Source: Marnyiella aurantia (lineage in GTDB: Bacteria; Bacteroidota; Bacteroidia; Flavobacteriales; Weeksellaceae). Taken from it: a stretch of 64,000 nt of DNA. Of this stretch, positions 1 to 64,000 are shown in pieces. Below the pieces are notes generated by a model. That model ran no database searches and was not told the origin of the DNA. It saw only the letters and a program-made list of their open reading frames with translations. The DNA lies in the NCBI RefSeq assembly GCF_014041915.1, contig NZ_CP059472.1:1488001-1552000 (forward strand), written 5' to 3'. Position numbers and translations under genes: made by a program. Each line of letters opens with the position of its first letter. Position 1 is the first letter of the stretch.

Positions 1-608
1 TCCTTTTAATTGACCAGATTTCCAAATTTTATATAAAAACCAACTTTCACCTTGGCGAAAGTGTGGATGTAGTGCCGGGTTTTAAACTCACTTTTGTAGA
101 AAATCCCGGGATGGCCTATGGATTTCACTTTGGTGGACTGCTGGGAAAATATTTACTGGTGCTGATCCGTATTTTTCTTATTGGAGGAATGATATACCTG
201 TTCCGTAAATGGCTGAAGCAGGGCGCATCCAATTACCTTTTGATCCCAATGTCAATGATCTTTGCAGGCGCCATTGGCAACCTTATAGACGGTATGTTCT
301 ACGGACTTATCTTTGACAGCGGTACCGTATATGACGAAGGCGTGCAGCGCTGGATCGATTACGGCGGTATTTCAAAAGTGGTGGAATTCGGCAACGGGTA
401 CTCTACCTTTATGAAAGGTTGTGTGGTGGATATGTTCCATTTCCCGCTTGTAGACTGGTATGTTCCTGCCGAATGGCCCATAATAGGAGGCAAACACATT
501 GAGTTCTTTAAATATATATTCAATGTTGCCGACGCTGCCATCTCCGTAGGAGCTGTGTTCCTTCTTATTTTCCGAAAGAAGGCCTTTCCTGAAGGACTGG
601 ACTTCTAA
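1..608 (+). CDS. lspA: Lipoprotein signal peptidase LspA, 5' end outside window
   Basis: Inner-membrane aspartyl protease that removes the signal peptide from prolipoproteins. The frame is already open at base 3 and reads LLIDQISKFYIK before the GTG at 63, which matches the usual LspA N-terminal region, so the gene starts upstream of the window and the GTG is not its start. Visible family marks are the FVENPGMAYGF stretch, the GNLID catalytic Asp region and a second Asp in FNVADAAIS. Several hydrophobic segments fit four membrane spans. A loop between the two Asp motifs is longer than in proteobacterial LspA, as is common in Bacteroidota. trpS follows 39 bp downstream on the same strand. Confidence 0.95.
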   Translation, partial: LLIDQISKFYIKTNFHLGESVDVVPGFKLTFVENPGMAYGFHFGGLLGKYLLVLIRIFLIGGMIYLFRKWLKQGASNYLLIPMSMIFAGAIGNLIDGMFYGLIFDSGTVYDEGVQRWIDYGGISKVVEFGNGYSTFMKGCVVDMFHFPLVDWYVPAEWPIIGGKHIEFFKYIFNVADAAISVGAVFLLIFRKKAFPEGLDF

Positions 609-647
609 ACCGCCATACTTTATAGTTCAATCTTAATTACTGTTTCA

Positions 648-1616
648 ATGTCAAGAATCCTAACCGGAATCCAGGCTACCGGAACGCCCCATTTGGGCAA
701 TTTACTCGGAGCCATCATTCCAGCTGTCGAACTCTCCAAAAAAGCGGAGAACGAGTCTTTTCTGTTTATTGCGAACATGCACTCGCTGACGCAGATAAAA
801 GATGCTGAAGAACTGAGAAGAAACACTTACGAAATTGCGGCTGCCTGGTTGGCCTGCGGACTGAATACCGACAAAACTTATTTCTATCGCCAAAGTGATA
901 TACCGGAGGTTTGCGAACTTTCCTGGTACCTGTCCTGCTTCTTCCCGTATCAGCGCCTTACACTTGCACATTCATTTAAAGACAAAGCAGACCGTCTTGC
1001 CGACGTGAACGCCGGTTTATTTACCTATCCTGTGCTTATGGCCGCAGATATCTTGCTCTACGATGCCGAAGTAGTACCAGTAGGCAAAGATCAGCTGCAA
1101 CACCTGGAAATGGCAAGAGATATGGGCGCCCGATTTAATAATCAGATGGGTGAGGTTTTTGTGCTGCCGCAGGCTGAGTTGCAGGAGGACACCAAGTATG
1201 TTCCCGGCATCGATGGCCAGAAAATGTCCAAATCCAGGGGGAATATAATCAATATATTCCTGCCGGAAAAACAGCTTAAAAAACAGATCATGGCCATTGA
1301 AACGGATTCCAGATCGCTGGAGGAGCCAAAGGATCCTGCGACGGACAAAATTTTCGCCATCTATAAGCTGATAGCAACTCCGGAAGAAACTTCAGCACTT
1401 GAAGAAAAGTACCTGGCAGGTAACTTCGGTTACGGACATGCAAAAAATGCCCTCCTGGAACTTATCCTGACCAAATTTGCGCGTGAAAGGGAACTTTTCT
1501 CTTATTATATGAACAACCTGCCGGAGCTGGATCAGAAATTGAAGGAAGGCGCGGAAAAAACAAGGAAAATTGCCGCAAATACACTGCAGAGAGCCAGGCA
1601 AAGCCTGGGCATATAA
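648..1616 (+). CDS. trpS: Tryptophanyl-tRNA synthetase
   Basis: Class I aminoacyl-tRNA synthetase that charges tRNA-Trp in the cytoplasm. The HIGH-type signature is HLGN at residues 15-18 and the KMSKS loop is present exactly at residues 192-196. The 322-residue length is normal for bacterial TrpRS. The ATG at 648 gives the expected short N-terminus (MSRILTGIQATG), so this start is well supported. It lies just behind lspA and may share its transcript. Confidence 0.97.
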   Translation: MSRILTGIQATGTPHLGNLLGAIIPAVELSKKAENESFLFIANMHSLTQIKDAEELRRNTYEIAAAWLACGLNTDKTYFYRQSDIPEVCELSWYLSCFFPYQRLTLAHSFKDKADRLADVNAGLFTYPVLMAADILLYDAEVVPVGKDQLQHLEMARDMGARFNNQMGEVFVLPQAELQEDTKYVPGIDGQKMSKSRGNIINIFLPEKQLKKQIMAIETDSRSLEEPKDPATDKIFAIYKLIATPEETSALEEKYLAGNFGYGHAKNALLELILTKFARERELFSYYMNNLPELDQKLKEGAEKTRKIAANTLQRARQSLGI

Positions 1617-1671
1617 GTGTCCGGGAACGACTAATATCTATCTTAAAAATAAAAAATAACTAAAACCCTTA

Positions 1672-2046
1672 ATGAAAACAAAAAATCTACCTTTTCTGAT
1701 CTTAATCGGAATGTCTTCCGTATCCTGTGCAACTATACTAACAGGTACAAGTGATGATGTGTCATTCAAGTCTGAGCCGGCTGGTGCTACGGTATTTGTA
1801 AAAAATATTGAAAAATGCCAAACCCCATGTATTGTCAGCGTACAGCGCACACTATCCAAGTCTACCGCTGAGATTAAACTCGACGGATATCAGGATCAGA
1901 GTGTTAAACTTGAAAAAACCTTCAATCCGGTAAGCCTTGTAAACATCCTTATCGGGGGCGCTATTGGCGTGGCTGTAGATGCTGCAACAGGCTCTCTTAC
2001 GAAATACCAAAAGAAAACCTATGAGGTAAAGATGGAAGCTAACTAA
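1672..2046 (+). CDS. Small lipoprotein with PEGA-like domain
   Basis: Predicted 124-residue lipoprotein of unknown function. The signal peptide ends in a lipobox with the acylated Cys at residue 19 (SSVSC). The mature part carries a PEGA-like stretch (VSFKSEPAGATVFVKN, then a TPC segment and a LDGYQDQ segment), a beta domain found in surface proteins. A Gly/Ala-rich hydrophobic segment (about residues 90-108) follows, and the C-terminus is basic. A strong hairpin terminator follows 14 bases after the stop. The domain call rests on motif resemblance only. Confidence 0.75.
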   Translation: MKTKNLPFLILIGMSSVSCATILTGTSDDVSFKSEPAGATVFVKNIEKCQTPCIVSVQRTLSKSTAEIKLDGYQDQSVKLEKTFNPVSLVNILIGGAIGVAVDAATGSLTKYQKKTYEVKMEAN

Positions 2047-2060
2047 CAACCTTTATGCTT

Positions 2061-2098
2061 AAAAAAATATCCTTTCTTTCGGAAGGATATTTTTTTTT
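2061..2098. terminator. Bidirectional intrinsic terminator
   Basis: Near-perfect inverted repeat (arms 2061-2076 and 2081-2096, core ATATCC / GGATAT, loop TTTC) with an A-run on its left and a T-run on its right. It can end the PEGA-like lipoprotein gene on the plus strand and the HAD gene on the minus strand. Confidence 0.85.
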
Positions 2099-2109
2099 GG
2101 TAAAACATT

Positions 2110-2805
2110 CTAAAGCAGCTGTTTCAATTCGGACAGATGCTGTATCACCACTACACCGTCTGCAGTATATTTATCATCAAATACATCAAAGAATATCACC
2201 TTCAGGCCAAATGCTTTTCCTCCCTCCACATCGGCCACCCAGTCATCACCGATCATCATAGATTGATCTACGCGGGCGCCCGCTTTATTTAATGCATGGG
2301 CATAGATTTCGGGATTTGGCTTACGGATGTTAAGCTCATCGGCACTGGTAATGGTTGCAAAGTAATTCCTGATGCCGGACAGTTCGCATTTCCTGTGAGT
2401 AACTTCTTCAAAACCATTGGACAGGATGTGCAGGGTATAGCCTTTATCAGACAGATATTCCAGGAGCTGAAAGGTGCCGTCCACCAGGTCATTATAATTC
2501 AGGATCTCATCCAGGAAATTATGCTCGAATACCTGCGCCAATTCAAAATCGTCTATACCAAAAAATAGAAATGAATCGTAGAAACGGTGCTTCCTGAGAT
2601 GCTCCTTATCAATCTCGCCGTCGCGGATCTGGGCCCAAAGTCTTTCGTTGATCGTAAAATATTCTTTATGGAATTCTTCGAAGCCTATACTGTAGCGCTC
2701 CTGTACCCTTTCCCTGGAATAAATTTCCTTTAAGGTAAGGTATGCGTTTCTGCGGTGATCCCACAGGGTATTATCGAGGTCAAAAAAAATGTGCTGCATT
2801 TTCAT
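2110..2805 (-). CDS. HAD-superfamily hydrolase, YjjG-type nucleotidase-like
   Basis: Cytoplasmic phosphatase of the haloacid dehalogenase family, most like noncanonical pyrimidine nucleotidases (YjjG type). Motif I is FFDLDNT near the N-terminus (nucleophile Asp), motif II is HILSNGF, motif III is the Lys in RKPNPEIY and motif IV is IGDDWVADVEGG. All catalytic elements are intact, with an alpha-helical cap between motifs I and II. I chose the ATG at 2805, which leaves MKMQHIFFDLDNT; a frame extension to 2814 only adds three residues. The substrate is not evident from the sequence. Confidence 0.85.
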   Translation of the reverse strand: MKMQHIFFDLDNTLWDHRRNAYLTLKEIYSRERVQERYSIGFEEFHKEYFTINERLWAQIRDGEIDKEHLRKHRFYDSFLFFGIDDFELAQVFEHNFLDEILNYNDLVDGTFQLLEYLSDKGYTLHILSNGFEEVTHRKCELSGIRNYFATITSADELNIRKPNPEIYAHALNKAGARVDQSMMIGDDWVADVEGGKAFGLKVIFFDVFDDKYTADGVVVIQHLSELKQLL

Positions 2806-3016
2806 ACAGCACAAAATTAAGGTTTTGAAATCAGTTTCGTGAAACTGCTACCATTTTAGTTGCGGTCTTAAGGACAGCAATGCTTTTTGAGAAGCTAAGA
2901 AGAAAGCTAACTGTTTCTTTTTTTGGCTTTGGAAGTTTAGCGTTTAAAGTGTCATTTTTTTTCATAGGCTGAAGGACTTGGTTTACCTGAAAAACGCTGC
3001 AACTCCGAAAATATTG

Positions 3017-3607
3017 CTACCGGGTAAGAATAATGCGGTTTTCCTCCATGATTTTTCTCAGGTTAATAAGCGCATAACGTACGCGTCCCAACGTTGTATT
3101 AATGCTACTGTCTGTCTGATCTGCAATTTCTTTAAAGCTAAGACCGTCAAAGAACCGAAGTCTGATGACTTCCTGTTGATTTTCCGGCAGATATTCCAGA
3201 AGCTTAAAGAGGTCACTGTGGATCTGCTGGGTTACCAGGCGCTCCTCAATATTCTCCTCCTGCTCACGGATCAGATCAAAGATGGAAAACTCCTCATTGT
3301 CATAAGAGGTCTCTGAAACTTTGTTGTGTTTCGCTTTCAGTCTGTAATGGTCGATGATTAGGTTATGCGAGATACGCTTGGCCCAAAGGATGAACTTGCC
3401 TTCTTCATTGTATTTGCCGCCTTTAAGGGTAACAATGATTTTCATAAATGCATCCTGGAAGATGTCATTTGCCAGATCCGAGTCCATTACCTTATAGAAT
3501 ATATAGGAATATAGCTCGCTCTGGTGCCTTTCAATAAGTATGGCCAGCGCTTTTTCGTCACCCGCCTGATACTTTGATATTAGTGAACTGTCTGATATAG
3601 ATTTCAT
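3017..3607 (-). CDS. ECF-type RNA polymerase sigma factor
   Basis: Sigma-70-family alternative sigma factor of 196 residues. Region 2 is seen in the DLANDIFQDAFMKI stretch and in FILWAKRISHNLIIDHYR (core binding and -10 recognition). Region 4 is LLEYLPENQQEVIRLRF followed by the helix-turn-helix SFKEIADQTDSSINTTLGRV (-35 recognition). An acidic linker separates them. No anti-sigma factor or FecR-like gene is adjacent: the next minus-strand gene downstream is the HAD phosphatase about 210 bp away. This argues for a free-standing sigma factor rather than a FecIR-type signalling pair. Confidence 0.9.
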   Translation of the reverse strand: MKSISDSSLISKYQAGDEKALAILIERHQSELYSYIFYKVMDSDLANDIFQDAFMKIIVTLKGGKYNEEGKFILWAKRISHNLIIDHYRLKAKHNKVSETSYDNEEFSIFDLIREQEENIEERLVTQQIHSDLFKLLEYLPENQQEVIRLRFFDGLSFKEIADQTDSSINTTLGRVRYALINLRKIMEENRIILTR

Positions 3608-3742
3608 ATGTACTTCAATATTATAGACGACAACCCTTACCCAGGAAGGACCGCGATTTCTCTATTTAAATTAATGAAGTAAAATTTTATCTATAGGCGA
3701 TGTTATTATGTGGTAAATATAATTATTATTTCATTATGATTC

Positions 3743-3750
3743 CAAATTTA
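3743..3750 (-). promoter_or_regulatory. Possible -7 element upstream of the ECF sigma gene
   Basis: Reads TAAATTTG on the minus strand, matching the Bacteroidota -7 consensus TAnnTTTG. It lies about 135 bases before the sigma gene start in a very AT-rich stretch. No clear TTG is found at the expected -33 distance, so support is partial. Confidence 0.3.
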
Positions 3751-3778
3751 CACGAAATGAATCTAAATCATTAATAAA

Positions 3779-4267
3779 TCAATTCAGAAGATCGTGTATT
3801 AGCACCGTAGGAACATTGAATGTAACATTAACGTTTAAACCTTTCATTTCTTTGCCGTTTAATCCTTTGTCACCAAAAGGAAATGCATAACCACCGGTCA
3901 GATCTATCAGGCCAAATAAACTGAAACCAATCTTCGGAGCGATATACTTACTTGTCAGCTCGGCCCCGCTCAGGAAATAATACGAGTGATACAGATCCAC
4001 ATTTCGTTCAAAATTTACAAGGATGTCACCCTGCACCTTAGGTAGCACAGCAAATTTTCCATCTACCGAACCGAGCATTGCCCCGGCTCCCAGCCTGAAA
4101 ATAAAATCATCATTTTTAAGGAAAAGAAGTTTACCTCCCAATTCTCCAAAACTACCATTCTGATACACATACCCTGCGCTTACCAGTTTATGCACTGTTA
4201 ACTGCGCTCTATATAAACCCGAGCAAAACAGAAGCAGGATAAGGGAACCAAAGATCTTTAATTTCAT
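3779..4267 (-). CDS. Secreted barrel-like protein, function unknown
   Basis: Small 162-residue exported protein. An N-terminal signal peptide (MKLKIFGSLILLLFCSGLYRAQ, cleavage likely after the RA-Q junction) is followed by alternating hydrophobic and polar residues rich in Gly, Tyr and Phe, such as VYQNGSFGELGGKLLF and LFGLIDLTGGYAFPFG. This resembles a small outer-membrane beta-barrel. The last residue is Asn, not the usual terminal Phe of barrel proteins. I do not recognise a named family. Confidence 0.6.
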   Translation of the reverse strand: MKLKIFGSLILLLFCSGLYRAQLTVHKLVSAGYVYQNGSFGELGGKLLFLKNDDFIFRLGAGAMLGSVDGKFAVLPKVQGDILVNFERNVDLYHSYYFLSGAELTSKYIAPKIGFSLFGLIDLTGGYAFPFGDKGLNGKEMKGLNVNVTFNVPTVLIHDLLN

Positions 4268-4296
4268 AATATAGATTGTATGAAGATAACAAAGTT

Positions 4297-4332
4297 AAAA
4301 AAACTGCTTCACTCATTTCATGAAGCAGTTTT
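4297..4332 (-). terminator. Intrinsic terminator of metK
   Basis: A 12-bp perfect stem (4300-4311 with 4321-4332, AAAACTGCTTCA paired with its complement) followed on the minus strand by a run of seven T. It lies 20 bases after the metK stop codon. Confidence 0.85.
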
Positions 4333-4351
4333 GTTGCAGACTGTGTGACTG

Positions 4352-5632
4352 TTAAATGCCGAACTCATTCCTAATATCTTCTACCCGATCAAGTTTTTCC
4401 CAGGTGAAGAATTCCAGATCTTTTTCCACCCTTTCGTCTTTGCGACCTTTGTTAAAAATACGGGTAGCCGTAAAAGGTTCTCTACCCATATGTCCGTATG
4501 AAGCAGTTTCCTGATAGATAGGGTTTCGCAGTTTGAGATTATGTTCAATAGCATAAGGACGAAGATCAAAAAGCTGCTGTACGCGTTCAGAAATCTCACC
4601 ATCAGTCATATTTACTTTTGATGTGCCAAAGGTGTTGATGTACAGACCACATGGCTGTGCTACACCGATGGCATAGGAAACCTGAACCAGTACCTCATCT
4701 GCGATACCGGCAGCTACCAGGTTCTTCGCGATATGACGTGTCGCATATGCCGCGCTCCGGTCTACTTTGGAGGGATCTTTACCACTAAACGCACCACCGC
4801 CGTGTGCACCTTTGCCACCATAAGTATCAACAATAATTTTACGGCCGGTAAGTCCGGTATCTCCATGAGGACCACCAATAACGAATTTTCCGGTTGGATT
4901 GATGTGATATTTGATCTGGTCATTAAACAGTTCCTGAATTTCCCGCTTCTGCTTATATTTAACCTTAGGTATCAGAACTTCTATCATATCCTTGCGGATT
5001 TTGGCAAGCATAGCTTCGTCACTTCCAAATTCGTCGTGTTGGGTTGAAATCACGATACTGTCTATACGTACAGGCTTATGGTCATCTGAATACTCAATTG
5101 TAACCTGCGATTTTGCATCTGGCCGAAGATAGGAAACTTCAGATCCTTCCTGACGCATAACTGAAAGTTCCTTCAGGATGGAATGTGCCAAATCCAGCGC
5201 AAGCGGCATATAATTATCCGTTTCATTGGTGGCGTAGCCAAACATCATTCCCTGGTCGCCGGCTCCCTGTGAGTTAGCACGGGTTTCAAAATCGGCATCT
5301 TCTCCGCTCCTGTCTACACCTTGATTTATATCGGGTGACTGTTCATGAATGGCTGAGATTACCCCACAAGAATCCCCATTGAACATATACTCGCCTTTGG
5401 TATATCCAATGCCATTAATAACCTCGCGGGCAATGGTTTGAACATCCAGGTAGGCCTCAGATTTCACCTCTCCTGCCAGTACTACCTGTCCGGTGGTTAC
5501 AAGGGTTTCGCAGGCAACTTTAGACTGTCTGTCGTAAGCCAGGAAATTATCAATCAGTGCATCGGAAATCTGATCCGCAATCTTGTCGGGATGTCCTTCG
5601 GAAACAGATTCTGATGTGAATAAATAAGACAT
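4352..5632 (-). CDS. metK: S-adenosylmethionine synthetase
   Basis: Cytoplasmic enzyme making S-adenosylmethionine from methionine and ATP. The N-terminus [21 protein letters not shown] carries the catalytic His and the metal-binding Asp of the family; the glycine-rich [19 protein letters not shown] loop (phosphate binding, with the Lys and Arg) is intact further on. I start at the ATG at 5632; a longer frame to 5683 would add 17 residues that do not belong to the family. The length of about 426 residues is slightly above E. coli MetK because of a short insertion, common in Bacteroidota. SAM made here serves MiaB and the PA0069-type radical SAM protein elsewhere in the window. Confidence 0.97.
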
Positions 5633-5738
5633 ATTATGTGTGTTTATTGAAATTAAAAATAGAGGTAATCTGAAAGAAAACACACAGAAAAAAGGAATAA
5701 TTCTGTTTTAGCATTTTTTTTCTGAGGTAGCAATCAGT

Positions 5739-5768
5739 CAAATTTATCCTCCCGTAAACTGCTGCAAA
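5739..5768 (-). promoter_or_regulatory. Likely metK promoter (Bacteroidota type)
   Basis: On the minus strand a TTTG (5765-5768) is followed after 18 bases by TAAATTTG (5739-5746), an exact TAnnTTTG match at normal spacing. A second TAAATTTG overlaps at 5765-5772, so two start points are possible. The leader to the metK ATG is about 100 bases. Confidence 0.55.
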
Positions 5769-5822
5769 TTTACGACTATTTCTGAAAGCAAAAAGTTAAT
5801 TGCCCAAAAATGGCCGACGCTT

Positions 5823-6770
5823 CTACTGAGGCTTCACATTCACATAATCTTCCGGCGCTTTGCTGAAATTGAGTTTGGCCTGCACGGAATCTCGGATCGT
5901 AGTCAAAAGCTCGTCTATGATCTTCTGCTTGTACGTAGGTTTATAGTAAATGATACTTATCTCCCTGTATGGGAAGGGCTTGCGGAAACGTGATACTTTA
6001 GCTGTCTGCTCTTCTGTGAGTTGCAGGACAGCGAGCTCGGGTAATATAGAGATTCCGCCTACTTTATCTACCATCTGAATCAGAGTACTGATGTTAGACG
6101 CCTTGAAATCAAGATTTTTCGGTTTCAATGCATTCTCTTTCAAATGGCAGATGTTCTCAAACTGGGTCCGGAGACAGTTGCCCTCTTCCAGAAGCCAGAC
6201 CTTTTCCACATCGATTTCGTCCGGCACTACGAAGCTGTCAAGTTTTTCCGGAACATCCGAAGCGTAAAGCATAAGTTCCTCATTGAACAGAAACTCCTGA
6301 TAAAATTCGTTGGCACCGTCATAAGGGGTGGCAATGATACCTGCGTCCAGCTCACCGGATTTCAAACCTTTGATGATATTATCGGTAGTCATTTCCTTTA
6401 CGGCCATTTCAACCTTTGGATTTTCTTTCAGAAATGAAAATATTTCCGCAGGCAGAATATAGGTGGAGACCGTGGGTATAATACCAAGGTTTATCTTGCC
6501 CCCCAGCACATTGTTCAGTAAGTCCGCTTTATTACGCAGTTCGTTTACCGAATCAATAATGCTTTTGGCGTGCGCAACCATCTGCACACCCACGTCTGTA
6601 GTTCGGATAGGATGGCTTGTACGGTCAAAGATTTTCACATCCAGCTCATCTTCGAATTTCTGGATCATCGCACTAAGTGTAGGCTGTGTAATAAAGCATG
6701 CCTGTGCGGCCTTTCCAAAATGTTTATATTTATCTACTGCGATTAGATATTCCAGTTGCTGAATGTTCAT
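5823..6770 (-). CDS. oxyR: LysR-type peroxide sensor OxyR
   Basis: Transcription regulator that senses hydrogen peroxide through a disulfide and activates peroxide-defence genes. The N-terminal winged helix (MNIQQLEYLIAVDKYKHFGKAA, then the recognition helix TQPTLSAMIQKFE) is LysR type. The effector domain has the OxyR redox signature GNCLRTQFENIC with cysteines at residues 199 and 208, the same numbers as in E. coli OxyR, so the redox switch is conserved. Length 315 residues is normal. It is transcribed away from a gap of more than 700 bp. No catalase or peroxidase gene lies nearby. Confidence 0.93.
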   Translation of the reverse strand: MNIQQLEYLIAVDKYKHFGKAAQACFITQPTLSAMIQKFEDELDVKIFDRTSHPIRTTDVGVQMVAHAKSIIDSVNELRNKADLLNNVLGGKINLGIIPTVSTYILPAEIFSFLKENPKVEMAVKEMTTDNIIKGLKSGELDAGIIATPYDGANEFYQEFLFNEELMLYASDVPEKLDSFVVPDEIDVEKVWLLEEGNCLRTQFENICHLKENALKPKNLDFKASNISTLIQMVDKVGGISILPELAVLQLTEEQTAKVSRFRKPFPYREISIIYYKPTYKQKIIDELLTTIRDSVQAKLNFSKAPEDYVNVKPQ

Positions 6771-7486
6771 TATAAGACTTTTACCTTGGACAAATATACA
6801 TTGTTTTTCCTTACACCGCCGTGAACGGCAAATAGTTCAAACACTGCTGTTTAATTAATTTGTGAAGCAAAATATCGAATATATTCTCTCAGTACCAAAT
6901 TCCAGCAGTTAAGGCAACACTTCGGAATTAACAGCATAGAAGGTCACAAAGTGAAATACGCCGAACTTACAGAATGTTTACTCTTCATCAAAATCTGGCT
7001 GATATCCTGATATAGTTTATTAAGCAGCAGATCATGCCGCTGAAAACTAAGACCCTCACTTCTACGGTAATTCAGGATATTACAGGTAAAGCAAAGGATT
7101 AAATTTTTTCGAAATTGGGTAATACCTGCCACCTTTGGGGCCGATTCTCCAGCTATAAAACAATAGGTTCATTACAGGGACTTCTTTTTACAATGGCTTT
7201 TATTGATAAAACCGCGATATTTAGTTATTAAGAATATAGTGACTGTCATGAGCCGGAATTGGGAAACCCTGTTAAATGGAGGTCATTAGCCTGCAACTAT
7301 TCCATTTTATTCGTGCAGATACAGAATTGGGAATTGGGATCGGAAACGAATTTTCCGGAAGAGATTGACACAGCCATGCTGACCCCCATCGAAAAAGAAT
7401 GATTTGCACAATAAAGCGCTCGCCTGAATATTATCTTTGCTTAAATTATTCGTAATTTGCAGTCCATTGTTGATATTTAACGATAA
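6771..7486. other. Gap without a convincing gene
   Basis: 716 bases between divergent oxyR and enoyl-CoA hydratase genes. It holds a TATATTTG (-7 type, minus strand) at 6791-6798 that could serve oxyR, and a small inverted repeat GCCGT-GA-ACGGC at 6818-6829 just upstream of it. Short frames on both strands lack family resemblance. One frame on the plus strand ends in TNFPEEIDTAMLTPIEKE before a TGA at 7400-7402 and looks protein-like, but it has no clear start. The region may be a decayed gene or an unrecognised RNA. Confidence 0.5.
6791..6798 (-). promoter_or_regulatory. Possible -7 element of oxyR
   Basis: TATATTTG on the minus strand, 20 bases before the oxyR start. No TTG sits at the normal -33 distance, which would fit a promoter that depends on an activator or is autoregulated. 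This is inference. Confidence 0.35.
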
Positions 7487-8260
7487 ATGATTATGAATTA
7501 CGAAAATATTGCAGTTTCTACAGAAGGAAATACAACTGTAATCACCATAACCAGGCCTCAGGCGCTTAATGCACTTAATGCTGCAACAATTACCGAACTT
7601 GGTAATATCCTGGACAAGCTGGACGGCGATGCATCCTGCAGGGCCATCATTATAACAGGAAGCGGTGAAAAATCTTTTGTTGCCGGTGCTGACATTAAAG
7701 AATTCAGCGATTTCGGAGCTGTACAGGCAGAGGAGTTGGCACGTAACGGCCAGCGTACTCTTTTCAATAAGGTAGAGAACATGACCAAGCCCGTAATTGC
7801 GGCCGTGAACGGATTTGCCCTGGGTGGTGGTCTGGAGCTGGCTATGGCGTGCCACATCCGTTACGCATCTGAAAACGCCAGATTAGGACTTCCGGAAGTG
7901 ACACTTGGATTAATACCTGGCTATGGAGGAACCCAGCGTTTGCCAAAACTGGTAGGAAAAGGACTGGCAAATGAATTAATCTTTTCTGCAAAAATGATCA
8001 ATGCCACTCGGGCTAAAGAGATAGGCCTGGTTAACGAAGTTTTCACGCTGGAAGATCTTCTTCCTAAATCGTTAGAACTGGCGGCAACTATAGCGTCCAA
8101 TTCACCAATGGCTATTGCTGAGGCAATTAATGCGGTTAATCTTTCGGATACAGACCGTGGTTATGAAGCAGAAATTAAATCTTTTGGGTTGCTGTTTGAA
8201 AAGAACGATAAAAAAGAAGGTGTCACCGCTTTTCTGGAAAAAAGGAAGCCTAACTTTTAA
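7487..8260 (+). CDS. Enoyl-CoA hydratase/isomerase family protein
   Basis: Crotonase-family enzyme of 257 residues that hydrates 2-enoyl-CoA to 3-hydroxyacyl-CoA, probably in fatty-acid or branched amino-acid breakdown. The oxyanion-hole segments FVAGADIKEF and GFALGGGLELAMACHIR are present, and both catalytic glutamates are visible (GGGLELAMA and LPEVTLG), followed by the usual GLIPGYGGTQRL. This fits a true hydratase rather than an isomerase-only member. The start may be 7487 or 7493 (MIMNYEN or MNYEN). The dCMP deaminase gene follows 34 bases later on the same strand. Confidence 0.93.
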   Translation: MIMNYENIAVSTEGNTTVITITRPQALNALNAATITELGNILDKLDGDASCRAIIITGSGEKSFVAGADIKEFSDFGAVQAEELARNGQRTLFNKVENMTKPVIAAVNGFALGGGLELAMACHIRYASENARLGLPEVTLGLIPGYGGTQRLPKLVGKGLANELIFSAKMINATRAKEIGLVNEVFTLEDLLPKSLELAATIASNSPMAIAEAINAVNLSDTDRGYEAEIKSFGLLFEKNDKKEGVTAFLEKRKPNF

Positions 8261-8294
8261 CATTTGGAAACCGGAGTATCTAACCTGAACAGTT

Positions 8295-8726
8295 GTGACA
8301 CTAAATAAATTTGATATCGCATATCTCAGAATGGCCAGAGAATGGGCCAGGCTGTCTTATTGCCACCGGAAGCAGGTAGGCGCACTGATTGTAAAGGACA
8401 GGATGATTATATCCGATGGTTATAACGGCACACCGTCCGGTTTTGATAATACATGTGAAGATGGCGAAGGTAAAACCCATTGGTATGTATTGCACGCGGA
8501 GGCAAATGCAATCCTTAAACTGGCTGCATCCACCAATTCGGCAAAGGGTGCTACGTTATACCTGACGCTTTCGCCCTGTAAAGAGTGCAGTAAACTGGTA
8601 CTGCAGGCCGGGATTTCACGCCTGGTGTACATAAGTGAATATTCTGACGGTGAGGGAATTGCTTTCCTGCAGAACCACGGAATAGAGATTATGCAGATTG
8701 CCGAAGAACAACTGGACCTAAATTAA
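8295..8726 (+). CDS. dCMP deaminase family protein (ComE-like cytidine deaminase fold)
   Basis: Zinc-dependent deaminase, probably converting dCMP to dUMP for dTMP synthesis. The zinc site is complete: HAEAN (His ligand and catalytic Glu) and PCKEC (two Cys ligands). The N-terminal region with SYCHRKQVGALIVKD and DGYNGTPSGFDN is typical for dCMP deaminases and ComEB. The start is a GTG; no ATG occurs until residue 13, which would cut into the first conserved helix. xerD begins 19 bases after the stop, so the two are probably cotranscribed. Confidence 0.92.
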   Translation: MTLNKFDIAYLRMAREWARLSYCHRKQVGALIVKDRMIISDGYNGTPSGFDNTCEDGEGKTHWYVLHAEANAILKLAASTNSAKGATLYLTLSPCKECSKLVLQAGISRLVYISEYSDGEGIAFLQNHGIEIMQIAEEQLDLN

Positions 8727-8745
8727 TACGACACACCTACAACCC

Positions 8746-9651
8746 ATGAGCTGGACTGAAAAAATTAAAGATTTTGAAATCTTCCTGAAATTTGAGCGGA
8801 ATTTTTCAGACAATACGCTGGATGCGTACCTGCGCGACATCAGAAAACTGCAGAATTACGCAGAAACTGAACTTACGGGCACAGGACCCCAGGAAATAAC
8901 TTTCACGCAACTGCAGGAGTATCTTTACCAGCTGTCCAAACAGAAATTCAGTGAGCGGTCTCAAGCCAGATGGGTGTCATCTATAAAAGCATTCTTCAAA
9001 TATCTGGTGGAAGATGAAATCCGGACAGATAATCCGGCTATTCTTCTGGAAGGTCCCAAACTGGGTCTTTATCTGCCCGATACACTTTCGTTTGATGATA
9101 TTGAGCGGATTATTACAGCAATAGATATATCCACGGATCTTGGGAAGCGCAACCAATGTATGATAGAAGTTCTGTATGGTTGCGGCCTGCGTGTATCTGA
9201 ACTTATTGACATAAAGATCTCCAATATCAACTATAAGGAAAACTATCTTAAAGTAGACGGGAAAGGTGATAAATCCCGGTTTGTGCCGCTTGCAGATTAT
9301 ACTACCAGGCTGATCCGCGATTACATCAAGAATGTGCGGTCACAATATAAGATAAACAAGAAATTTGAAGATATCCTTTTCCTGAACAGCCGCGGTTCCG
9401 CAATGTCCAGGGTAATTGTATTCATCATCATCAAGGAGCTTACTGAAAAAGCAGGCATCAGTAAACGCATTTCGCCCCACACCTTCAGACACTCATTTGC
9501 AACGCATCTGCTTCAGAACGGTGCAGACCTGCGGTATATCCAGGAAATGCTGGGCCACTCCAGTATCACAACTACTGAAATATACACTCACCTGAAGACC
9601 GAAGAACTTCGGGACGTCATCTTAAATTACCATCCAAGGAATATTACATGA
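8746..9651 (+). CDS. xerD: Tyrosine recombinase XerD
   Basis: Site-specific recombinase that acts with a partner at dif to resolve chromosome dimers. It has an N-terminal SAM-like DNA-binding domain (residues 1-90) and a catalytic domain with the first Arg in CGLRVSELIDIK, His-x-x-Arg in SPHTFRHSFATHLLQ, the second His in LGHSSITTTEIYTH and the Tyr nucleophile in that same segment. Length 301 residues is standard. The stop codon overlaps the ATG of the NUDIX gene (ATGA), which indicates translational coupling. Nothing nearby suggests an integron or phage integrase. Confidence 0.93.
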   Translation: MSWTEKIKDFEIFLKFERNFSDNTLDAYLRDIRKLQNYAETELTGTGPQEITFTQLQEYLYQLSKQKFSERSQARWVSSIKAFFKYLVEDEIRTDNPAILLEGPKLGLYLPDTLSFDDIERIITAIDISTDLGKRNQCMIEVLYGCGLRVSELIDIKISNINYKENYLKVDGKGDKSRFVPLADYTTRLIRDYIKNVRSQYKINKKFEDILFLNSRGSAMSRVIVFIIIKELTEKAGISKRISPHTFRHSFATHLLQNGADLRYIQEMLGHSSITTTEIYTHLKTEELRDVILNYHPRNIT

Positions 9652-10157
9652 ACTCCGGTCTGAAATACTGCCCAAGTTGCGGTACAGAGTGCCTGAAATG
9701 GGAGGAAGAAAAAAAGTGGTCCTGTGGCTGTGGATTTGTCCTCTACCACAATGTTGCCTCGGCAATAGCAGTAGTAATACGTCATGGAAATGAACTTTTC
9801 TTCACCCGCAGAAACCGGGAGCCACAGGTGGGTAAACTGGATTTGCCCGGTGGATTTGTAGATCCCCACGAATCGGCAGAGGACACCTGCTGCCGCGAAC
9901 TCTATGAAGAATTGGGTCTTCTGATTGATGTGGGCAGACTGAAGTACCTTTCCTCACTGCCAAACATCTATAAATACAAAGAGATCTCCTATAATACACT
10001 GGACCTCTTTTATGAATATGAGGTTGATGAGAAATTTGATGTTGAGCTTGAACTCTCAGAAATTTCAGAAACCTTCTGGATAGACCGTACCAAGATTGAT
10101 CTGGAGGAACTCGCGTTTGAATCCCAGAGAAAATTCCTCTGGAACTATTTACGCTGA
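9648..10157 (+). CDS. NUDIX hydrolase with N-terminal zinc ribbon
   Basis: Hydrolase of nucleoside diphosphates linked to another group. Residues 1-30 hold a zinc ribbon (CPSCG, then CGCGFVLYHN). The Nudix box is intact: GGFVDPHE, then CRELYEELGL with the metal-binding glutamates. This zinc-ribbon plus Nudix order resembles NudC-like NADH pyrophosphatases and ADP-ribose hydrolases; the substrate cannot be told. The gene starts inside the xerD stop codon and ends convergent with the ABC transporter operon. Confidence 0.9.
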   Translation: MNSGLKYCPSCGTECLKWEEEKKWSCGCGFVLYHNVASAIAVVIRHGNELFFTRRNREPQVGKLDLPGGFVDPHESAEDTCCRELYEELGLLIDVGRLKYLSSLPNIYKYKEISYNTLDLFYEYEVDEKFDVELELSEISETFWIDRTKIDLEELAFESQRKFLWNYLR

Positions 10158-10185
10158 TTCAGAACTCTAGCATCTGCGACCGTTG

Positions 10186-10893
10186 CTATTCCCCCGCATC
10201 CCCGGCAAAAAAGGCTTCCAGCTCACGAAGTGTTTCCGGACTGGTTGCAATATCACGAACTATTTTTCCCCGATTGAGGACCACAATCCTGTTACTTACC
10301 TCCGTAGTATGCGCCAGGTCATGGCTTGAGATCAGAAAGGTTACCTGATGATTTTGGGACCAGTCGCGGATAAGTTTTTTAAGTTTGAACTGGGTACTCG
10401 GATCCAGGTTGGCAAAAGGTTCATCCAGAATTATGATATCAGGAGTTCCGATGAGTGCCCCTACTATTCCCACCTTCTTTTGGTTTCCCTTGGACAGATC
10501 CCGCACATATTTCTTCCCGTTCAGTATCTCCCCATTGAAGAAGTCGGTGAACTGCTGCAGAAACACATCAACAGAGGCCCTGTTCTGTCCGCGAAGCTCG
10601 CCCAGAAAATAAAAGTATTCCTCAGGTGTAAGGTAACCAATCAGAAAAGATTCATCTATAAAGGCAGATGTAAGGCCCTTCCAGTTCTCACTTTCAGCTA
10701 CATTCTCGCCAGCGATCTGTATCTGGCCTGTACTGGCTTCTATAAGATCTAGCAGCAGCGAAAACAGCGTTGTTTTGCCTGCACCGTTGTTACCAACCAA
10801 TCCGAAACTTTCCCCCTTAGGAATCTCCAGAAAAGGAATGTTTAAAACTTCAGTCGTACCGTATACCTTAGAAATATTTTGAACTGTAATCAT
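10186..10893 (-). CDS. ABC transporter ATP-binding protein
   Basis: Cytoplasmic ATPase subunit of an ABC exporter. Walker A is GNNGAGKTT, the signature is LSKGNQKKVG, Walker B is IIILDEPFANLDP, and the switch His lies in LISSHDL. Length 235 residues is normal. It follows the permease gene by five bases, so the two form one transporter. The cargo is unknown. Confidence 0.92.
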   Translation of the reverse strand: MITVQNISKVYGTTEVLNIPFLEIPKGESFGLVGNNGAGKTTLFSLLLDLIEASTGQIQIAGENVAESENWKGLTSAFIDESFLIGYLTPEEYFYFLGELRGQNRASVDVFLQQFTDFFNGEILNGKKYVRDLSKGNQKKVGIVGALIGTPDIIILDEPFANLDPSTQFKLKKLIRDWSQNHQVTFLISSHDLAHTTEVSNRIVVLNRGKIVRDIATSPETLRELEAFFAGDAGE

Positions 10894-10898
10894 CGTAT

Positions 10899-12368
10899 TT
10901 AGTTTTCTTTTTTAAATGCCTGAAGGGTGGAATATTTCTGTGTTTTGTACACCTTCACAATTAGATCAAATATGTAGTTTCGGAGCATGAAACCAACTGC
11001 GCCCAGCAGACCCAGGGCCGCAACTGCCGCGTACATTCCGAAAAGGTATTTTACTATAGCAAAGACTGCCATTGGCAGGACCATTTGGGGTATCGCAATC
11101 AGAAGTACTTTCATGTTGAAACTATTCTTACCGCCACCAAAACTTTTTGCTGTAGAGTTCAGGTCAATCGCTTGCTTGTTGTAGGCACCTGCAAGCAAGG
11201 TAAGGTAGGAATTTACTCCCAGATTATAAAGCCCGGCCCCCAGCACAGTAAGATAGATTTCCCATCCGAAATACAGGTAGGCTGTGGACAATATCATGCC
11301 TATTAAAATACTCAGGATAATAAGCGACCATTTGGCCATCAGAAACTTTTTATAAGGAACCTGCTGGGTCATCATTAGCGGGTAATAAGAAGAATCCCAG
11401 GCCGGAACCCGCTGTCCGAACATCATCATAAAGCCACCGGTTACGAAGATGGCCGCAAAAAGTTTCATGAAATCCGTTTGGTAGGCGCCGTTAAAAAATA
11501 ACAGACCGTAAAAAAGAAAGGCAATGCTCATATAAAGCGTAACCTTTGCAGCCTTACTGCGCCTCAGCAGGCGGATATCATTGTTGATGAAAGTGCCCAT
11601 GGTCCCAAAACGCTGCAGGAATTCGATATTCTCGGTTTTACCCTCTGCCTTTTCAAGTTCAAGACCTTTATCCAGATAGAAATTGCCAAGGATACTTTGG
11701 TAGCACAGGTAGGCAACGGTTGCAGCAAGAACTCCTGAAATCAGGAAGGCACCCGGAATATTGTAAAAAGAATAAAAAAACGATTCAGAATAGGACAGAA
11801 AAGGTATGTACCCATAGTAATCGAGTGCACCCAAACCTATTATAACGGCAGCTACCGAAAACAAGACGGTGTTCTTCTTATTCAGCAGGATATTCAGGAA
11901 GTTATTGAAGTAGAAGACGAACATTATCCCAAAAAGGAACATCAGCACTCCTGTAACCGAATAACCACCGTGGAATATAAGGAGTGCACAGAAAGGAATC
12001 ATAAAAAGCAGGTACCCCCAGTTGAAGAAATGTAGGAATATCCGGAGAATGGTATAATTAACCAATTGCTTTTTTTTGATATTCTGACCCAGGAAAGGCT
12101 TGATATTCTGGGTAGGCATCTGCTGCATAAAGTAGCGGATAAGTAAGTCGACAACAGCGTAATAGAGAAAATATCTGCTGAAAATCCGGATCGGATCCTG
12201 CTGCAGTTCTTCCTTAACAAAAAAATACACACCGAACGCCGCTCCTATAAATGCGGCAGCCATCCAGAAATAAGAAAAGGCCACGAGCAATTTCATGATC
12301 AGGTTTACGCCAAACTGTGGATTGCGGAGGAAATGCTTTAATTCCAGGGAGAGTAGTCTAAAATACAT
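10899..12368 (-). CDS. ABC transporter permease, DUF5687-like
   Basis: Integral membrane protein of 489 residues with about a dozen hydrophobic spans, beginning MYFRLLSLELKHFLRNP. The composition, the length and the pairing with a single ATPase gene match the DUF5687 permeases seen in Flavobacteriia. It lies 19 bases downstream of recN on the same strand. It contains no signature that identifies the exported substrate. Confidence 0.82.
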   Translation of the reverse strand: MYFRLLSLELKHFLRNPQFGVNLIMKLLVAFSYFWMAAAFIGAAFGVYFFVKEELQQDPIRIFSRYFLYYAVVDLLIRYFMQQMPTQNIKPFLGQNIKKKQLVNYTILRIFLHFFNWGYLLFMIPFCALLIFHGGYSVTGVLMFLFGIMFVFYFNNFLNILLNKKNTVLFSVAAVIIGLGALDYYGYIPFLSYSESFFYSFYNIPGAFLISGVLAATVAYLCYQSILGNFYLDKGLELEKAEGKTENIEFLQRFGTMGTFINNDIRLLRRSKAAKVTLYMSIAFLFYGLLFFNGAYQTDFMKLFAAIFVTGGFMMMFGQRVPAWDSSYYPLMMTQQVPYKKFLMAKWSLIILSILIGMILSTAYLYFGWEIYLTVLGAGLYNLGVNSYLTLLAGAYNKQAIDLNSTAKSFGGGKNSFNMKVLLIAIPQMVLPMAVFAIVKYLFGMYAAVAALGLLGAVGFMLRNYIFDLIVKVYKTQKYSTLQAFKKEN

Positions 12369-12387
12369 ATCCTTTATTTTTTTTGAA

Positions 12388-14037
12388 TTAATTCATAAGA
12401 AGCCTGGCCTGCTCTATGGCAGCCTGTGTTACTTTGGCACCGGAAAGAAGCTGAGCGATTTCCTGCAGTTTTTCATCCGCATCCAGCGGGCGGATCGTAC
12501 TTTGTGTACGGCCGGAAACTTCTTCCTTCTGAACTTTAAAATGATCATCACCTTTAGCCGCCACCTGCGCCAGGTGGGTAATAACGATAAGCTGCATATT
12601 CCGGGACATTTCGCGCATCACATTGCCCATTTCCTCAGCAATCTTACCGGAAACTCCAGTGTCCAGCTCATCCAGAATAAGTGTGGGGAGCTCGGCATTC
12701 TCGGCCATCAGTTTCTTTACGGAAAGCATGACGCGTGACCGTTCACCACCAGAGATTGCGGTTTCAATTGGTTTAAGCGGAAATCCGGTGTTCGCCTGGA
12801 ACAGTAAACTTATATTCTCCTTGCCAAATCGGCTGAAGTCTGGTCTAGCGGTAAGTTCCACCTCAATCTTTGCCTTCTCCAGACCCAGCTGCTTAAGTAA
12901 GGTTTCTATCTTATTTTTGAAGACGGGCACCGCTTTCTTGCGGTTAGAAGCAAGTAACTTGGCAAGACGCGTCAGATTTTTCTCCTGTTCAGAAATTTCG
13001 GCTTCAGTATCCTGAATCAGCTGCTGAAGTTCGTCCATTCCGGACTGCTCGCCGGCAAGTGCATCGCGCACCTCTATCAGTTCAGCGACTGTGGCAACCT
13101 GATGTTTCAGGAACAGTGAATTGATGCGGTTTACTTTTTCATTAAGTCTTTCCAGCACTTCGGGATCAGTCTCAATCTTCTCAGCTTCATTCTGAAGGTC
13201 GAATACGATGTCCTTGAATTCCACGATGTTTTCTGCCAAACGGGTATTCAGCAACGTAAATTCATGTGACAGATCCGCGATCCTGTTCAGTTTAGACTTT
13301 ACATCATTTATCGTGTCCAGAAGACCGATCTGTTCAGCATCAAGTTTAACGAAAATATCCTTCAGGTTTTCTGTAATTGCATCTGCGTTTTCCTGCTTTT
13401 TCAGCTGGTTCAGCAAATCTTCCCAATCTACCTCGTCCAGACTGGCTTCGCTGAGTTCAGTAAGCAAAAACTGCTTATAATCCGCTTCTTTATTTCCTTC
13501 ACTCAGCTGGAGCTTATATCCATGGAGTTTGGACTTGAGATGATTAAAAGCCTCAAATGCGGCTTTATAATCAACAATCAATGATTTATTCTCAGAAAGA
13601 CCGTCCACAATGCTGAACTGGTAATCTTCGTCAAAGAGATTTGAGGTTTCGAACTGCGAATGTATGTCAATGAGTTTTCCTGAAAGTGATTTCAGAACCT
13701 CCAGCGTTACCGGCACATCATTGATGAAAGCACGCGACTTACCAGTGGGCAACAATTCCCGGCGTACAAGGGTATGAGTTTCAAAATCAAGGTCATTATC
13801 AAGAAAGAACTGTGTATATGATTCATCAAGAAGAAACTCGGCTTCCACAACACTTTTAGTGGCTGAATCCTGCATCGCTTTCACGTCGGCCCGTTCGCCC
13901 ATAATAAGACGCAGCGCACCCAGGATAATGGATTTTCCGGCTCCCGTTTCACCTGTAATAACCTGCAGACCTTTATTTATCTGAAGTTCCAGTGAATCAA
14001 TAAGCGCAAAATTCTTTATAAAAATTCGGTTCAGCAT
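12388..14037 (-). CDS. recN: DNA repair protein RecN
   Basis: SMC-like ATPase involved in double-strand-break repair. The N-terminal ATPase half has Walker A (GETGAGKSIILGAL, about residues 29-42), a long coiled-coil centre and a C-terminal half with the signature AISGGERSRVMLSVKKL and Walker B TLILDELDTGVSG. Length 549 residues is typical. It is preceded by a likely terminator directly at its start and by porD and coaBC; this coaBC-porD-recN order is common in Bacteroidota. Confidence 0.95.
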   Translation of the reverse strand: MLNRIFIKNFALIDSLELQINKGLQVITGETGAGKSIILGALRLIMGERADVKAMQDSATKSVVEAEFLLDESYTQFFLDNDLDFETHTLVRRELLPTGKSRAFINDVPVTLEVLKSLSGKLIDIHSQFETSNLFDEDYQFSIVDGLSENKSLIVDYKAAFEAFNHLKSKLHGYKLQLSEGNKEADYKQFLLTELSEASLDEVDWEDLLNQLKKQENADAITENLKDIFVKLDAEQIGLLDTINDVKSKLNRIADLSHEFTLLNTRLAENIVEFKDIVFDLQNEAEKIETDPEVLERLNEKVNRINSLFLKHQVATVAELIEVRDALAGEQSGMDELQQLIQDTEAEISEQEKNLTRLAKLLASNRKKAVPVFKNKIETLLKQLGLEKAKIEVELTARPDFSRFGKENISLLFQANTGFPLKPIETAISGGERSRVMLSVKKLMAENAELPTLILDELDTGVSGKIAEEMGNVMREMSRNMQLIVITHLAQVAAKGDDHFKVQKEEVSGRTQSTIRPLDADEKLQEIAQLLSGAKVTQAAIEQARLLMN

Positions 14038-14040
14038 AAT

Positions 14041-14073
14041 AAAAAAAATGAGCTTTAAGAATACCTAAAGCCC
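14041..14073 (-). terminator. Hairpin with T-run between porD and recN
   Basis: On the minus strand GGGCTTTA (14066-14073) pairs with TAAAGCTC (14050-14057), with one G-U pair, then eight T. The T-run ends three bases before the recN start codon, so it may end porD transcripts or attenuate read-through into recN. Confidence 0.55.
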
Positions 14074-14107
14074 TACAAAAATATTGGTTAATAGTTGATG
14101 CCGCAAG

Positions 14108-15010
14108 TTATTTCCAGTTATTCCACCGTGCTTCTGTATTCTTGGGCGAAAGTGTTATCATAAGCTGTTTCAGCTCGTTCATGTTAACAGCCCCGTTGTT
14201 CCTGGAATCAAAAATATTATAAATCTCAGCTGCTTTTGTATCCAGAAACAAATTGATGGCGTAGTTCTGCTGGAATGAATTTTCAAACTGCTTCAGCGCC
14301 ATCAGCGCATCCGCGATCACTTTCTTTGGGCTGGACTGATCCTGGTTGTACATATTGTCCAGGCCGGAGCGGTGATAGTTGTAAAAAACGGTCCGCACCG
14401 GATTGTAGGAAGGGGCTATGATCCCGTCAATCAAAGCACCTCTGGTACGCGGCCCTTCTACAACAGACCATCCTTCGTAGCCTTTGTTCATCGCGTTACG
14501 CGAAATCTGCTGAGCTTTTGTAAAGTGCTGCTGTCCTCCCATGGACTGAAAACTGTCTGCATCATAGCCCAGGATCATATAAACATAGAAGCTGATGATG
14601 TCCGTAAGATTCTTGCCCGAAAACTGGCGTTCGTTGAAGACCAGGTTTTCATTTTCAACATATTCAAAGTCGATCTTAGTGTCATTAACATTCATGAGCG
14701 GGGACTCATAAGTCGAGTTAAACACCGGCCTTACCGCCTGCACCACCATGGTACCGTTGAAACGGTTTCCCTCACGACCTGTGATCACGAAAGCGAAATT
14801 GGCTTTTACCTTTTCAAAGTTTTGCAGTCTTTTCCCCGTCCAGCTGGTTTTGTTGATGAAGTCGCGCACGTTCTTCTCCAGCGTCTTATAAACCTGCTGG
14901 TTACTTCCGGAAAGCTGCTGCGCATTCACTGTCACATTGGCCATGATCTCCTGTGAGAAAGCGGAACCGGCAAAGAAAAGGATGATGAATATGGAAAGGA
15001 AATTTTTCAT
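14108..15010 (-). CDS. porD: Type IX secretion component PorD (DUF4835 family)
   Basis: Exported protein of the DUF4835/PorD family linked to type IX secretion and gliding in Bacteroidota. I start at the ATG at 15010 because it begins a clean signal peptide (MKNFLSIFIILFFAGSAFSQ); the longer frame adds 12 unrelated residues. Conserved features are the NVTVNAQQLSGSNQQVYKTLE segment and a long domain ending in MITLSPKNTEARW. The neighbours coaBC and recN match the usual locus. The function of PorD is only partly known; assignment is by family resemblance. Confidence 0.88.
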   Translation of the reverse strand: MKNFLSIFIILFFAGSAFSQEIMANVTVNAQQLSGSNQQVYKTLEKNVRDFINKTSWTGKRLQNFEKVKANFAFVITGREGNRFNGTMVVQAVRPVFNSTYESPLMNVNDTKIDFEYVENENLVFNERQFSGKNLTDIISFYVYMILGYDADSFQSMGGQQHFTKAQQISRNAMNKGYEGWSVVEGPRTRGALIDGIIAPSYNPVRTVFYNYHRSGLDNMYNQDQSSPKKVIADALMALKQFENSFQQNYAINLFLDTKAAEIYNIFDSRNNGAVNMNELKQLMITLSPKNTEARWNNWK

Positions 15011-15047
15011 TGTAAGTATTGAGTTTGAGAACGGAAAAATACTCAAT

Positions 15048-16253
15048 TTATTTTAATGTTCCCTGCTGTACGAATTCCAGAATGTCTGCAGCAACAGCCT
15101 GCTTGGATTTCAGCCCAAACTCCGTAATTCCGTCAGACGTAATGAATTTAACCAGATTGGTATCCTTACCGAAGCCTGCTCCCGCATCGCTTAATGAATT
15201 CAGAACGATCATATCCAGATTCTTGCGTTCAAGCTTACCCCGGGCATTCTCCTCTTCGTTCTCAGTTTCCAGTGCAAAACCGACGAGGAACTGATTGTTT
15301 TTCCGCAGCCCCATTTCCGCCAGGATATCAGGATTCTTTATGAGTTCAATGGTGAGATGGGAATCTGACTTTTTAATTTTCTGGGCGGCAACGTTTGCCG
15401 GCGCATAATCTGCTACGGCTGCGCTGGCAATGGCTACATCTACAGTATCATAAAACCTGAACACCTGATCATACATTTCCTGTGCTGAAGTAATTCTGAT
15501 GAGCTGAATCCGTTCATGACCCGTCTGGAGTGATGTTGGACCGGAAATAAGTATCACCTGAGCACCCCGCGCAGCGGCAGCCTCCGCAATAGCAAATCCC
15601 ATCTTGCCCGATGAGTGATTACCGATGAAACGTACCGGATCTATGGCTTCATAAGTTGGCCCGGCAGTTATCAGCACGGTTTTGCCTGCAAATGACTGTG
15701 AATCACTGTATATATTAAGATAATCCGTAATGGATTGGATGATGGTTTCCGGTTCGGCCATCCTGCCTTCGCCTATGAGACCGCTTGCCAGTTCTCCATC
15801 TTCAGCAGGAATAATGAAATGTCCAAAATCTTCCGCTATCTCAAGGTTCTGTCGTGTAGAAGGATGGGCATACATGTCCAGATCCATGGCCGGAGCAATG
15901 AAGACAGGACATTTTGCTGAAAGGTAAGTCGCAATAACAAGATTGTCGCATTGCCCATGCATCATCTTGGCCAGGGTATTAGCGGTACAGGGAGCGATAA
16001 TCATCAGATCTGCCCAGAGCGCAAGGTCCACATGGCTGTTCCAGGTTCCGTTTTCAGAATAGAAGTCAGAATAGACGGGCTTTTTGGAAAGCGTGGAAAG
16101 CGTAAGCGGCGATACAAAATTGGATGCAGCCGGCGTCATAATCACCTGAACTTCCGCACCTTCTTTTATGAAGCTGCGCACCAACAGATTTATTTTATAG
16201 GCTGCGATACCACCGGTTATCGCAATGAGTATTTTTTTATCCTGCAGAATCAT
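15048..16253 (-). CDS. coaBC: Bifunctional phosphopantothenoylcysteine decarboxylase/phosphopantothenate-cysteine ligase
   Basis: Makes 4'-phosphopantetheine precursors in coenzyme A synthesis. The N-terminal flavin decarboxylase half has the GGIAAYK start, the active-site His in SHVDLALWAD and the PAMDLDMY motif (PAMNxxMW type). The C-terminal ligase half begins at TVLITAGPTYEAIDPVRFIGNHSSGKMG. At the place where E. coli CoaC has Cys158, this protein reads ELASGLIGEGRM, with Ser instead of Cys. Length 401 residues is normal. It lies 37 bases upstream of porD. Confidence 0.94.
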   Translation of the reverse strand: MILQDKKILIAITGGIAAYKINLLVRSFIKEGAEVQVIMTPAASNFVSPLTLSTLSKKPVYSDFYSENGTWNSHVDLALWADLMIIAPCTANTLAKMMHGQCDNLVIATYLSAKCPVFIAPAMDLDMYAHPSTRQNLEIAEDFGHFIIPAEDGELASGLIGEGRMAEPETIIQSITDYLNIYSDSQSFAGKTVLITAGPTYEAIDPVRFIGNHSSGKMGFAIAEAAAARGAQVILISGPTSLQTGHERIQLIRITSAQEMYDQVFRFYDTVDVAIASAAVADYAPANVAAQKIKKSDSHLTIELIKNPDILAEMGLRKNNQFLVGFALETENEEENARGKLERKNLDMIVLNSLSDAGAGFGKDTNLVKFITSDGITEFGLKSKQAVAADILEFVQQGTLK

Positions 16254-16298
16254 CGAAAATCTTTGAGCACTAATTTACCCCTTTTTTGCCAAAGTGCA

Positions 16299-16328
16299 TA
16301 AAAAAATCACAGCGGAAAACCGCTGTGA
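16299..16328 (-). terminator. Intrinsic terminator of rpoZ
   Basis: A 9-bp perfect stem, TCACAGCGG (16307-16315) with its complement (16320-16328), tetraloop, then a T-run on the minus strand. It lies 26 bases after the rpoZ stop and separates it from coaBC. Confidence 0.85.
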
Positions 16329-16353
16329 CAATGAGTTATAAGGAAAAAAGAGC

Positions 16354-16677
16354 CTATGCTCTGTCTTCAGTTTTTCTGTAGTAGATTTCTTCGTCCAACC
16401 ACTCTTTTATAGCAATAGAAGTTGGTTTCGGCAGTTTTTCATAGTGCTTGGAGATCTCAATTTGCTCTCTGTTTTCAAAAACCTCTTCAAGAGTTGCATT
16501 GTGCACCGCAAACTCATCCAGTTTTCCGTGAAGTTCGGTACGGATCTCGGCATTGATCTGCTCCGCGCGTTTTCCCATGATTACGATGGCTTCGTAGATG
16601 GAACCTACATTCTGTTCAATCTTGTCCCTGTCGTACGTAATGGTGTTCAGTTCTGCTCTTGTATCTTTTGCGCTCAT
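16354..16677 (-). CDS. rpoZ: RNA polymerase omega subunit, Bacteroidota type
   Basis: Small 107-residue protein matching the Bacteroidota omega/Rpb6 family, which helps assemble RNA polymerase. The segment SIYEAIVIMGKRAEQINAEIR is the usual conserved core (compare the KRA-QI core of omega). The bamD-rpoZ-coaBC-porD-recN order is typical for Flavobacteriia and supports the call. A TATATTTG box lies 30 bases before the start. Confidence 0.9.
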   Translation of the reverse strand: MSAKDTRAELNTITYDRDKIEQNVGSIYEAIVIMGKRAEQINAEIRTELHGKLDEFAVHNATLEEVFENREQIEISKHYEKLPKPTSIAIKEWLDEEIYYRKTEDRA

Positions 16678-16706
16678 TTTGAGAGAGTTATTTATAATTT
16701 AGGATG

Positions 16707-16714
16707 CAAATATA
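16707..16714 (-). promoter_or_regulatory. Possible -7 element of rpoZ
   Basis: TATATTTG on the minus strand, exact TAnnTTTG match, 30 bases before rpoZ and just past the bamD stop. The -33 element is not clear. Confidence 0.4.
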
Positions 16715-16718
16715 GTGA

Positions 16719-17678
16719 TTATTTTTCAAGTGGTAAAGTGACCGCCGGAGGAGGCGTGTTCAGTATAGCACTGTCTCTTAAGGCCTGTTTGGTCTGCTTT
16801 TCGGCATCTGAGGCGGAACGTTCAGTTTCGCGCTGCTGCCTGGCAAGCAAAGTAGCTTTCTGTGCTTCAATTTCCTTCTGTTGACGGTTGAAGCTTTCCT
16901 GCTCTTTTACGAGACGGGCACGGATAGATTCAGCGGTTTTTGAATATTCGGTTCCCGGCATTTCCTTTTCTACGAGTCTTGCAAAAGACAGGGCGCTTTC
17001 AATACGCTCCTGTTTCAGGCTGAATACAGAGTTTACCGCAAGTTCATATCTGGATTTAAGGATATAATCGTAAATGGAAGGTCTTAGTTTTGTAGAGGGA
17101 AAATCGCCCAAAACATTTTCAAATGCAACATCAGCTGCTTTATACTCACCCATTTTGTAATACTGACGGGCATTCTCGTAGGCTTTATATTCCAGTTTGT
17201 AGCTTAACTCATCCGTAAGCTGGCTGATGTTACGTGACCTTTCTGAGGTTGGATATTCGTTCAGGAAGTTCTGCAACTCGTTAATTGCCAGTTCGGTACT
17301 GGTTTGATCCAGGTTATAGTCCATTGAGCCCTCATAATAACAAAGTGCCGACATATAGGCAGCCTCTTCCTTTCTTGGATCCTGTGGGAAAGTTACAGCG
17401 AAGTTTTTAAACTGGTGACCTGCAAGTTTATAATTCTTATCGTAGTAATTGGCATAAGCGGAATTGAACACCACGTTGGGCGCATCGTCTGTTCCCGCAA
17501 CCAGATTGGAAAGCCTTTCATATAAAGCCAATGATTTGGCCCATTTTTTATTGGCAAAATGTTCATTTGCTACCTTAAGGATGAAATCCTTATCGGCACT
17601 TTTAAGTGCCTGGTCATGAACTGTATTACAGGCTGTAACCAATATTGCCGTAAGAAGGATTAAAACAATTTTTTTCAT
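16719..17678 (-). CDS. bamD: Outer membrane assembly lipoprotein BamD
   Basis: Periplasm-facing lipoprotein of the BAM complex that inserts barrel proteins into the outer membrane. The lipobox is LVTAC with Cys at residue 17. TPR-type helices are seen in KWAKSLALYERLSNL, NYKLAGHQFKNFAVTFPQDPRKEEAAYMSALCYY and GEYKAADVAFENVLGDFPSTK, the usual BamD arrangement. After the core there is a polar helical tail (residues about 255-319) with FNRQQKEIEAQKATLLARQQRE, likely coiled coil and longer than in E. coli. Confidence 0.93.
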   Translation of the reverse strand: MKKIVLILLTAILVTACNTVHDQALKSADKDFILKVANEHFANKKWAKSLALYERLSNLVAGTDDAPNVVFNSAYANYYDKNYKLAGHQFKNFAVTFPQDPRKEEAAYMSALCYYEGSMDYNLDQTSTELAINELQNFLNEYPTSERSRNISQLTDELSYKLEYKAYENARQYYKMGEYKAADVAFENVLGDFPSTKLRPSIYDYILKSRYELAVNSVFSLKQERIESALSFARLVEKEMPGTEYSKTAESIRARLVKEQESFNRQQKEIEAQKATLLARQQRETERSASDAEKQTKQALRDSAILNTPPPAVTLPLEK

Positions 17679-17727
17679 AGAATCTTGTCGTGCGGCCTAC
17701 ATATTAGACTGTAAGCCTGTCAGCCTG

Positions 17728-17735
17728 CAAAAATA
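17728..17735 (-). promoter_or_regulatory. Possible -7 element of bamD
   Basis: TATTTTTG on the minus strand, about 50 bases before the bamD start; a TTG lies upstream but at too short a distance (12 bases) to be a clear -33 element. Confidence 0.3.
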
Positions 17736-17781
17736 TAATATTTTTACCAATAGTTTTGGTTTTATGATTATTTAACGCTAA

Positions 17782-18411
17782 TTAATCCTGCACAAACCCT
17801 AAAAGTGCAAAGACAGTGAGCATCATATTGGCTTTCACCTTTTTTTCCGCTTCCTTAATGTAGCTTTGATCATCGCTGTGCCGAACATAATTCTCCATAA
17901 AGTTCTTATTCCTGATAGAAAACAGGGTGGTACCGAGAATAATGGAAAGGATATCCTCCGGCTTTGGAGCGAATGTAAAAACTCCTGATGCAATCCCTTT
18001 TTTTAGAACCTCATCAATTTTCTTTACACAAAACTGATAGAAGACAAGTAACTCCTGCTTTAAGTTTTCGTTCCGTCGAAGTTCCTGCGACACAAACCCG
18101 TGAAACTGACCATATTTAAAGAGCTGGCCCACAATATATTTAATGATTTCCCGCATCTGCATTTCGGGCTTTCCATCTTTGATGATCTCTGAAAATTCAG
18201 CAAAATGCTCACGTGTACGCTGAACTCTATAATGGTAAAGATGATACATCATTTTCTCCTTGGAACCAAAATAGTAGGAAATCATGGCCACATTAATATT
18301 TGCTTTTGCCGAAATATCACGAACGGAAGTCCCTTCAAACCCTTTTTCCGCAATCAGTTCTTCCGCAATATTCAGGATGTGTATCTGCTTCTCCGTAAAC
18401 TTCTTTCCCAT
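17782..18411 (-). CDS. TetR/AcrR-family transcription regulator
   Basis: Regulator of 209 residues. The N-terminal helix-turn-helix is GFEGTSVRDISAKANINVAMISYYFGSKEKMMYHLY (residues about 24-58), which is a textbook TetR DNA-binding domain. The C-terminal ligand domain has no recognised signature. It is divergent from the TatD-like gene with only 73 bases between the starts, containing an inverted repeat that could be its operator. The ligand is unknown. Confidence 0.9.
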   Translation of the reverse strand: MGKKFTEKQIHILNIAEELIAEKGFEGTSVRDISAKANINVAMISYYFGSKEKMMYHLYHYRVQRTREHFAEFSEIIKDGKPEMQMREIIKYIVGQLFKYGQFHGFVSQELRRNENLKQELLVFYQFCVKKIDEVLKKGIASGVFTFAPKPEDILSIILGTTLFSIRNKNFMENYVRHSDDQSYIKEAEKKVKANMMLTVFALLGFVQD

Positions 18412-18450
18412 TCATGTGATTTTTAGTAAAGTTAACATAACATTAACAAA

Positions 18451-18464
18451 TAAACAAGTGTTTA
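18451..18464. promoter_or_regulatory. Candidate TetR operator (palindrome)
   Basis: TAAACA-AG-TGTTTA, a perfect 6+6 bp inverted repeat in the short space between the divergent TetR and TatD-like genes. TetR regulators often bind such sites in their own promoter; binding here is inferred from position only. Confidence 0.35.
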
Positions 18465-18484
18465 ATCAAACTATGCTATTTTTG

Positions 18485-19111
18485 ATGATGGAATATTTCG
18501 ACTTTCATCATCATAACCGCGCGACGGAAAAAGGCATCTATAATCTGTCTTTTCCGGAGTTACCAAGAGAGGGGCTGTTTTCCGCAGGAATTCACCCGCA
18601 GGAAATATCATCGGGTAATGAAAGCAGATGGAAGTGGCTGCATGAAGTGAGTCAGCATCCCAATTGTGTAGCCATCGGCGAATGTGGTTTGGATGGCCGG
18701 GTTCCGGACGAAAAAGTGCAGAGTGAAGCTTTTTCCAGGCAGACTGAACTGGCCAATGACCTCTGTAAACCAATGATTATCCATTGTGTACGCCGGTTTT
18801 CCCATCTGATTCCTTTCAGAAAAAAAGTTCGTGTGCCCATGGTTGTCCACGGATTCAGCAAAAAGCAATCGGTGGCAGAGGAGCTCAGAAAACATGATTT
18901 CTACCTGAGTTTTGGTAAGTCAGTTTTACAAAATGTAAATTTGCAGCGGCTGGTGAAGGATTTCCCAACTGAGAAGATGTTTCTTGAGACAGATGCGGAT
19001 GAAGGCGGTATTGAGGAACTTTACCGGTTAGTCAGCTCGGTGAAAGGCATTTCTGAAGAAGCACTTATACATCAAATCGAAAAAAACCTGCAGGCAATTA
19101 TGCCGCGATAG
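18485..19111 (+). CDS. TatD-family metal-dependent hydrolase
   Basis: Short TatD-like deoxyribonuclease/hydrolase (209 residues; typical TatD is about 260). Metal ligands are visible as the HxH in FDFHHHN, Glu in AIGECGLDG, His in IIHCVRR, His in VVHGFSK and Asp in LETDAD. The active site is therefore complete although the protein is shorter than E. coli TatD. A longer frame reaching 18284 overlaps the divergent TetR gene and is not needed. The start is one of two adjacent ATGs (18485 or 18488). tcdA follows eight bases after the stop. Confidence 0.87.
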   Translation: MMEYFDFHHHNRATEKGIYNLSFPELPREGLFSAGIHPQEISSGNESRWKWLHEVSQHPNCVAIGECGLDGRVPDEKVQSEAFSRQTELANDLCKPMIIHCVRRFSHLIPFRKKVRVPMVVHGFSKKQSVAEELRKHDFYLSFGKSVLQNVNLQRLVKDFPTEKMFLETDADEGGIEELYRLVSSVKGISEEALIHQIEKNLQAIMPR

Positions 19112-19118
19112 AAATTTT

Positions 19119-19844
19119 ATGGAAAAAAACTGGCTGGAACGCACAGAACTGCTGATAAAGGAAAAGGGAGCCAGGAAACTTCTGAAATCCAATGTACTCG
19201 TCATTGGACTGGGAGGTGTAGGTTCTTTTGCCGCTGAATTCCTGGCGCGGGCCGGAATCGGAACAATGACCATTGTAGACGGCGACACGGTGGACATTAC
19301 CAATATAAACCGCCAGCTGCCCGCTCTGCACAGTACAATAGGTCTTTCCAAAGCAGACCTGATGCAGGCGCGCCTCATGGACATCAACCCAAATCTTAAG
19401 TTAACTCAAATCAGCCGGTTTCTTGAACCTGAAGATATGGTGGAGATTCTGGACGCTGATAAGTTCGATTATGTTCTGGACTGTATAGACAGCGTAACGC
19501 CTAAGATCACACTTATTAAGGCGGCCAAAAGAAAAAAGATTAAAGTAGTTAGCTGTATGGGCGCCGGTGGAAAAACAGATCCAAGTAAGGTAATGGTACG
19601 CGACATCAGCAAGACTTATAACTGCTATCTGGCCAAACAGGTACGCAAACGCCTGAAGAAGGAAAGTATCAACAAAGGGATCCGCTGTGTTTTCTCCAAT
19701 GAAATTCAGCAGGAAAACAGCCTGAAGCTGACCGATGGGACCAACTATAAAAAATCCTTTTACGGAACAATAAGCTATATTCCCGCAATGTTCGGACTTT
19801 ATGCCGCGGCGGAAGTGATAAACCATCTTTTAAAAAATGAATGA
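19119..19844 (+). CDS. tcdA: tRNA threonylcarbamoyladenosine dehydratase TcdA
   Basis: E1-like enzyme of the ThiF/HesA family that cyclises t6A to ct6A at position 37 of ANN-reading tRNAs, in an ATP-dependent step. The nucleotide-binding motif is VLVIGLGGVGSFAAEFLARAG, the Arg and Asn of NINRQLPA are present, and VVSCMGAGGKTDP plus GIRCVFSNE match the TcdA/CsdL branch. Length 241 residues fits. It overlaps the rnpA start by eight bases, so the two RNA-maturation genes are coupled. Confidence 0.92.
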   Translation: MEKNWLERTELLIKEKGARKLLKSNVLVIGLGGVGSFAAEFLARAGIGTMTIVDGDTVDITNINRQLPALHSTIGLSKADLMQARLMDINPNLKLTQISRFLEPEDMVEILDADKFDYVLDCIDSVTPKITLIKAAKRKKIKVVSCMGAGGKTDPSKVMVRDISKTYNCYLAKQVRKRLKKESINKGIRCVFSNEIQQENSLKLTDGTNYKKSFYGTISYIPAMFGLYAAAEVINHLLKNE

Positions 19845-20211
19845 TTCAGGAACCGGAGACACGTGCTACCCACGAGCCGAAAAACTTAAGTCGAAGCGGG
19901 AACTGGACGTGCTTTTTGACAAAGGTAAGTGGAAGACTGTGGGCAACATGCGGATTGTTACCTACTCTACCGCTGAGCTACCTCAGGCAAAAATCGGTGT
20001 GTCGGTATCGAAAAGGAATTTTAAGAAAGCTGTGCACCGCAACCGGATTAAAAGACTACTGCGCGAAGCCTACAGGCTGAATAAGAGCAGTTTCACAGAA
20101 GCGTTCGGCACGTCAGGCATCTCCATGATATTCTGGGTTTCATCCACAATGCCAAAAAATTATGATGAAGTGAAAGAGGCATTCCTGAAGCTTTGCCAAA
20201 CTAAAAAATAA
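19837..20211 (+). CDS. rnpA: Ribonuclease P protein component
   Basis: Protein subunit of RNase P, which trims tRNA 5' leaders. The hallmark KRNFKKAVHRNRIKRLLREAYR (RNR motif) is present, along with a typical N-terminal EKLKSKRELDVLFDKGK. Length 124 residues is normal. In many bacteria rnpA sits between rpmH and yidC; here it overlaps tcdA instead, without rpmH or dnaA in sight. Confidence 0.93.
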   Translation: MNDSGTGDTCYPRAEKLKSKRELDVLFDKGKWKTVGNMRIVTYSTAELPQAKIGVSVSKRNFKKAVHRNRIKRLLREAYRLNKSSFTEAFGTSGISMIFWVSSTMPKNYDEVKEAFLKLCQTKK

Positions 20212-20237
20212 TTATACTGGCGTGAATTTCCTTTTCG

Positions 20238-20245
20238 TAAATTTG
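20238..20245 (+). promoter_or_regulatory. Possible -7 element of the DUF4126 gene
   Basis: TAAATTTG, exact consensus, 27 bases before the DUF4126 start in the short gap after rnpA. The -33 match is weak. Confidence 0.35.
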
Positions 20246-20272
20246 ATTTCCTAACTATAAACAAATCGCGAA

Positions 20273-20920
20273 ATGCTGGATAATATACCTTACCTACCTT
20301 ACTTTCTTAGTGCCTTTATCGGTATAGGCCTTGCCGCAGCTTCCGGCTTCAGGGTTTTCCTGCCCATGTTTACGGTGAGTATGGCTTCGTATATGGGATG
20401 GATCCCGATGAATGAGTCTTTTGAATGGCTGGCGGGCCTTCCCACATTAATCGCGACAGGTTTTGCAATGATTTTTGAGATCCTGGCCTATTATATTCCT
20501 ATTGTAGATCATTTACTGGATACACTGTCTGTTCCGCTGGCCACTCTGGCAGGCTCCGTACTTTTTGCAAGTCAGTTTGCTGATTTGGGGACTTTTCCTC
20601 AATGGGCACTTGCACTTATTGCCGGCGGAGGAACTGCGGCGGCCATAAGTTCGGGATTTGCGGGAACGCGGGCAGCTTCAACGGCAACCACAGGCGGACT
20701 GGGTAATTCGGTAGTAGCCACAACCGAAACTGCGGGCGCTGGAATCATGTCCATACTGGCACTTGCAGCACCAATTTTTGCCGCCATCATTGCCATAGCT
20801 TTGGTAATCACTGTCCTTATTTTAGGCAAAAAGTTGTGGAATAAATTCAGAAATTTCAAAGCCGACCGAAATTCAAAAATAATTGATGTAGAAGCTGTAG
20901 AGCGTAAAAACCTGGAATAG
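20273..20920 (+). CDS. DUF4126 membrane protein
   Basis: Integral membrane protein of 215 residues without known function. It opens with LSAFIGIGLAAASGFRVFLPMFTVS, the conserved DUF4126 beginning, and contains further hydrophobic spans, a Gly/Ala/Thr-rich stretch (AGGGTAAAISSGFAGTRAAST) and a basic cytoplasmic tail. It ends seven bases short of the convergent NTR-like gene. Confidence 0.85.
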   Translation: MLDNIPYLPYFLSAFIGIGLAAASGFRVFLPMFTVSMASYMGWIPMNESFEWLAGLPTLIATGFAMIFEILAYYIPIVDHLLDTLSVPLATLAGSVLFASQFADLGTFPQWALALIAGGGTAAAISSGFAGTRAASTATTGGLGNSVVATTETAGAGIMSILALAAPIFAAIIAIALVITVLILGKKLWNKFRNFKADRNSKIIDVEAVERKNLE

Positions 20921-20927
20921 CGGATAT

Positions 20928-21566
20928 CTATTTGCCTTTTTTATTCACTTTATAGATCATTATTATAATTGCCAGCACTGTCAATAGTATAAGGCTGTAT
21001 TTAAGGTAGTTATTCTCCACTGTAAGTGCTGAATTTTCCAACAGTAAGGAATTCATTTTGCGGTTGGAGTTGAATTCCACAATTTCGATCAGGCTATCAT
21101 CCGTCTCGCGAATAGTCTGATTTTCAATTTCGTATTCATCCGCAAGTCTGCTTAGAGTCACCAGTTCGGTCCTGGAAACTTCAGAGAGAGCTTTTGTAGA
21201 CAGGCAATGGCTTGAGTATACAAACTCACTGTCTGAATCGAGGAATCCGAAAATCAGGTATTTTCCGTGCGCAACGAAGGGGTAATCACAAGTATCTAAA
21301 GAGGAAGAAAGTAAAGTCACCTCCTTAGTTTGATAAAAAGAAAATTCTGAAGGTGATTTATAACTCTTTACAATCTTGGCTCTACTTAGGAGAATCGGAT
21401 TGTTTTGCTGAAGCCCGGGAAATTCGTTAACTGTACTGTAAATATTGGCAACAAATACGAAGTCAGCGCTTTTAAATGAACTTTCAATATCCTGATGATT
21501 ACATTTACATGCAAAAGCCGGGATTGACCATAGCATTGAGCACAGAACCAGCCATTTCTGCACCAT
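20928..21566 (-). CDS. Secreted NTR/TIMP-like protein with C-terminal membrane anchor
   Basis: A 212-residue protein with a signal peptide ending at FACKCNH. The CKC start at the mature N-terminus followed by FKSADFVFVANIYS and IVKSYK resembles the netrin/TIMP-like fold of secreted proteins, where an N-terminal Cys-x-Cys is typical. A further Cys lies at LDTCDYPF and another at YSSHCLS. After a likely coiled region, a single membrane span (LILLTVLAIIIMIY) and a basic tail end the protein. Its start overlaps the stop of the TSUP gene by one base (TAATG). Confidence 0.6.
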   Translation of the reverse strand: MVQKWLVLCSMLWSIPAFACKCNHQDIESSFKSADFVFVANIYSTVNEFPGLQQNNPILLSRAKIVKSYKSPSEFSFYQTKEVTLLSSSLDTCDYPFVAHGKYLIFGFLDSDSEFVYSSHCLSTKALSEVSRTELVTLSRLADEYEIENQTIRETDDSLIEIVEFNSNRKMNSLLLENSALTVENNYLKYSLILLTVLAIIIMIYKVNKKGK

Positions 21567-21943
21567 TATTTCTGAAAGAACATTTTTACGGCCACCACAA
21601 ACATCAGCACCGCAAAAACCTTTCTGATCATATCCTGCGAAAGTGAAATGGCTGTTTTACTACCCAAATAACTACCGAGTACAAATCCGCAGCAAAGCAA
21701 CAGCGCAGTTTTAATATCAACATTACCGGTTTTGTAGTAGTTCATCACACCAAAAAAGCCTACAGGAACCATAAGCAATGCGAGAGTCGTTCCCTGAGCT
21801 TTATGTTGCGTAAAACCAAAAAGAAGCACGAGCACAGGTACCATTACGATACCACCGCCAATTCCTACAAGTCCACTTAGATAACCTGCAAGGAGACCTA
21901 ACAGTATAAGTCCGATCACTAATGTTGTGTTGTCCATTTTCAT
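21566..21943 (-). CDS. Half-size TSUP (TauE/SafE) permease
   Basis: Membrane protein of only 125 residues with the TSUP motif GLVGIGGGIVMVPVLVLLFGFTQHKAQGTTL. Typical TauE/SafE proteins have two such halves (about 250 residues), so this is one half and presumably works as a dimer. It is intact, with a normal start and stop, and not a fragment of a longer frame. It lies 10 bases after the acidic 593-residue protein and is translationally coupled to the NTR-like gene. Confidence 0.85.
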   Translation of the reverse strand: MKMDNTTLVIGLILLGLLAGYLSGLVGIGGGIVMVPVLVLLFGFTQHKAQGTTLALLMVPVGFFGVMNYYKTGNVDIKTALLLCCGFVLGSYLGSKTAISLSQDMIRKVFAVLMFVVAVKMFFQK

Positions 21944-21953
21944 CTAGGTTGAG

Positions 21954-23735
21954 TTACTGGAAATTATTTCGCAGGTCGCGTACCTCCTTTACCTTCGCGC
22001 GGAAATATTCGGCTTTTTGCGGATGCTTTTCGGCCAGAATATGGAATGCATGAATGGCTCTGGCATACAGTTTCTGTTCAACGTAAATATTGGCCAGAGT
22101 TTCCGTCATCAGGTGTGAGATATCACTTTTCTTTTCTTTGATGACGAAGCTTCCTTCCTCACGCAGCTGCGAAATACGCGGCGCAGTTTCAATGAATTTT
22201 TCAATGATAACCGTTTTCCTGTCTTCTTCGGGTTCGGGTTGGATTTCAGGAGTTGTTTCTTTCCTGTCAATTTTCAGCCAGTTTTGCCAGGTGTTTATAA
22301 ACTGAGGCAAATTGCTGTCGTCGTCAGCCATGACTTGGGCTGTTTCTGCTTCTTCATCCGCTGACACTTTTGTCACTTCTGTCGGCGGTACTATAGAAAC
22401 CGTCTCCTCCTGTGCAGTTTCAACCTCCTGTTCAGTCTTTATAGGAGATACCTCGGGCTTCACATTAAGTGATTTACGTTCAGTTTTAAGTAAAGCATCG
22501 GGTATCTGCAAAGGCACACTCATGGGTTTCCAGCCTGAACGCACCGGCATTTCGGCGTTCGGTTCTGAAACCGGATTGGATCCGACAGCATCGGTCCCAG
22601 GTAAGTTAACTGTTGCAGATGCCTCTGCCTCAGCTTCTGAAGCTGTAATTTCTTCTTGTACAGCTTCTGTTGATTCATTCGCGGGAGTTTCCGCCTTAAC
22701 AACAAAATCCTGAGTATCACTGAAACTTATTTCTGTACTTTCAGTTTGCTCTTCTACCGGTTCGTTTTCGATTTGCGAGGCTTTTTTCTCCTTAATCTTC
22801 TTTTCCACCTCCGCAATCAGACGCTGCATCTCCTCTTCATGTTTATTGGATACAGGCGCCGGTATTATAACAGTTTCCTCTTTTTTTGGAGCAGCTGTTA
22901 TCTTCACCCCGGGCAGGAATGGAGCTATGCCATGAAAACTTACATCTGCGGTTGGAGGTTCCTCCTGACCAGCCACCGCTACTGCGATGGGTTCTTCAGC
23001 ACTTTTAATCTCAACTTCCTCCGATTCTTCTTCCTTAGTTTCAGGTCCGGTAATTTCTTCCTCCTTAGCGGCAAGTTCGTTTACGGGCGCGGACTCTTCG
23101 CTAAAAACCTTTGGTGGGGAGATATTTGGATCTGCAATAACCAACTGGCCGCTTTCAGCTGAAGCCTCCTTATCGATTACAGGCGCTTCCTTTTCAAGGA
23201 AATCCTCTTCTCCCTCAAACAGAATCCTGTTCAGTTCACCGTTTACATAAACGGGCTTTGCACCTTCAGTCTCCGAAGGTGCTATTTTTGTAAAAGTTTC
23301 CTTTTTGGATTCCAATACGGGTGAAAGAGCAGCCTTTTCCAAATCAACAGTGGTCTCAGGTCCTGATTCATCTGCTCCAGATTCAGGAATATTGATATTT
23401 TTCTGTACCTGGAGATGCTCCTGCACCTCATTTTCACTACCGGTACCATCCTGATTATCAATTTCCTGCGAAAGTACAGGTTCATTTACTTCAGCGGAAG
23501 GTTTAGATACGCCGTTCACCAGCTGATAAAGAATTTTTTTATCTGTTGTATAGGCCGCTGTCGTTGAAAGTTCCTGCTGGTAATTTTCCGGATCGTACCG
23601 GGAGGTAGCCAGTAGTGCCAGTGCACGTAAACTCTGCACATAAGGTGTAGTCCTGATCTGGTCATTCAGAAGTTTCAGATCTGCAGACTGTAACAAGTCC
23701 GGATTTTCAATAAGTTCCAGTATACGCGTATTCAT
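21954..23735 (-). CDS. Acidic low-complexity protein with terminal helical repeats, unknown function
   Basis: 593 residues without recognised function. The first about 80 residues are helical (RILELIENPDLLQSADLKLL). The centre (about 90-520) is Glu/Pro/Val/Thr-rich with many EE, EEP and ETE patches, and probably disordered. The C-terminus has a TPR-like pair of helices (LANIYVEQKLYARAIHAFHILAEKHPQKAEYFRAKVKEVRDL). No signal peptide or membrane span is visible, so it should be cytoplasmic. It starts one base after the lptE stop in the miaB-lptE operon. Confidence 0.75.
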   Translation of the reverse strand: MNTRILELIENPDLLQSADLKLLNDQIRTTPYVQSLRALALLATSRYDPENYQQELSTTAAYTTDKKILYQLVNGVSKPSAEVNEPVLSQEIDNQDGTGSENEVQEHLQVQKNINIPESGADESGPETTVDLEKAALSPVLESKKETFTKIAPSETEGAKPVYVNGELNRILFEGEEDFLEKEAPVIDKEASAESGQLVIADPNISPPKVFSEESAPVNELAAKEEEITGPETKEEESEEVEIKSAEEPIAVAVAGQEEPPTADVSFHGIAPFLPGVKITAAPKKEETVIIPAPVSNKHEEEMQRLIAEVEKKIKEKKASQIENEPVEEQTESTEISFSDTQDFVVKAETPANESTEAVQEEITASEAEAEASATVNLPGTDAVGSNPVSEPNAEMPVRSGWKPMSVPLQIPDALLKTERKSLNVKPEVSPIKTEQEVETAQEETVSIVPPTEVTKVSADEEAETAQVMADDDSNLPQFINTWQNWLKIDRKETTPEIQPEPEEDRKTVIIEKFIETAPRISQLREEGSFVIKEKKSDISHLMTETLANIYVEQKLYARAIHAFHILAEKHPQKAEYFRAKVKEVRDLRNNFQ

Positions 23736-23736
23736 A

Positions 23737-24270
23737 TTACCAGTTAGCTACAATATCGTTAAAAATCCTATTGATTATTCGTTCATTAACCAGTTTAACC
23801 TGTGAGGCTTCAATGGCATTAATATCCAAATCACTGCTGAAAACGGCTTCATCAGTGAAAGTGCGATCAAAACTTTTGTCCGGTTCAATTTTATTCTCGT
23901 AATGCACCCGAACTGATATTGTAAGTTTGTTTTGGGCTGCCTGGATATTTCCACCTACTGCATCCACATTAGATGAAATAGTTGTAGGTGAAATGCTGTA
24001 GTCGGTAATTTCGCCCTCGATAAGCAAATCAGGATTCTCCTTTGTTCCCTTGAGAGTGGTACGCTGAAGAAAACGGTTTTGGATATCGGTTGAGAACTGC
24101 TGAGCCAAAGTAGGGTTTACCAGCGGGGCATTATTAATGAATTCATTGATCTGCACTGTTTTGGTTTCCGGACTCAGCGATGAGCCTGTAAATGTATAAC
24201 AGGACTGCAGCATGGCCGTGCAAAGCAACACTAATCCCAAGAAAGGGTTTAAAAGTCGGTTCATTTTCAT
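23737..24270 (-). CDS. lptE: LPS assembly lipoprotein LptE
   Basis: Outer-membrane lipoprotein that supports LptD in lipopolysaccharide export. The lipobox is MLQSC with the acylated Cys at residue 24. The mature part contains the LptE-like pattern VQINEFINNAPLVNPTLAQQFSTDIQNRFLQRTTL, LLIEGEITDYSISP and RVHYENKIEPDKSFDRTF. It lies one base after the sigma-54 activator stop. The miaB-activator-lptE order is common in Bacteroidota. Confidence 0.88.
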   Translation of the reverse strand: MKMNRLLNPFLGLVLLCTAMLQSCYTFTGSSLSPETKTVQINEFINNAPLVNPTLAQQFSTDIQNRFLQRTTLKGTKENPDLLIEGEITDYSISPTTISSNVDAVGGNIQAAQNKLTISVRVHYENKIEPDKSFDRTFTDEAVFSSDLDINAIEASQVKLVNERIINRIFNDIVANW

Positions 24271-24271
24271 A

Positions 24272-25552
24272 TTAATCCTCCAGGTTGTACTGTTTAATTT
24301 TTCGGTAAAGTGTACGCTGGGAAATCCCCAGTTCGTCCGCCGCTTTGTTCCTGCGCCCTTTATGTTTTTCCAAAGCCTTTACTATAAGCTCCCGTTCATT
24401 ATTCTGAAGAGAAAGTGAGTGACTTTCTTCAATCTCTATATCTTCCACATCATCATATTCTTCATTAGGCTCAGTGTAAATGGGTGCACGGCCGGGCGGG
24501 TTCTGATTTCCATTTTCAAAATAGAGCAGTGAATTCTGATTCTGCGTATTGCTGTCAGATGTAAACACCCTGTTAATCAAATTTTTCTCCTGATTACTAA
24601 GATCCTCACTGCCACGGTTCTTGATCAGTTCTGATGTCAGTGACTTCAAATCGTTCAGGTCATTACGCATATCGAATAGAATCTTATACATAATTTCCCT
24701 TTCAGAATGAAACTCTGAACTGGACACATGACCTGGGCCCATCTTTTGAACTACAGCCGGCAGGTTTGCATTCATCGGGATATACTCGGCCAGTTTTGTG
24801 GAGTTAACGGTTCTGTTATGTTCCACCACAGTCATTTGTTCTACCAGATTACGGAGCTGACGTACATTTCCGGGAAAAGCATAGTTTTCCAGGTAGTTCA
24901 CCGCATCGTCGGTCAGTACGAGTTCCGGCATTCTGTATTTTTCGGCAAAATCAATAGCAAATTTTCTGAAAAGCAAATGTACATCACCTTTTCTTTCGCG
25001 CAGAGGCGGCATATCTATCTGAACGGTATTGAGACGGTAATAGAGATCCTCGCGGAAACGGCCGTCTTCAATAGCCTTCAGCATATTCACATTGGTAGCT
25101 GCTACAATTCTGACATTGGTTTTCTGAATTTGGGATGAACCCACTTTCATAAATTCACCGCTCTCAAGTACACGAAGCAGGCGTACCTGGGTTTGCAGCG
25201 GCAGTTCGCCTACCTCATCAAGGAAAATGGTTCCGCCGTCAGCGACCTCAAAATAGCCTTTCCGTGTGGCTGTTGCCCCCGTAAAGGCACCTTTTTCGTG
25301 CCCGAAAAGCTCAGAATCAATTGTACCTTCAGGTATGGCGCCACAGTTTACAACGATATAGGGCTGATGCTTACGCCTCGACTCTCCGTGGATAATCTTT
25401 GGTATAAACTCCTTGCCCACACCGGATTCGCCCATTACCAGAACGGAAATATCGGTGGGTGCTACCTGTATTGCCTTTTCCAGTGCACGGTGCAGTGCAG
25501 GAAAACTGCCAATGATCCCAAAACGGGTTTTTATGGATTGTAGGTCTGTCAT
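24272..25552 (-). CDS. Sigma-54-dependent transcription activator without sensor domain
   Basis: AAA+ enhancer-binding protein that opens sigma-54 promoters. Walker A is GESGVGKE (residues 41-48), the sigma-54 contact loop GAFTGA is at 88-93, Walker B lies in GTIFLDEVGELP and the arginine-finger region is FREDLYYRLN. A Fis-type helix-turn-helix closes the protein (GRRNKAADELGISQRTLYRKI). The AAA domain starts almost at residue 10, so no receiver or GAF domain precedes it. The linker before the HTH is long and acidic. It sits between miaB and lptE. Confidence 0.93.
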   Translation of the reverse strand: MTDLQSIKTRFGIIGSFPALHRALEKAIQVAPTDISVLVMGESGVGKEFIPKIIHGESRRKHQPYIVVNCGAIPEGTIDSELFGHEKGAFTGATATRKGYFEVADGGTIFLDEVGELPLQTQVRLLRVLESGEFMKVGSSQIQKTNVRIVAATNVNMLKAIEDGRFREDLYYRLNTVQIDMPPLRERKGDVHLLFRKFAIDFAEKYRMPELVLTDDAVNYLENYAFPGNVRQLRNLVEQMTVVEHNRTVNSTKLAEYIPMNANLPAVVQKMGPGHVSSSEFHSEREIMYKILFDMRNDLNDLKSLTSELIKNRGSEDLSNQEKNLINRVFTSDSNTQNQNSLLYFENGNQNPPGRAPIYTEPNEEYDDVEDIEIEESHSLSLQNNERELIVKALEKHKGRRNKAADELGISQRTLYRKIKQYNLED

Positions 25553-25597
25553 TTTAAAATCAAATTATGATTATAGAGCTCCCGGCGGGAATAAATA

Positions 25598-27031
25598 TTA
25601 TTCCGACGCCGCTAAAAGCGTACCCTGAGTATTTCCGTAAACCAATACGGTCACAATGTCTCCAAGCTTCTGTCCCGGTTTCTTGTCAAACACACAAACG
25701 GCATTCTGAGAGTTTCGCCCTTTCCACTGATTCTCATTCTTTCTGGAAGTTCCTTCAATAAGGACTTCATGCTCACGGCCAACGTATGATTCCATCCGTT
25801 TCCGCGAAAGAGCTCCCTGCAGTGCGATGACTTCTGAAAGTCTCCGCTGTTTCACTTCAGCAGGAACATCATCCTCCATCTTTTTATGTGCCGGAGTTCC
25901 CGGCCTTTCCGAATAGGCAAACATATATCCGTAATCATACTCCACTTCCTTCATCAGGGAGAGTGTCTTCTCATGATCGGCTTCCGTTTCGCCGCAGAAT
26001 CCGATGATCATATCCTGTGAGAAAGAAATTTCCGGAACAATCTCTCTGGCCTTTCTTATCAAATCAAGATATTCCTCGCGGGTATGCTGGCGGTTCATGC
26101 GCTCCAGAATTCTGTTGCTGCCACTCTGCACCGGTAAGTGCACATATTTACAGATATTTTTATGCTTCGCCATAACCGTGAAAACATCCATTGTCATGTC
26201 ATGCGGATTGGAAGTAGAAAAACGTATACGCATTTCCGGCACCGCGACAGCCACCATATCCAGCAACTGTGCAAAGTTAACTGCTGTAAGCTTCTGCATC
26301 TCTGTCGCGTTCTTGAAATCCTTCTTAGGTCCGCCACCATACCACAGGTACGAATCTACATTCTGACCCAGAAGTGTAATTTCCTTGTAGCCGCTGTTCC
26401 ACAGATCCTGACATTCCGAAATAATGGAATGCGGGTCCCGGCTGCGCTCGCGGCCACGGGTAAAAGGAACAACGCAGAAAGTACACATATTGTCGCAGCC
26501 ACGCGTAATGGTTACAAATGCTGTGACACCGTTTCCACCTAAACGGACGGGGTTTATATCTGCATAGGTTTCCTCTTTGGAAAGAATTACGTTGATGGCA
26601 TCGCGGCCGCCGTCGGTTTCCTTCAGTAAATTAGGAAGATCACGGTAAGCATCCGGACCCACCACAAGATCTACAAGCTGTTCCTCTTCCAGAAATTTGG
26701 TCTTCAGACGTTCTGCCATGCAGCCCAAAACACCAACAGTTAGATTAGGTTTGGCTTTTTTAAGGTTTTTGAACTGCGAGAGGCGCATCCGTACGGTTTG
26801 CTCTGCTTTCTCGCGTATGGAACAGGTATTCAGCAGAATAAGATCTGCCTCATCCTGATTGAGGGTTGTATTATATCCCTGCTCATTGAGTATGGAAGCC
26901 ACAATTTCTGAATCTGAGAAATTCATCTGGCAACCATAACTTTCCAAAAAAAGTTTCTTGGAATTGGTAGGTTTTTCGGCTATAGCAAAGGCTTCGCCCT
27001 GCTTTGTTTCGTCTATATATTTATCCTGCAC
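25598..27031 (-). CDS. miaB: tRNA methylthiotransferase MiaB
   Basis: Radical SAM enzyme adding a methylthio group to i6A37 of tRNAs. The N-terminal domain holds three cluster cysteines ([25 protein letters not shown]). The radical SAM motif is CDNMCTFC, followed by [16 protein letters not shown] domain closes the protein ([11 protein letters not shown] onward). Length 477 residues fits, including a short N-terminal extension. It appears to head the minus-strand run that goes through lptE to the NTR-like gene. Confidence 0.95.
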
Positions 27032-27091
27032 GGTACTCGTTATTATGGGAGAATCCAGAAAAACACACTGAATTCAACTTAAATTAAAGTG

Positions 27092-27099
27092 CAAAGATA
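27092..27099 (-). promoter_or_regulatory. Possible -7 element of miaB
   Basis: TATCTTTG on the minus strand, matching TAnnTTTG, about 60 bases before miaB. A weak CTG lies near the -33 distance. Confidence 0.35.
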
Positions 27100-27160
27100 A
27101 GAATTATTGTGACAGAATGGCAGGTAACACTTCGCTTTGTTGGTGGATTAAATCAGCACG

Positions 27161-27847
27161 TTACGAACCAAAAGCCAACGGTAGTTTATACCGTGCCCTT
27201 ACCTGCACGCCATATTTCGTAGCGGGCTTCCATAGGGTTTTAATTCGGTATACGGTGCGTAATGCTTCTGCGTTAACATGTGGACTATCTCCTTCGGCCG
27301 TAACATCTTCAATCCTTCCGTCTCTACCAACAACAAAATGTACAACAACTCTCTTAATCATTCCCGTCGGAACCACATCAGCACGGAAATTTTTAAGAAT
27401 TTCCTGTCGAAAGGCAGTTAGCCCGCCCGGAAACTCTGCATTCTTTACCTCCTCGGTATAAAAATATCCTTCCTGATAATAGTTAAACAGATGATTAGGT
27501 ACCAAGGTAAACTGAGAAACCGCGTTAACCGTCTTACCATCAATAAAAGCAGGCTTCCACTTTTTAAGGTGGGGCAAAACTTTACGAAATATGTCGTAAG
27601 CGCATTTGTTTGCGGTGATGTTGACCGAATCGAAATCTTTTACAAAACTAATTTTGGAGTTTTCCCGTACTAAAACTGAGCCCGTATAGCGTACTTCCTC
27701 ATTTAAACATGGTTCAATTGCCAACTTCCTTAGTGTATTGTGAATTTCCTTATATAACAGTTTACTTCCACCTTCATAAAAATCCTGTCCGGCAGGATAC
27801 TGGGGATGGATAAACGGCTGTTCCTGAGCTGCAGCACTATAGAACAT
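27161..27847 (-). CDS. Secreted protein with two TonB-C-like domains, possible frameshift in signal peptide
   Basis: 228 residues from the ATG at 27847. Two related halves are visible: the first with QYPAGQDFYEGG and WKPAFIDGKTVNAVSQFTL, the second with EFPGGLTAFRQEI, VVHFVVGRDGRIEDV and LWKPATKYGVQVRARYKLPL. Each resembles the TonB C-terminal domain (G..AF, then NG/DG.I, then W.PA...G..V). No TonB membrane anchor or Pro-rich spacer is present. The likely signal peptide is split: an ATG at 27879 (MNKFFLL) is in another frame, and one extra T in the T-run 27866-27870 would give MNKFFPSFIIFMFYSAAAQ in frame. No function is known. Confidence 0.7.
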   Translation of the reverse strand: MFYSAAAQEQPFIHPQYPAGQDFYEGGSKLLYKEIHNTLRKLAIEPCLNEEVRYTGSVLVRENSKISFVKDFDSVNITANKCAYDIFRKVLPHLKKWKPAFIDGKTVNAVSQFTLVPNHLFNYYQEGYFYTEEVKNAEFPGGLTAFRQEILKNFRADVVPTGMIKRVVVHFVVGRDGRIEDVTAEGDSPHVNAEALRTVYRIKTLWKPATKYGVQVRARYKLPLAFGS

Positions 27848-27995
27848 AAAAATAATAAAAGAAGGAAAAATTTATTCATAATAGTTCTTGTAAAAACATG
27901 GAATAATTCTGATTTACTTGCCAAAGATAAAATTTAAGGTAGAAAACAAAGTATGCCCGCCCGCACGTTTAAATCTGTCACTATAAACTGTAAAC

Positions 27996-28478
27996 CTAAA
28001 GATCAAAACTGTCTGTCCTGAAATTAACTTTTTGCCGTATCCTGGAATCAACAGGCACACCGTTGCAGGTAGCCGGAGTCCAGGTTGGATTCATATTTCT
28101 CAGGGCCAGTTCCAGATCGCGCAGCAGGAGGTGACCGTTCTGAACTTCAGGCTTCAACTGAAAACGCTGCAGCGAACCATTTTTTCCAATGTAAAGAATT
28201 AGCTCAAAGGTGCCGTTTACAGTATAAAGACCTGTATCCAGAAAACCTTTCATCTGCTTGCTGATGTTCTCCTTGAAAGCACCTTCACCACCGGTAAAGC
28301 GTGCATAGACCGGCGAACCGCATTTCAGGCGGTAAAACTCCGTAGGATTATTAATATCATACGAAATGGCAACACGTACAAACTCCTCGGAATTTTCCGA
28401 GATCTCACTATCCTCAATCAGGGTTTGCGCAGGCACAAGACCAAACGCAAACATTAGAATAAATATCAGTTTTTTCAT
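27996..28478 (-). CDS. Secreted protein with TonB-C-like domain
   Basis: 160 residues with a signal peptide ending in LVPAQ. The mature part carries the same pattern as its neighbours: FTGGEGAFKENI, FELILYIGKNGSLQRF and TWTPATCNGVPVDSRIRQKVNF. It lacks a membrane anchor and Pro-rich region, so it is probably a periplasmic or surface protein rather than a TonB energy transducer. Separated from the next member by 54 bases. Confidence 0.75.
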   Translation of the reverse strand: MKKLIFILMFAFGLVPAQTLIEDSEISENSEEFVRVAISYDINNPTEFYRLKCGSPVYARFTGGEGAFKENISKQMKGFLDTGLYTVNGTFELILYIGKNGSLQRFQLKPEVQNGHLLLRDLELALRNMNPTWTPATCNGVPVDSRIRQKVNFRTDSFDL

Positions 28479-28532
28479 GATGTTGAATTTTAGTAAAGTT
28501 AAGATCTACTCAGGTTATAGAAAATAATAGGA

Positions 28533-28943
28533 TTAGTCATGATCGAAATGATCCGATGTAAAATTAACTTTCAAAAGCCGTTTGGACTTCACAGGTTTCC
28601 CGTCATGCATCGCCGGAGTCCATTTTGGCTTAATGCGTTTTACTGCGAAGGTCATATCATCAATAAACATCCCGCTGTTCTTTACTTGAGGGAAAATCTG
28701 CACGTTACTAATTTTACCGTTTACATCAATATCAAACATAAAATTGAAGATGCCATTTGCTGCATACTGTTTCATATCAATGTATCCCCTGACCATTTTA
28801 TGAAATTCTGCAAGAAATGCTTCATCACCTCCCGGAAAATGTGCCGGCTCGGTATAAATAATCTTTTGATGTACCTGTTGCTCTGTACTTTGGCCGGAAG
28901 CCCAGCCGAAACAGATGACAAGTAAGAACAGAATCTTTTTCAT
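28533..28943 (-). CDS. Secreted protein with TonB-C-like domain
   Basis: 136 residues with signal peptide MKKILFLLVICFGWASGQ. It repeats the family pattern: HFPGGDEAFLAEF, FNFMFDIDVNGKISNV and KWTPAMHDGKPVKSKRLLKVNF. It overlaps the lysA stop codon by one base, so it is translated right behind lysA. It is the shortest, single-domain member of the three tandem paralogues. Function unknown. Confidence 0.75.
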   Translation of the reverse strand: MKKILFLLVICFGWASGQSTEQQVHQKIIYTEPAHFPGGDEAFLAEFHKMVRGYIDMKQYAANGIFNFMFDIDVNGKISNVQIFPQVKNSGMFIDDMTFAVKRIKPKWTPAMHDGKPVKSKRLLKVNFTSDHFDHD

Positions 28944-30142
28944 TACAATATTTCAATTTGGTTCCTTAGCAAATCTTCAAATTCATCGCGCTTTCGGATC
29001 AGGTGCGCTTTGCCGTCCAGGAAGAGGACTTCGGCAGGTTTAAGCCGCGAATTAAAGTTTGAACTCATCTCAAAACCGTAAGCTCCGGCATTTCTGAACA
29101 CAAGCACATCACTCTCCCTCACTTCGTTAAGCTTGCGATCCCAGGCGAAGGTATCCGTTTCACAGATATTGCCGACTACAGTATAAATGCGCTGGGCACC
29201 TCGGGGATTTGAAAGGTTTTCAATCAAATGGTAAGAATCGTAAAACATAGGCCTGATAAGATGATTAAAACCTGAATTGATGCCGCAAAATACAGTAGCC
29301 GTGGTCTGTTTAATCACATTGGCCTTCACCAGAAAATGTCCGCTGTTACCCACCAGGAATTTCCCGGGTTCAAACCAAAGCTGGAATTTCTTACCCGTCT
29401 CTTTCTGATACGCAGAGAGCGCTTTCTCCACCTTTTTCCCTAAAGTCTTCACATCTGTTTCCAGATCACCTTCCTGATAAGGGATTTTGAAACCGCTGCC
29501 CATATCCAGATATTTAAGGTCCGGGAAATGCTCTGCAAGTTCAAACATGATTTCCAGTCCCTGCAGGAATACATCCGGGTCCTTGATCTCACTTCCGGTA
29601 TGCATGTGAAGCCCCTCAACCAAAAGATTCGTGGATTTCATTACCCGCTCAATATGCCTGAGCTGATGGATGGAAATACCAAACTTGGAATCAATATGTC
29701 CGGTTGAGATCTTATGGTTTCCGCCTGCGTATATGTGTGGGTTTATCCTTATAAATATGGGATATGAAGATCCATATCTGTTCCCAAACTGCTCCAGGAT
29801 TGAGATATTATCAATATTGATGTGCACCTTCAGTTCCATCGCATCTTCTATCTCTTTCAGATCTACACAGTTGGGTGTGAAAAGAATCCGGTCATTGGTG
29901 AAGCCGGCCCGCAAGCCAAGTCTTACTTCATTTATGGAAACGCAGTCCAAACCCGCCCCCAAACTCTCAATATATTTCAGGATATTGATGTTGGTCAGTG
30001 CTTTGGCAGCATAAAAAAACCGGGTGTGGCTGTGAAATGAAGAAGTCAGTTTCTCATATTGCAGTCTGATACTTTCTGCATCATATACATACACCGGTGT
30101 TCCGTGTTGGTGTGCAATTTTCAGCAAGTCTTTATTGGTCAT
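28943..30142 (-). CDS. lysA: Diaminopimelate decarboxylase
   Basis: PLP enzyme that makes lysine from meso-diaminopimelate. The PLP Lys lies in FFYAAKALTN; the phosphate-binding Gly-rich region is YLDMGSGFKIPY; and the HMHTGSEI motif is present. The C-terminal barrel contains FRNAGAYGFEMSSNFN. I start at the ATG at 30142 (MTNKDLLKIA), since the frame to 30193 adds 17 residues without family match. Length about 400 residues. Confidence 0.94.
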   Translation of the reverse strand: MTNKDLLKIAHQHGTPVYVYDAESIRLQYEKLTSSFHSHTRFFYAAKALTNINILKYIESLGAGLDCVSINEVRLGLRAGFTNDRILFTPNCVDLKEIEDAMELKVHINIDNISILEQFGNRYGSSYPIFIRINPHIYAGGNHKISTGHIDSKFGISIHQLRHIERVMKSTNLLVEGLHMHTGSEIKDPDVFLQGLEIMFELAEHFPDLKYLDMGSGFKIPYQEGDLETDVKTLGKKVEKALSAYQKETGKKFQLWFEPGKFLVGNSGHFLVKANVIKQTTATVFCGINSGFNHLIRPMFYDSYHLIENLSNPRGAQRIYTVVGNICETDTFAWDRKLNEVRESDVLVFRNAGAYGFEMSSNFNSRLKPAEVLFLDGKAHLIRKRDEFEDLLRNQIEIL

Positions 30143-30215
30143 TTGTATAAAATCGTAATTATTACTGTTATTTATTATCGTCGGCAACAACAATCATCAT
30201 ACCGCTACCTAGGCA

Positions 30216-31439
30216 TCATTCGGGCAGTGAGTGCACCTCGCAGTCACCTTTCAGCAAAAGCAGCTGCAGGTCATTCTGAAGTTCCGACGTGGGTTTGGGG
30301 AGGTCAATTTTTATTCTGGAGACCTTATCCCAGGTCTGAATCTGGGTGTGCAGTTCGTAAAAGCCGTATGAAACCAATTTTCCTTCCTTCAGAATCATAA
30401 ATGCTTTTTCGCCCCGGGTTCTGCCATCAGAAATCCACATTTCGCTACGGTTTTGAAGAGATAAAATTTTTGTTAGCTCTTCAGCATCCTGAAATTCCTC
30501 GCGGGATTTAATAAAACTTGCCGCTTTCAGACCCTGAGTAAAAGATTTAAACCTTAAAATGGGCAGACTTTGTTCCCGCGCAGTAATCTTCTCCACAAAA
30601 TACTTTCCTTTCCTGAAGAAAAGTCCGAATGGCAAATTTTCTTTTTTATAAAGCCCTTTGGTGCGCATCATAAGTTTCGCCAGCACATCATTGCCTGTAA
30701 GTTCATAATGAATTTGCTTAACATCGTCCTGAAGCTGTTTCCACTTTTTCAGTTTGGATGTAAAAACACTTTTAGCAAACTTTCGCAGATCATCAGAAAA
30801 ATCAGAATAAATAATCTTTCCGTCTTCGTTCTGGAAATAAATAATTCCACTTTCGGCAGGGAGGTCCTGCGTAAGGTCACGGATTTTGTTGAGGTAGGTA
30901 TCCGCATTAAGCTGGTCATGCTGCTGCTGAATTATTTCGGAATCTTTATCCTTAATAATCAAGAGTTTAAAAAGGTCTAAGGTAGCTCTGGCATCGCCGG
31001 CGGCGCGGTGATGATCCACCAACGGAATACCAAGTGATTTCACCAGTTTTCCCAGGGAATAGCTTTCTGCTTCAGGAATTAATTTTTTAGCTAAAGGTAT
31101 GGTGTCCAAGGTGCTAATACGATACTCATAACCCAGGCGTTTAAACTCCTGTCTCAGCATACGGTAGTCAAAGTCGATATTATGTCCCACAAGCGTTGTA
31201 CCGTCGGTCATCTCCACCACCCTTTTGGCAATTTCATGAAATCGGGGAGCTGTCCGTACCATTTTCGGTGTAATTCCGGTAAGTTTCTGTACAAAAGGAG
31301 TTATGTCGCTGTCGGGATTTACAAGCGACATAAACTGATCCACGATTTCGTGCCCGTCATACTTGTAGACCGCAATCTCTATAATGCTTTCGTTCCGGAA
31401 TCCGGCGCCGTTACTTTCAATGTCTATTACTGAATACAT
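30216..31439 (-). CDS. DEDDh exonuclease fused to degenerate GIY-YIG-like domain
   Basis: 407 residues. The N-terminal half (about 1-165) is a DnaQ-type 3'-5' exonuclease: Asp/Glu in SVIDIESNG, Asp in LVGHNIDFDYRML and His/Asp in DHHRAAGDARAT. After it, about residues 198-275 read SGIIYFQNEDGKIIYSDFS ... YELTGNDVLAKLMM, which follows the UvrC/Cho GIY-YIG pattern, but the YIG glycine and the catalytic Glu are not evident. The remainder is unassigned. Similar exonuclease/UvrC-like fusions exist in other bacteria. The gene is 20 bases from the HerA-like gene. Confidence 0.8.
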   Translation of the reverse strand: MYSVIDIESNGAGFRNESIIEIAVYKYDGHEIVDQFMSLVNPDSDITPFVQKLTGITPKMVRTAPRFHEIAKRVVEMTDGTTLVGHNIDFDYRMLRQEFKRLGYEYRISTLDTIPLAKKLIPEAESYSLGKLVKSLGIPLVDHHRAAGDARATLDLFKLLIIKDKDSEIIQQQHDQLNADTYLNKIRDLTQDLPAESGIIYFQNEDGKIIYSDFSDDLRKFAKSVFTSKLKKWKQLQDDVKQIHYELTGNDVLAKLMMRTKGLYKKENLPFGLFFRKGKYFVEKITAREQSLPILRFKSFTQGLKAASFIKSREEFQDAEELTKILSLQNRSEMWISDGRTRGEKAFMILKEGKLVSYGFYELHTQIQTWDKVSRIKIDLPKPTSELQNDLQLLLLKGDCEVHSLPE

Positions 31440-31458
31440 TTTTAAATTTTCCCTGTTT

Positions 31459-32982
31459 TTATCGTCTGCGCTTCAGGCCGAACATACCCAGAATGGCCCT
31501 GGCGCCTTCGCGCATGAGGGTATTGGTAAAAGTCCGGCCGGCACTGGATTTCAGTACGGTCTCAAACATTCCGGGCTGTTCCTTTACCGGTTTTGCCTTC
31601 CGCTCAGCTCCGGCTTCCGCAATAGTCTGCTCCATGCGGTTAGTCAGCATCTCGTATGCCGAATCCTTATTTACAGACTTTTCATATTTTGCCACCAACT
31701 TAGAACGTGATGTAAGTTCGGCCACCTCACCATCGGTAAGTACATCCATCCGGCTTTCCGGAGAAATCAGATACGTATGAACCAAAGGAGTAGGTATTCC
31801 TTTTTCGTCCAGTGCGGTAACAAAAGCCTCACCAATACCGAGATTCTGGATCAGCTGTCCGGCATCATAAAATTCGGTAATGGGATAGTTTTCCACCGCC
31901 CTATTTATTTCCTTTCGGTCCTTGGCCGTGAAACCGCGCAGGGCATGCTGGATTTTAAGACCAAGCTGGCTAAGGACGTTTTCCGGCACATCGCCAGGAA
32001 TCTGGGTTATAAAGTATATTCCTACTCCTTTTGAACGAATCAGTTTCACCATGGTTTCAATCTGGTTCAGCAGGGTTTTGGAAGCCTCTTTAAAAATTAA
32101 ATGTGCCTCGTCTATAAACAGAACCAGTTTGGGTTTGCCGCTATCCCCTTCTTCAGGAAAAGTTAAATAAATCTCGGCAAAAAGCGACAGCATAAAGGTA
32201 GAAAAAAGCTGAGGCTGGCTTTGGATGTTGGCGACACGCAGAATATTTACCACCCCTTTACCGTCCTGCTTATGCAAAAGATCCGCTACGTCAAAGCTGG
32301 GTTCACCAAAAAACTCCGCAGCACCCTGCTGTTCCATAGCGACAATTGACCGTAGGATTGCACCCAGTGATGCCGGTGATATAGAACCATAGTTAGCGGA
32401 AATATCTGCTTTGCCCTGTGGAGTATCGGTGACGTATTTGAGTACTTTCTTAAGGTCTTCAAGATCAATTAAAGGCAGGCCTTTATCGTCGCAGTATTTA
32501 AACACGATGGACATAATCCCTGTTTGCGTATCATTCAGATCCAAAATTTTTGAAAGCAGAAGAGGCCCGAACTCAGTAACTGTAGCCCGAAGTTTTACGC
32601 CGCGTTCGCCGGAAATGGTCATCAGTTCCACCGGAAAGTTTTGCGCAGTCCAGGGCAAACCTGTCTTAGCATAACGGTCATCAATAATGGAATTTCTGAC
32701 TCCTGCAGCTGAGATTCCGGAAAAATCCCCTTTTATATCCAGCACCAGAGAGGGCACGCCGGCATGGGAAAGCTGTTCTGCAAAGACCTGTACAGTTTTT
32801 GTTTTACCTGTACCCGTGGCGCCCGCAATAAGTCCGTGCCTGTTGATGGTTTTCAGGGGCAGAAGTACATTTACCTCTTTTACCACTTCACCATCCAATA
32901 TTCCTTTGCCCAGAATAATATGCTCACCTTTGGGCACATAGCGCGCGTTAAGATCTTTTATAAATTTTGGCCTGTTTCCCAT
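31459..32982 (-). CDS. HerA-like ATPase (DUF853/YjgR family)
   Basis: Cytoplasmic ATPase of 507 residues. Walker A is GATGTGKTKTV and Walker B is LVLFIDEAHLIF, with KSKG-type sensor segments (RSKGVGIYFITQIPGDVPENVLSQLG) as in HerA/DUF853 proteins. The C-terminal part contains a low-complexity linker (about residues 420-470). It lies directly upstream of the exonuclease gene, so a shared job in DNA processing is possible but not shown. Confidence 0.88.
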   Translation of the reverse strand: MGNRPKFIKDLNARYVPKGEHIILGKGILDGEVVKEVNVLLPLKTINRHGLIAGATGTGKTKTVQVFAEQLSHAGVPSLVLDIKGDFSGISAAGVRNSIIDDRYAKTGLPWTAQNFPVELMTISGERGVKLRATVTEFGPLLLSKILDLNDTQTGIMSIVFKYCDDKGLPLIDLEDLKKVLKYVTDTPQGKADISANYGSISPASLGAILRSIVAMEQQGAAEFFGEPSFDVADLLHKQDGKGVVNILRVANIQSQPQLFSTFMLSLFAEIYLTFPEEGDSGKPKLVLFIDEAHLIFKEASKTLLNQIETMVKLIRSKGVGIYFITQIPGDVPENVLSQLGLKIQHALRGFTAKDRKEINRAVENYPITEFYDAGQLIQNLGIGEAFVTALDEKGIPTPLVHTYLISPESRMDVLTDGEVAELTSRSKLVAKYEKSVNKDSAYEMLTNRMEQTIAEAGAERKAKPVKEQPGMFETVLKSSAGRTFTNTLMREGARAILGMFGLKRRR

Positions 32983-33192
32983 AGTCAGTGAATTGAATTG
33001 TTAAAGGTAATTTTTTTTGAGGTAAAATTAAAATAACGGCTCGTCCAGCAGGCATTCAGATTTTTGTTCCACACCAAAACTCCGACATTTTCCTGTATGT
33101 GCGAAAAACTGCAACCAACCAATTGCAAACACCACTTTAAACGACGAACATATGTTAGTATCCAGTGGCTCTTTGACGCCGCTTTAAGTGTC

Positions 33193-33231
33193 TTTTTTGC
33201 TTCCGGAACTTCTTTTATTTACCTATATTTG
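33193..33231 (+). promoter_or_regulatory. Possible promoter of the Gre-like gene
   Basis: A TTTTTTG (33193-33199) and an exact TATATTTG (33224-33231) lie 23 bases before the likely ATG at 33254. The spacing of 24 is longer than normal. Confidence 0.35.
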
Positions 33232-33253
33232 GTTCGTTTATAAACCAAGAACA

Positions 33254-33697
33254 ATGAAACGAAAAGAAATACTCTCCAGAATTCTGGAGGAGCAAAATAA
33301 AGTGATTGCCAACCTGCAAAACTCAGTAAATCTATATAAAAAAGAATCTGATAAAGACGAAGATGATACCTCGGACCCAGACGACTATGCCCGCCAGACC
33401 GAGGCAAAGGACATGCAGCTGAGATTTGAAAAAATGCTGAGTAAAGAAAAAACTGACCTGAACTTTGTCCTTGGCGAAAAAGATAAAAGTTATACTGTTG
33501 CGGAACATGGAGCATTAGTGGAAAGCGATAAAAATTACTTTTTCCTGGGCGTGGCCTTACCGGCTTTTAAGTATAATGGCAAAGATGTTTACTGCATTTC
33601 GCCGGAGGCTCCTATTTACGCAAAGATAAGAGGCAAAAAAGAGGGGGACAGTCTGCAGATGGGCGACCGCACCCTGGAAATAGTCGGTATTTCATAA
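33254..33697 (+). CDS. GreA/GreB-like protein
   Basis: 147-residue cytoplasmic protein. I start at the ATG at 33254 (MKRKEILSRILEEQNKVI). Residues 1-75 form a likely coiled coil with a charged, acidic insert (SDKDEDDTSDPDDYA). The rest (HGALVESDKNYFFLGVAL, then ISPEAPIYAKIRGKKEGD) follows the FKBP-like C-terminal domain of Gre transcription cleavage factors. The acidic catalytic tip of Gre proteins is not clear, so it may be a Gre-fold protein with another role. Confidence 0.65.
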   Translation: MKRKEILSRILEEQNKVIANLQNSVNLYKKESDKDEDDTSDPDDYARQTEAKDMQLRFEKMLSKEKTDLNFVLGEKDKSYTVAEHGALVESDKNYFFLGVALPAFKYNGKDVYCISPEAPIYAKIRGKKEGDSLQMGDRTLEIVGIS

Positions 33698-33748
33698 GCC
33701 AATGTCAGAAAAAGGTCTTACATCATCACTAACTAATCAATTACAGCC

Positions 33749-34552
33749 ATGCACGTACTGGGCTATTTCTTTGCAGTCGTAATCGGACTGGTTATGGGGC
33801 TGATTGGCGGCGGCGGAAGCATACTTAGTGTACCTGTTTTTGCGTACATTTTTAATATTGATGCCATCACAGCAACCACACTGTCCCTTTTCGTGGTGGG
33901 GGTTACCAGTTCGGCAGGTTCAGTTGGATTCCTAAGACAGGGCAGCATCAACTTTAAAACTGCCCTCCTCTTCGGTTTACCGTCTGTCCTGGGTATATTG
34001 TTCTCACGGCGAGTGGTATTACCGCATCTGCCACCCTTCATTATAAACAGATGGGGCATCAGTATTACTAAGGAGATGTTTATTTTGGTGCTTTTTGCGT
34101 TGCTGATGCTCATTTCTGCTTTCAAAATGATTAAGAAAACAGACCGGCAGCGTATTAGAAAATCAGAAGATGTAAATTATACTCTGCTCATATCCCAGGG
34201 ACTGTTGGTAGGGATTATTACGGGTTTTATAGGGGCAGGTGGCGGCTTCCTGATTGTACCTGCATTGGTAATGCTGCTGGGGGTATCTATGAAACAGGCT
34301 GTTGCTACTTCACTGTTCATTATCTCAATAAATTCAATGATCGGTTTTATATCGTCGCTGGATAAGGTAGTGATTGACTGGCACTTCCTGCTTTCTTTCA
34401 GCGCACTTTCAGTAGTCGGTATTTTAATAGGTGTACAGTTAGCAAAAAGAATAGAAGGACGCAAACTCAGACCCCTTTTCGGCTGGTTTGTGTTAGCTAT
34501 GGCGGTATTTATCATAGTAAACGAACTTTTCATCAAACAGATTACCTCATAA
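33749..34552 (+). CDS. TSUP (TauE/SafE) permease, full length
   Basis: Membrane protein of 267 residues with both TSUP halves: GLIGGGGSILSVPVFAYIF near the start and FIGAGGGFLIVPALVMLLGVSMKQAVATSL in the second half, plus about eight spans. Such permeases export sulfite, organosulfonates or related anions. The next gene on the same strand encodes an MBL/rhodanese protein, supporting a role with reduced sulfur compounds. Confidence 0.92.
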   Translation: MHVLGYFFAVVIGLVMGLIGGGGSILSVPVFAYIFNIDAITATTLSLFVVGVTSSAGSVGFLRQGSINFKTALLFGLPSVLGILFSRRVVLPHLPPFIINRWGISITKEMFILVLFALLMLISAFKMIKKTDRQRIRKSEDVNYTLLISQGLLVGIITGFIGAGGGFLIVPALVMLLGVSMKQAVATSLFIISINSMIGFISSLDKVVIDWHFLLSFSALSVVGILIGVQLAKRIEGRKLRPLFGWFVLAMAVFIIVNELFIKQITS

Positions 34553-34655
34553 AGCAGAGAACATATCAAATTCAGAACGTAATAAAAGCGCAGAACCGTA
34601 TAGAAACTGTTAGAACTAAAAACGCGAAATTTGACAACACTTAATTTAGCTAAAA

Positions 34656-36068
34656 ATGAAAATAGAACAAATATATACAGGATGCCTGGCTCAGGGAGCT
34701 TATTACATTGTTTCCGGACAGGAGGCCGCAATAATAGATCCCCTGCGTGAGGTACAGCCTTACCTGGACCGTTTGGAAAAAGACGGAGTTACCCTGAAAT
34801 ACATTTTTGAGACTCACTTCCATGCGGACTTTGTATCCGGACACCTGGACCTGAGCAAAAAGACAGGAGCTCCAATCGTCTTTGGCCCAAATGCCGAGGC
34901 CGACTTTGAAACCATTATTGCGAAAGATGGGGAGATATTTGAAATTGGGAACGTAAAAATCAAGGCGCTGCACACACCCGGGCACACACTGGAGAGTACT
35001 ACTTATCTGCTTATTGACGAAAGAGGAAAGGAACACGCCATCTTTTCAGGTGACACCCTGTTTCTGGGTGATGTAGGACGTCCCGACCTGGCGCAGAAAT
35101 CAGCAAACATGACCCAGGAAGAACTGGCCGGAATGCTGTACGACAGTCTTCAGAGCAAAATACTTCCGCTGCCGGATGAGGTTACAGTATATCCTGCCCA
35201 TGGTGCCGGTTCTGCCTGCGGAAAAAACATGCAGAAAGAAACGGTAGATACGCTCGGAAATCAGAAAAAAACCAATTATGCATTGCTCCAGCCTGACAGG
35301 GACTCTTTTGTGGAAGCTGTTCTGGATGGACTTACGGCACCGCCTAAATACTTCGGGATGAATGTGGCCATGAATAAAGGGGGCTACGAAAGTTTTGAAA
35401 ATGTAATGAACAAAGGAATGAATCCGATCGCGCCGCAGGATTTTGAATCCGTTGTGGAACAGACGGGTGCCCTTATTCTGGACACGAGAAGTGCTGCCGA
35501 TTTCCACTTGGGATTTGTCCCGAATTCTGTCAATATAGGTCTGAAGGGCGATTTTGCCCCTTGGGTAGGTGCGATGATTGTAGATGTAAAACAGCCCATC
35601 GCGCTGGTGGCAGATGCCGGAACTGAAGAAGAGGCCATCACCAGGCTTTCCCGGGTGGGTTTCGATAATGTTATCGGATATCTGGAAGGCGGTTTCGGGA
35701 GTTGGAAAGCAAATGGGATGGAAACTGATACGGTGAAACGTATTTCACCGGACGAATTTGCCGCGGGATTTACCAAAGAAACTAAAGTAATCGACATTCG
35801 GAAAGAAACCGAATATGCTGCTGAACATGTGGAAGATGCTTTTCACGCGCCACTGGACAGCATTTCAGAATGGGCAGGAAACCTTGCCAGCGATGACCAG
35901 CATTTCTTCCTGCACTGCGCAGGTGGATACCGCAGCATGATTGCGGCCAGTATTCTGAATGCACGGGGTATCCGGAATTTTACCGAAGTTGAAGCGGGTT
36001 TCAACGGCATAAAGAAAACCGCTGTCCCGACGTCTGATTTTGTTTGCCAAAGCAAAAATTTAAAATAA
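34656..36068 (+). CDS. MBL-fold hydrolase with two rhodanese domains
   Basis: 470 residues, related to persulfide dioxygenase/rhodanese fusions. The MBL domain (1-200) has THFHADFVSGH (metal ligands), HTPGHT, FSGDTLFLGDVGRPDLA and YPAHGAGSACG. The first rhodanese domain (about 265-345) has no active Cys: the loop reads ALVADAGTEEEA. The second (about 370-450) is active in sequence, with HCAGGYRSM. The order MBL-inactive-active fits sulfane sulfur handling in the cytoplasm. Together with the TSUP permease upstream it may oxidise and export sulfur species. Confidence 0.9.
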   Translation: MKIEQIYTGCLAQGAYYIVSGQEAAIIDPLREVQPYLDRLEKDGVTLKYIFETHFHADFVSGHLDLSKKTGAPIVFGPNAEADFETIIAKDGEIFEIGNVKIKALHTPGHTLESTTYLLIDERGKEHAIFSGDTLFLGDVGRPDLAQKSANMTQEELAGMLYDSLQSKILPLPDEVTVYPAHGAGSACGKNMQKETVDTLGNQKKTNYALLQPDRDSFVEAVLDGLTAPPKYFGMNVAMNKGGYESFENVMNKGMNPIAPQDFESVVEQTGALILDTRSAADFHLGFVPNSVNIGLKGDFAPWVGAMIVDVKQPIALVADAGTEEEAITRLSRVGFDNVIGYLEGGFGSWKANGMETDTVKRISPDEFAAGFTKETKVIDIRKETEYAAEHVEDAFHAPLDSISEWAGNLASDDQHFFLHCAGGYRSMIAASILNARGIRNFTEVEAGFNGIKKTAVPTSDFVCQSKNLK

Positions 36069-36074
36069 TACGTG

Positions 36075-36386
36075 ATGAATATCTTAAAATATACCGATTT
36101 TCTGCTTCATAAACCGTCCGTTTTTCAAATCAAGAAAACAGATCATATTCAGCAGTTTGCAGTAGCCCTGGGCTGCGGAACAGTGCTGGAAAAACACAGC
36201 ACCCCGGTCCCGGCCACACTGATTGTATTGAAAGGTGCCTTAAAATTTAACCTGCCGGACCTTCAGCTGGAGCTCCAGGAACAGGACGTTTATGAAATAC
36301 CGGTCGATGTGGAGCACAGTGTTCAGGGGATGATGGAGAAGAATCTGTTTCTGATCACCAAAGAACTTAACCCCGACAGCGAATGA
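36075..36386 (+). CDS. Cupin-domain protein
   Basis: Small 103-residue cupin-like beta barrel. The segment GTVLEKHSTPVPATLIVLKGALKFNLPD and the later YEIPVDVEHSVQGM resemble the two cupin motifs, with single His residues that could bind a metal. A GTG at 36072 lies one codon upstream of the ATG at 36075. The gene overlaps the DUF3820 start by four bases (ATGA). Confidence 0.75.
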   Translation: MNILKYTDFLLHKPSVFQIKKTDHIQQFAVALGCGTVLEKHSTPVPATLIVLKGALKFNLPDLQLELQEQDVYEIPVDVEHSVQGMMEKNLFLITKELNPDSE

Positions 36387-36616
36387 CAGCCGGACTGAAT
36401 CCACAGATTCTTGTTGAGATCTGTACTGAAAAAATGCCCTTTGGCAAATATAAAGGGGTAACTATAGCGGATCTGCCAGTTTCTTATCTGGAATGGTTTA
36501 ATAGCAAAGGAATGCCCGCCGGAAAGCTGGGAATGCAGCTTTCTACGATTTATGAGATAAAACTGAACGGACTGACGGAACTTCTTATTCCAATTAAAAA
36601 ACGGGTGAGAGGTTAA
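36383..36616 (+). CDS. DUF3820 family protein
   Basis: 77 residues with the conserved DUF3820 core MPFGKYKGVTIADLPVSYLEWFNSKG. The family has no settled function. Its start is inside the stop of the cupin gene, so translation is coupled. The terminator follows 13 bases later. Confidence 0.85.
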   Translation: MTAGLNPQILVEICTEKMPFGKYKGVTIADLPVSYLEWFNSKGMPAGKLGMQLSTIYEIKLNGLTELLIPIKKRVRG

Positions 36617-36628
36617 CTGATTGCTAAT

Positions 36629-36664
36629 TAAAAAATGGCTTCCTTTTCCGGAAGCCATTTACTT
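36629..36664. terminator. Bidirectional intrinsic terminator
   Basis: An 11-bp perfect stem, AAATGGCTTCC (36633-36643) with its complement (36650-36660), loop TTTTCC, bordered by A and T runs. It ends both DUF3820 (plus) and the convergent prolyl oligopeptidase gene (minus). Confidence 0.8.
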
Positions 36665-38779
36665 TTACTTTTTAATATTTCTGATTCCCATTTCATAGAG
36701 CGCGAAACTCAGCAGATCGGTATTTTCGGCAATGACCTGATCTGTACTGCGGCCTGCCCCATGCCCGGCATTCACCTCAATACGAACAAGAACCGGATTG
36801 CTGCATGACTGTTTTTCCTGAAGCTCGGCTCCAAACTTGAAGGAGTGTGCAGGCACTACCCGGTCATCATGATCACTTGTAATAATCATTGTGGAAGGAT
36901 AGCAAACACCTTTCCTTACATTATGAACAGGTGAGTAGGATTTCAGATATTCAAACATCTCTTTGGAATCTTCGGCAGTTCCGTAATCATAGCTCCAGCC
37001 TGCACCGGCCGTAAACTTATTGTATCTGAGCATATCAAGCACTCCAACACCCGGAAAGGTCACTTTAGCCAGATCCGGACGCATGGTCATTACCGCTCCC
37101 ACTAAAAGCCCGCCATTTGACCTTCCGGACAGCGCCATATATTCCGGTGAGGTGTAGCCTTTTTGCTGAAGATATTCTCCTGCGGCTATAAAGTCATCAA
37201 AAACATTCTTTTTCTGAAATTTGGTACCGGCGTCATGCCATTTTTTACCGTATTCGCCACCACCACGGATATTTGGAACGGCGTAAATCCCGCCATTATC
37301 CATCCAAACCGCATTAACGACTGAGAAAGCGGGCTGAAGGCTGATGTTGAAACCTCCGTATGAATATAAGATTGTTGGATTTTTACCGTCTAACTTAGTT
37401 CCCTTGCGGTAATTGATCATCATCGGAATCTTAGTACCGTCTTTGGATGTATAAAATACCTGCTCCGAAACGTAATTGGCCGGATCGAACTTCACTTTAG
37501 GCTTTTGGTAGACTTCAGATACTCCTGTTTTGGGATTAAATTTATAAATCGTTCCCGGTGTAATATAGTTGGTGAAGGAGTAATAAACTTCTGCAGCATC
37601 ATCCTTTCCCCCAAAGCCTGCAGCAGTACCAATTCCAGGCAATTCAACAGTGCGGATCAGTTTTCCGTCGTAATCCAGTTGCTGAACGGAAGTCACAGCG
37701 TCTTTCATATAGCGTGCAAAAATATAACCCGCACCGGTTGATACGCTCAGAACGTTCTCGGTTTCGGGGATAACGTCTGTCCATACATCCGGTCTGTCAA
37801 TGTGAAACTTCACAAGACGCATGTTCGGCGCGTTCCTGTCGGTGAGTGCATAAATCCAGTCCCCTTTCGAATCAATAAAGTCCGTATTGTAGTCGTAACC
37901 TTTTTGTACAGCTACAAAATCCTTATGTTTTTTCGGATCTTTAATGTAAAGTTCATTTCCGTTGGTGGCTTCAGAAGCACTCAGGATCTGGAACCGACCG
38001 TCGTCGGATACGCCAACACCCATGTACCTTCTCTTGAAAGATTCACCGCCAATAATCATCTTATCCGCACTCTGCTTTGTTCCAAGTTTATGGAAATATA
38101 CCTTGTGCGTGTCGGTTTGTGCAGAAAGCTCACTGCCTTTGGGCTTGTCATAACTTGAGTAGAAAAAACCTTCGTCGCCCAACCAGCTGGCGCCGGAAAA
38201 TTTAACATCAACGATAGTTTCATCAATGATTTCTTTGGTAAGAGCATTCATGATGATGATCTTATTCCAGTCACTGCCGCCTTCCGAAATGGAATAGGCC
38301 ACTAAATTGCCTTTTTTATTAAAGGAAACACCTGCGAGAGAAGTTGTTCCCTTTTCTGAGAACTTATTTGGGTCCAGAAAAACTTCAGTTTTACCACTGC
38401 GGTCTGTACGGTACAGTACCGACTGCGCCTGCAAGCCGTCGTTTTTATAGAAATATGTAAAATCACCTTCCTTAAAAGGTGCGCTTATTTTTTCGTAGTT
38501 CCAAAGATCCTTCAGCTGCGTCCGGATTTGCTCGCGAAAGCCGATTTTTGAAAGGTAGTCCTGGGTGAACTTAAATTCGCGCTGTACCCAATCGTTGGTA
38601 TCTTCAGCCCGGTCGTCCTCCAGCCAGCGGTACGGATCGGCAACCTGGGCACCGAAGTAGGTATCAGTATGGGAAACTTTCTTTGTTTCAGGATATTTAT
38701 GGGAAGAGTTCATTTTCTGATTGGCGCACGAGGCAAGGAATACCACGGCGGCAGACTGCATAATGGTTCTAAATTTCAT
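36665..38779 (-). CDS. Prolyl oligopeptidase family serine peptidase, lipoprotein
   Basis: 704 residues. The N-terminus has a lipobox (VVFLASC, Cys at 18), so it is probably anchored in the envelope. The N-terminal half is the seven-bladed propeller that limits access, and the C-terminal alpha/beta hydrolase domain carries the catalytic Ser in GRSNGG (about residue 553), Asp in SDHDDRVVP and His in NAGHGAGRS. It cleaves after proline in short peptides. Confidence 0.92.
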   Translation of the reverse strand: MKFRTIMQSAAVVFLASCANQKMNSSHKYPETKKVSHTDTYFGAQVADPYRWLEDDRAEDTNDWVQREFKFTQDYLSKIGFREQIRTQLKDLWNYEKISAPFKEGDFTYFYKNDGLQAQSVLYRTDRSGKTEVFLDPNKFSEKGTTSLAGVSFNKKGNLVAYSISEGGSDWNKIIIMNALTKEIIDETIVDVKFSGASWLGDEGFFYSSYDKPKGSELSAQTDTHKVYFHKLGTKQSADKMIIGGESFKRRYMGVGVSDDGRFQILSASEATNGNELYIKDPKKHKDFVAVQKGYDYNTDFIDSKGDWIYALTDRNAPNMRLVKFHIDRPDVWTDVIPETENVLSVSTGAGYIFARYMKDAVTSVQQLDYDGKLIRTVELPGIGTAAGFGGKDDAAEVYYSFTNYITPGTIYKFNPKTGVSEVYQKPKVKFDPANYVSEQVFYTSKDGTKIPMMINYRKGTKLDGKNPTILYSYGGFNISLQPAFSVVNAVWMDNGGIYAVPNIRGGGEYGKKWHDAGTKFQKKNVFDDFIAAGEYLQQKGYTSPEYMALSGRSNGGLLVGAVMTMRPDLAKVTFPGVGVLDMLRYNKFTAGAGWSYDYGTAEDSKEMFEYLKSYSPVHNVRKGVCYPSTMIITSDHDDRVVPAHSFKFGAELQEKQSCSNPVLVRIEVNAGHGAGRSTDQVIAENTDLLSFALYEMGIRNIKK

Positions 38780-38793
38780 ACGTTTACTTTTTT

Positions 38794-38801
38794 CAAATTT
38801 A
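38794..38801 (-). promoter_or_regulatory. Possible -7 element of the prolyl oligopeptidase gene
   Basis: TAAATTTG on the minus strand, exact consensus, 14 bases before the start codon. No clear TTG at the -33 distance. Confidence 0.3.
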
Positions 38802-38880
38802 GCAAAATTTAACTGGTTGTTAATGTAAATGCAGTTGAAAAGGTACAGGATTTGCTCCTCCAGATTAATAAAAAATCAGT

Positions 38881-39075
38881 ATGAAAACAGGAACTGGGAT
38901 AATCTTGGCCGGAACCGTCGGAATTTTAATAGGGTTAGGACTCTACGGCTTCAGGCGAATTATGCTTAAGAAAGGAAAGGAGTATGACGATTATTATTCA
39001 GATTTTCACAGGCATTTTGACAAAAGGTACCGCGACGAAGCACATCACGGTGTAGAATATCTTTCCGCACTCTAA
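38881..39075 (+). CDS. Small membrane protein, function unknown
   Basis: 64 residues with an N-terminal membrane span (GIILAGTVGILIGLGLYGF) and a charged Tyr/His/Asp-rich tail (KEYDDYYSDFHRHFDKRYRDEAHH). Followed by a terminator at 39095-39119. No known family recognised; the call rests on the clean membrane span plus terminator. Confidence 0.55.
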   Translation: MKTGTGIILAGTVGILIGLGLYGFRRIMLKKGKEYDDYYSDFHRHFDKRYRDEAHHGVEYLSAL

Positions 39076-39094
39076 TAACTCTACATATATTTAC

Positions 39095-39119
39095 AAATCC
39101 TGTTTCTGCAGGATTTTTG
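39095..39119 (+). terminator. Intrinsic terminator after the small membrane gene
   Basis: AAATCCTG (39095-39102) pairs with CAGGATTT (39109-39116), followed by further T. It lies 11 bases before the radical SAM ATG. Confidence 0.6.
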
Positions 39120-39130
39120 TATTGGCGCAA

Positions 39131-40171
39131 ATGGAAAGTAATTTTAGAAAAGGACAGGGAGCACAGCGCAACGAGTTGAACCGGTTTGACAAATATACCT
39201 TTGAACCGGAAGATGAGGATGTAGAAAATGTGAAAGTTTCGTTTACAGAAGTCTTCCCGAAAACTGTCGTTAATAAAATCACCAGTCCGGACCTTTTTAT
39301 GGAATACTCCCTAAATCCATATCAGGGATGCGAGCACGGCTGCTCCTATTGTTTTGCCCGGCCAACTCATGAATTCTGGGGCTACTCGGCCGGAACTGAT
39401 TTCGAGAGAAAGATAATGGTGAAGAAAAACGCACCTGAACTGCTGGAGAAATTCTTCAGAAAGAAAAATTACATTCCCAAAACTCTCTCTCTATCCGGCA
39501 ACACAGACTGCTACCAACCCGCTGAACGTAAATTTGAAATTACAAGAAAAATTCTCCAGCTATGTCTGGATTACAGACATCCGGTAAGTATACTGACAAA
39601 AAATGCGCTGGTGCTGCGTGACCTTGACATCCTCAGTCAACTTGCTGAAAAAAATCTGGTGTCCGTGTCCTTCAGCATTCCGACTGTTAATGAAGAAATC
39701 AGGCGTAAAATGGAACCGCGGACTTCTTCAGTCGCTAATAAGCTGAAAGCCATCCAGATTCTTTCTGAAAACAACATCCCAACTGGTGTAATGGTAGCGC
39801 CGGTAATTCCGGGTTTAACAAGCGATGAAAGTCTCACTATTCTGAAAACCATTTCTGAAGCGGGAGCCCGAAGTTTCGGGTATATCATTGTTCGGTTGAA
39901 TGACACTGTAAAGCCGGTATTCATAAACTGGATTAATGCAAGTTTCCCGGACCGGGCTCAAAAAGTACTTAATCAGATACGGTCTATGCGTGGCGGCAAC
40001 CTCGGCGAGAAAAGATTTCATGAACGCTATAAAGGCGAAGGCAATATTGCAGGCATGATTCACGACACCTTCGCATTGGGCAAAAGGAAATTTTTTCCCA
40101 ATCAGGAGCACCGGCAACTTTCTACAGAGCACTTTACCGGCTCGCGCGATCAGCAGCTGCGTTTATTCTAA
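39131..40171 (+). CDS. PA0069-type radical SAM protein
   Basis: Radical SAM enzyme of unknown substrate, 346 residues. The cluster motif is CEHGCSYCFAR (Cys-x3-Cys-x2-Cys), and the surrounding NPYQGCEHGC ... RPTHEFWGYSAGTDFE matches the PA0069 family related to spore photoproduct lyase-like proteins. The ATG at 39131 is preferred over a TTG nine bases earlier. The gene ends with QLRLF, then a hairpin at 40180-40197. Confidence 0.87.
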   Translation: MESNFRKGQGAQRNELNRFDKYTFEPEDEDVENVKVSFTEVFPKTVVNKITSPDLFMEYSLNPYQGCEHGCSYCFARPTHEFWGYSAGTDFERKIMVKKNAPELLEKFFRKKNYIPKTLSLSGNTDCYQPAERKFEITRKILQLCLDYRHPVSILTKNALVLRDLDILSQLAEKNLVSVSFSIPTVNEEIRRKMEPRTSSVANKLKAIQILSENNIPTGVMVAPVIPGLTSDESLTILKTISEAGARSFGYIIVRLNDTVKPVFINWINASFPDRAQKVLNQIRSMRGGNLGEKRFHERYKGEGNIAGMIHDTFALGKRKFFPNQEHRQLSTEHFTGSRDQQLRLF

Positions 40172-40197
40172 AAAAATAAGGCGAACTTTCGTCCGCC
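40171..40197 (-). terminator. Intrinsic terminator of the 2OG oxygenase gene
   Basis: On the minus strand GGCGGAC pairs with GTTCGCC (one G-U pair), loop GAAA, then TTATTTTTTT. It lies just after the stop at 40204. Confidence 0.65.
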
Positions 40198-40203
40198 GCT
40201 ATA

Positions 40204-41154
40204 TTATATTTTAATAAGTCCAAGTTCCACAAGTCTTTCATGCAGAAATTCGCCTGCCGTAGTATCTTCGTATAACTTGGGGTGATTCTCATCTACGGTG
40301 TTTTCCAGCGCGTTTAGTGGCATTTCGCTTACGGGATGCATAAAGAAGGGAATAGAGTAACGTGAAGTTCCCCAAAGTTCACGCGGTGGATTTACCACCT
40401 GATGGATTGTAGATTTGAGTTTGTTATTGGTATGCCTGGACAGCATATCGCCCACATTGATCATAAGTTCGTCCGGTTCGGCAATGGCATCTACCCATTC
40501 GCCGTCATGATTCATAACCTGAAGGCCTTTGCCCTGAGCTCCCATAAGCAGTGTAATCAGGTTAATATCACCATGAGCAGCGGCACGAACCGCATTATCA
40601 GGTTCTTCAGTAATCGGGGGATAATGAATAGGTCTCAATATTGAGTTTCCTTCTTTAACAAATTTGTCAAAATAAAACTCATCCAAACCAAGATGTAAAG
40701 CAAGAGCTCTCAAAACATAAATCCCCGTTTTCTCCAGCATCTTATAAGCCTGCTTGCCAACTTCATTAAATTCTGGGACTTCCGTAACCTGTACATTATC
40801 CGGATAAACAGAAGAATATTTGGATCCGTCTTCAAGGTATTGACCGAAATGCCAGAATTCTTTCAGGTCGCCCTTCTTGAAACCTTTTGCCGTTTCTTTT
40901 CCGAAACCCACATAACCGCGCTGCCCGCCAATGCCTGGGATTTCGTATTTCTGTTTTTTTTCTACAGGCATTTCAAAGAAATTCTTAACCTCACTGTACA
41001 AATCTTTAACAAGTTTGTCATCAAGGAAATGGCCCTTCAGAGCTACAAAACCGATTTCTTCATATGCTTTTCCGATTTCATTTACAAATTTCTGCTTGCG
41101 TTCCGGGTCACCCGAAAGGAAATCACGCAAATCCACACTTGGAATCTGTTTCAT
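40204..41154 (-). CDS. Isopenicillin N synthase-family 2OG-Fe(II) oxygenase
   Basis: 316 residues of the non-heme iron oxygenase family. The iron ligands are His/Asp in AAHGDINLITLL and His in STIHQVV; the 2-oxoglutarate-type Arg and Ser are in SRYSIPFF. The N-terminal region (IPSVDLRDFLSG) is typical. The substrate is unknown; the family acts on many small molecules, and nothing around points to antibiotic synthesis. Confidence 0.88.
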   Translation of the reverse strand: MKQIPSVDLRDFLSGDPERKQKFVNEIGKAYEEIGFVALKGHFLDDKLVKDLYSEVKNFFEMPVEKKQKYEIPGIGGQRGYVGFGKETAKGFKKGDLKEFWHFGQYLEDGSKYSSVYPDNVQVTEVPEFNEVGKQAYKMLEKTGIYVLRALALHLGLDEFYFDKFVKEGNSILRPIHYPPITEEPDNAVRAAAHGDINLITLLMGAQGKGLQVMNHDGEWVDAIAEPDELMINVGDMLSRHTNNKLKSTIHQVVNPPRELWGTSRYSIPFFMHPVSEMPLNALENTVDENHPKLYEDTTAGEFLHERLVELGLIKI

Positions 41155-41180
41155 AGTTTTTAGTAATAAGGATTGAAATG

Positions 41181-41188
41181 CAAATTTA
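41181..41188 (-). promoter_or_regulatory. Possible -7 element of the 2OG oxygenase gene
   Basis: TAAATTTG on the minus strand, 26 bases before the gene start, in the AT-rich space shared with menD. Confidence 0.35.
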
Positions 41189-41221
41189 GAAGATTTTAAA
41201 TTATTGAAATTTAATTATCAG

Positions 41222-41229
41222 TAAATTTG
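41222..41229 (+). promoter_or_regulatory. Possible -7 element of menD
   Basis: TAAATTTG on the plus strand, about 60 bases before menD. A TTG lies 15 bases upstream, slightly too near for a normal -33 element. Confidence 0.35.
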
Positions 41230-41289
41230 CGCGGCACCAAATTTACTGCCTTTCCGGCCCAGAAAGCTGAATAATTGAACCCTCTTTAA

Positions 41290-42954
41290 ATGAAACAATA
41301 CTCCTCCAAACACAGCATACAGATTTTAGCCCACCTACTGAAAGAATACGGAATTCATAATATCGTGATTTCACCAGGTTCCCGCAATGCACCGCTGGCT
41401 ATCCATTTTTCGGAAACAGACGGCTTCAACTGTTACAGCATCACAGATGAAAGGAGTGCAGGATTCGTAGGGTTGGGTATGGCCAAGAGCGAAAAAATGC
41501 CTGTGGCCGTGACCTGTACAAGTGGATCTGCGGCAGCCAATTATTACCCCGCGGTTACGGAAGCATTTTATCAGAACATTCCTCTGTTGGTTCTCACTGC
41601 AGACCGGCCTTCGGATTATGTAGATATTTTTGACGGGCAGACTATCCGCCAAAAAGACATTTTCCAGCAGCATTCCTATGGTGATTTCCAACTTCTGGAG
41701 GATGACCGGGAGAATGCTGATGATGAAAATTATGGTCTAATAAAGAAGGCAATTGAAATCTGTATTGAAAAACAAGGCCCGGTGCACATTAACATACCGT
41801 TGGCCGAGCCTTTATATGAACTGGTAGCGGAATTCCCTGTTTATCCCTCTGTGGAGAAAACTGTACATCGTAAAGGCTACGACCTCTCGCCCGCTTTAGT
41901 GGCAGAATGGAACCTCGCGCGCAGAGTGCTGATCCTTGTGGGAACACGTGATTATAGTGATGAATTACAGATGCAGCTGAGCCAACTGGTGAAGAACCAC
42001 AGCGCCGTGGTGCTTACAGAAGCTAATTCCAATCTTAACAATGACAAGTTTTTCAGTCATATAGACCGTTACGTATTTAAATTTGAAGAAGAAGACTTCA
42101 AGCTATATGCCCCTGATCTCCTGATCACTGTAGGTCAGAACGTAGTTTCCAAAAAGGTGAAGCAGTTCCTGAGAAAGGCTAAAACAAAAAGTCACTGGCA
42201 TATTGATGAGGTATGGCAGCCTGACACCTATTTTACCTTAACCCAAAAGATGGAGACAAAGGCTGAGGTGTTTTTTGGCAAACTGCTGAACCATGTAAAA
42301 CTGGAACCTCAACCTTACTATAATCTCTGGGATGTCCTAAGAGATAAGCGCGATGCGAAGCATCAACAATATTGCGCGGACGCTCCCTTTTCGGATTTCA
42401 AACTTTTTGAAATTCTTTCACTTAAAATCCCGCAAAACTATCATATACACATCAGTAACAGTTCTGCCATCAGGTATGCACAGCTGTTTAACTTCCAGCA
42501 GTTCCGCATCCACTGCAACCGCGGGACCAGCGGCATAGACGGCAGTACGTCCACCGCTATGGGCTACGCGATGCGCAATGAAAGCCCGACATTACTGGTA
42601 ACGGGTGAGGTGAGCTTCCTGTATGATATAAATGGTTTGTGGAACCAGTACATCCCACCCTACACGAGGATAATCGTATTCAATAACGGTGGCGGCGATA
42701 TTTTCAGAATCATTCCCGGACCCAGCTCCACAAATGCTCTGGACGAATTTATCCTGACCAAACACCAAAGAAACGCAGAACTTTTAGCCAAAAACTTTGG
42801 ATTTGCTTACACCAGAGTGGATGAGGAAGATACGCTTTTGCGTGTGCTGGATAACTTTTTTAACCCAGACACCAAACCGAAAATCCTGGAGGTGGACACA
42901 TCGCAGATTGGAAACGCGGAGATCCTGAAAAGCTATTTTGAATTTCTTGCTTAA
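41290..42954 (+). CDS. menD: SEPHCHC synthase MenD
   Basis: Thiamine diphosphate enzyme that joins isochorismate and 2-oxoglutarate in menaquinone synthesis. The start of the pyrimidine-binding domain is HNIVISPGSRNAPLAIHF; the diphosphate-binding motif reads TGEVSFLYDINGLWNQ, with Glu where many relatives have Asp, and then FNNGGGDIFRIIPG. Length 554 residues is normal. Menaquinone is the normal respiratory quinone of this group. It is convergent with pabC. Confidence 0.93.
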   Translation: MKQYSSKHSIQILAHLLKEYGIHNIVISPGSRNAPLAIHFSETDGFNCYSITDERSAGFVGLGMAKSEKMPVAVTCTSGSAAANYYPAVTEAFYQNIPLLVLTADRPSDYVDIFDGQTIRQKDIFQQHSYGDFQLLEDDRENADDENYGLIKKAIEICIEKQGPVHINIPLAEPLYELVAEFPVYPSVEKTVHRKGYDLSPALVAEWNLARRVLILVGTRDYSDELQMQLSQLVKNHSAVVLTEANSNLNNDKFFSHIDRYVFKFEEEDFKLYAPDLLITVGQNVVSKKVKQFLRKAKTKSHWHIDEVWQPDTYFTLTQKMETKAEVFFGKLLNHVKLEPQPYYNLWDVLRDKRDAKHQQYCADAPFSDFKLFEILSLKIPQNYHIHISNSSAIRYAQLFNFQQFRIHCNRGTSGIDGSTSTAMGYAMRNESPTLLVTGEVSFLYDINGLWNQYIPPYTRIIVFNNGGGDIFRIIPGPSSTNALDEFILTKHQRNAELLAKNFGFAYTRVDEEDTLLRVLDNFFNPDTKPKILEVDTSQIGNAEILKSYFEFLA

Positions 42955-42982
42955 CCAGGCAGAGGAAGCGAAAAGGTTAATA

Positions 42983-43585
42983 TCAGGAAAGATTCCGGAT
43001 GCGCGAAAGCGGGTAGACCAAAGCGTCATCAAAATCATTCATTGAGTTAATGAGCTTGAAATGTGAAAAATATTTGAGGGTATCCATTGTGATGTCAGTT
43101 TCCCTGATCTTTCCTGAATGAAGCAGATGCTGCCGCTGTACGCCGTTCAGCAGGAATGATTCCGGTGTAAACCACACGTTATCTTTCAAAAAAAGCAAGT
43201 TGGAATAGGAAGTGTCAGTAAGGCGGCTATTCTTTACGATGATAATTTCCGCACCGTTCGCCTTACTTTTCATTACTTCAAGCTCCTTTCGGTCAGCGGA
43301 CTTAAAAGTGTAATCTATTTCATCATTCTCTACAAGTAAAAAATCACTGATTTTAGGGCTGGTGTAGGGAATGATCTCGAAATTATAAGACTGGTCCAGA
43401 CCGTAAATAATTCGAAGTTTAAAAAGACCTTCACCTGGCAAGCGTATTCCGTCACTAATCTCTTCCAGATTTACATTATCACTTATCCCAAAATGAGAAA
43501 ATGTACTGTTGACCCTTTTCTGATGCAGCTCAGGCAGAACTATTTCGCCGTTCAGGATTTTTATACTTTCAAGGAACAGGGACAT
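42983..43585 (-). CDS. pabC: Class IV aminotransferase, aminodeoxychorismate lyase-like
   Basis: 200 residues, shorter than typical PabC (about 270), starting MSLFLESIKILNGEIVLPELHQKRV. It shows the class IV pattern HQKRVN, an IIVKNSRLTDTSYSNLLFLKDN segment and TPESFLLNGVQRQHLL, but the classical PLP Lys is not obvious. It overlaps the pabB end by 17 bases, so aminodeoxychorismate lyase (p-aminobenzoate for folate) is the sensible role. The gene symbol rests on this context. Confidence 0.75.
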   Translation of the reverse strand: MSLFLESIKILNGEIVLPELHQKRVNSTFSHFGISDNVNLEEISDGIRLPGEGLFKLRIIYGLDQSYNFEIIPYTSPKISDFLLVENDEIDYTFKSADRKELEVMKSKANGAEIIIVKNSRLTDTSYSNLLFLKDNVWFTPESFLLNGVQRQHLLHSGKIRETDITMDTLKYFSHFKLINSMNDFDDALVYPLSRIRNLS

Positions 43586-44546
43586 AAATCTTATTTTTCA
43601 TTTCCTCATATTCGTCTTCCAGCCTGCTTAAGTGGGTGATTCCGCCGCCGCTTTTAAAGTACAGTTTATCTCCCTCCTTTTCCATAAACCTGATCATCAC
43701 GCACGAATCCAGGTTGGCACCGTCGAACCAGCCACAAACACCGGTATAGAAGCCGCGGTCGTATTTTTCCGCCTCGAGCAAAATTTCGAGAGTCTTCTTC
43801 TTCGGCGCACCCAATATCGATCCCGCCGGCAAAAGAGTTTTGAGGATACTTCCTACTTTACCATTAAATTCCGGTTTCAACTTACCGGAAATCTCAGAAC
43901 TCATGGCGAAAAGGTCTTTCTGTCTGGTTTTGATAAAATCAATACGCTGAAACGCATCCAGTTGCACATCATCTGCCACCATGCTCAGGTCATTGCGCAG
44001 CAGATCTACAACGGTATAATGTTCCGCTTTTTCCTTTTTATCGTTCTTGAGTGCTTCGGCAGCATTGGGAAGTGATGCATCGATGGTGCCTTTCATAGGA
44101 TGGGTGAAAATTCTGTCGCCCGCGATCTCGATAAAGGTTTCAGGTGAAAAAAAGACGAACATATCCCTGTACAAAACCTTATATTTTGCCTCCACCAGAT
44201 GGAAAATTTCGTCTAAGGTACGGTCCACCGTAATTTCCGTCTTCCGGGTGTAATTCATCAGGTACGAATTACCAAACTTCAGATTGTCCTGAACTGTTCT
44301 GAAACCTTTCTTATAGTCGTCAATGGTTTCAGGAAAAGCCTGCATATTTAAAGAAGAATCCACTGGTTCTACAGAGCAATAATGACTGAACTTCGGAAAA
44401 CTGATTCTGATCTCATTACTGCACAGTTCAGCAATGGTGTAAACCTCCACCCTGTGCATCAAAAAATCGGCAATAAAAAAAAATGGCATCCGCTCTTGCG
44501 AAAGCGCATCCATTCTGTCGAAATTAGGATGAAAAGGAGGTTTCAT
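43569..44546 (-). CDS. pabB: Aminodeoxychorismate synthase component I
   Basis: Chorismate-using enzyme giving aminodeoxychorismate for folate. It is an abbreviated form of about 326 residues. The chorismate-binding core is present: HPMKGTIDASLPNAAEALKNDKKEKAEH, DLLRNDLSMVAD, TLLPAGSILGAPKKKTLE and GFYTGVCGWFDG. I start at the ATG at 44546; a downstream ATG at 44513 (MDALSQERMPFFF) is also possible, as the -7 box at 44551-44558 nearly touches the first. The PabA partner is not in the window. Confidence 0.9.
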   Translation of the reverse strand: MKPPFHPNFDRMDALSQERMPFFFIADFLMHRVEVYTIAELCSNEIRISFPKFSHYCSVEPVDSSLNMQAFPETIDDYKKGFRTVQDNLKFGNSYLMNYTRKTEITVDRTLDEIFHLVEAKYKVLYRDMFVFFSPETFIEIAGDRIFTHPMKGTIDASLPNAAEALKNDKKEKAEHYTVVDLLRNDLSMVADDVQLDAFQRIDFIKTRQKDLFAMSSEISGKLKPEFNGKVGSILKTLLPAGSILGAPKKKTLEILLEAEKYDRGFYTGVCGWFDGANLDSCVMIRFMEKEGDKLYFKSGGGITHLSRLEDEYEEMKNKIYVPVP

Positions 44547-44550
44547 GAGG

Positions 44551-44558
44551 CAAAAGTA
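44551..44558 (-). promoter_or_regulatory. Possible -7 element close to the pabB start
   Basis: TACTTTTG on the minus strand (TAnnTTTG match) only four bases before the pabB ATG at 44546. If real, the mRNA would begin at or inside the first codons, which would favour the downstream ATG at 44513. Confidence 0.35.
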
Positions 44559-44598
44559 ATTTTTTTTACCCTTACTTTGCACAAAATTGAAAAACTTC

Positions 44599-45321
44599 AT
44601 GAGTCAGAATTACCCGCAGAAAAATGATCTTTCCTATATCTTAAAACAGGCATTTCACTACTGGAGCAAGACACTGGTATATCAGCTTATGTTCAGTCTG
44701 ATCTATCTGTCCGTGCTCATCACCGTATGGTTTCTTTTTGCTGAACATTACGGAATCCTGAATGATTACATGAGAACTGTGGAGATGGTAAATACAGGCG
44801 CCACTTATGCCGACGCCCAAAAAGTGCTTATGGCCAATCCTAACTATATTACCTTTTCGTGGATTATCATTGGTACCTTCATCTTTCTTTACCCACTGAA
44901 TCTGGGCTTGCTGAAGATGTACAGAAAGCTGGATCTGGGCGAAAAGCTCACCGTGCACGATCTTTTTGCCGGCTATCTGGGCGTTAATTTCTTTATTTAC
45001 ATCAGTTATTATGTTTTTTGGTTTATGATTTTCCTGTACATGGCACCCACAGTTATCCTGGCAGGGGTCTGGATCGCACTTACCATTTTTACCGCTCCGC
45101 TGATGTTCTTTATGAACAAGAAAATTTTTGAAACCTTCCGCTATAACATACGTGTGTGGCGTAACTTCTTCCCTGCAATGTTGGTAGGGCTGGCATTGGC
45201 GGCTGTCTTTAAATATGTGGGAATGCTCACCATTATTGGCCTGCCTTTCACAATGGCATTTCCGACAGCAATGATCTATGCGCTTTACACTTCACTGTTC
45301 AAAGAGCACACGGAAATTTAA
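44599..45321 (+). CDS. Integral membrane protein, function unknown
   Basis: 241 residues with about six hydrophobic spans and a polar cytoplasmic N-terminus (MSQNYPQKNDLSYILKQAFHYWSK). A longer frame to 44587 adds four residues. The next gene encodes a protein of similar build, also starting with a short polar head and a similar span order (compare RNFSDIIGHAFNTYVKIIGW), so the two look like paralogues. No family name is certain. Confidence 0.75.
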   Translation: MSQNYPQKNDLSYILKQAFHYWSKTLVYQLMFSLIYLSVLITVWFLFAEHYGILNDYMRTVEMVNTGATYADAQKVLMANPNYITFSWIIIGTFIFLYPLNLGLLKMYRKLDLGEKLTVHDLFAGYLGVNFFIYISYYVFWFMIFLYMAPTVILAGVWIALTIFTAPLMFFMNKKIFETFRYNIRVWRNFFPAMLVGLALAAVFKYVGMLTIIGLPFTMAFPTAMIYALYTSLFKEHTEI

Positions 45322-45372
45322 GTATTGATTTTACAAAAAAAAATGATATTTTTAGATACTTAAAAATAAACT

Positions 45373-46143
45373 ATGGAGAATTTCAGTGAATTTGAATTGC
45401 AGGGAACTGCCCCACAGCGCAATTTCAGCGACATTATCGGTCATGCTTTCAACACTTATGTAAAGATTATAGGATGGAGCATCCTTGTAACTCTTCTTAC
45501 TGTGGTGGTAAGCATTATATTTTCAGCCATATCCGGACCCCTGGTGGGTTATAACGCACTGGAGTCACAGGCGGAGATGGAAGAACTTATGAGAGACGGA
45601 TCTTTTGCTTCCGGCAATTTCGTTTCGGCTATGATGGGAATACCCGGTTATATGGAGAGCATTCTTCTGTCTACAGTACTTAGCCTTCTGATGTATCCCG
45701 TGTATGCAGGTTATGTAAATGCCATGCACCGGGCAAATACAGGCCAGAACGTTTCTCTGGGAGACTTTTTTATAGGGTTCCGTCAGAACACCTTGCAGTT
45801 TATCATTTTCGGTTTAATAATGGCCATTGCAATGGTTATAGGTTTGATGCTGTGTGTTATTCCTGTATTTTTTATCATTCCCTTCTTCTTTCTGGGAATT
45901 CCGTTCATCCTTTTTGAAAATGCCGGCGCAATAGATGCACTGAAGAAAAGTTTCAGCACGGCAGGTTCCAATTACGGAACAATTCTCGCGGTTAGTTTTG
46001 TATCCCTTATCATCACGGTGGCCGGGATAATTCTGTGCGGGATTGGTATATTACTTACGGCACCATTTTTCTATGCAGCAATGTATTCCGTGTACTGCGC
46101 TTACTTTGGGGTTCCGCGCGAAACGCAAACCGTAGCCAGGTAG
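45373..46143 (+). CDS. Integral membrane protein, related to the preceding gene
   Basis: 256 residues with about five hydrophobic spans. It starts MENFSEFELQGTAPQRNFSDIIGHAFNTYVKIIGW, with a polar head as in the gene before it. The segment GYVNAMHRANTGQNVSLGDFFIGFRQ and the following helix match a similar passage upstream (LKMYRKLDLGEKLTVHDLFAGY). Probably one of a pair of small membrane proteins with a shared role. Ends with a hairpin at 46175-46195. Confidence 0.72.
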   Translation: MENFSEFELQGTAPQRNFSDIIGHAFNTYVKIIGWSILVTLLTVVVSIIFSAISGPLVGYNALESQAEMEELMRDGSFASGNFVSAMMGIPGYMESILLSTVLSLLMYPVYAGYVNAMHRANTGQNVSLGDFFIGFRQNTLQFIIFGLIMAIAMVIGLMLCVIPVFFIIPFFFLGIPFILFENAGAIDALKKSFSTAGSNYGTILAVSFVSLIITVAGIILCGIGILLTAPFFYAAMYSVYCAYFGVPRETQTVAR

Positions 46144-46173
46144 TACCGGTAACTCCTTTATAATTAACAAACA

Positions 46174-46200
46174 GGCGGCAGTGAATCACTGCCGCTTATT
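46174..46200 (+). terminator. Hairpin after the membrane protein pair
   Basis: GCGGCAGT (46175-46182) pairs perfectly with ACTGCCGC (46188-46195) with loop GAATC. The following bases (TTATTAATA) form a weak T-run. Confidence 0.5.
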
Positions 46201-46214
46201 AATACCCTACCGAA

Positions 46215-47300
46215 ATGCCTAACAGAAAGCATCAGATTAGTGGCGTGAAGATAAAGCAGGTTTTCCTGATACTTATTATTACCGCTTTGCTTGCACTCAT
46301 TGTAAGTAATTTAAGCTTATTTATACCTTCCCTGCTGGGTGCCGTAACCCTGTATATCGTGTGCAGGCGGTTCAACTTCTATCTTCAGGAGGACCGCGAG
46401 TGGAAACCGGTCTGGTCTTCTTTACTCATCATCCTGGTATGCGTGGTAGTTCTTGTAATTCCCGTATACCTGATTGGCGACATGATCATCGCAAAAATGG
46501 GCGACTCCAAGGAATATATGCAGAAGTTTAATGTCTTTCTGGATAAAATCCATGATTTTATTTATTCCCGCACCAAATTCGATATCCTGAGTAAAGAGAA
46601 CCTGACAAAGGTCAAGGATTATGTTGGTAGAATTTCGACGTCCGCAGTAAGCAGCACCTTTAATACACTGTCAATTGTTCTGTCAATGTTTTTCATGCTT
46701 TATTTTATGCTCGAGAAGCCAAGACTGTTTGAAAGGCTCATTGGTTCGGCAACACCGCTGAAAAAAGCAAACATCAATCTTATTGCTGAGAAATTCCGGA
46801 AACTGGTTATTGCAAATGCGGTAGGCATCCCTGTTGTAGCGCTGGGGCAAGGCATTGTAGCCATGGTTGGATACTACATCTTCGGAGCCCCCAGTCCTAT
46901 GCTCCTGTTTGGTCTCACAGCCGTAACATCTATGATACCAATTGTGGGTGGTGCTATGGTGTATGTTCCTGTAGGCATCTTTATGATTGCAGAAGGCGAT
47001 ACCACAGGCGGAGTTGGACTGCTGATCTATTGTATGATTGTGGTAGGATTAACAGATAATATTCTGCGCTTTACCCTTTTGAAAAGATTGGAAAATATAC
47101 ATCCCCTCAATACGGTTTTCGGCATCATTATGGGGATGAATCTTTTTGGTTTTATGGGCCTGATCTTCGGTCCTATATTAGTTTCGATGACTGTATTATT
47201 GATACAGGTGTACCGCGATGAGTTCTCAGATGATGATACTCCTGAGCTGGAATTGCCGGAACCAAAAGAAATTGAGAAAAAAATTGATTTAACGATTTAA
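46215..47300 (+). CDS. AI-2E-type permease family protein
   Basis: 361 residues with about eight membrane spans and a soluble loop between them (EYMQKFNVFLDKIHDFIYSRT). The C-terminal half (GQGIVAMVGYYIFGAPSPMLLFGLTAVTSMIPIVGGAMVYVP, NIHPLNTVFGIIMGM) matches the family once named after AI-2 export; substrates are usually unknown. The tail is acidic and Pro/Glu-rich. Thioredoxin follows ten bases later. Confidence 0.9.
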   Translation: MPNRKHQISGVKIKQVFLILIITALLALIVSNLSLFIPSLLGAVTLYIVCRRFNFYLQEDREWKPVWSSLLIILVCVVVLVIPVYLIGDMIIAKMGDSKEYMQKFNVFLDKIHDFIYSRTKFDILSKENLTKVKDYVGRISTSAVSSTFNTLSIVLSMFFMLYFMLEKPRLFERLIGSATPLKKANINLIAEKFRKLVIANAVGIPVVALGQGIVAMVGYYIFGAPSPMLLFGLTAVTSMIPIVGGAMVYVPVGIFMIAEGDTTGGVGLLIYCMIVVGLTDNILRFTLLKRLENIHPLNTVFGIIMGMNLFGFMGLIFGPILVSMTVLLIQVYRDEFSDDDTPELELPEPKEIEKKIDLTI

Positions 47301-47310
47301 CTGTAATAAG

Positions 47311-47619
47311 ATGTCACAAAAATTTCAGGAATTAATCCAGTCCGACAGACCTGTTCTTATAGACTTCTTTGCCACCTGGTGTGGTCCGTGCAAAGTGCAG
47401 TCTTCGGTACTTACAACTGTAAAAGATAATATTGGCGAGGCTGCCAGAATCATCAAAATAGATGTAGATCAGTACCCAGCCATCGCAGCTCAATACGGCG
47501 TTCGCGGAGTTCCGACCCTTGCCGTTTTTAAGCAGGGTGAGCTTTTATGGAAAGAAAGCGGCGTACATGATGTGAACACCCTTACAGACCTGTTGACAAA
47601 ATTTGCCGGGGAAAATTAA
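47311..47619 (+). CDS. trxA: Thioredoxin
   Basis: Cytoplasmic disulfide reductase of 102 residues. Active site WCGPC with Cys at 24 and 27; the cis-Pro lies in VRGVPTLAVF. It has no signal peptide. It is close behind the AI-2E-type gene and overlaps the convergent nitrilase end by four bases. Confidence 0.92.
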   Translation: MSQKFQELIQSDRPVLIDFFATWCGPCKVQSSVLTTVKDNIGEAARIIKIDVDQYPAIAAQYGVRGVPTLAVFKQGELLWKESGVHDVNTLTDLLTKFAGEN

Positions 47620-48368
47620 CTGTTAATACTGAAGCTGTCGCGGTCGTCCAGAAAGCGGAAATGACTGCGGAAGTCCTGCAACTCAGTCAGATCAAACTCG
47701 GCCGAAATAATATTTCCTTCTTTTGTACTGAGCTCAGTTCCATCAGCGAAAAAAGCATGTGAACTTTCGGTGTATACCAGGTCATTACCATCTGTACCTA
47801 TTCGGTTAAGTCCAAAAACGCCTGACAAATTTTCAATAGCCCGCGCTTTCAGGAGGTGTTCCCACGCCGTGACCCGTTTCTCGGGCCAGTTGGCTAAATA
47901 TAACGCGAGATCATAATCGTTATTATTCCGTGAAAATACAGGGAATCTAAGGTCGTAACAGACCTGAAGCAAAATCCGGAAGCCTTTATAGTTCACCACT
48001 ACCCGATCCTTTCCGGCGGTGTATACTTTATCCTCACCGGAGAATGAAAAAAGGTGGCGCTTATCGTACTTCTCCCACGAACCGTCCGGCTTAACAAAAT
48101 ACATCCTGTTATAGTAATTACCGGCATCTTCTACCGAGACACTTCCGCATACAGCAGCGTTTTTTTCGCGGGCAAATTTCTGCATCCAGCGTAAAGTCTC
48201 ACCGCTGCGGTCCGCAATCTCAGCAGGTTCCATACAGAAACCAGTAGCAAACATTTCCGGCAGGAGGTATATGTCCGCAGCAACATCTTTAAACCCTTCA
48301 ACAATCTTTGTGAAGTTCTCCTTCTTATCTTTCCAGCTGATGTCCAGATTCAGACCTGATATTTTCAT
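47616..48368 (-). CDS. Nitrilase-family amidohydrolase (omega-amidase-like)
   Basis: 250-residue C-N hydrolase. The catalytic triad is Glu in LLPEMFATGF, Lys in YDKRHLFSF and Cys in LLQVCYDLRFPVFSRN. Size and the short N-terminus resemble omega-amidase/YafV (hydrolysis of 2-oxoglutaramate type amides). The 3' end overlaps thioredoxin by four bases in opposite direction. Confidence 0.88.
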   Translation of the reverse strand: MKISGLNLDISWKDKKENFTKIVEGFKDVAADIYLLPEMFATGFCMEPAEIADRSGETLRWMQKFAREKNAAVCGSVSVEDAGNYYNRMYFVKPDGSWEKYDKRHLFSFSGEDKVYTAGKDRVVVNYKGFRILLQVCYDLRFPVFSRNNNDYDLALYLANWPEKRVTAWEHLLKARAIENLSGVFGLNRIGTDGNDLVYTESSHAFFADGTELSTKEGNIISAEFDLTELQDFRSHFRFLDDRDSFSINS

Positions 48369-48453
48369 AAAATATAATTTAAGTTGATGCAGACTTCCTA
48401 TTAAAAGCCCGATCTGGAATATAGTGAGATTTTACGCAATATCAAAAGTTTCG

Positions 48454-48485
48454 TTTTGGCATGGCTTTGATAATTAGTACCTTCG
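48454..48485 (+). promoter_or_regulatory. Likely rseP promoter
   Basis: TTTTG (48454-48458), 19 bases, then TACCTTCG (48478-48485), one base off TAnnTTTG. The leader to the ATG at 48506 is about 15-20 bases. Confidence 0.5.
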
Positions 48486-48505
48486 CAAATTAATAAAAAT
48501 TTTTA

Positions 48506-50005
48506 ATGGAATTAACGATTCAGATCTTTCAATTTATCCTCAGTATATCCATTCTGGTCATCCTTCACGAACTTGGGCATTTCCTGCCCGCCAGATGGTT
48601 CCGTACCCGCGCAGAGAAATTTTTCCTGTTTTTTGATCCCTACTTTTCACTGTTTTCCATGAAGAAAATCAACGGACAGTGGAAATTCAAATTTATATCC
48701 CAAAACCTTCCTGACACAGAAACCGTTCTTATAAACGGAGAAAGGAAAGAAGTTCCAATCAATATCGATGCACTGCCGGACAGCGACTGGCGCAAGCACC
48801 CGGAAAGTACAAAATACGGTATTGGGTGGTTACCTCTGGGTGGTTATGTTAAAATTGCCGGGATGGTAGACGAAAGTATGGATACTGAGCAGCTGAAAAA
48901 GCCTGCTGAGCCTTACGAGTTCCGCAGCAAACCGGCCTGGCAGCGTCTGATTATTATGTTAGGAGGTGTTACAGTTAATTTCTTTCTTGCCTGGTTGATC
49001 TATTCATGCCTAAGCTTTTTTAACGGCGAAACCTACCGTGACCTCAATAAATTTGAAAACGGCATCGGCGTTATGGGTTCCGGACAGAAAATGGGATTCA
49101 AAAATGGCGATAAGATCCTCAAAGTGGACGGCAAACCTGTGGACAGATATGAAACAGCATCATTAAATATCCTTTTCAGCAATGAGGTTACTGTAGAAAG
49201 AGATGGCAAGGAACACACTTTTGCTGTAGATGAAGACGGTATTGCCGAGGTAATCCGCCAGCGTGAGGCTAAACTTTACCTTACTCCGAGGTTTAAAACT
49301 GTTGTGGATTCGCTGCTTCCAAACAGTGCGGCGATGAAAGCAGGACTGCAGAAAGGTGATGAGATTGTATCCGTAAACGGAAAAAAGACGGTTTTCTTTG
49401 ATGAACTCTCAGAAGAGCTCGGTAACAACAAAGGAAAACCGGTTCGTCTGGGCATTGTAAGAGCCAGCACTCCTTCGGAAGTGACTGCCAATGTAACAAA
49501 AGACGGGAAGTTAGGATTTGCATTTGATGCAAATGAACTTCAGAAATCCGACGATCTGGTTAAGGTAACCCGGGAATACAGTTTCTTTGAAGCAATTCCG
49601 CGCGGATTCACCAGAACCATTGACGCACTTACCACACAGGTAAAACAGTTCAGAATTATCTTTAATTCCAAGATTCAGGGATATAAAAGTGTTGGCGGAC
49701 CGATTGCCATTGTAAAAATGATGCCTGTAGAAACAGATGCAGACGGTAGCTTCAGCATTAACTGGCCTGCCTTCTGGAGTTTTACTGCCATGTTCTCAGT
49801 ATGGCTGGCCTTCCTGAACCTGATCCCAATTCCGGGTCTGGATGGCGGACATGTGATGTTTACTCTTTGGGAAATCATCACCGGGAAGCCAGTACCACAG
49901 AAAGTGCTTGAAAATGCGCAGATGATTGGGGTGATTTTTCTTTTGGGTCTTATGCTGCTGATCTTCGGCAATGATATCTTTAAAATTTTTACAGGTAAAA
50001 TTTAA
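48506..50005 (+). CDS. rseP: Site-2 metalloprotease RseP
   Basis: Inner-membrane zinc protease that cuts membrane proteins (such as anti-sigma factors) and remnant signal peptides. The zinc motif is HELGH at residues 21-25, and the third ligand region is LNLIPIPGLDGGHVMF near the C-terminus. PDZ-type domains lie between them (about 190-340, with FKNGDKILKVDGKPVDR and MKAGLQKGDEIVSVNGKKT). The length of 499 residues is above E. coli RseP (450) because of an insertion after the first span, typical in Bacteroidota. The gene stands on its own promoter. Confidence 0.93.
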   Translation: MELTIQIFQFILSISILVILHELGHFLPARWFRTRAEKFFLFFDPYFSLFSMKKINGQWKFKFISQNLPDTETVLINGERKEVPINIDALPDSDWRKHPESTKYGIGWLPLGGYVKIAGMVDESMDTEQLKKPAEPYEFRSKPAWQRLIIMLGGVTVNFFLAWLIYSCLSFFNGETYRDLNKFENGIGVMGSGQKMGFKNGDKILKVDGKPVDRYETASLNILFSNEVTVERDGKEHTFAVDEDGIAEVIRQREAKLYLTPRFKTVVDSLLPNSAAMKAGLQKGDEIVSVNGKKTVFFDELSEELGNNKGKPVRLGIVRASTPSEVTANVTKDGKLGFAFDANELQKSDDLVKVTREYSFFEAIPRGFTRTIDALTTQVKQFRIIFNSKIQGYKSVGGPIAIVKMMPVETDADGSFSINWPAFWSFTAMFSVWLAFLNLIPIPGLDGGHVMFTLWEIITGKPVPQKVLENAQMIGVIFLLGLMLLIFGNDIFKIFTGKI

Positions 50006-50022
50006 TTTTTTCGCCGAAAAAA

Positions 50023-50053
50023 TTTGCACTAAATTAAAATAGTACTATATTTG
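50023..50053 (+). promoter_or_regulatory. Promoter of tRNA-Asn (textbook Bacteroidota)
   Basis: TTTG (50023-50026), 19 bases, then TATATTTG (50046-50053), a perfect -33/-7 pair, ending 26 bases before the tRNA. Confidence 0.75.
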
Positions 50054-50079
50054 CACACGCTTACAGCAAAGAGCAACAC

Positions 50080-50153
50080 TCCTCTTTAGCTCAGTTGGTT
50101 AGAGCATCTGACTGTTAATCAGAGGGTCCTTGGTTCGAGCCCAAGAAGAGGAG
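50080..50153 (+). tRNA. tRNA-Asn (anticodon GTT)
   Basis: Complete cloverleaf: the acceptor arms TCCTCTT and AAGAGGA pair, the D loop is AGCTCAGTTGGTTAGAGC, the anticodon loop CTGTTAA is closed by TCTGA/TCAGA, and the T loop is TTCGAGC closed by CTTGG/CCAAG. Anticodon GTT reads Asn codons. The discriminator is G and the CCA end is not encoded. It is a single tRNA, not part of a cluster. Confidence 0.97.
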
Positions 50154-50157
50154 CAAA

Positions 50158-50189
50158 ACCATCAGAAATTTCTGATGGTTTTTTTGTTT
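50158..50189 (+). terminator. Intrinsic terminator after tRNA-Asn
   Basis: ACCATCAGAAA (50158-50168) pairs perfectly with the next 11 bases and is followed by a run of T. It directly follows the tRNA, so the tRNA is a stand-alone transcript. Confidence 0.85.
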
Positions 50190-50262
50190 TTCAGTATCTG
50201 CCCACACCTTTCCTTTAGCATAGTTATTGCAAAGAGTACCATTATTTTACACCGAATTTAAA

Positions 50263-52560
50263 GTGAATAACACCTACTGGCCAAGGCTTTTGACAATTGC
50301 ACTGCTTCTCCTTTCTTTTTATCCTGCAGCGCAGACCGATGAAAGGCAAATGGAGGAAATAGTCCTTACAAAGGGAAAAAAAGTTTATAAGAGCAAAAAG
50401 GAAAACCCCGCCTATGCAATTATGCAGGAAGTCTGGAAACGGAAACGCAACAACGGCCTGGATAAATTTGACACCTACTCCTTTCGCGAATATGAAAAAA
50501 TCCAGTTTGATATGGCTAATATCGACAGTGCATTCATGAACCGTAAAGTTTTTAAGAAGCTGGATTTTATATTTGATTATGCAGATTCTGCCGCCAACGG
50601 TAATCTGGCACTGCCCCTTTTTCTTAATGAGTCTGTCTACACCAACATTGGCCAAAATAATCCTTCCAAAAGAAAGAAACGGCTCCTGGTAGCGCAGAAG
50701 ACTTCCGGATTCGAGGACAACCAGATCGTTACTCTAACTGCGAAGAACCTTTACAAGGAAATCGACATTTATGACAACACCATCAATTACTTCGACATTG
50801 GTTTCCAAAGTCCTGTATCACGCGACGGGTTCAGCACCTATAACTACGAGCTTATGGATACCCTTACCCTGAACGGGCAGGAGGTTTATCACATCCGTTA
50901 TGAACCACGCCGGTCTGATGTGCTGGCCTTTGAAGGGCAACTCTATATTTCTACAGATCATTACGCCGTGACACAGGCCACGCTTCGTTCTACAAATAAA
51001 ATGAGTGTAAACTTCGTGAACGGCATCTTTACCGAACTGGAATACGATAACCCCAACGACAGCACCTTTCTTCCAAAAAAATACCGCACGGTGCTGGACC
51101 TTTCTGCTTTTTCCAAAAGTAAAAACGCCAAAAGCCTTACCGCCACACGAAGTGTAGACTATACGGACTATAAGTTTAACCCTGCCCTGTCCGCTGTCGA
51201 CTTTGAAACAAAAGAAGCCGAACTGAGTGAGGATTTTATCCGTAAAGATGACCAGTATTGGGAGGCCGCACGTATCGACTCCTTAAACCAACAGGAAAAA
51301 GGAATTTATGAAATGCTGGAAAAACTGGAAGAGACTCCCCGCTTCCGCCGGATCACCAAAACCTACGAAACATTTGCCTCCGGATATTATAATGTGGGAA
51401 AGGCTGTTGATATAGGCGATTTGTACTCCATCTACGGTAATAATGAAGTGGAAGGCCACCGTATCCGCCTGGGAGGCCGCACGTATTTTTCTCAGAACGA
51501 TGACTGGCGCATTCAGGGCTATGGCGCTTATGGTTTCAAAGACCGTAAGTTTAAATACGGTGCAGAGGCCAAATACATGTTCAATAAAGTGAACCGGTTT
51601 ACCATCGGCGCAGGCACCAGAAGGGATGTCATGCAACTGGGTGTACAGCTTACTACGGACGACGGAATCATGTCCCGCAGCTTTGCCTCGTCCTCTGTAT
51701 TCGGAAGGGGTGAGAACGCCTCTTTAAGCTCGGTAAACCAAACGAATGTATTTGTCGCTATTGATCCGCTGAAGAATTTCACAGTGAGGCTGGACGGCAC
51801 GCTACAAAGTATAAAATCGGCCAATGAGGAAGGATTCAACCTGTATTATCATGATAACGACGGCATGCTGCGTAAAACAGTAAATGATTCCCATGTTACC
51901 CTCAGCCTGATTGCAAGACCCGGTGCTAAATTCTCGCAAACCGGTGTGGACCGGTACGAGCACAGTACGCTGGCTCCAACCATCGTGGTGAAATATACCC
52001 GCGGGCTGGAAAACGTATTCAATGCTGACTACGGCTATAACAAGCTGCAGTTTATGTTTTTTAAGCCGATGCTTATCGGAAGCTGGGGAAAGTCCTTCAT
52101 CAGCCTGGAGGCAGGAAAGAACTTCAATGCGGTACCACTGGCGCTTCAGAATGTAATTCCGGGAAACCAGTCGTACAGTTTGGTGGCCAACACCTTTTCA
52201 CAGCTTAATTACTATGAATTTGTAGCTGATACGTATACTACAGGACATCTGGAACACCACTTCAACGGGAAGATTCTGTCATTTATTCCTTTGATTAAAA
52301 AACTTAAACTGCGGGAAGTGGCATTTATCCGCGGCGCATACGGCACCCTTAGTGAAGCTTCAAAAAACATTAATGTAGAAGGCTATAAATACTCGGCACC
52401 GGACCGTAATATCTACTATGAATACGGCTTCGGCATTGAGAATATAGGCTGGGGTAACCTCAGGTTCCTGCGTGTAGACTTTAACTGGCGGGGGAATTAC
52501 CTGAACAATCCTAACATTGAAAAGTTCGGAATCAAAGCCGGAATACAGTTCTTTTACTAG
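50263..52560 (+). CDS. DUF5686-like outer-membrane protein
   Basis: About 765 residues from a GTG start at 50263 (read as MNNTYWPRLLTIALLLLSFYPAAQ), which gives a clear signal peptide; a TTG at 50227 is the only longer option and no ATG is available. The body begins EIVLTKGKKVYKSKKENPAYAIMQEVWKRK and has a long beta-rich C-terminal region ending in Phe-Tyr (IKAGIQFFY), as outer-membrane barrels do. It matches the DUF5686 family but lacks the N-terminal carboxypeptidase-regulatory-like domain that many members have. Function unknown. Confidence 0.82.
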   Translation: MNNTYWPRLLTIALLLLSFYPAAQTDERQMEEIVLTKGKKVYKSKKENPAYAIMQEVWKRKRNNGLDKFDTYSFREYEKIQFDMANIDSAFMNRKVFKKLDFIFDYADSAANGNLALPLFLNESVYTNIGQNNPSKRKKRLLVAQKTSGFEDNQIVTLTAKNLYKEIDIYDNTINYFDIGFQSPVSRDGFSTYNYELMDTLTLNGQEVYHIRYEPRRSDVLAFEGQLYISTDHYAVTQATLRSTNKMSVNFVNGIFTELEYDNPNDSTFLPKKYRTVLDLSAFSKSKNAKSLTATRSVDYTDYKFNPALSAVDFETKEAELSEDFIRKDDQYWEAARIDSLNQQEKGIYEMLEKLEETPRFRRITKTYETFASGYYNVGKAVDIGDLYSIYGNNEVEGHRIRLGGRTYFSQNDDWRIQGYGAYGFKDRKFKYGAEAKYMFNKVNRFTIGAGTRRDVMQLGVQLTTDDGIMSRSFASSSVFGRGENASLSSVNQTNVFVAIDPLKNFTVRLDGTLQSIKSANEEGFNLYYHDNDGMLRKTVNDSHVTLSLIARPGAKFSQTGVDRYEHSTLAPTIVVKYTRGLENVFNADYGYNKLQFMFFKPMLIGSWGKSFISLEAGKNFNAVPLALQNVIPGNQSYSLVANTFSQLNYYEFVADTYTTGHLEHHFNGKILSFIPLIKKLKLREVAFIRGAYGTLSEASKNINVEGYKYSAPDRNIYYEYGFGIENIGWGNLRFLRVDFNWRGNYLNNPNIEKFGIKAGIQFFY

Positions 52561-52693
52561 ATTATTATTTCCGAACTCCTTTAAATCAGCGACTTACAAC
52601 TTATATTACTTATATTTAACTGCAGAAAACTCATTCTGGCACGATTTTAAGTCCTTTTAGCTTCAGAAGGTCAAAAGATCTTTATTCACAGAA

Positions 52694-52891
52694 ATGACTG
52701 CAACTACATATATGAAACAGATAGTAAGGATGATTCTGCTGGGAGCTGTAACAGTGCTAACGGGAGCAGGAATAATGGTCCGCGGAACGGAGGAGAGTGG
52801 GTTTATGTACAATACAATAATGGCGGTGGGAATGCTGATCATGGCCTATGCCTTCTTCCTCCTTTACGGCTTCAGACGCCGTAAGGCATAG
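52694..52891 (+). CDS. Small membrane protein, two spans
   Basis: 65 residues with two hydrophobic segments (VRMILLGAVTVLTGAGIMV and NTIMAVGMLIMAYAFFLLY) and a basic C-terminus (GFRRRKA), which fits a small inner-membrane protein. A hairpin terminator follows at 52919-52945. No family recognised. Confidence 0.6.
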   Translation: MTATTYMKQIVRMILLGAVTVLTGAGIMVRGTEESGFMYNTIMAVGMLIMAYAFFLLYGFRRRKA

Positions 52892-52918
52892 CATTTCATA
52901 TTTAAAAAAGAATATTTT

Positions 52919-52945
52919 CCGGCTCATAAATGGGCTGGATTTTTT
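52919..52945 (+). terminator. Intrinsic terminator after the small membrane gene
   Basis: CCGGCTC (52919-52925) pairs with GGGCTGG (52932-52938) including two G-U pairs, followed by a run of six T. Confidence 0.55.
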
Positions 52946-52993
52946 ATGCCTTCTAATCCTCCCGATAATTTAACGAAATCAATATCAACATGT

Positions 52994-53027
52994 AAAAAAA
53001 TCCCCGACTCATTAAGAATCAGGGATT
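52994..53027 (-). terminator. Intrinsic terminator of the rplU-rpmA operon
   Basis: On the minus strand a 12-bp stem (AATCCCTGATTC with GAGTCGGGGATT, two G-U pairs) and then seven T. It lies 35 bases after the rpmA stop. Confidence 0.8.
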
Positions 53028-53061
53028 TATGTTTTATGCCGGTAAAACCGGAACGCTTTAC

Positions 53062-53319
53062 TTATGCGTTAGGCTCAATAGATACAAATGATCTGTTGTT
53101 TTGCTTCTTTCTGAAGACAACCTTTCCGTCTACAAGTGCATGAAGAGTGTGGTCCTTACCCATACCCACGTTTTCACCCGGGTGGTGCTGAGTACCTCTC
53201 TGTCTTACAATAATGTTTCCGGCAATCGCTGCCTGTCCTCCGAAAATCTTTACACCCAGTCTCTTGGAATGCGATTCTCTACCGTTTTTGGAACTACCAA
53301 CTCCTTTTTTGTGTGCCAT
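53062..53319 (-). CDS. rpmA: 50S ribosomal protein L27
   Basis: Ribosomal protein L27 of 85 residues; [24 protein letters not shown] and [29 protein letters not shown] are the hallmark stretches. The N-terminus starts directly with the conserved residues and has no cleavable extension as in Firmicutes. Cotranscribed with rplU, 26 bases upstream. Confidence 0.97.
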
Positions 53320-53345
53320 TTTATTCTAAGGTTTTTCGGTTTAAA

Positions 53346-53756
53346 TTATTCAGCTGTTGCGCTGTCGTTTGTTGCTTTAGCTTCTTCAGTTGCTGCAGCT
53401 TCTTTTTTTGCTTTAGGCTCAGCTTTCTTCGTCTTTTTCTCACCTTCGAAACCAGTGATACCGGTTACGATGATTTGAGTAAGCTGTTGTCTGTGACCGT
53501 TCTTTTTAGCATAACCTTTTCTTCTTTTCTTCTTGAAGATGATTACCTTGTCCGCCTGAACGTGGTCTAAAATTTCGATATCCACTGTGATACCGCTTAC
53601 AGCCGGGGCGCCTACTGTTGTTGAACCGTTTACGGTAAGAAGAACTTTATCAAAAGATACCTTGTCTCCTTTTTCACCTTTCAAACGGTTTACAAACAAC
53701 TTCTGGTCTTGCTCAACTTTGTATTGAAGCCCTGCTATTTCTACAATTGCAAACAT
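53346..53756 (-). CDS. rplU: 50S ribosomal protein L21 with C-terminal extension
   Basis: Large-subunit protein that binds 23S rRNA. The core (MFAIVEIAGLQYKVEQDQKLFVNRL to HRQQLTQIIVTGI) fills about 103 residues. A further 33 residues rich in Lys, Ala and Glu (KKTKKAEPKAKKEAAATEEA) follow, likely disordered. This tail is longer than in E. coli L21 (103 residues) and is seen in many Flavobacteriia. Confidence 0.96.
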   Translation of the reverse strand: MFAIVEIAGLQYKVEQDQKLFVNRLKGEKGDKVSFDKVLLTVNGSTTVGAPAVSGITVDIEILDHVQADKVIIFKKKRRKGYAKKNGHRQQLTQIIVTGITGFEGEKKTKKAEPKAKKEAAATEEAKATNDSATAE

Positions 53757-53798
53757 TGTTTATAAATTTATTGGTTGTTAACTATATATTTGAGTGTG

Positions 53799-53827
53799 CA
53801 AAAGTAATAAAATTTTCTGAATAACAA
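53799..53827 (-). promoter_or_regulatory. Promoter of rplU-rpmA
   Basis: On the minus strand TTG (53825-53827), 18 bases, then TACTTTTG (53799-53806), an exact TAnnTTTG match with normal spacing. It lies 43 bases before rplU. Confidence 0.6.
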
Positions 53828-53887
53828 GACTTTGCACTGCAAATTCAGCCAGTTAAAAAGATAAACTGCAAAGTTCTTACTCCATCA

Positions 53888-55096
53888 TTACTTACTGTTC
53901 AGATCCTGAGCAATCAGCCAGGCCTCACTCCAGCATGCCTGGAAGTTAAATCCGCCCGTCACACCGTCAATATTCAGCACTTCACCGGCCAGATAAAAGT
54001 CCGGCAGAATGCGTGAGGACATATTCTTGAAATTAATCTCCTTCAGTTCTACACCACCGGCCGTTACAAACTCGTCCTTATAGGTAGATTTGCCTGTGAC
54101 CTGCATCCTGTTTGCGCAAAGGTTTCCGGTTATACTTTCCATGTCTTTACTGCTAAGGTTGGAGATGTTCTTATCCAAATCTACTTTGGAAAGCCATAGG
54201 ACACGGTGCCAGAAGCGTGTGGTTACATCAAAGATTTTTGAAGCACCAACTGTTTTCTTAGGATTCTCCTTCCGGTAAGTCTGAAGTATATTCGCTGCAT
54301 CTTCGGTGTCCATACCCAGGAAGTTAACCACGATTTCGGTTTTGTAGCCGCAGTCAGCAAGCTCCCTGGCTTTCCACGCAGAAATCTTAAGGACCGCCGG
54401 TCCGGAAAGTCCCCAGTGCGTAATGAGCAGCGGTCCGGATTCATCGGCCTTAAGCGACGGAATTGCAATTCCGGCATTGGGAAAACTAGTACCCATGAGA
54501 TCTTTCAGCAGTTCATTTTTTATGTTGAAAGTAAAAAGCGAAGGAACAGCCGGCACCAGTTTATGACCCAACTGCTGAATCATCTTCAGCGATTTTGGCG
54601 CACTTCCCGGCGCGTATATTATATAGTCTGCAGAAAAACTTCCGTTGGTGGTGGATACTTCATATCCATGCTCATTTTGCTGAATGTTCTGCACAACGGT
54701 TTTCGTAAGAATCTCAAAACCTTTTTTATTCACGGTCTGCAGAAGTGCATCTATGATTGACTGCGAAGAATTACTTTTGGGAAAAATACGGTTATCAGCC
54801 TCAACCTTCAGGGCAACGCCCCGCTGTTCAAACCAATCCATGGTATCGCCCGGCTGAAATTTGTGAAAGACACTGATGAGTTCCTTGTTCCCGCGCGGAT
54901 AATAACCTACAAGTTCTTTTGGGTCGAAGCAGGCATGTGTCACATTGCAGCGGCCGCCACCGGAGATCTTGACCTTCTGCAAAACATCTGAATTCTGTTC
55001 CAGAATCTTAACCTGAAATTTCCTTTCGTCCAGATTAGCCACACAAAAAAAACCGGCTGCACCGCCTCCAATAATAATGACTGATTTCTTATCCAT
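53888..55096 (-). CDS. FAD-dependent oxidoreductase (HI0933/BaiN-like)
   Basis: 402 residues from the ATG at 55096 (MDKKSVIIIGGGAAGFFC). The Rossmann FAD motif GGGAAG is at the start, KISGGGRCNVTH follows, and LAGEVLNIDGVTGGFNFQACWSEAW closes it; together these are the HI0933/BaiN flavoprotein signature. The substrate is not known. An alternative start 12 bases upstream is less likely. Confidence 0.9.
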   Translation of the reverse strand: MDKKSVIIIGGGAAGFFCVANLDERKFQVKILEQNSDVLQKVKISGGGRCNVTHACFDPKELVGYYPRGNKELISVFHKFQPGDTMDWFEQRGVALKVEADNRIFPKSNSSQSIIDALLQTVNKKGFEILTKTVVQNIQQNEHGYEVSTTNGSFSADYIIYAPGSAPKSLKMIQQLGHKLVPAVPSLFTFNIKNELLKDLMGTSFPNAGIAIPSLKADESGPLLITHWGLSGPAVLKISAWKARELADCGYKTEIVVNFLGMDTEDAANILQTYRKENPKKTVGASKIFDVTTRFWHRVLWLSKVDLDKNISNLSSKDMESITGNLCANRMQVTGKSTYKDEFVTAGGVELKEINFKNMSSRILPDFYLAGEVLNIDGVTGGFNFQACWSEAWLIAQDLNSK

Positions 55097-55105
55097 ATAG
55101 CACGG

Positions 55106-55113
55106 CAAAAATA
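55106..55113 (-). promoter_or_regulatory. Possible -7 element close to the flavoprotein start
   Basis: TATTTTTG on the minus strand, nine bases before the ATG at 55096, so the leader would be only a few bases long. No good -33 is seen. Confidence 0.3.
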
Positions 55114-55140
55114 CGATTTTTAGAACCCACCTTTTAATCG

Positions 55141-55148
55141 TAAATTTG
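55141..55148 (+). promoter_or_regulatory. Possible -7 element of the thioesterase gene
   Basis: TAAATTTG on the plus strand, 22 bases before the ATG at 55171; exact consensus, weak -33. Confidence 0.35.
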
Positions 55149-55170
55149 AGGCCCTAAATAACAGATAAAA

Positions 55171-55671
55171 ATGTCCGTATATCATCATAAATTTGAAGTC
55201 CGCTGGAGCGATATTGATGCCAACCGTCACCTCGCCAATTCGTCTTACGTAGAGTATTGCGCCCAAACCAGAATGTCCTTTATGTCTAAAAACAGAATGG
55301 GCCTGAAGGAGCTGAACCGGTGGGGAATAGGTCCCGTAATCCTACATGAAAGATATTCCTTTTTCAAAGAAATCCTGTTGGATCAGCAGGTTTATGTAAG
55401 TCTGGAGATTGACGGGTTTTCCGAAGACGGAGCCATTTACCAGTTCCTGCACAAATTTTATCTGCCGGATGGCACTCATTGCGCTACCTCGGAAGCTTTT
55501 GGTGTCTGGATTGACATGATGCTGAGAAAATCCACCACGCCACCGGATGATATCCTGGAGGTGCTGACGAAGTACAAATCCGAGAATCATAAAATATTCA
55601 CGCGCGAAGACATCAAGGCACTACCTTTCCGTGCCGAAAACATTGATCCTGCTCTCTTAAGTTCCATCTAA
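55171..55671 (+). CDS. Acyl-CoA thioesterase, hotdog fold (4HBT-like)
   Basis: 166 residues. The hotdog-fold signature is WSDIDANRHLANSSYVEYCAQTR, with the catalytic Asp in the SDID stretch as in 4-hydroxybenzoyl-CoA-type thioesterases. It hydrolyses acyl-CoA esters; the acyl chain is not evident. thiL starts 31 bases downstream on the same strand. Confidence 0.88.
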   Translation: MSVYHHKFEVRWSDIDANRHLANSSYVEYCAQTRMSFMSKNRMGLKELNRWGIGPVILHERYSFFKEILLDQQVYVSLEIDGFSEDGAIYQFLHKFYLPDGTHCATSEAFGVWIDMMLRKSTTPPDDILEVLTKYKSENHKIFTREDIKALPFRAENIDPALLSSI

Positions 55672-55702
55672 TCCGGAAACCGGATCATCAAACCCAGACA
55701 TT

Positions 55703-56755
55703 ATGCTAGAAGATAAAAATCCACAGTTAACGCCCATTTCACAGTACGGTGAATTCGGACTGATTAAACATCTGACCGAAAACTTTAGTTTCCGCAATGA
55801 ATCTACAGAGATTTCAATTGGTGATGATGCTGCAGTGATCGACCCGCAAGGTCAGAAAGTGGTGATTACAACCGATGTTCTGGCAGAAGGCGTACATTTC
55901 AATCTGGGTTATGTTCCTTTGAAGCATTTGGGCTATAAGGCAGTAGCGGTAAACATCAGCGACCTGGCAGCCATGAATGCCACGCCTACACAGATACTGG
56001 TTTCACTGGCCATATCCAACCGTTTTCCGGTGGAAGCACTGGAAGAAATTTATGAAGGAATCGCGCTGGCCTGCGAACGCTATAAAGTAGATTTGGTGGG
56101 CGGCGATACTACAAGTTCCACGTCGGGTTTGGTGATGAGCATAACCGCGATTGGTCTGGAGCATTCTGAAAATCTGGTAGGCCGTACGGGTGCCAAAGCG
56201 GGCGATTTACTTGTCGTAACCGGTGATTTGGGCGGTGCCTATATGGGTTTACAGATCCTGGAGCGTGAACATTCCGTATATCTGGCCAATCCGAATATGC
56301 AGCCCGAGATGGAAGGCTACGATTATATCCTGCAAAGGCAGCTGAAACCGGAAGCCCGCACGGACATCAAGAATACCCTAAAGGAATTGGGCGTACAGCC
56401 AACTTCCATGATTGATGTCTCAGACGGACTTTCATCTGAAATCCTGCATCTTTCTGACCAAAGCAAGGTAGGTTTCAGGCTTTACGAGTCCAAAATACCG
56501 ATGGATCCTTTAACAATGACCACCGCGGATGAACTCAACCTTAATCCGGTGATGTGCGCACTGAACGGTGGTGAAGATTTTGAGTTGCTGTTTACAATTC
56601 CGGCGGCTGATTATGACAAAATTAAGAATCATCCGGACTTTACCATTATCGGCCATGTAACTCCGGTGGAAGAAGGAAACTATCTGGTTGCGGCGGGAAG
56701 TAACGAACTGATTGCACTGAACGCCCAGGGCTGGGACGCATTTCTGAACAGATAA
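55703..56755 (+). CDS. thiL: Thiamine-monophosphate kinase
   Basis: Phosphorylates thiamine monophosphate to thiamine diphosphate, the cofactor of MenD elsewhere in the window. Conserved features include ISIGDDAAVID, ITTDVLAEGVHFN, AVNISDLAAMNATPTQ and VGGDTTSS near the ATP/Mg site, and MIDVSDGLSSEILHL further on. Length 350 residues is normal. Confidence 0.94.
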   Translation: MLEDKNPQLTPISQYGEFGLIKHLTENFSFRNESTEISIGDDAAVIDPQGQKVVITTDVLAEGVHFNLGYVPLKHLGYKAVAVNISDLAAMNATPTQILVSLAISNRFPVEALEEIYEGIALACERYKVDLVGGDTTSSTSGLVMSITAIGLEHSENLVGRTGAKAGDLLVVTGDLGGAYMGLQILEREHSVYLANPNMQPEMEGYDYILQRQLKPEARTDIKNTLKELGVQPTSMIDVSDGLSSEILHLSDQSKVGFRLYESKIPMDPLTMTTADELNLNPVMCALNGGEDFELLFTIPAADYDKIKNHPDFTIIGHVTPVEEGNYLVAAGSNELIALNAQGWDAFLNR

Positions 56756-56889
56756 TTATTTAAGGTTTTTGACCTTAGCATGGATTATAAATTGCCGCTG
56801 ATACATGCTGAAAGTCAGGAGGGTTTTCTCAGCGGGGATAGGTGCAGTTGCTTATTATTTGGTATAAACTGATATACCTTTAACTAAAT

Positions 56890-57075
56890 TTAATATTTAA
56901 TAAAAATGCCAACAATAATGCCTAGCGGAACCAAAAAAAGACCAGCATAGCTGTTCTTGGCATCTTCCACTTGTGGATTAGTATTATAGGCTTCTCCCAT
57001 TTTTTTTGAGTTAAGATTATAAATAAAAATCCATCTTATAAATGCGCCAAATGCGCCAAAAACAAATCCCACCAT
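56890..57075 (-). CDS. Putative small membrane protein, unknown function
   Basis: 61 residues from the ATG at 57075 (MVGFVFGAFGAFIRWIFIYN), with two hydrophobic segments, the second near the C-terminus (AGLFLVPLGIIVGIFIKY). The frame is open to 57135, but the first residues of that longer version come from the repeat unit at 57105-57154, so I prefer the inner start. I see no family. Confidence 0.4.
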   Translation of the reverse strand: MVGFVFGAFGAFIRWIFIYNLNSKKMGEAYNTNPQVEDAKNSYAGLFLVPLGIIVGIFIKY

Positions 57076-57104
57076 ATCATTCGTTTTGATCCTAATTGAT
57101 TTAT

Positions 57105-57154
57105 CCCCGCTGCGCAAAGTCCCCACGCTGCGCAAAGTCTCCTGACTTTGAGCC
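57105..57154 (+). repeat. Palindromic repeat, copy A with partial tandem unit
   Basis: A partial unit (CCCCGCTGCGCAAAGT, 57105-57120) followed by a full one to 57154 ending CTGACTTTGAGCC. The core CAAAGTC-TCCT-GACTTTG is an inverted repeat. It covers the 5' end of the longer frame of the small minus-strand ORF. Confidence 0.85.
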
Positions 57155-57439
57155 TTTCCAAATATCTTCTTGCTCGAAAGAACATGAATGATTTAATCCT
57201 TTTAGTAAAAAATTAAAAAATTGTACTGTATTTAAGGGAACCACCAACTATTTCAAACAGGTTTTGTAAGAGCCGGCTTTGATCAAAGATAATGATTTAT
57301 GAAATGTTAAGAAATGAAATTTGCTCAAAGTCGGGAGACTTTGCGCAGCGGGGAGGGGGCGCTATCGGTAGTTCACATGGAAAAACTATATTTACAAACT
57401 GCCAAAAAAATAGACCACTTACCCCAGATAGACACAATT
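57136..57439. other. Repeat-bearing gap before the CPBP gene
   Basis: About 300 AT-rich bases between the short membrane ORF and the preferred CPBP start. It contains the end of repeat copy A and all of copy B. I see no other gene and no convincing TAnnTTTG box. Confidence 0.6.
57323..57354 (-). repeat. Palindromic repeat, copy B (inverted)
   Basis: Begins GCTCAAAGTCGGGAGACTTT and runs on to GCGCAGCGGGGA: the reverse complement of the unit at 57121-57154, with one different loop base (CCC instead of CCT) and small changes at the GC-rich end. It overlaps the N-terminus of the longest frame of the CPBP gene. Confidence 0.85.
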
Positions 57440-58297
57440 ATGTTTAATAACAAAAAGAATAATTATCTTCTAAAAATTGGTGCAGGAGTTTTTTTCTGCA
57501 CCAGTATTTTATATTCTCTTATTAATTATTACGATGAAAGATTATTTGAAAGTACAGATAAGATTGGTGACCTAGACTCTGTTTATTCTGTAATATTCTT
57601 CATCTTATTAATAGCACCTGTATTTGAAGAATTGGTTTTCAGAGGATATTTTTTAAAAAATAAAATTTTTATTTTTATCTTTTATCTCGGAGTAGCATTA
57701 TCTATCTGGATGACAGGAACTTATTATAGTTTGATTTTGCTTTTAATAATAGGCCTCTTAGAATTCGGCTTAAAAATAAAAAAACATTCTAGAATAATGT
57801 TTTTTTTAAATGCTTTATTATTTTCATTGGTTCATTATAAAATTTCGGAGTTTACAAACCTTTACAGTATAGTGCCAGTATTTTTTCAATTCAGCCTAGG
57901 ATTAATATTGATTTGGATTGCGATTAACTATAACCTATATAAATCAATGCTTTTTCACTTTTGTATTAATTTTTTTATTATTGGAAGTCTTATTGCAGCT
58001 CTACAGTTTCCGGATTCCAATATAGAGGTTATACAACACGATGAAACTGTTTTAACCTTCCAAAAATCACCCATTTTTTCATCAAAAAATGGCATAACGA
58101 CCAATTCTGAAATTACTTCAAATGGCAGTACAATAAGAGAGTTTGCAAACACAGCAAAAGTTCCTAAAAATAATTATTCAATTAATGATAGTTTGCGGTT
58201 TTTCAGGTATAATTTAAAGATAAAAAATACGAAAGGAGGTAAAATTGAAAGTAAAGAAGCAGAGAATATTCTAAGAAAAGCAAAATTAATTGAGTGA
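57440..58297 (+). CDS. CPBP-family intramembrane protease
   Basis: 285 residues from the ATG at 57440 (MFNNKKNNYLLKIG). Abi/CPBP motifs are present: FEELVFRGYF (EExxxR), FSLVHY and HFCINFF. About seven membrane spans are seen, followed by a hydrophilic Ser/Thr/Asn-rich tail (about residues 215-285). Two longer starts exist (57314, 57377), but the first lies inside repeat B, so it is unlikely. The gene is markedly more AT-rich than its neighbours and is flanked by inverted repeat copies B and C, which suggests acquired DNA. Role unknown; relatives include prenyl proteases and bacteriocin-immunity proteins. Confidence 0.82.
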   Translation: MFNNKKNNYLLKIGAGVFFCTSILYSLINYYDERLFESTDKIGDLDSVYSVIFFILLIAPVFEELVFRGYFLKNKIFIFIFYLGVALSIWMTGTYYSLILLLIIGLLEFGLKIKKHSRIMFFLNALLFSLVHYKISEFTNLYSIVPVFFQFSLGLILIWIAINYNLYKSMLFHFCINFFIIGSLIAALQFPDSNIEVIQHDETVLTFQKSPIFSSKNGITTNSEITSNGSTIREFANTAKVPKNNYSINDSLRFFRYNLKIKNTKGGKIESKEAENILRKAKLIE

Positions 58298-58413
58298 TAA
58301 ATATTTGAATGCCATTTCAAATTCCTTTTACGCATGCTGACTGCCAACTGTGCGCTAAATGTCTAGACTATTGAGCCATTATCATTGAACATACAATTAT
58401 CGGTTTCCCAATT

Positions 58414-58447
58414 CCCAACGCTGCGCAAAGTCTCCTGACTTTGAGCC
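58414..58447 (+). repeat. Palindromic repeat, copy C
   Basis: CCCAACGCTGCGCAAAGT then CTCCTGACTTTGAGCC; nearly identical to the full unit of copy A (57121-57154), one base different near its 5' end. It lies on the far side of the CPBP gene, opposite in orientation to copy B. Confidence 0.85.
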
Positions 58448-58550
58448 GCTCATTCATCATAGTTGTTATATTTTCAAAACTTATTCCTGTTCAACACTTA
58501 CCAAATCTGCACTATAAATCCATCGCAGGAAAATTAATCTGTCGAAATTA

Positions 58551-58582
58551 ATAAAAAACCCGGAGCGGCAATGCTCCGGGTT
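58551..58582 (-). terminator. Intrinsic terminator of the yqeY-like gene
   Basis: AACCCGGAGC (58573-58582 on the minus strand) pairs perfectly with GCTCCGGGTT over ten bases, with a six-base loop, then a T-run. It lies 66 bases after the stop and probably closes the whole murC-ftsQAZ-yqeY run. Confidence 0.8.
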
Positions 58583-58647
58583 CAAATCAAATCGATATGC
58601 AAAGGTTGGATATCCTTAATAGTGCGGATTACAAAATCCGAGGGCGG

Positions 58648-59094
58648 TTAGGAAAGCAGCTTCTTCACCGTTTCTGAAATACTCTTACCGTCAGATTTGC
58701 CGGCAAGTTTTTTGGAGGCCATTCCCATTACTTTTCCCAAATCCTTCATGGATTCAGCACCAGTTTCGGCAATGATACTGCGGATCTCCGTCTCCAGTTC
58801 TTCAGCCGAAAGCTGTTTTGGCAGAAACTGTTCAATAACCTTCATCTGCGCAGTTTCAACGTCAGCAAGGTCCGTACGGCCCTGCGCTGAGAACTGTTCG
58901 AAAGAGTCTTTCCGCTGCTTAATCATACGCTGGAGGATAGCAATTTCCTGCTCTTCTGAAACCTCAGCACCTTTTGCCTCGGTTTTCAGCAGTAAGATCT
59001 GCGCTTTTACGGCGCGCAGGGAGTCCAGGGCTACTTTGTCCTTTTCGCGCATTGCGGTCTTTATGGCTTCTGTAATGTTGTGTTCTAAACTCAT
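58648..59094 (-). CDS. GatB/YqeY domain protein
   Basis: 148 residues of the YqeY family, homologous to the C-terminal domain of GatB, the tRNA-dependent amidotransferase subunit. The characteristic ILQRMIKQRKDSFEQF and the MGMASKKLAGKSDGKSISETVKKLL end are present. It stands alone without an amidotransferase and follows ftsZ, as in other Bacteroidota. Function not established. Confidence 0.9.
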   Translation of the reverse strand: MSLEHNITEAIKTAMREKDKVALDSLRAVKAQILLLKTEAKGAEVSEEQEIAILQRMIKQRKDSFEQFSAQGRTDLADVETAQMKVIEQFLPKQLSAEELETEIRSIIAETGAESMKDLGKVMGMASKKLAGKSDGKSISETVKKLLS

Positions 59095-59125
59095 TTTAAT
59101 TGATATATAAGTTAAACAGAAGGGC

Positions 59126-61006
59126 TTAATCTACGTCCTTGTTCAGGAATCTGTTCTCGCGAACCTGCATCTGCCCGCTGCTGTTTTCAGAAAGATAGGT
59201 ATTGATTCTGTGTTGCGACGCATCTGTAGTTTCAATTGAGATATTCTTTCTTTTGAAGGCAGGTACTGTTTCGAAATCATTTTCACTTTCGGAAACCTGA
59301 TAACGGGAATTAAATTCCTTCAGTTTATTCCTTCTTTCGAATACCTTATCCTGATTAACGGTCTTGTTTATGAATGTAAACTCTTCTTCCACCTCAACCG
59401 CGGGGATTTCAGGTGCTTTGGCGGATGGAACTTCCGCTGTTTCTTCAGCTTTAATTTCTTCCTTAGGCTGAACCGGTTCCGGCTTAATTTCTTCCTTAGG
59501 CGTGCTGAAATCTGCTAAGGTTTCATTAATCGGTTCGTTTACGAAAAAACTGAACTCCATTGGCTTTTCCTCACTGAAGGATTTAATCTCCGGAGTTCCG
59601 TAAGAAGCATCGGACTGAGCCGGATTCGGTCTGTCTTCAGTTTCAAACCTGAAAGACTGTGCCTGAAGGTCGGCCTGGTTGGCAGCATTGTCATCAATGG
59701 AAAAAAGATCAAAATCTTCCTCTACCTGAGCATCTGAGCGGTAATCATTTGCCGGCAGTTCATCCTTCTCGATAATCCTGAATTCGTTACGCGGAGTAGC
59801 CAGAGTCTGTGGTGCCGCCTGCATATTTATGCCGGAATTTTGGTCCTCATCTTCCTGATCCAGTCTGAAAAAACCCTGAGAAGAAACCGCCGCCGGTGTC
59901 TCGCTGTCCTGTCTTTCATTTCTCAAACGGAAGGGCGACTGCTTTGTAACGGAAACTTCGTTTACATCTTCAAGCTTGATGCTTATTTTTTCGGCAGGGC
60001 CCGTATTTTTTTTGTTGTCATTGGCAAATCCGGTCGCGATTACAAGTACCTTGATGGCTGCGCCCAGTTCCTCGTCTGTTCCTACACCAAAAATGATGTT
60101 GGCGGTATTGCCGGCTTCGCTCTGGATATAATCATTAATAAGACCTATTTCGTCCATTGTCGCTTCGTTGGCCTCTTCCATACCACTTTGAATCAGCAGA
60201 AGCACATCTTTCGCACCGGTGATCTTGTTATCATTCAGCAGTGGGGAGTCCAGTGCTTTACGTACAGCTTCATCAGCACGTTTCTCGCCGGTAGCGATAC
60301 CTGTGGACATCAATGCAGTTCCGGAGTTCTGCAGTACTGATTTGGCATCACGGAAGTCAATGTTAATGGTAAACGGAGCCGTAATAACCTCTGCCATACC
60401 TTTGGCAGCGTTGGTAAGCACCTCATCCGCTTTGGAGAAGCCCTGCTTGAAGCCAAGGTTACCGAACTGCTGTCTCAGTTTATCATTGTTGATTACAATA
60501 AGTGAATCTACATTGTTTCTTAGTTTTTCCAGACCAAGATCTGCCTGATCCAGACGGCGGCGGCCTTCAAAACTGAAAGGAACGGTAACGATACCTACTG
60601 TAAGAATGCCCATTTCCTTCGCAATCTTGGCGATTACAGGAGCCGCACCGGTTCCGGTACCACCACCCATACCGGCAGTGATAAAAACCATTTTGGTATT
60701 CTGTCCCAAAGCCGCTTTAATATCGTCAATGCTTTCTATAGCTGCTTTTTCACCTACATCGGGATCTGCACCTGCGCCCAGGCCCTCGGTAATTGTTACA
60801 CCTAACTGAACTTTATTGGAAACGGGATTGTTATCCAGGGTCTGTGCATCTGTATTACAGATGATGAAGTCTACCCCGTGAATCCCCTTCTCGTACATGT
60901 GCATAAGGGCATTATTACCACCGCCACCAACGCCGATTACTTTTATTATGGAGGAATTTCCTTTCGGTAAATCAAATGAAAACCCCTCAGTGCTATAATT
61001 TTCCAT
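59126..61006 (-). CDS. ftsZ: Cell division GTPase FtsZ with long C-terminal tail
   Basis: Tubulin-like GTPase that builds the division ring. The nucleotide motif is GGGTGTG at residues 114-120, preceded by IGVGGGGNNALMHM. The conserved core ends near residue 335. The remaining about 290 residues are Glu/Pro/Asn-rich and poorly conserved, ending ENRFLNKDVD, which may hold the partner-binding peptide. Total 626 residues, against 383 in E. coli; such long tails are known in Bacteroidota. Confidence 0.96.
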   Translation of the reverse strand: MENYSTEGFSFDLPKGNSSIIKVIGVGGGGNNALMHMYEKGIHGVDFIICNTDAQTLDNNPVSNKVQLGVTITEGLGAGADPDVGEKAAIESIDDIKAALGQNTKMVFITAGMGGGTGTGAAPVIAKIAKEMGILTVGIVTVPFSFEGRRRLDQADLGLEKLRNNVDSLIVINNDKLRQQFGNLGFKQGFSKADEVLTNAAKGMAEVITAPFTINIDFRDAKSVLQNSGTALMSTGIATGEKRADEAVRKALDSPLLNDNKITGAKDVLLLIQSGMEEANEATMDEIGLINDYIQSEAGNTANIIFGVGTDEELGAAIKVLVIATGFANDNKKNTGPAEKISIKLEDVNEVSVTKQSPFRLRNERQDSETPAAVSSQGFFRLDQEDEDQNSGINMQAAPQTLATPRNEFRIIEKDELPANDYRSDAQVEEDFDLFSIDDNAANQADLQAQSFRFETEDRPNPAQSDASYGTPEIKSFSEEKPMEFSFFVNEPINETLADFSTPKEEIKPEPVQPKEEIKAEETAEVPSAKAPEIPAVEVEEEFTFINKTVNQDKVFERRNKLKEFNSRYQVSESENDFETVPAFKRKNISIETTDASQHRINTYLSENSSGQMQVRENRFLNKDVD

Positions 61007-61051
61007 AACTGTTTGTTTTTTATATTGAAGTTAATCGAAGATAAAAGTTGC

Positions 61052-62398
61052 TTACTCTACCTCTTCGAAGAATTTTTTTACTTTTTCCATTAGTGACTGC
61101 CCGAACGTCAGGTTTTTCCTCTTTTTCTGCACAGTTTGTTCCTCAGCCGCAACCTGTGCCGCTCCCAGTATCATATCCGTTTCCGGTTCTGCGGTTTTCT
61201 CCTCAATCACCTCTTCAGGCATACCCGCCTTTTTATCGCGGATCTTCAGACTTTCCATAAGCAAACCGATGGATGTTGCATATTCCGGACCTTTAAGATA
61301 CTGATTCTTATCGTTGGCAACATATTCATTGGCAAATCCGATGCGGCTGTCGAAACCGGTAATGAAATTAGCAAGCTGTCGCAGGTTCTTAAGATTGGAA
61401 CCACCTCCGGTAAGAACTATCCCTGCGATAAGTTTTTTCTTCTGTTCAAAAGCTCCATAAGCCTTCAGTTCAATATTCACCATTTCCAGGATTTCCTCTA
61501 CGCGCGCACCGATGATTTCGGCCAGCGTACGAAGGGAAATTTCCTTATCCGGGCGACCGTGCAGTCCGGGAATGGTTACATAGGTGCTTTCCTTTTCCAT
61601 ATCGGGAAGTGAGGAGCCAAACTTCACCTTAAGCTGCTCGGCATGCTTCTCGATGATAGAGCAACCTTCCTTAATATCGTCTGTAATTATTCCGCCGCCG
61701 TATGGAATCACACAGGTGTGACGGATAATGTTGTCCTTAAATATAGCAATATCAGTTGTACCGCCACCTATATCTACAATTGCAACACCTGCTTCTTTCT
61801 CTTCTTTCGTAAGCACAGCTTCGGATGATGCCAGAGGCTCAAGTGTAAGTGCTTCCATTTCGAGTCCGGCTTCTTTCACACATCTTGCGATATTGCGTAT
61901 GCTGCCCATCTGGCCAACAACAACATGAAAGTTAGCCTCCAGACGCTTACCGTGCATTCCTACAGGCTCGTGGATCTCGCCTTCGCTGTCTACCTTATAT
62001 TCCTGCGGAAGAACGTGAATGATCTCTTCACCCGGAAGCATCACAAGTTTTTTCACCTGCTCTTTAAGTGCGTCAATATCGTCCTCACCGATAAATTTAT
62101 CGGGGTTTTCCCTCATTATATAGTCGGAATGCTGCAGTGACCGGATATGTTTTCCGGCTATACCTACGGTAACTTTCTTAATTTCCACTCCGGAACTTGT
62201 CTGGGCTTCTGCCACCGCTGCGCGTATGGAGCTGATGGTTTGTGAAATATTGTTCACGATTCCCTTATGAACACCCAAACTTTTGGCCTTTCCTACTCCC
62301 AGAACTTCAATTTTTCCGTGAGTGTTGCGTCGGCCTACGATCGCAACAATTTTTGTTGTCCCGATATCGAGTCCTACTGAATACTCTTGATTTTCCAT
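61052..62398 (-). CDS. ftsA: Cell division protein FtsA
   Basis: Actin-like protein tethering FtsZ to the membrane. Conserved actin-fold motifs are YSVGLDIGTTKIVAIVGR (phosphate 1), VAIVDIGGGTTDIAIF (phosphate 2) and GIVLTGGGSNLKNL. The C-terminus has an amphipathic, basic helix (SLMEKVKKFFEEVE) for membrane binding. Length 448 residues, slightly above E. coli. It is followed by ftsZ after 45 bases. Confidence 0.95.
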   Translation of the reverse strand: MENQEYSVGLDIGTTKIVAIVGRRNTHGKIEVLGVGKAKSLGVHKGIVNNISQTISSIRAAVAEAQTSSGVEIKKVTVGIAGKHIRSLQHSDYIMRENPDKFIGEDDIDALKEQVKKLVMLPGEEIIHVLPQEYKVDSEGEIHEPVGMHGKRLEANFHVVVGQMGSIRNIARCVKEAGLEMEALTLEPLASSEAVLTKEEKEAGVAIVDIGGGTTDIAIFKDNIIRHTCVIPYGGGIITDDIKEGCSIIEKHAEQLKVKFGSSLPDMEKESTYVTIPGLHGRPDKEISLRTLAEIIGARVEEILEMVNIELKAYGAFEQKKKLIAGIVLTGGGSNLKNLRQLANFITGFDSRIGFANEYVANDKNQYLKGPEYATSIGLLMESLKIRDKKAGMPEEVIEEKTAEPETDMILGAAQVAAEEQTVQKKRKNLTFGQSLMEKVKKFFEEVE

Positions 62399-62474
62399 TA
62401 TTTGCCGATTTGATTTTTTCTACTTTTCTCTTTCACTATTTACTCTTGCCCTCCACTCAGACTTTCTTAACCAC

Positions 62475-63302
62475 TTACCGGACTGTTGCCGTGCCGGAGG
62501 TTCGCTGTGCCCGCTCTGCAGCATATTTAACCAATTCCTTGCTGGAAGCGGTAATCATGCTGTCATTCTTTCCGTAACCCGGATTCAGGGTGGTTACAAT
62601 CTGGTTATCATATTTTACAGAAACCCGGCTGTACTTTTCCGGTTCCTGGAACACCAGGAATTTTTCCACAAATGTCCGGAAGCCTTTAACTTTAAGTTCT
62701 ATTTTTTCCAATGAACCAAGTTCCACCCTATAGTGACCATCACTTGTAAGCAGGTTGTAATCTCCGCCTTCCTTTGCGATGCCTATAAAATATTTCCGGC
62801 TGAAATCATCTTTCTCTATTTTCTTCACCAGCTCTGCTACCTGCAGATATTCGCTGCGTTTCACATCGCCCTGCACCAGCATTGTGGGATGAGAATATAT
62901 TTTGGACAGGGGGAATTCATTCCCTTTTCTGTCTACATAAAAGTTTTCGCCACCCCTGTTCAGTCTGAAGGCAGGCACGCGCTGCATGATATCTACATTC
63001 AGAGCGCCGTTCAGGTTCAGATAAACATTGGCGCTGTCCACCGAGGGGAAATTATTTATCTCCTTTTCCAGTGCAGGAATATCAATATCGCCGATTTTCC
63101 GGGAAGGATTTGCCTTCCGTATAAAATCCATTACGTTTTTTTCGTCGATGAAGTATACCTTCTCCAGGCCTTTTGGATAGACCATGTTAATGGATACATT
63201 TTCCATAGGCGCATTATTGAAGCGCTTCAGGGAAAAGCTGAGCAGCAAGCCGAAAATGATTACGGTTGCCAGAATCTTCAGAAGTCTCCATTTTTTTTTC
63301 AT
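62475..63302 (-). CDS. ftsQ: Cell division protein FtsQ
   Basis: Bitopic inner-membrane protein of 275 residues. A basic N-terminus precedes one membrane span (ILATVIIFGLLLSF); the periplasmic part shows the POTRA-like section VYFIDEKNVMDFIRKANPSRKIGDIDIPALEKEINNFPSV and then LNGALNVDIMQRVPAFRLN, typical of FtsQ. It links the early and late division proteins. Placed between murC and ftsA as in related genomes. Confidence 0.9.
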   Translation of the reverse strand: MKKKWRLLKILATVIIFGLLLSFSLKRFNNAPMENVSINMVYPKGLEKVYFIDEKNVMDFIRKANPSRKIGDIDIPALEKEINNFPSVDSANVYLNLNGALNVDIMQRVPAFRLNRGGENFYVDRKGNEFPLSKIYSHPTMLVQGDVKRSEYLQVAELVKKIEKDDFSRKYFIGIAKEGGDYNLLTSDGHYRVELGSLEKIELKVKGFRTFVEKFLVFQEPEKYSRVSVKYDNQIVTTLNPGYGKNDSMITASSKELVKYAAERAQRTSGTATVR

Positions 63303-63350
63303 ATGCTTATTCCCAGTGGAATCAATCCTTATAAAAAGGTTTTCAATTTT

Positions 63351-64000
63351 TTAGACATTTACATCCTCAGTTTGAGACAGCCATGCCACAATCGGGTCAT
63401 ACAGCGTATCTATATTTCCGGCACCAACGGTAAGCAGGATGTCAAATTCTTTTTCTTTTATCTTTTCTAAAGCCGCTTCAAGACTGCTAACTTCTTTTGC
63501 TTTTGCCTGTACTTTATCAGCCAGCCAATAAGAAGTTATACCCGGAAAATTCTCCTGAATTTCGCGTGCCGGATAAATGTCCAACAACATTAATTCGTCT
63601 GAATTTTCAAGACTTCTTGCGAAATCATCAGCAAAATCACGGGTGCGGCTGAAAAGGTGCGGCTGGAAAACTACCAGCAGCTTCTTTGTAGGGTAGAAAG
63701 TCCTGATTGAACCTATCACCGCATCCAGTTCCGTGGGATGGTGTGCATAATCGTCAATGTAAATCCTGCCACTTTCAAAAAAATGCTTGGTATAGCGTCT
63801 TTTAATGCCTTTGAACGAAGCAATAGCCGATTTCAGGGTATTAAAGTCGACTCCTAAACTGTGCAGCAGTGCGATTGCAGCTGTAGCATTTTCCACATTA
63901 TGTATCCCTGGTATTTCCCAAACAAAATCCTTAACCACTTCTGTGGGCGTATGGAAATCGAAATAGATCCGGTCCCGGTCCATCCTGAGGTTATCTGAAT
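63351..64000 (-). CDS. murC: UDP-N-acetylmuramate-L-alanine ligase MurC, 3' part
   Basis: C-terminal part of MurC, which adds L-Ala to UDP-MurNAc in peptidoglycan synthesis. The visible domain contains HNVENATAAIALLHSLG, GIKRRYTKHF, the IYIDDYAHHPTELDAVIGSI loop and FQPHLFSRTRDFADDFA, all family hallmarks. The ATG at 63983 is internal, since the frame stays open to the window edge (reading SDNLR just before it), so the start is outside. Confidence 0.95.
   Translation of the reverse strand, partial: SDNLRMDRDRIYFDFHTPTEVVKDFVWEIPGIHNVENATAAIALLHSLGVDFNTLKSAIASFKGIKRRYTKHFFESGRIYIDDYAHHPTELDAVIGSIRTFYPTKKLLVVFQPHLFSRTRDFADDFARSLENSDELMLLDIYPAREIQENFPGITSYWLADKVQAKAKEVSSLEAALEKIKEKEFDILLTVGAGNIDTLYDPIVAWLSQTEDVNV

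Follow-up and report, generated by a model that had tools for sequence, protein, structure and literature searches.

REP-type repeats between thiL and yqeY of Marnyiella aurantia as the very probable ends of a flavobacterial RAYT transposable unit

The window analysed here is a stretch of 64,000 nucleotides of Marnyiella aurantia, whose genome (G000) comprises 2,613,493 bases (2.61 Mb). Its thiL-yqeY gap region carries three full copies of a palindromic repeat (REP) within 1.3 kb, as the initial annotation had reported. They are confirmed at 57126-57153 (plus strand, 0 mismatches to the 28-nt consensus), 57323-57350 (minus strand, 1 mismatch) and 58419-58446 (plus strand, 0 mismatches). A fourth, decayed copy lies at 56807-56834 on the minus strand, with 5 mismatches (4 in the orthologous copy of the sister genome G001). 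Copies 1 and 2 are the left and right ends of a miniature REP-REP unit, an inverted pair of 247 bp (57106-57352) in which no gene is recognised and which aligns to two copies in G001 at 94-95% identity. These two copies are 96% identical to each other; one is orthologously placed and the second is found some 860 bp beyond, past a different gene. Just past this second unit, a stretch of about 30 bp from the 3' end of thiL recurs (L096, about 3899-3928), as if flanking DNA had been copied along with a REP. At the left end of the window unit, positions 57106-57125 (plus strand) hold a conserved C head and an 18-bp tandem duplication of the 5' part of the REP. Repeat letters are thus indeed present where a partial fourth copy had been proposed, but they are better read as a duplication inside the left REP because G001 has an undivided REP there. 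At the right edge, the window copy and both G001 copies agree through ...GCGCAGCGGG and then all diverge, so that similarity stops at the outer edge of the REP. The inner flank of copy 2 resembles either the 5' end (compared with L016 and L097) or the 3' end (compared with L167 and L158) of units that carry a RAYT transposase gene. A RAYT origin of the whole interior was considered and set aside, as only its ends match RAYT units.

Two genes accompany these repeats. A CPBP (Rce1-like) intramembrane protease gene occupies 57434-58297 on the plus strand (PF02517, 30.0 bits, cut-off 22.4), as a neighbour outside the miniature unit. It is AT-rich, as first described: its G+C content of 26.6% is below that of every 864-nt stretch of the window sampled at 50-nt steps. 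A small ORF of about 61 codons, membrane-protein-like by eye, lies at 56890-57075 on the minus strand within a 644-bp stretch that is 94% identical to G001, and has no Pfam or NCBIfam match. The reported overlap of the first repeat with the 5' end of this ORF is an artefact of an upstream-extended ORF call, the likely start being 57075 (minus strand). An overlap between a repeat and the CPBP ORF was rejected on the same ground; the likely start is 57434 (plus strand), and homologues align from residues 6-9 of that version, the query having begun at 57434.

The third REP belongs to another unit. Together with its inner flank it is 74-85% identical to the 3' ends of intact RAYT units among the eight best matches. 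Directly beside it, positions 58450-58497 (minus strand) match L167 in blastn at 83% over 48 nt and read NKF*KYNNYDE* in translation, where intact RAYT proteins end in FWKYNNYDE or similar. Copy 3 is therefore read as the 3' boundary of a RAYT unit, now decayed, that stretched away from the CPBP gene, and REP and RAYT relic together span 58419-58497 (relic on the minus strand). A search of G000 turned up no intact cognate RAYT. Its sole match to the cognate profile at E <= 1e-20 covers 62 residues of the N-terminus and lies at 2246.7 kb, with two REPs just upstream of it and a broken REP about 340 bp further on, and the two PF01797 matches of the genome (842 kb and 2154 kb) are distant from the REP clusters. 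The elements in the window are most likely relics.

The REP is a 28-nt hairpin, CGCTGCGCAAAGTCTCCTGACTTTGAGC, with a conserved 5' head CCCGCT. Its stem consists of seven pairs, a G/A mismatch and two further pairs, closed by a loop TCC(T/C); a mismatch in the stem is also found in E. coli REPs. Ahead of the stem stand a C-run and CGCT, with C at position -1 in 51 and at -2 in 46 of 60 distinct contexts (<=5 mismatches). The 13-nt end GCTGCGCAAAGTC matches the window eight times at <=2 mismatches, compared with 1.27 expected (at least eight in 0 of 100 shuffles), and all four exact matches fall within this REP region. The hairpin core alone is a weak signal (seven window matches at <=3 mismatches, 4.0 expected, and seven reached in 7 of 100 shuffles); its three perfect matches in the window all lie in the REP region as well. 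Genome-wide, at <=2 mismatches, the core is not enriched, with 22 matches per strand versus 32 for the reversed control. The full 28-nt unit at <=3 mismatches, by comparison, occurs six times in G000 (three copies in the window, one at 390 kb and two at 2246 kb) and its reversed control not once. A search of the whole genome and of relatives had been recommended. Among 99 genomes, 14 carry the unit, G000 included (13 of the 98 others), at 0-12 copies per genome at <=3 mismatches, and the reversed pattern matches in none. Folded as single-stranded DNA, 57121-57154 reaches -8.0 kcal/mol, a value equalled in 0 of 200 shuffles. Among 65 of 111 distinct copies (<=3 mismatches), which were picked by likeness to the consensus so that intact pairs are favoured, 95.7% of stem cells are paired and in four of the nine pairs both partners have changed (10 cells versus 2.3 in shuffles, with 0 of 500 as high). 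The imperfect palindrome is kept by selection on pairing.

In relatives, REPs lie on both sides of a Y1_Tnp transposase gene of about 200 codons (G056, G002 and G049) or beside one (G003). Two of these ORFs, both from relatives, score 94.4 and 94.0 bits against the NCBIfam model REP_Tyr_transpos (NF047646, cut-off 80), and 21 and 24 bits against the IS200 model NF033573, below its cut-off of 55. A profile (A1) built from five such RAYT proteins matches at E <= 1e-20 in 20 of the 99 genomes, G000 included. Full-length RAYTs (E < 1e-120) number five, in four genomes; the other matches are more distant or broken. REPs at <=3 mismatches stand on each side of four of the five, and by eye the fifth (G003) has one REP that is split by a short loop insert. 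Counted as raw genome numbers, with kinship ignored, REP and A1 occur together in 12 genomes, the REP without A1 in two (G012 and G040), A1 without the REP in eight and neither in 77. A full-length cognate RAYT is present in four of the 12 genomes with both, and in the rest the match is diverged or broken. In a wider set, a strong flanking inverted repeat (score >=16, a cut-off set by the analyst) is found at 61 of 75 RAYT loci compared with 2 of 75 in the reversed control; these 75 derive from 80 named loci, three of which were left out of the table and two had insufficient flank. With the 28-nt REP at <=6 mismatches, 25 of 72 RAYT ORFs carry it on both sides (units of 683-862 bp), 19 on one side and 28 on neither; in five of the 72 the available flank on one side was shorter than 170 nt. 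Many of the REP-negative ORFs are Flavobacterium loci with a variant repeat that the 28-nt consensus misses. The HUH histidines are nearly invariant (H60 in 71/72, H62 in 72/72), as are N59 (71/72), W122 (72/72) and Q123 (68/72), and the putative catalytic tyrosine, assigned by motif, is Y143 (72/72). Searches of solved structures (E <= 0.01) and phage records (E <= 1e-20) gave no match, PHROGs matched neither RAYT nor CPBP, and the plasmid search returned four records, all below 60% identity. A separate arrangement is seen in Flavobacterium rhamnosiphilum (L195), where two full RAYT genes lie 2 kb apart within a dense array of partial repeats.

Comparison of related units indicates how far their similarity extends. 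Among 21 RAYT units, 40 pairs reach 80% identity or more across 550 nt or more. In 11 of these pairs similarity stops within 10 nt of the outer REP edge at both ends; counted singly, the right end does so in 35 pairs and the left end in 13, and in the remaining pairs the left end of similarity is mostly inside the unit. In two pairs similarity continues more than 40 nt beyond an edge: L173 and L181 have 3.1 kb of left flank in common, and 91-99 bp past one edge are common to both copies in G056. The two Chryseobacterium formosus copies, at 95.2% identity, end at -3 and +3. Unit L090 of G056 and L168 of C. normanense (contig 12; Cloacibacterium) are 98.0% identical with ends at -4 and +2, their flanks have no DNA-level stretch longer than about 80 bp in common, and C. 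normanense has a copy of 87% identity at the orthologous locus, L172, whose flanks match at 89-93%. Two Flavobacterium units (L185 and L188) are 85% identical and end at -3 and +3. The Flavivirga loci L174 and L225 have 741 bp at 95% in common and nothing else of at least 60 nt, with a left flank of L174 of only 261 nt; L225 has a broken ORF and stands outside the 72-ORF set. L161 and L162 have a gene in common at 77% within 2 kb and may therefore be one locus. Two full copies occur in four of 21 genomes searched (G056, G335, G344 and G350), in three of them within about 5 kb of each other. Shortened forms exist as well. G002, which we take to be Chryseobacterium sp. MFBS3-17, carries on different contigs a full unit and a deletion derivative that lacks about 450 bp of the middle and is 93% and 97% identical at its ends, and a comparable derivative lies in C. 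formosus, with a full copy to either side. Deletion derivatives are also a feature of IS200/IS605 elements. For the G002 derivative, the one unit examined in this respect, no clean empty site was resolved because several of the searched genomes have its two flanks in separate locations. Judged from these alignments, REP-RAYT-REP seems to move as a unit.

A longer duplication was seen in G049, taken as Kaistella soli DKR-2. Here, a 2.1-kb block with small genes and C-terminal RAYT remnants is present twice at 97.5% identity (L094, 2929-5039; L095, 1529-3654). One of its borders is within 4 nt of the outer edge of a REP and the other about 230 bp beyond a REP.

The thiL-yqeY gap itself is a turnover site. 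Measured between the two genes, it comes to 3.3 kb for G001 and 1.9 kb for G000; G014 has 1.4 kb, G002 and G003 about 1.1 kb each, and G026 about 0.1 kb. A comparison across relatives had been suggested at the outset, and the region does vary: a metallophosphatase gene (PF00149, 54 and 53 bits, cut-off 21.5) fills the gap in the genus mates G002 and G003 and aligns with the gap of G014, and a REP-bearing island replaces it in G000 and G001. The CPBP gene was found in one of 59 genomes searched, namely G000, and is absent from three genus mates; among 296 genomes of the family it occurs in 11, G000 included, the closest other homologue being 54% identical.

Taken together, the repeats are very probably REPs that form the ends of a transposable unit of Flavobacteriia with a RAYT (single-strand, HUH/tyrosine) transposase, which would have moved into the thiL-yqeY gap, with the CPBP gene turning over separately. 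The suspicion in the initial annotation of REP-type elements or miniature mobile units is borne out by copies elsewhere, by inverted pairs around RAYT genes and by the RAYT remnant beside the third copy, and the proposed search for RAYT-type transposases yielded intact genes between inverted REPs in relatives in addition to the fragment and remnant in G000. In mechanistic terms, single-stranded DNA bearing the hairpin would have been the substrate of the RAYT, which would have cleaved it next to the CCCGCT head and transferred segments ending in REPs, whether full-length or shortened, to positions between genes. Units of this kind would have entered the thiL-yqeY gap before G000 and G001 split, and the neighbouring content of the gap, CPBP included, would have turned over on its own. 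Counting against this explanation are the 28 of 72 RAYT ORFs without a REP, the occurrence of REPs without a RAYT match in G012 and G040 and of the reverse in eight genomes, the restriction of full-length cognate RAYTs to four of the 12 genomes with both, copy numbers far below those typical of REPs and the interior of the miniature unit, which is not clearly RAYT-derived.

That the REPs formed a composite mobile cassette which brought CPBP into the site, close to what was originally proposed, appears improbable. The sporadic distribution of this very AT-rich gene, its absence from the three genus mates and the end of G001 similarity at the REP edge beside it would all suit such a cassette, as would the G049 block, where other genes are present twice with one end near a REP edge; that block, however, overruns its other REP. 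REPs do flank CPBP in opposite orientation, but they belong to two different units, the right one decayed, and both turn their outer ends toward the gene, the reverse of real RAYT units. None of ten other CPBP loci has a REP within about 1.5 kb at <=6 mismatches. CPBP as REP-borne cargo was rejected on this orientation and on the REP-free loci; the gene lies outside both units and was therefore probably acquired separately, at a site that REPs had already marked. The REP-bearing site may still have attracted it, since its accessory genes differ between G000 and G001. It is scarcely credible that the hairpins are transcription terminators or mRNA-stability hairpins rather than mobile ends. They are strong and lie outside recognised genes, which suits that reading, yet inverted pairs bracket a transposase gene in 25 units of 683-862 bp, a 5' head outside the stem is conserved and the sequence persists from genus to genus in few copies.

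An unlikely but more serious contender is that multiple copies arose by local tandem duplication and recombination between REPs, without transposition of the unit. It would fit the closeness of both copies in three of the four two-copy genomes, the stretch in common past one edge of the G056 copies and the partial end copies that stand in tandem in G339 and clustered in G345. Against it stand the identity limited to the unit at different places for L090 and L168 (98%) and for the Flavivirga pair (95%, with the short left flank of L174), and the location of the full G002 unit and its derivative on different contigs. A bolder version of the RAYT-unit reading, to which we lend slightly less than even credence, holds that the flavobacterial RAYT with its two REPs is a self-mobile insertion sequence that still transposes whole and sheds miniatures, a living state ancestral to the domesticated proteobacterial RAYTs.

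The arrangement resembles the REPtron of E. coli, Pseudomonas and Stenotrophomonas (RAYT/TnpAREP with REPs) as far as the accessible text of the sources describes it: a Y1/HUH gene between inverted imperfect hairpins, a short conserved 5' head, doublets in opposite orientation and copies elsewhere in the genome (PMC2817692, PMC6006769). It departs from the REPtron in its head, CCCGCT instead of GTAG (a GTAG or CGTC end tag is absent), and in its few copies: usual REP numbers exceed 100 per genome according to the accessible part of PMC2817692, a level that neither G000 with six nor the 99 genomes with 0-12 attain. It also departs from it in units that look bounded and relocated whole. Movement of a RAYT as a unit is denied or not found in the accessible portions of PMC2817692, PMC6006769 and PMC8049555, and a single copy is given as the usual state of a RAYT in that of PMC8266576; judging by their alignments, the seemingly bounded and relocated flavobacterial units differ from this published picture. 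Another likeness is to TnpAY1 subclass 2.6 (group 5 in the table) of Quentin 2018, described in the accessible text as found in Bacteroidetes, with NH[LIV]H and WQ motifs, REPs without GT[AG]G and non-GTAG secondary structures that flank the genes and recur elsewhere in the genome, a likeness by description rather than by hairpin letters (PMC6006769). Its tyrosine motif is given there as YIH[QN]NP, unlike the mostly YIHLNP observed here (L in 61 and Q in 1 of 72 ORFs). A single-strand HUH transposase and palindromic ends are in common with IS200/IS605 elements in so far as the accessible accounts describe them, unlike which the protein fits the RAYT model and falls below the IS200 cut-off, the ends are inverted terminal repeats and copies are few. 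No paper was found that prints the REP letters, though the supplement of PMC6006769 may contain them, and none with both RAYT and Flavobacterium as whole words.

Several REPs lie next to accessory genes. A ZorA/ZorB-like pair (PADLOC E 3e-54 and 2e-52) at L015 (545-2399; contig C1 of G000, 388.5-390.4 kb) starts about 70 bp from a REP, where the sister G001 (L097) has, in the same flank, three REPs together with different small genes. At L102 of G028 (1283-3022), a GmrSD-type gene (PF03235, above cut-off) directly adjoins a REP, as does a gene with a HEPN match below cut-off. Taken with the ZorAB-like pair, this gives a hint that accessory or defence sites may be marked by REPs. Of ten proteins from REP loci submitted to PADLOC, three matched (ZorAB-like and GmrSD-type systems) and seven did not. 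If flavobacterial units move whole, sparse REPs may mark sites of accessory-gene turnover, and the step from an insertion sequence to a domesticated gene would become testable with living pairs.
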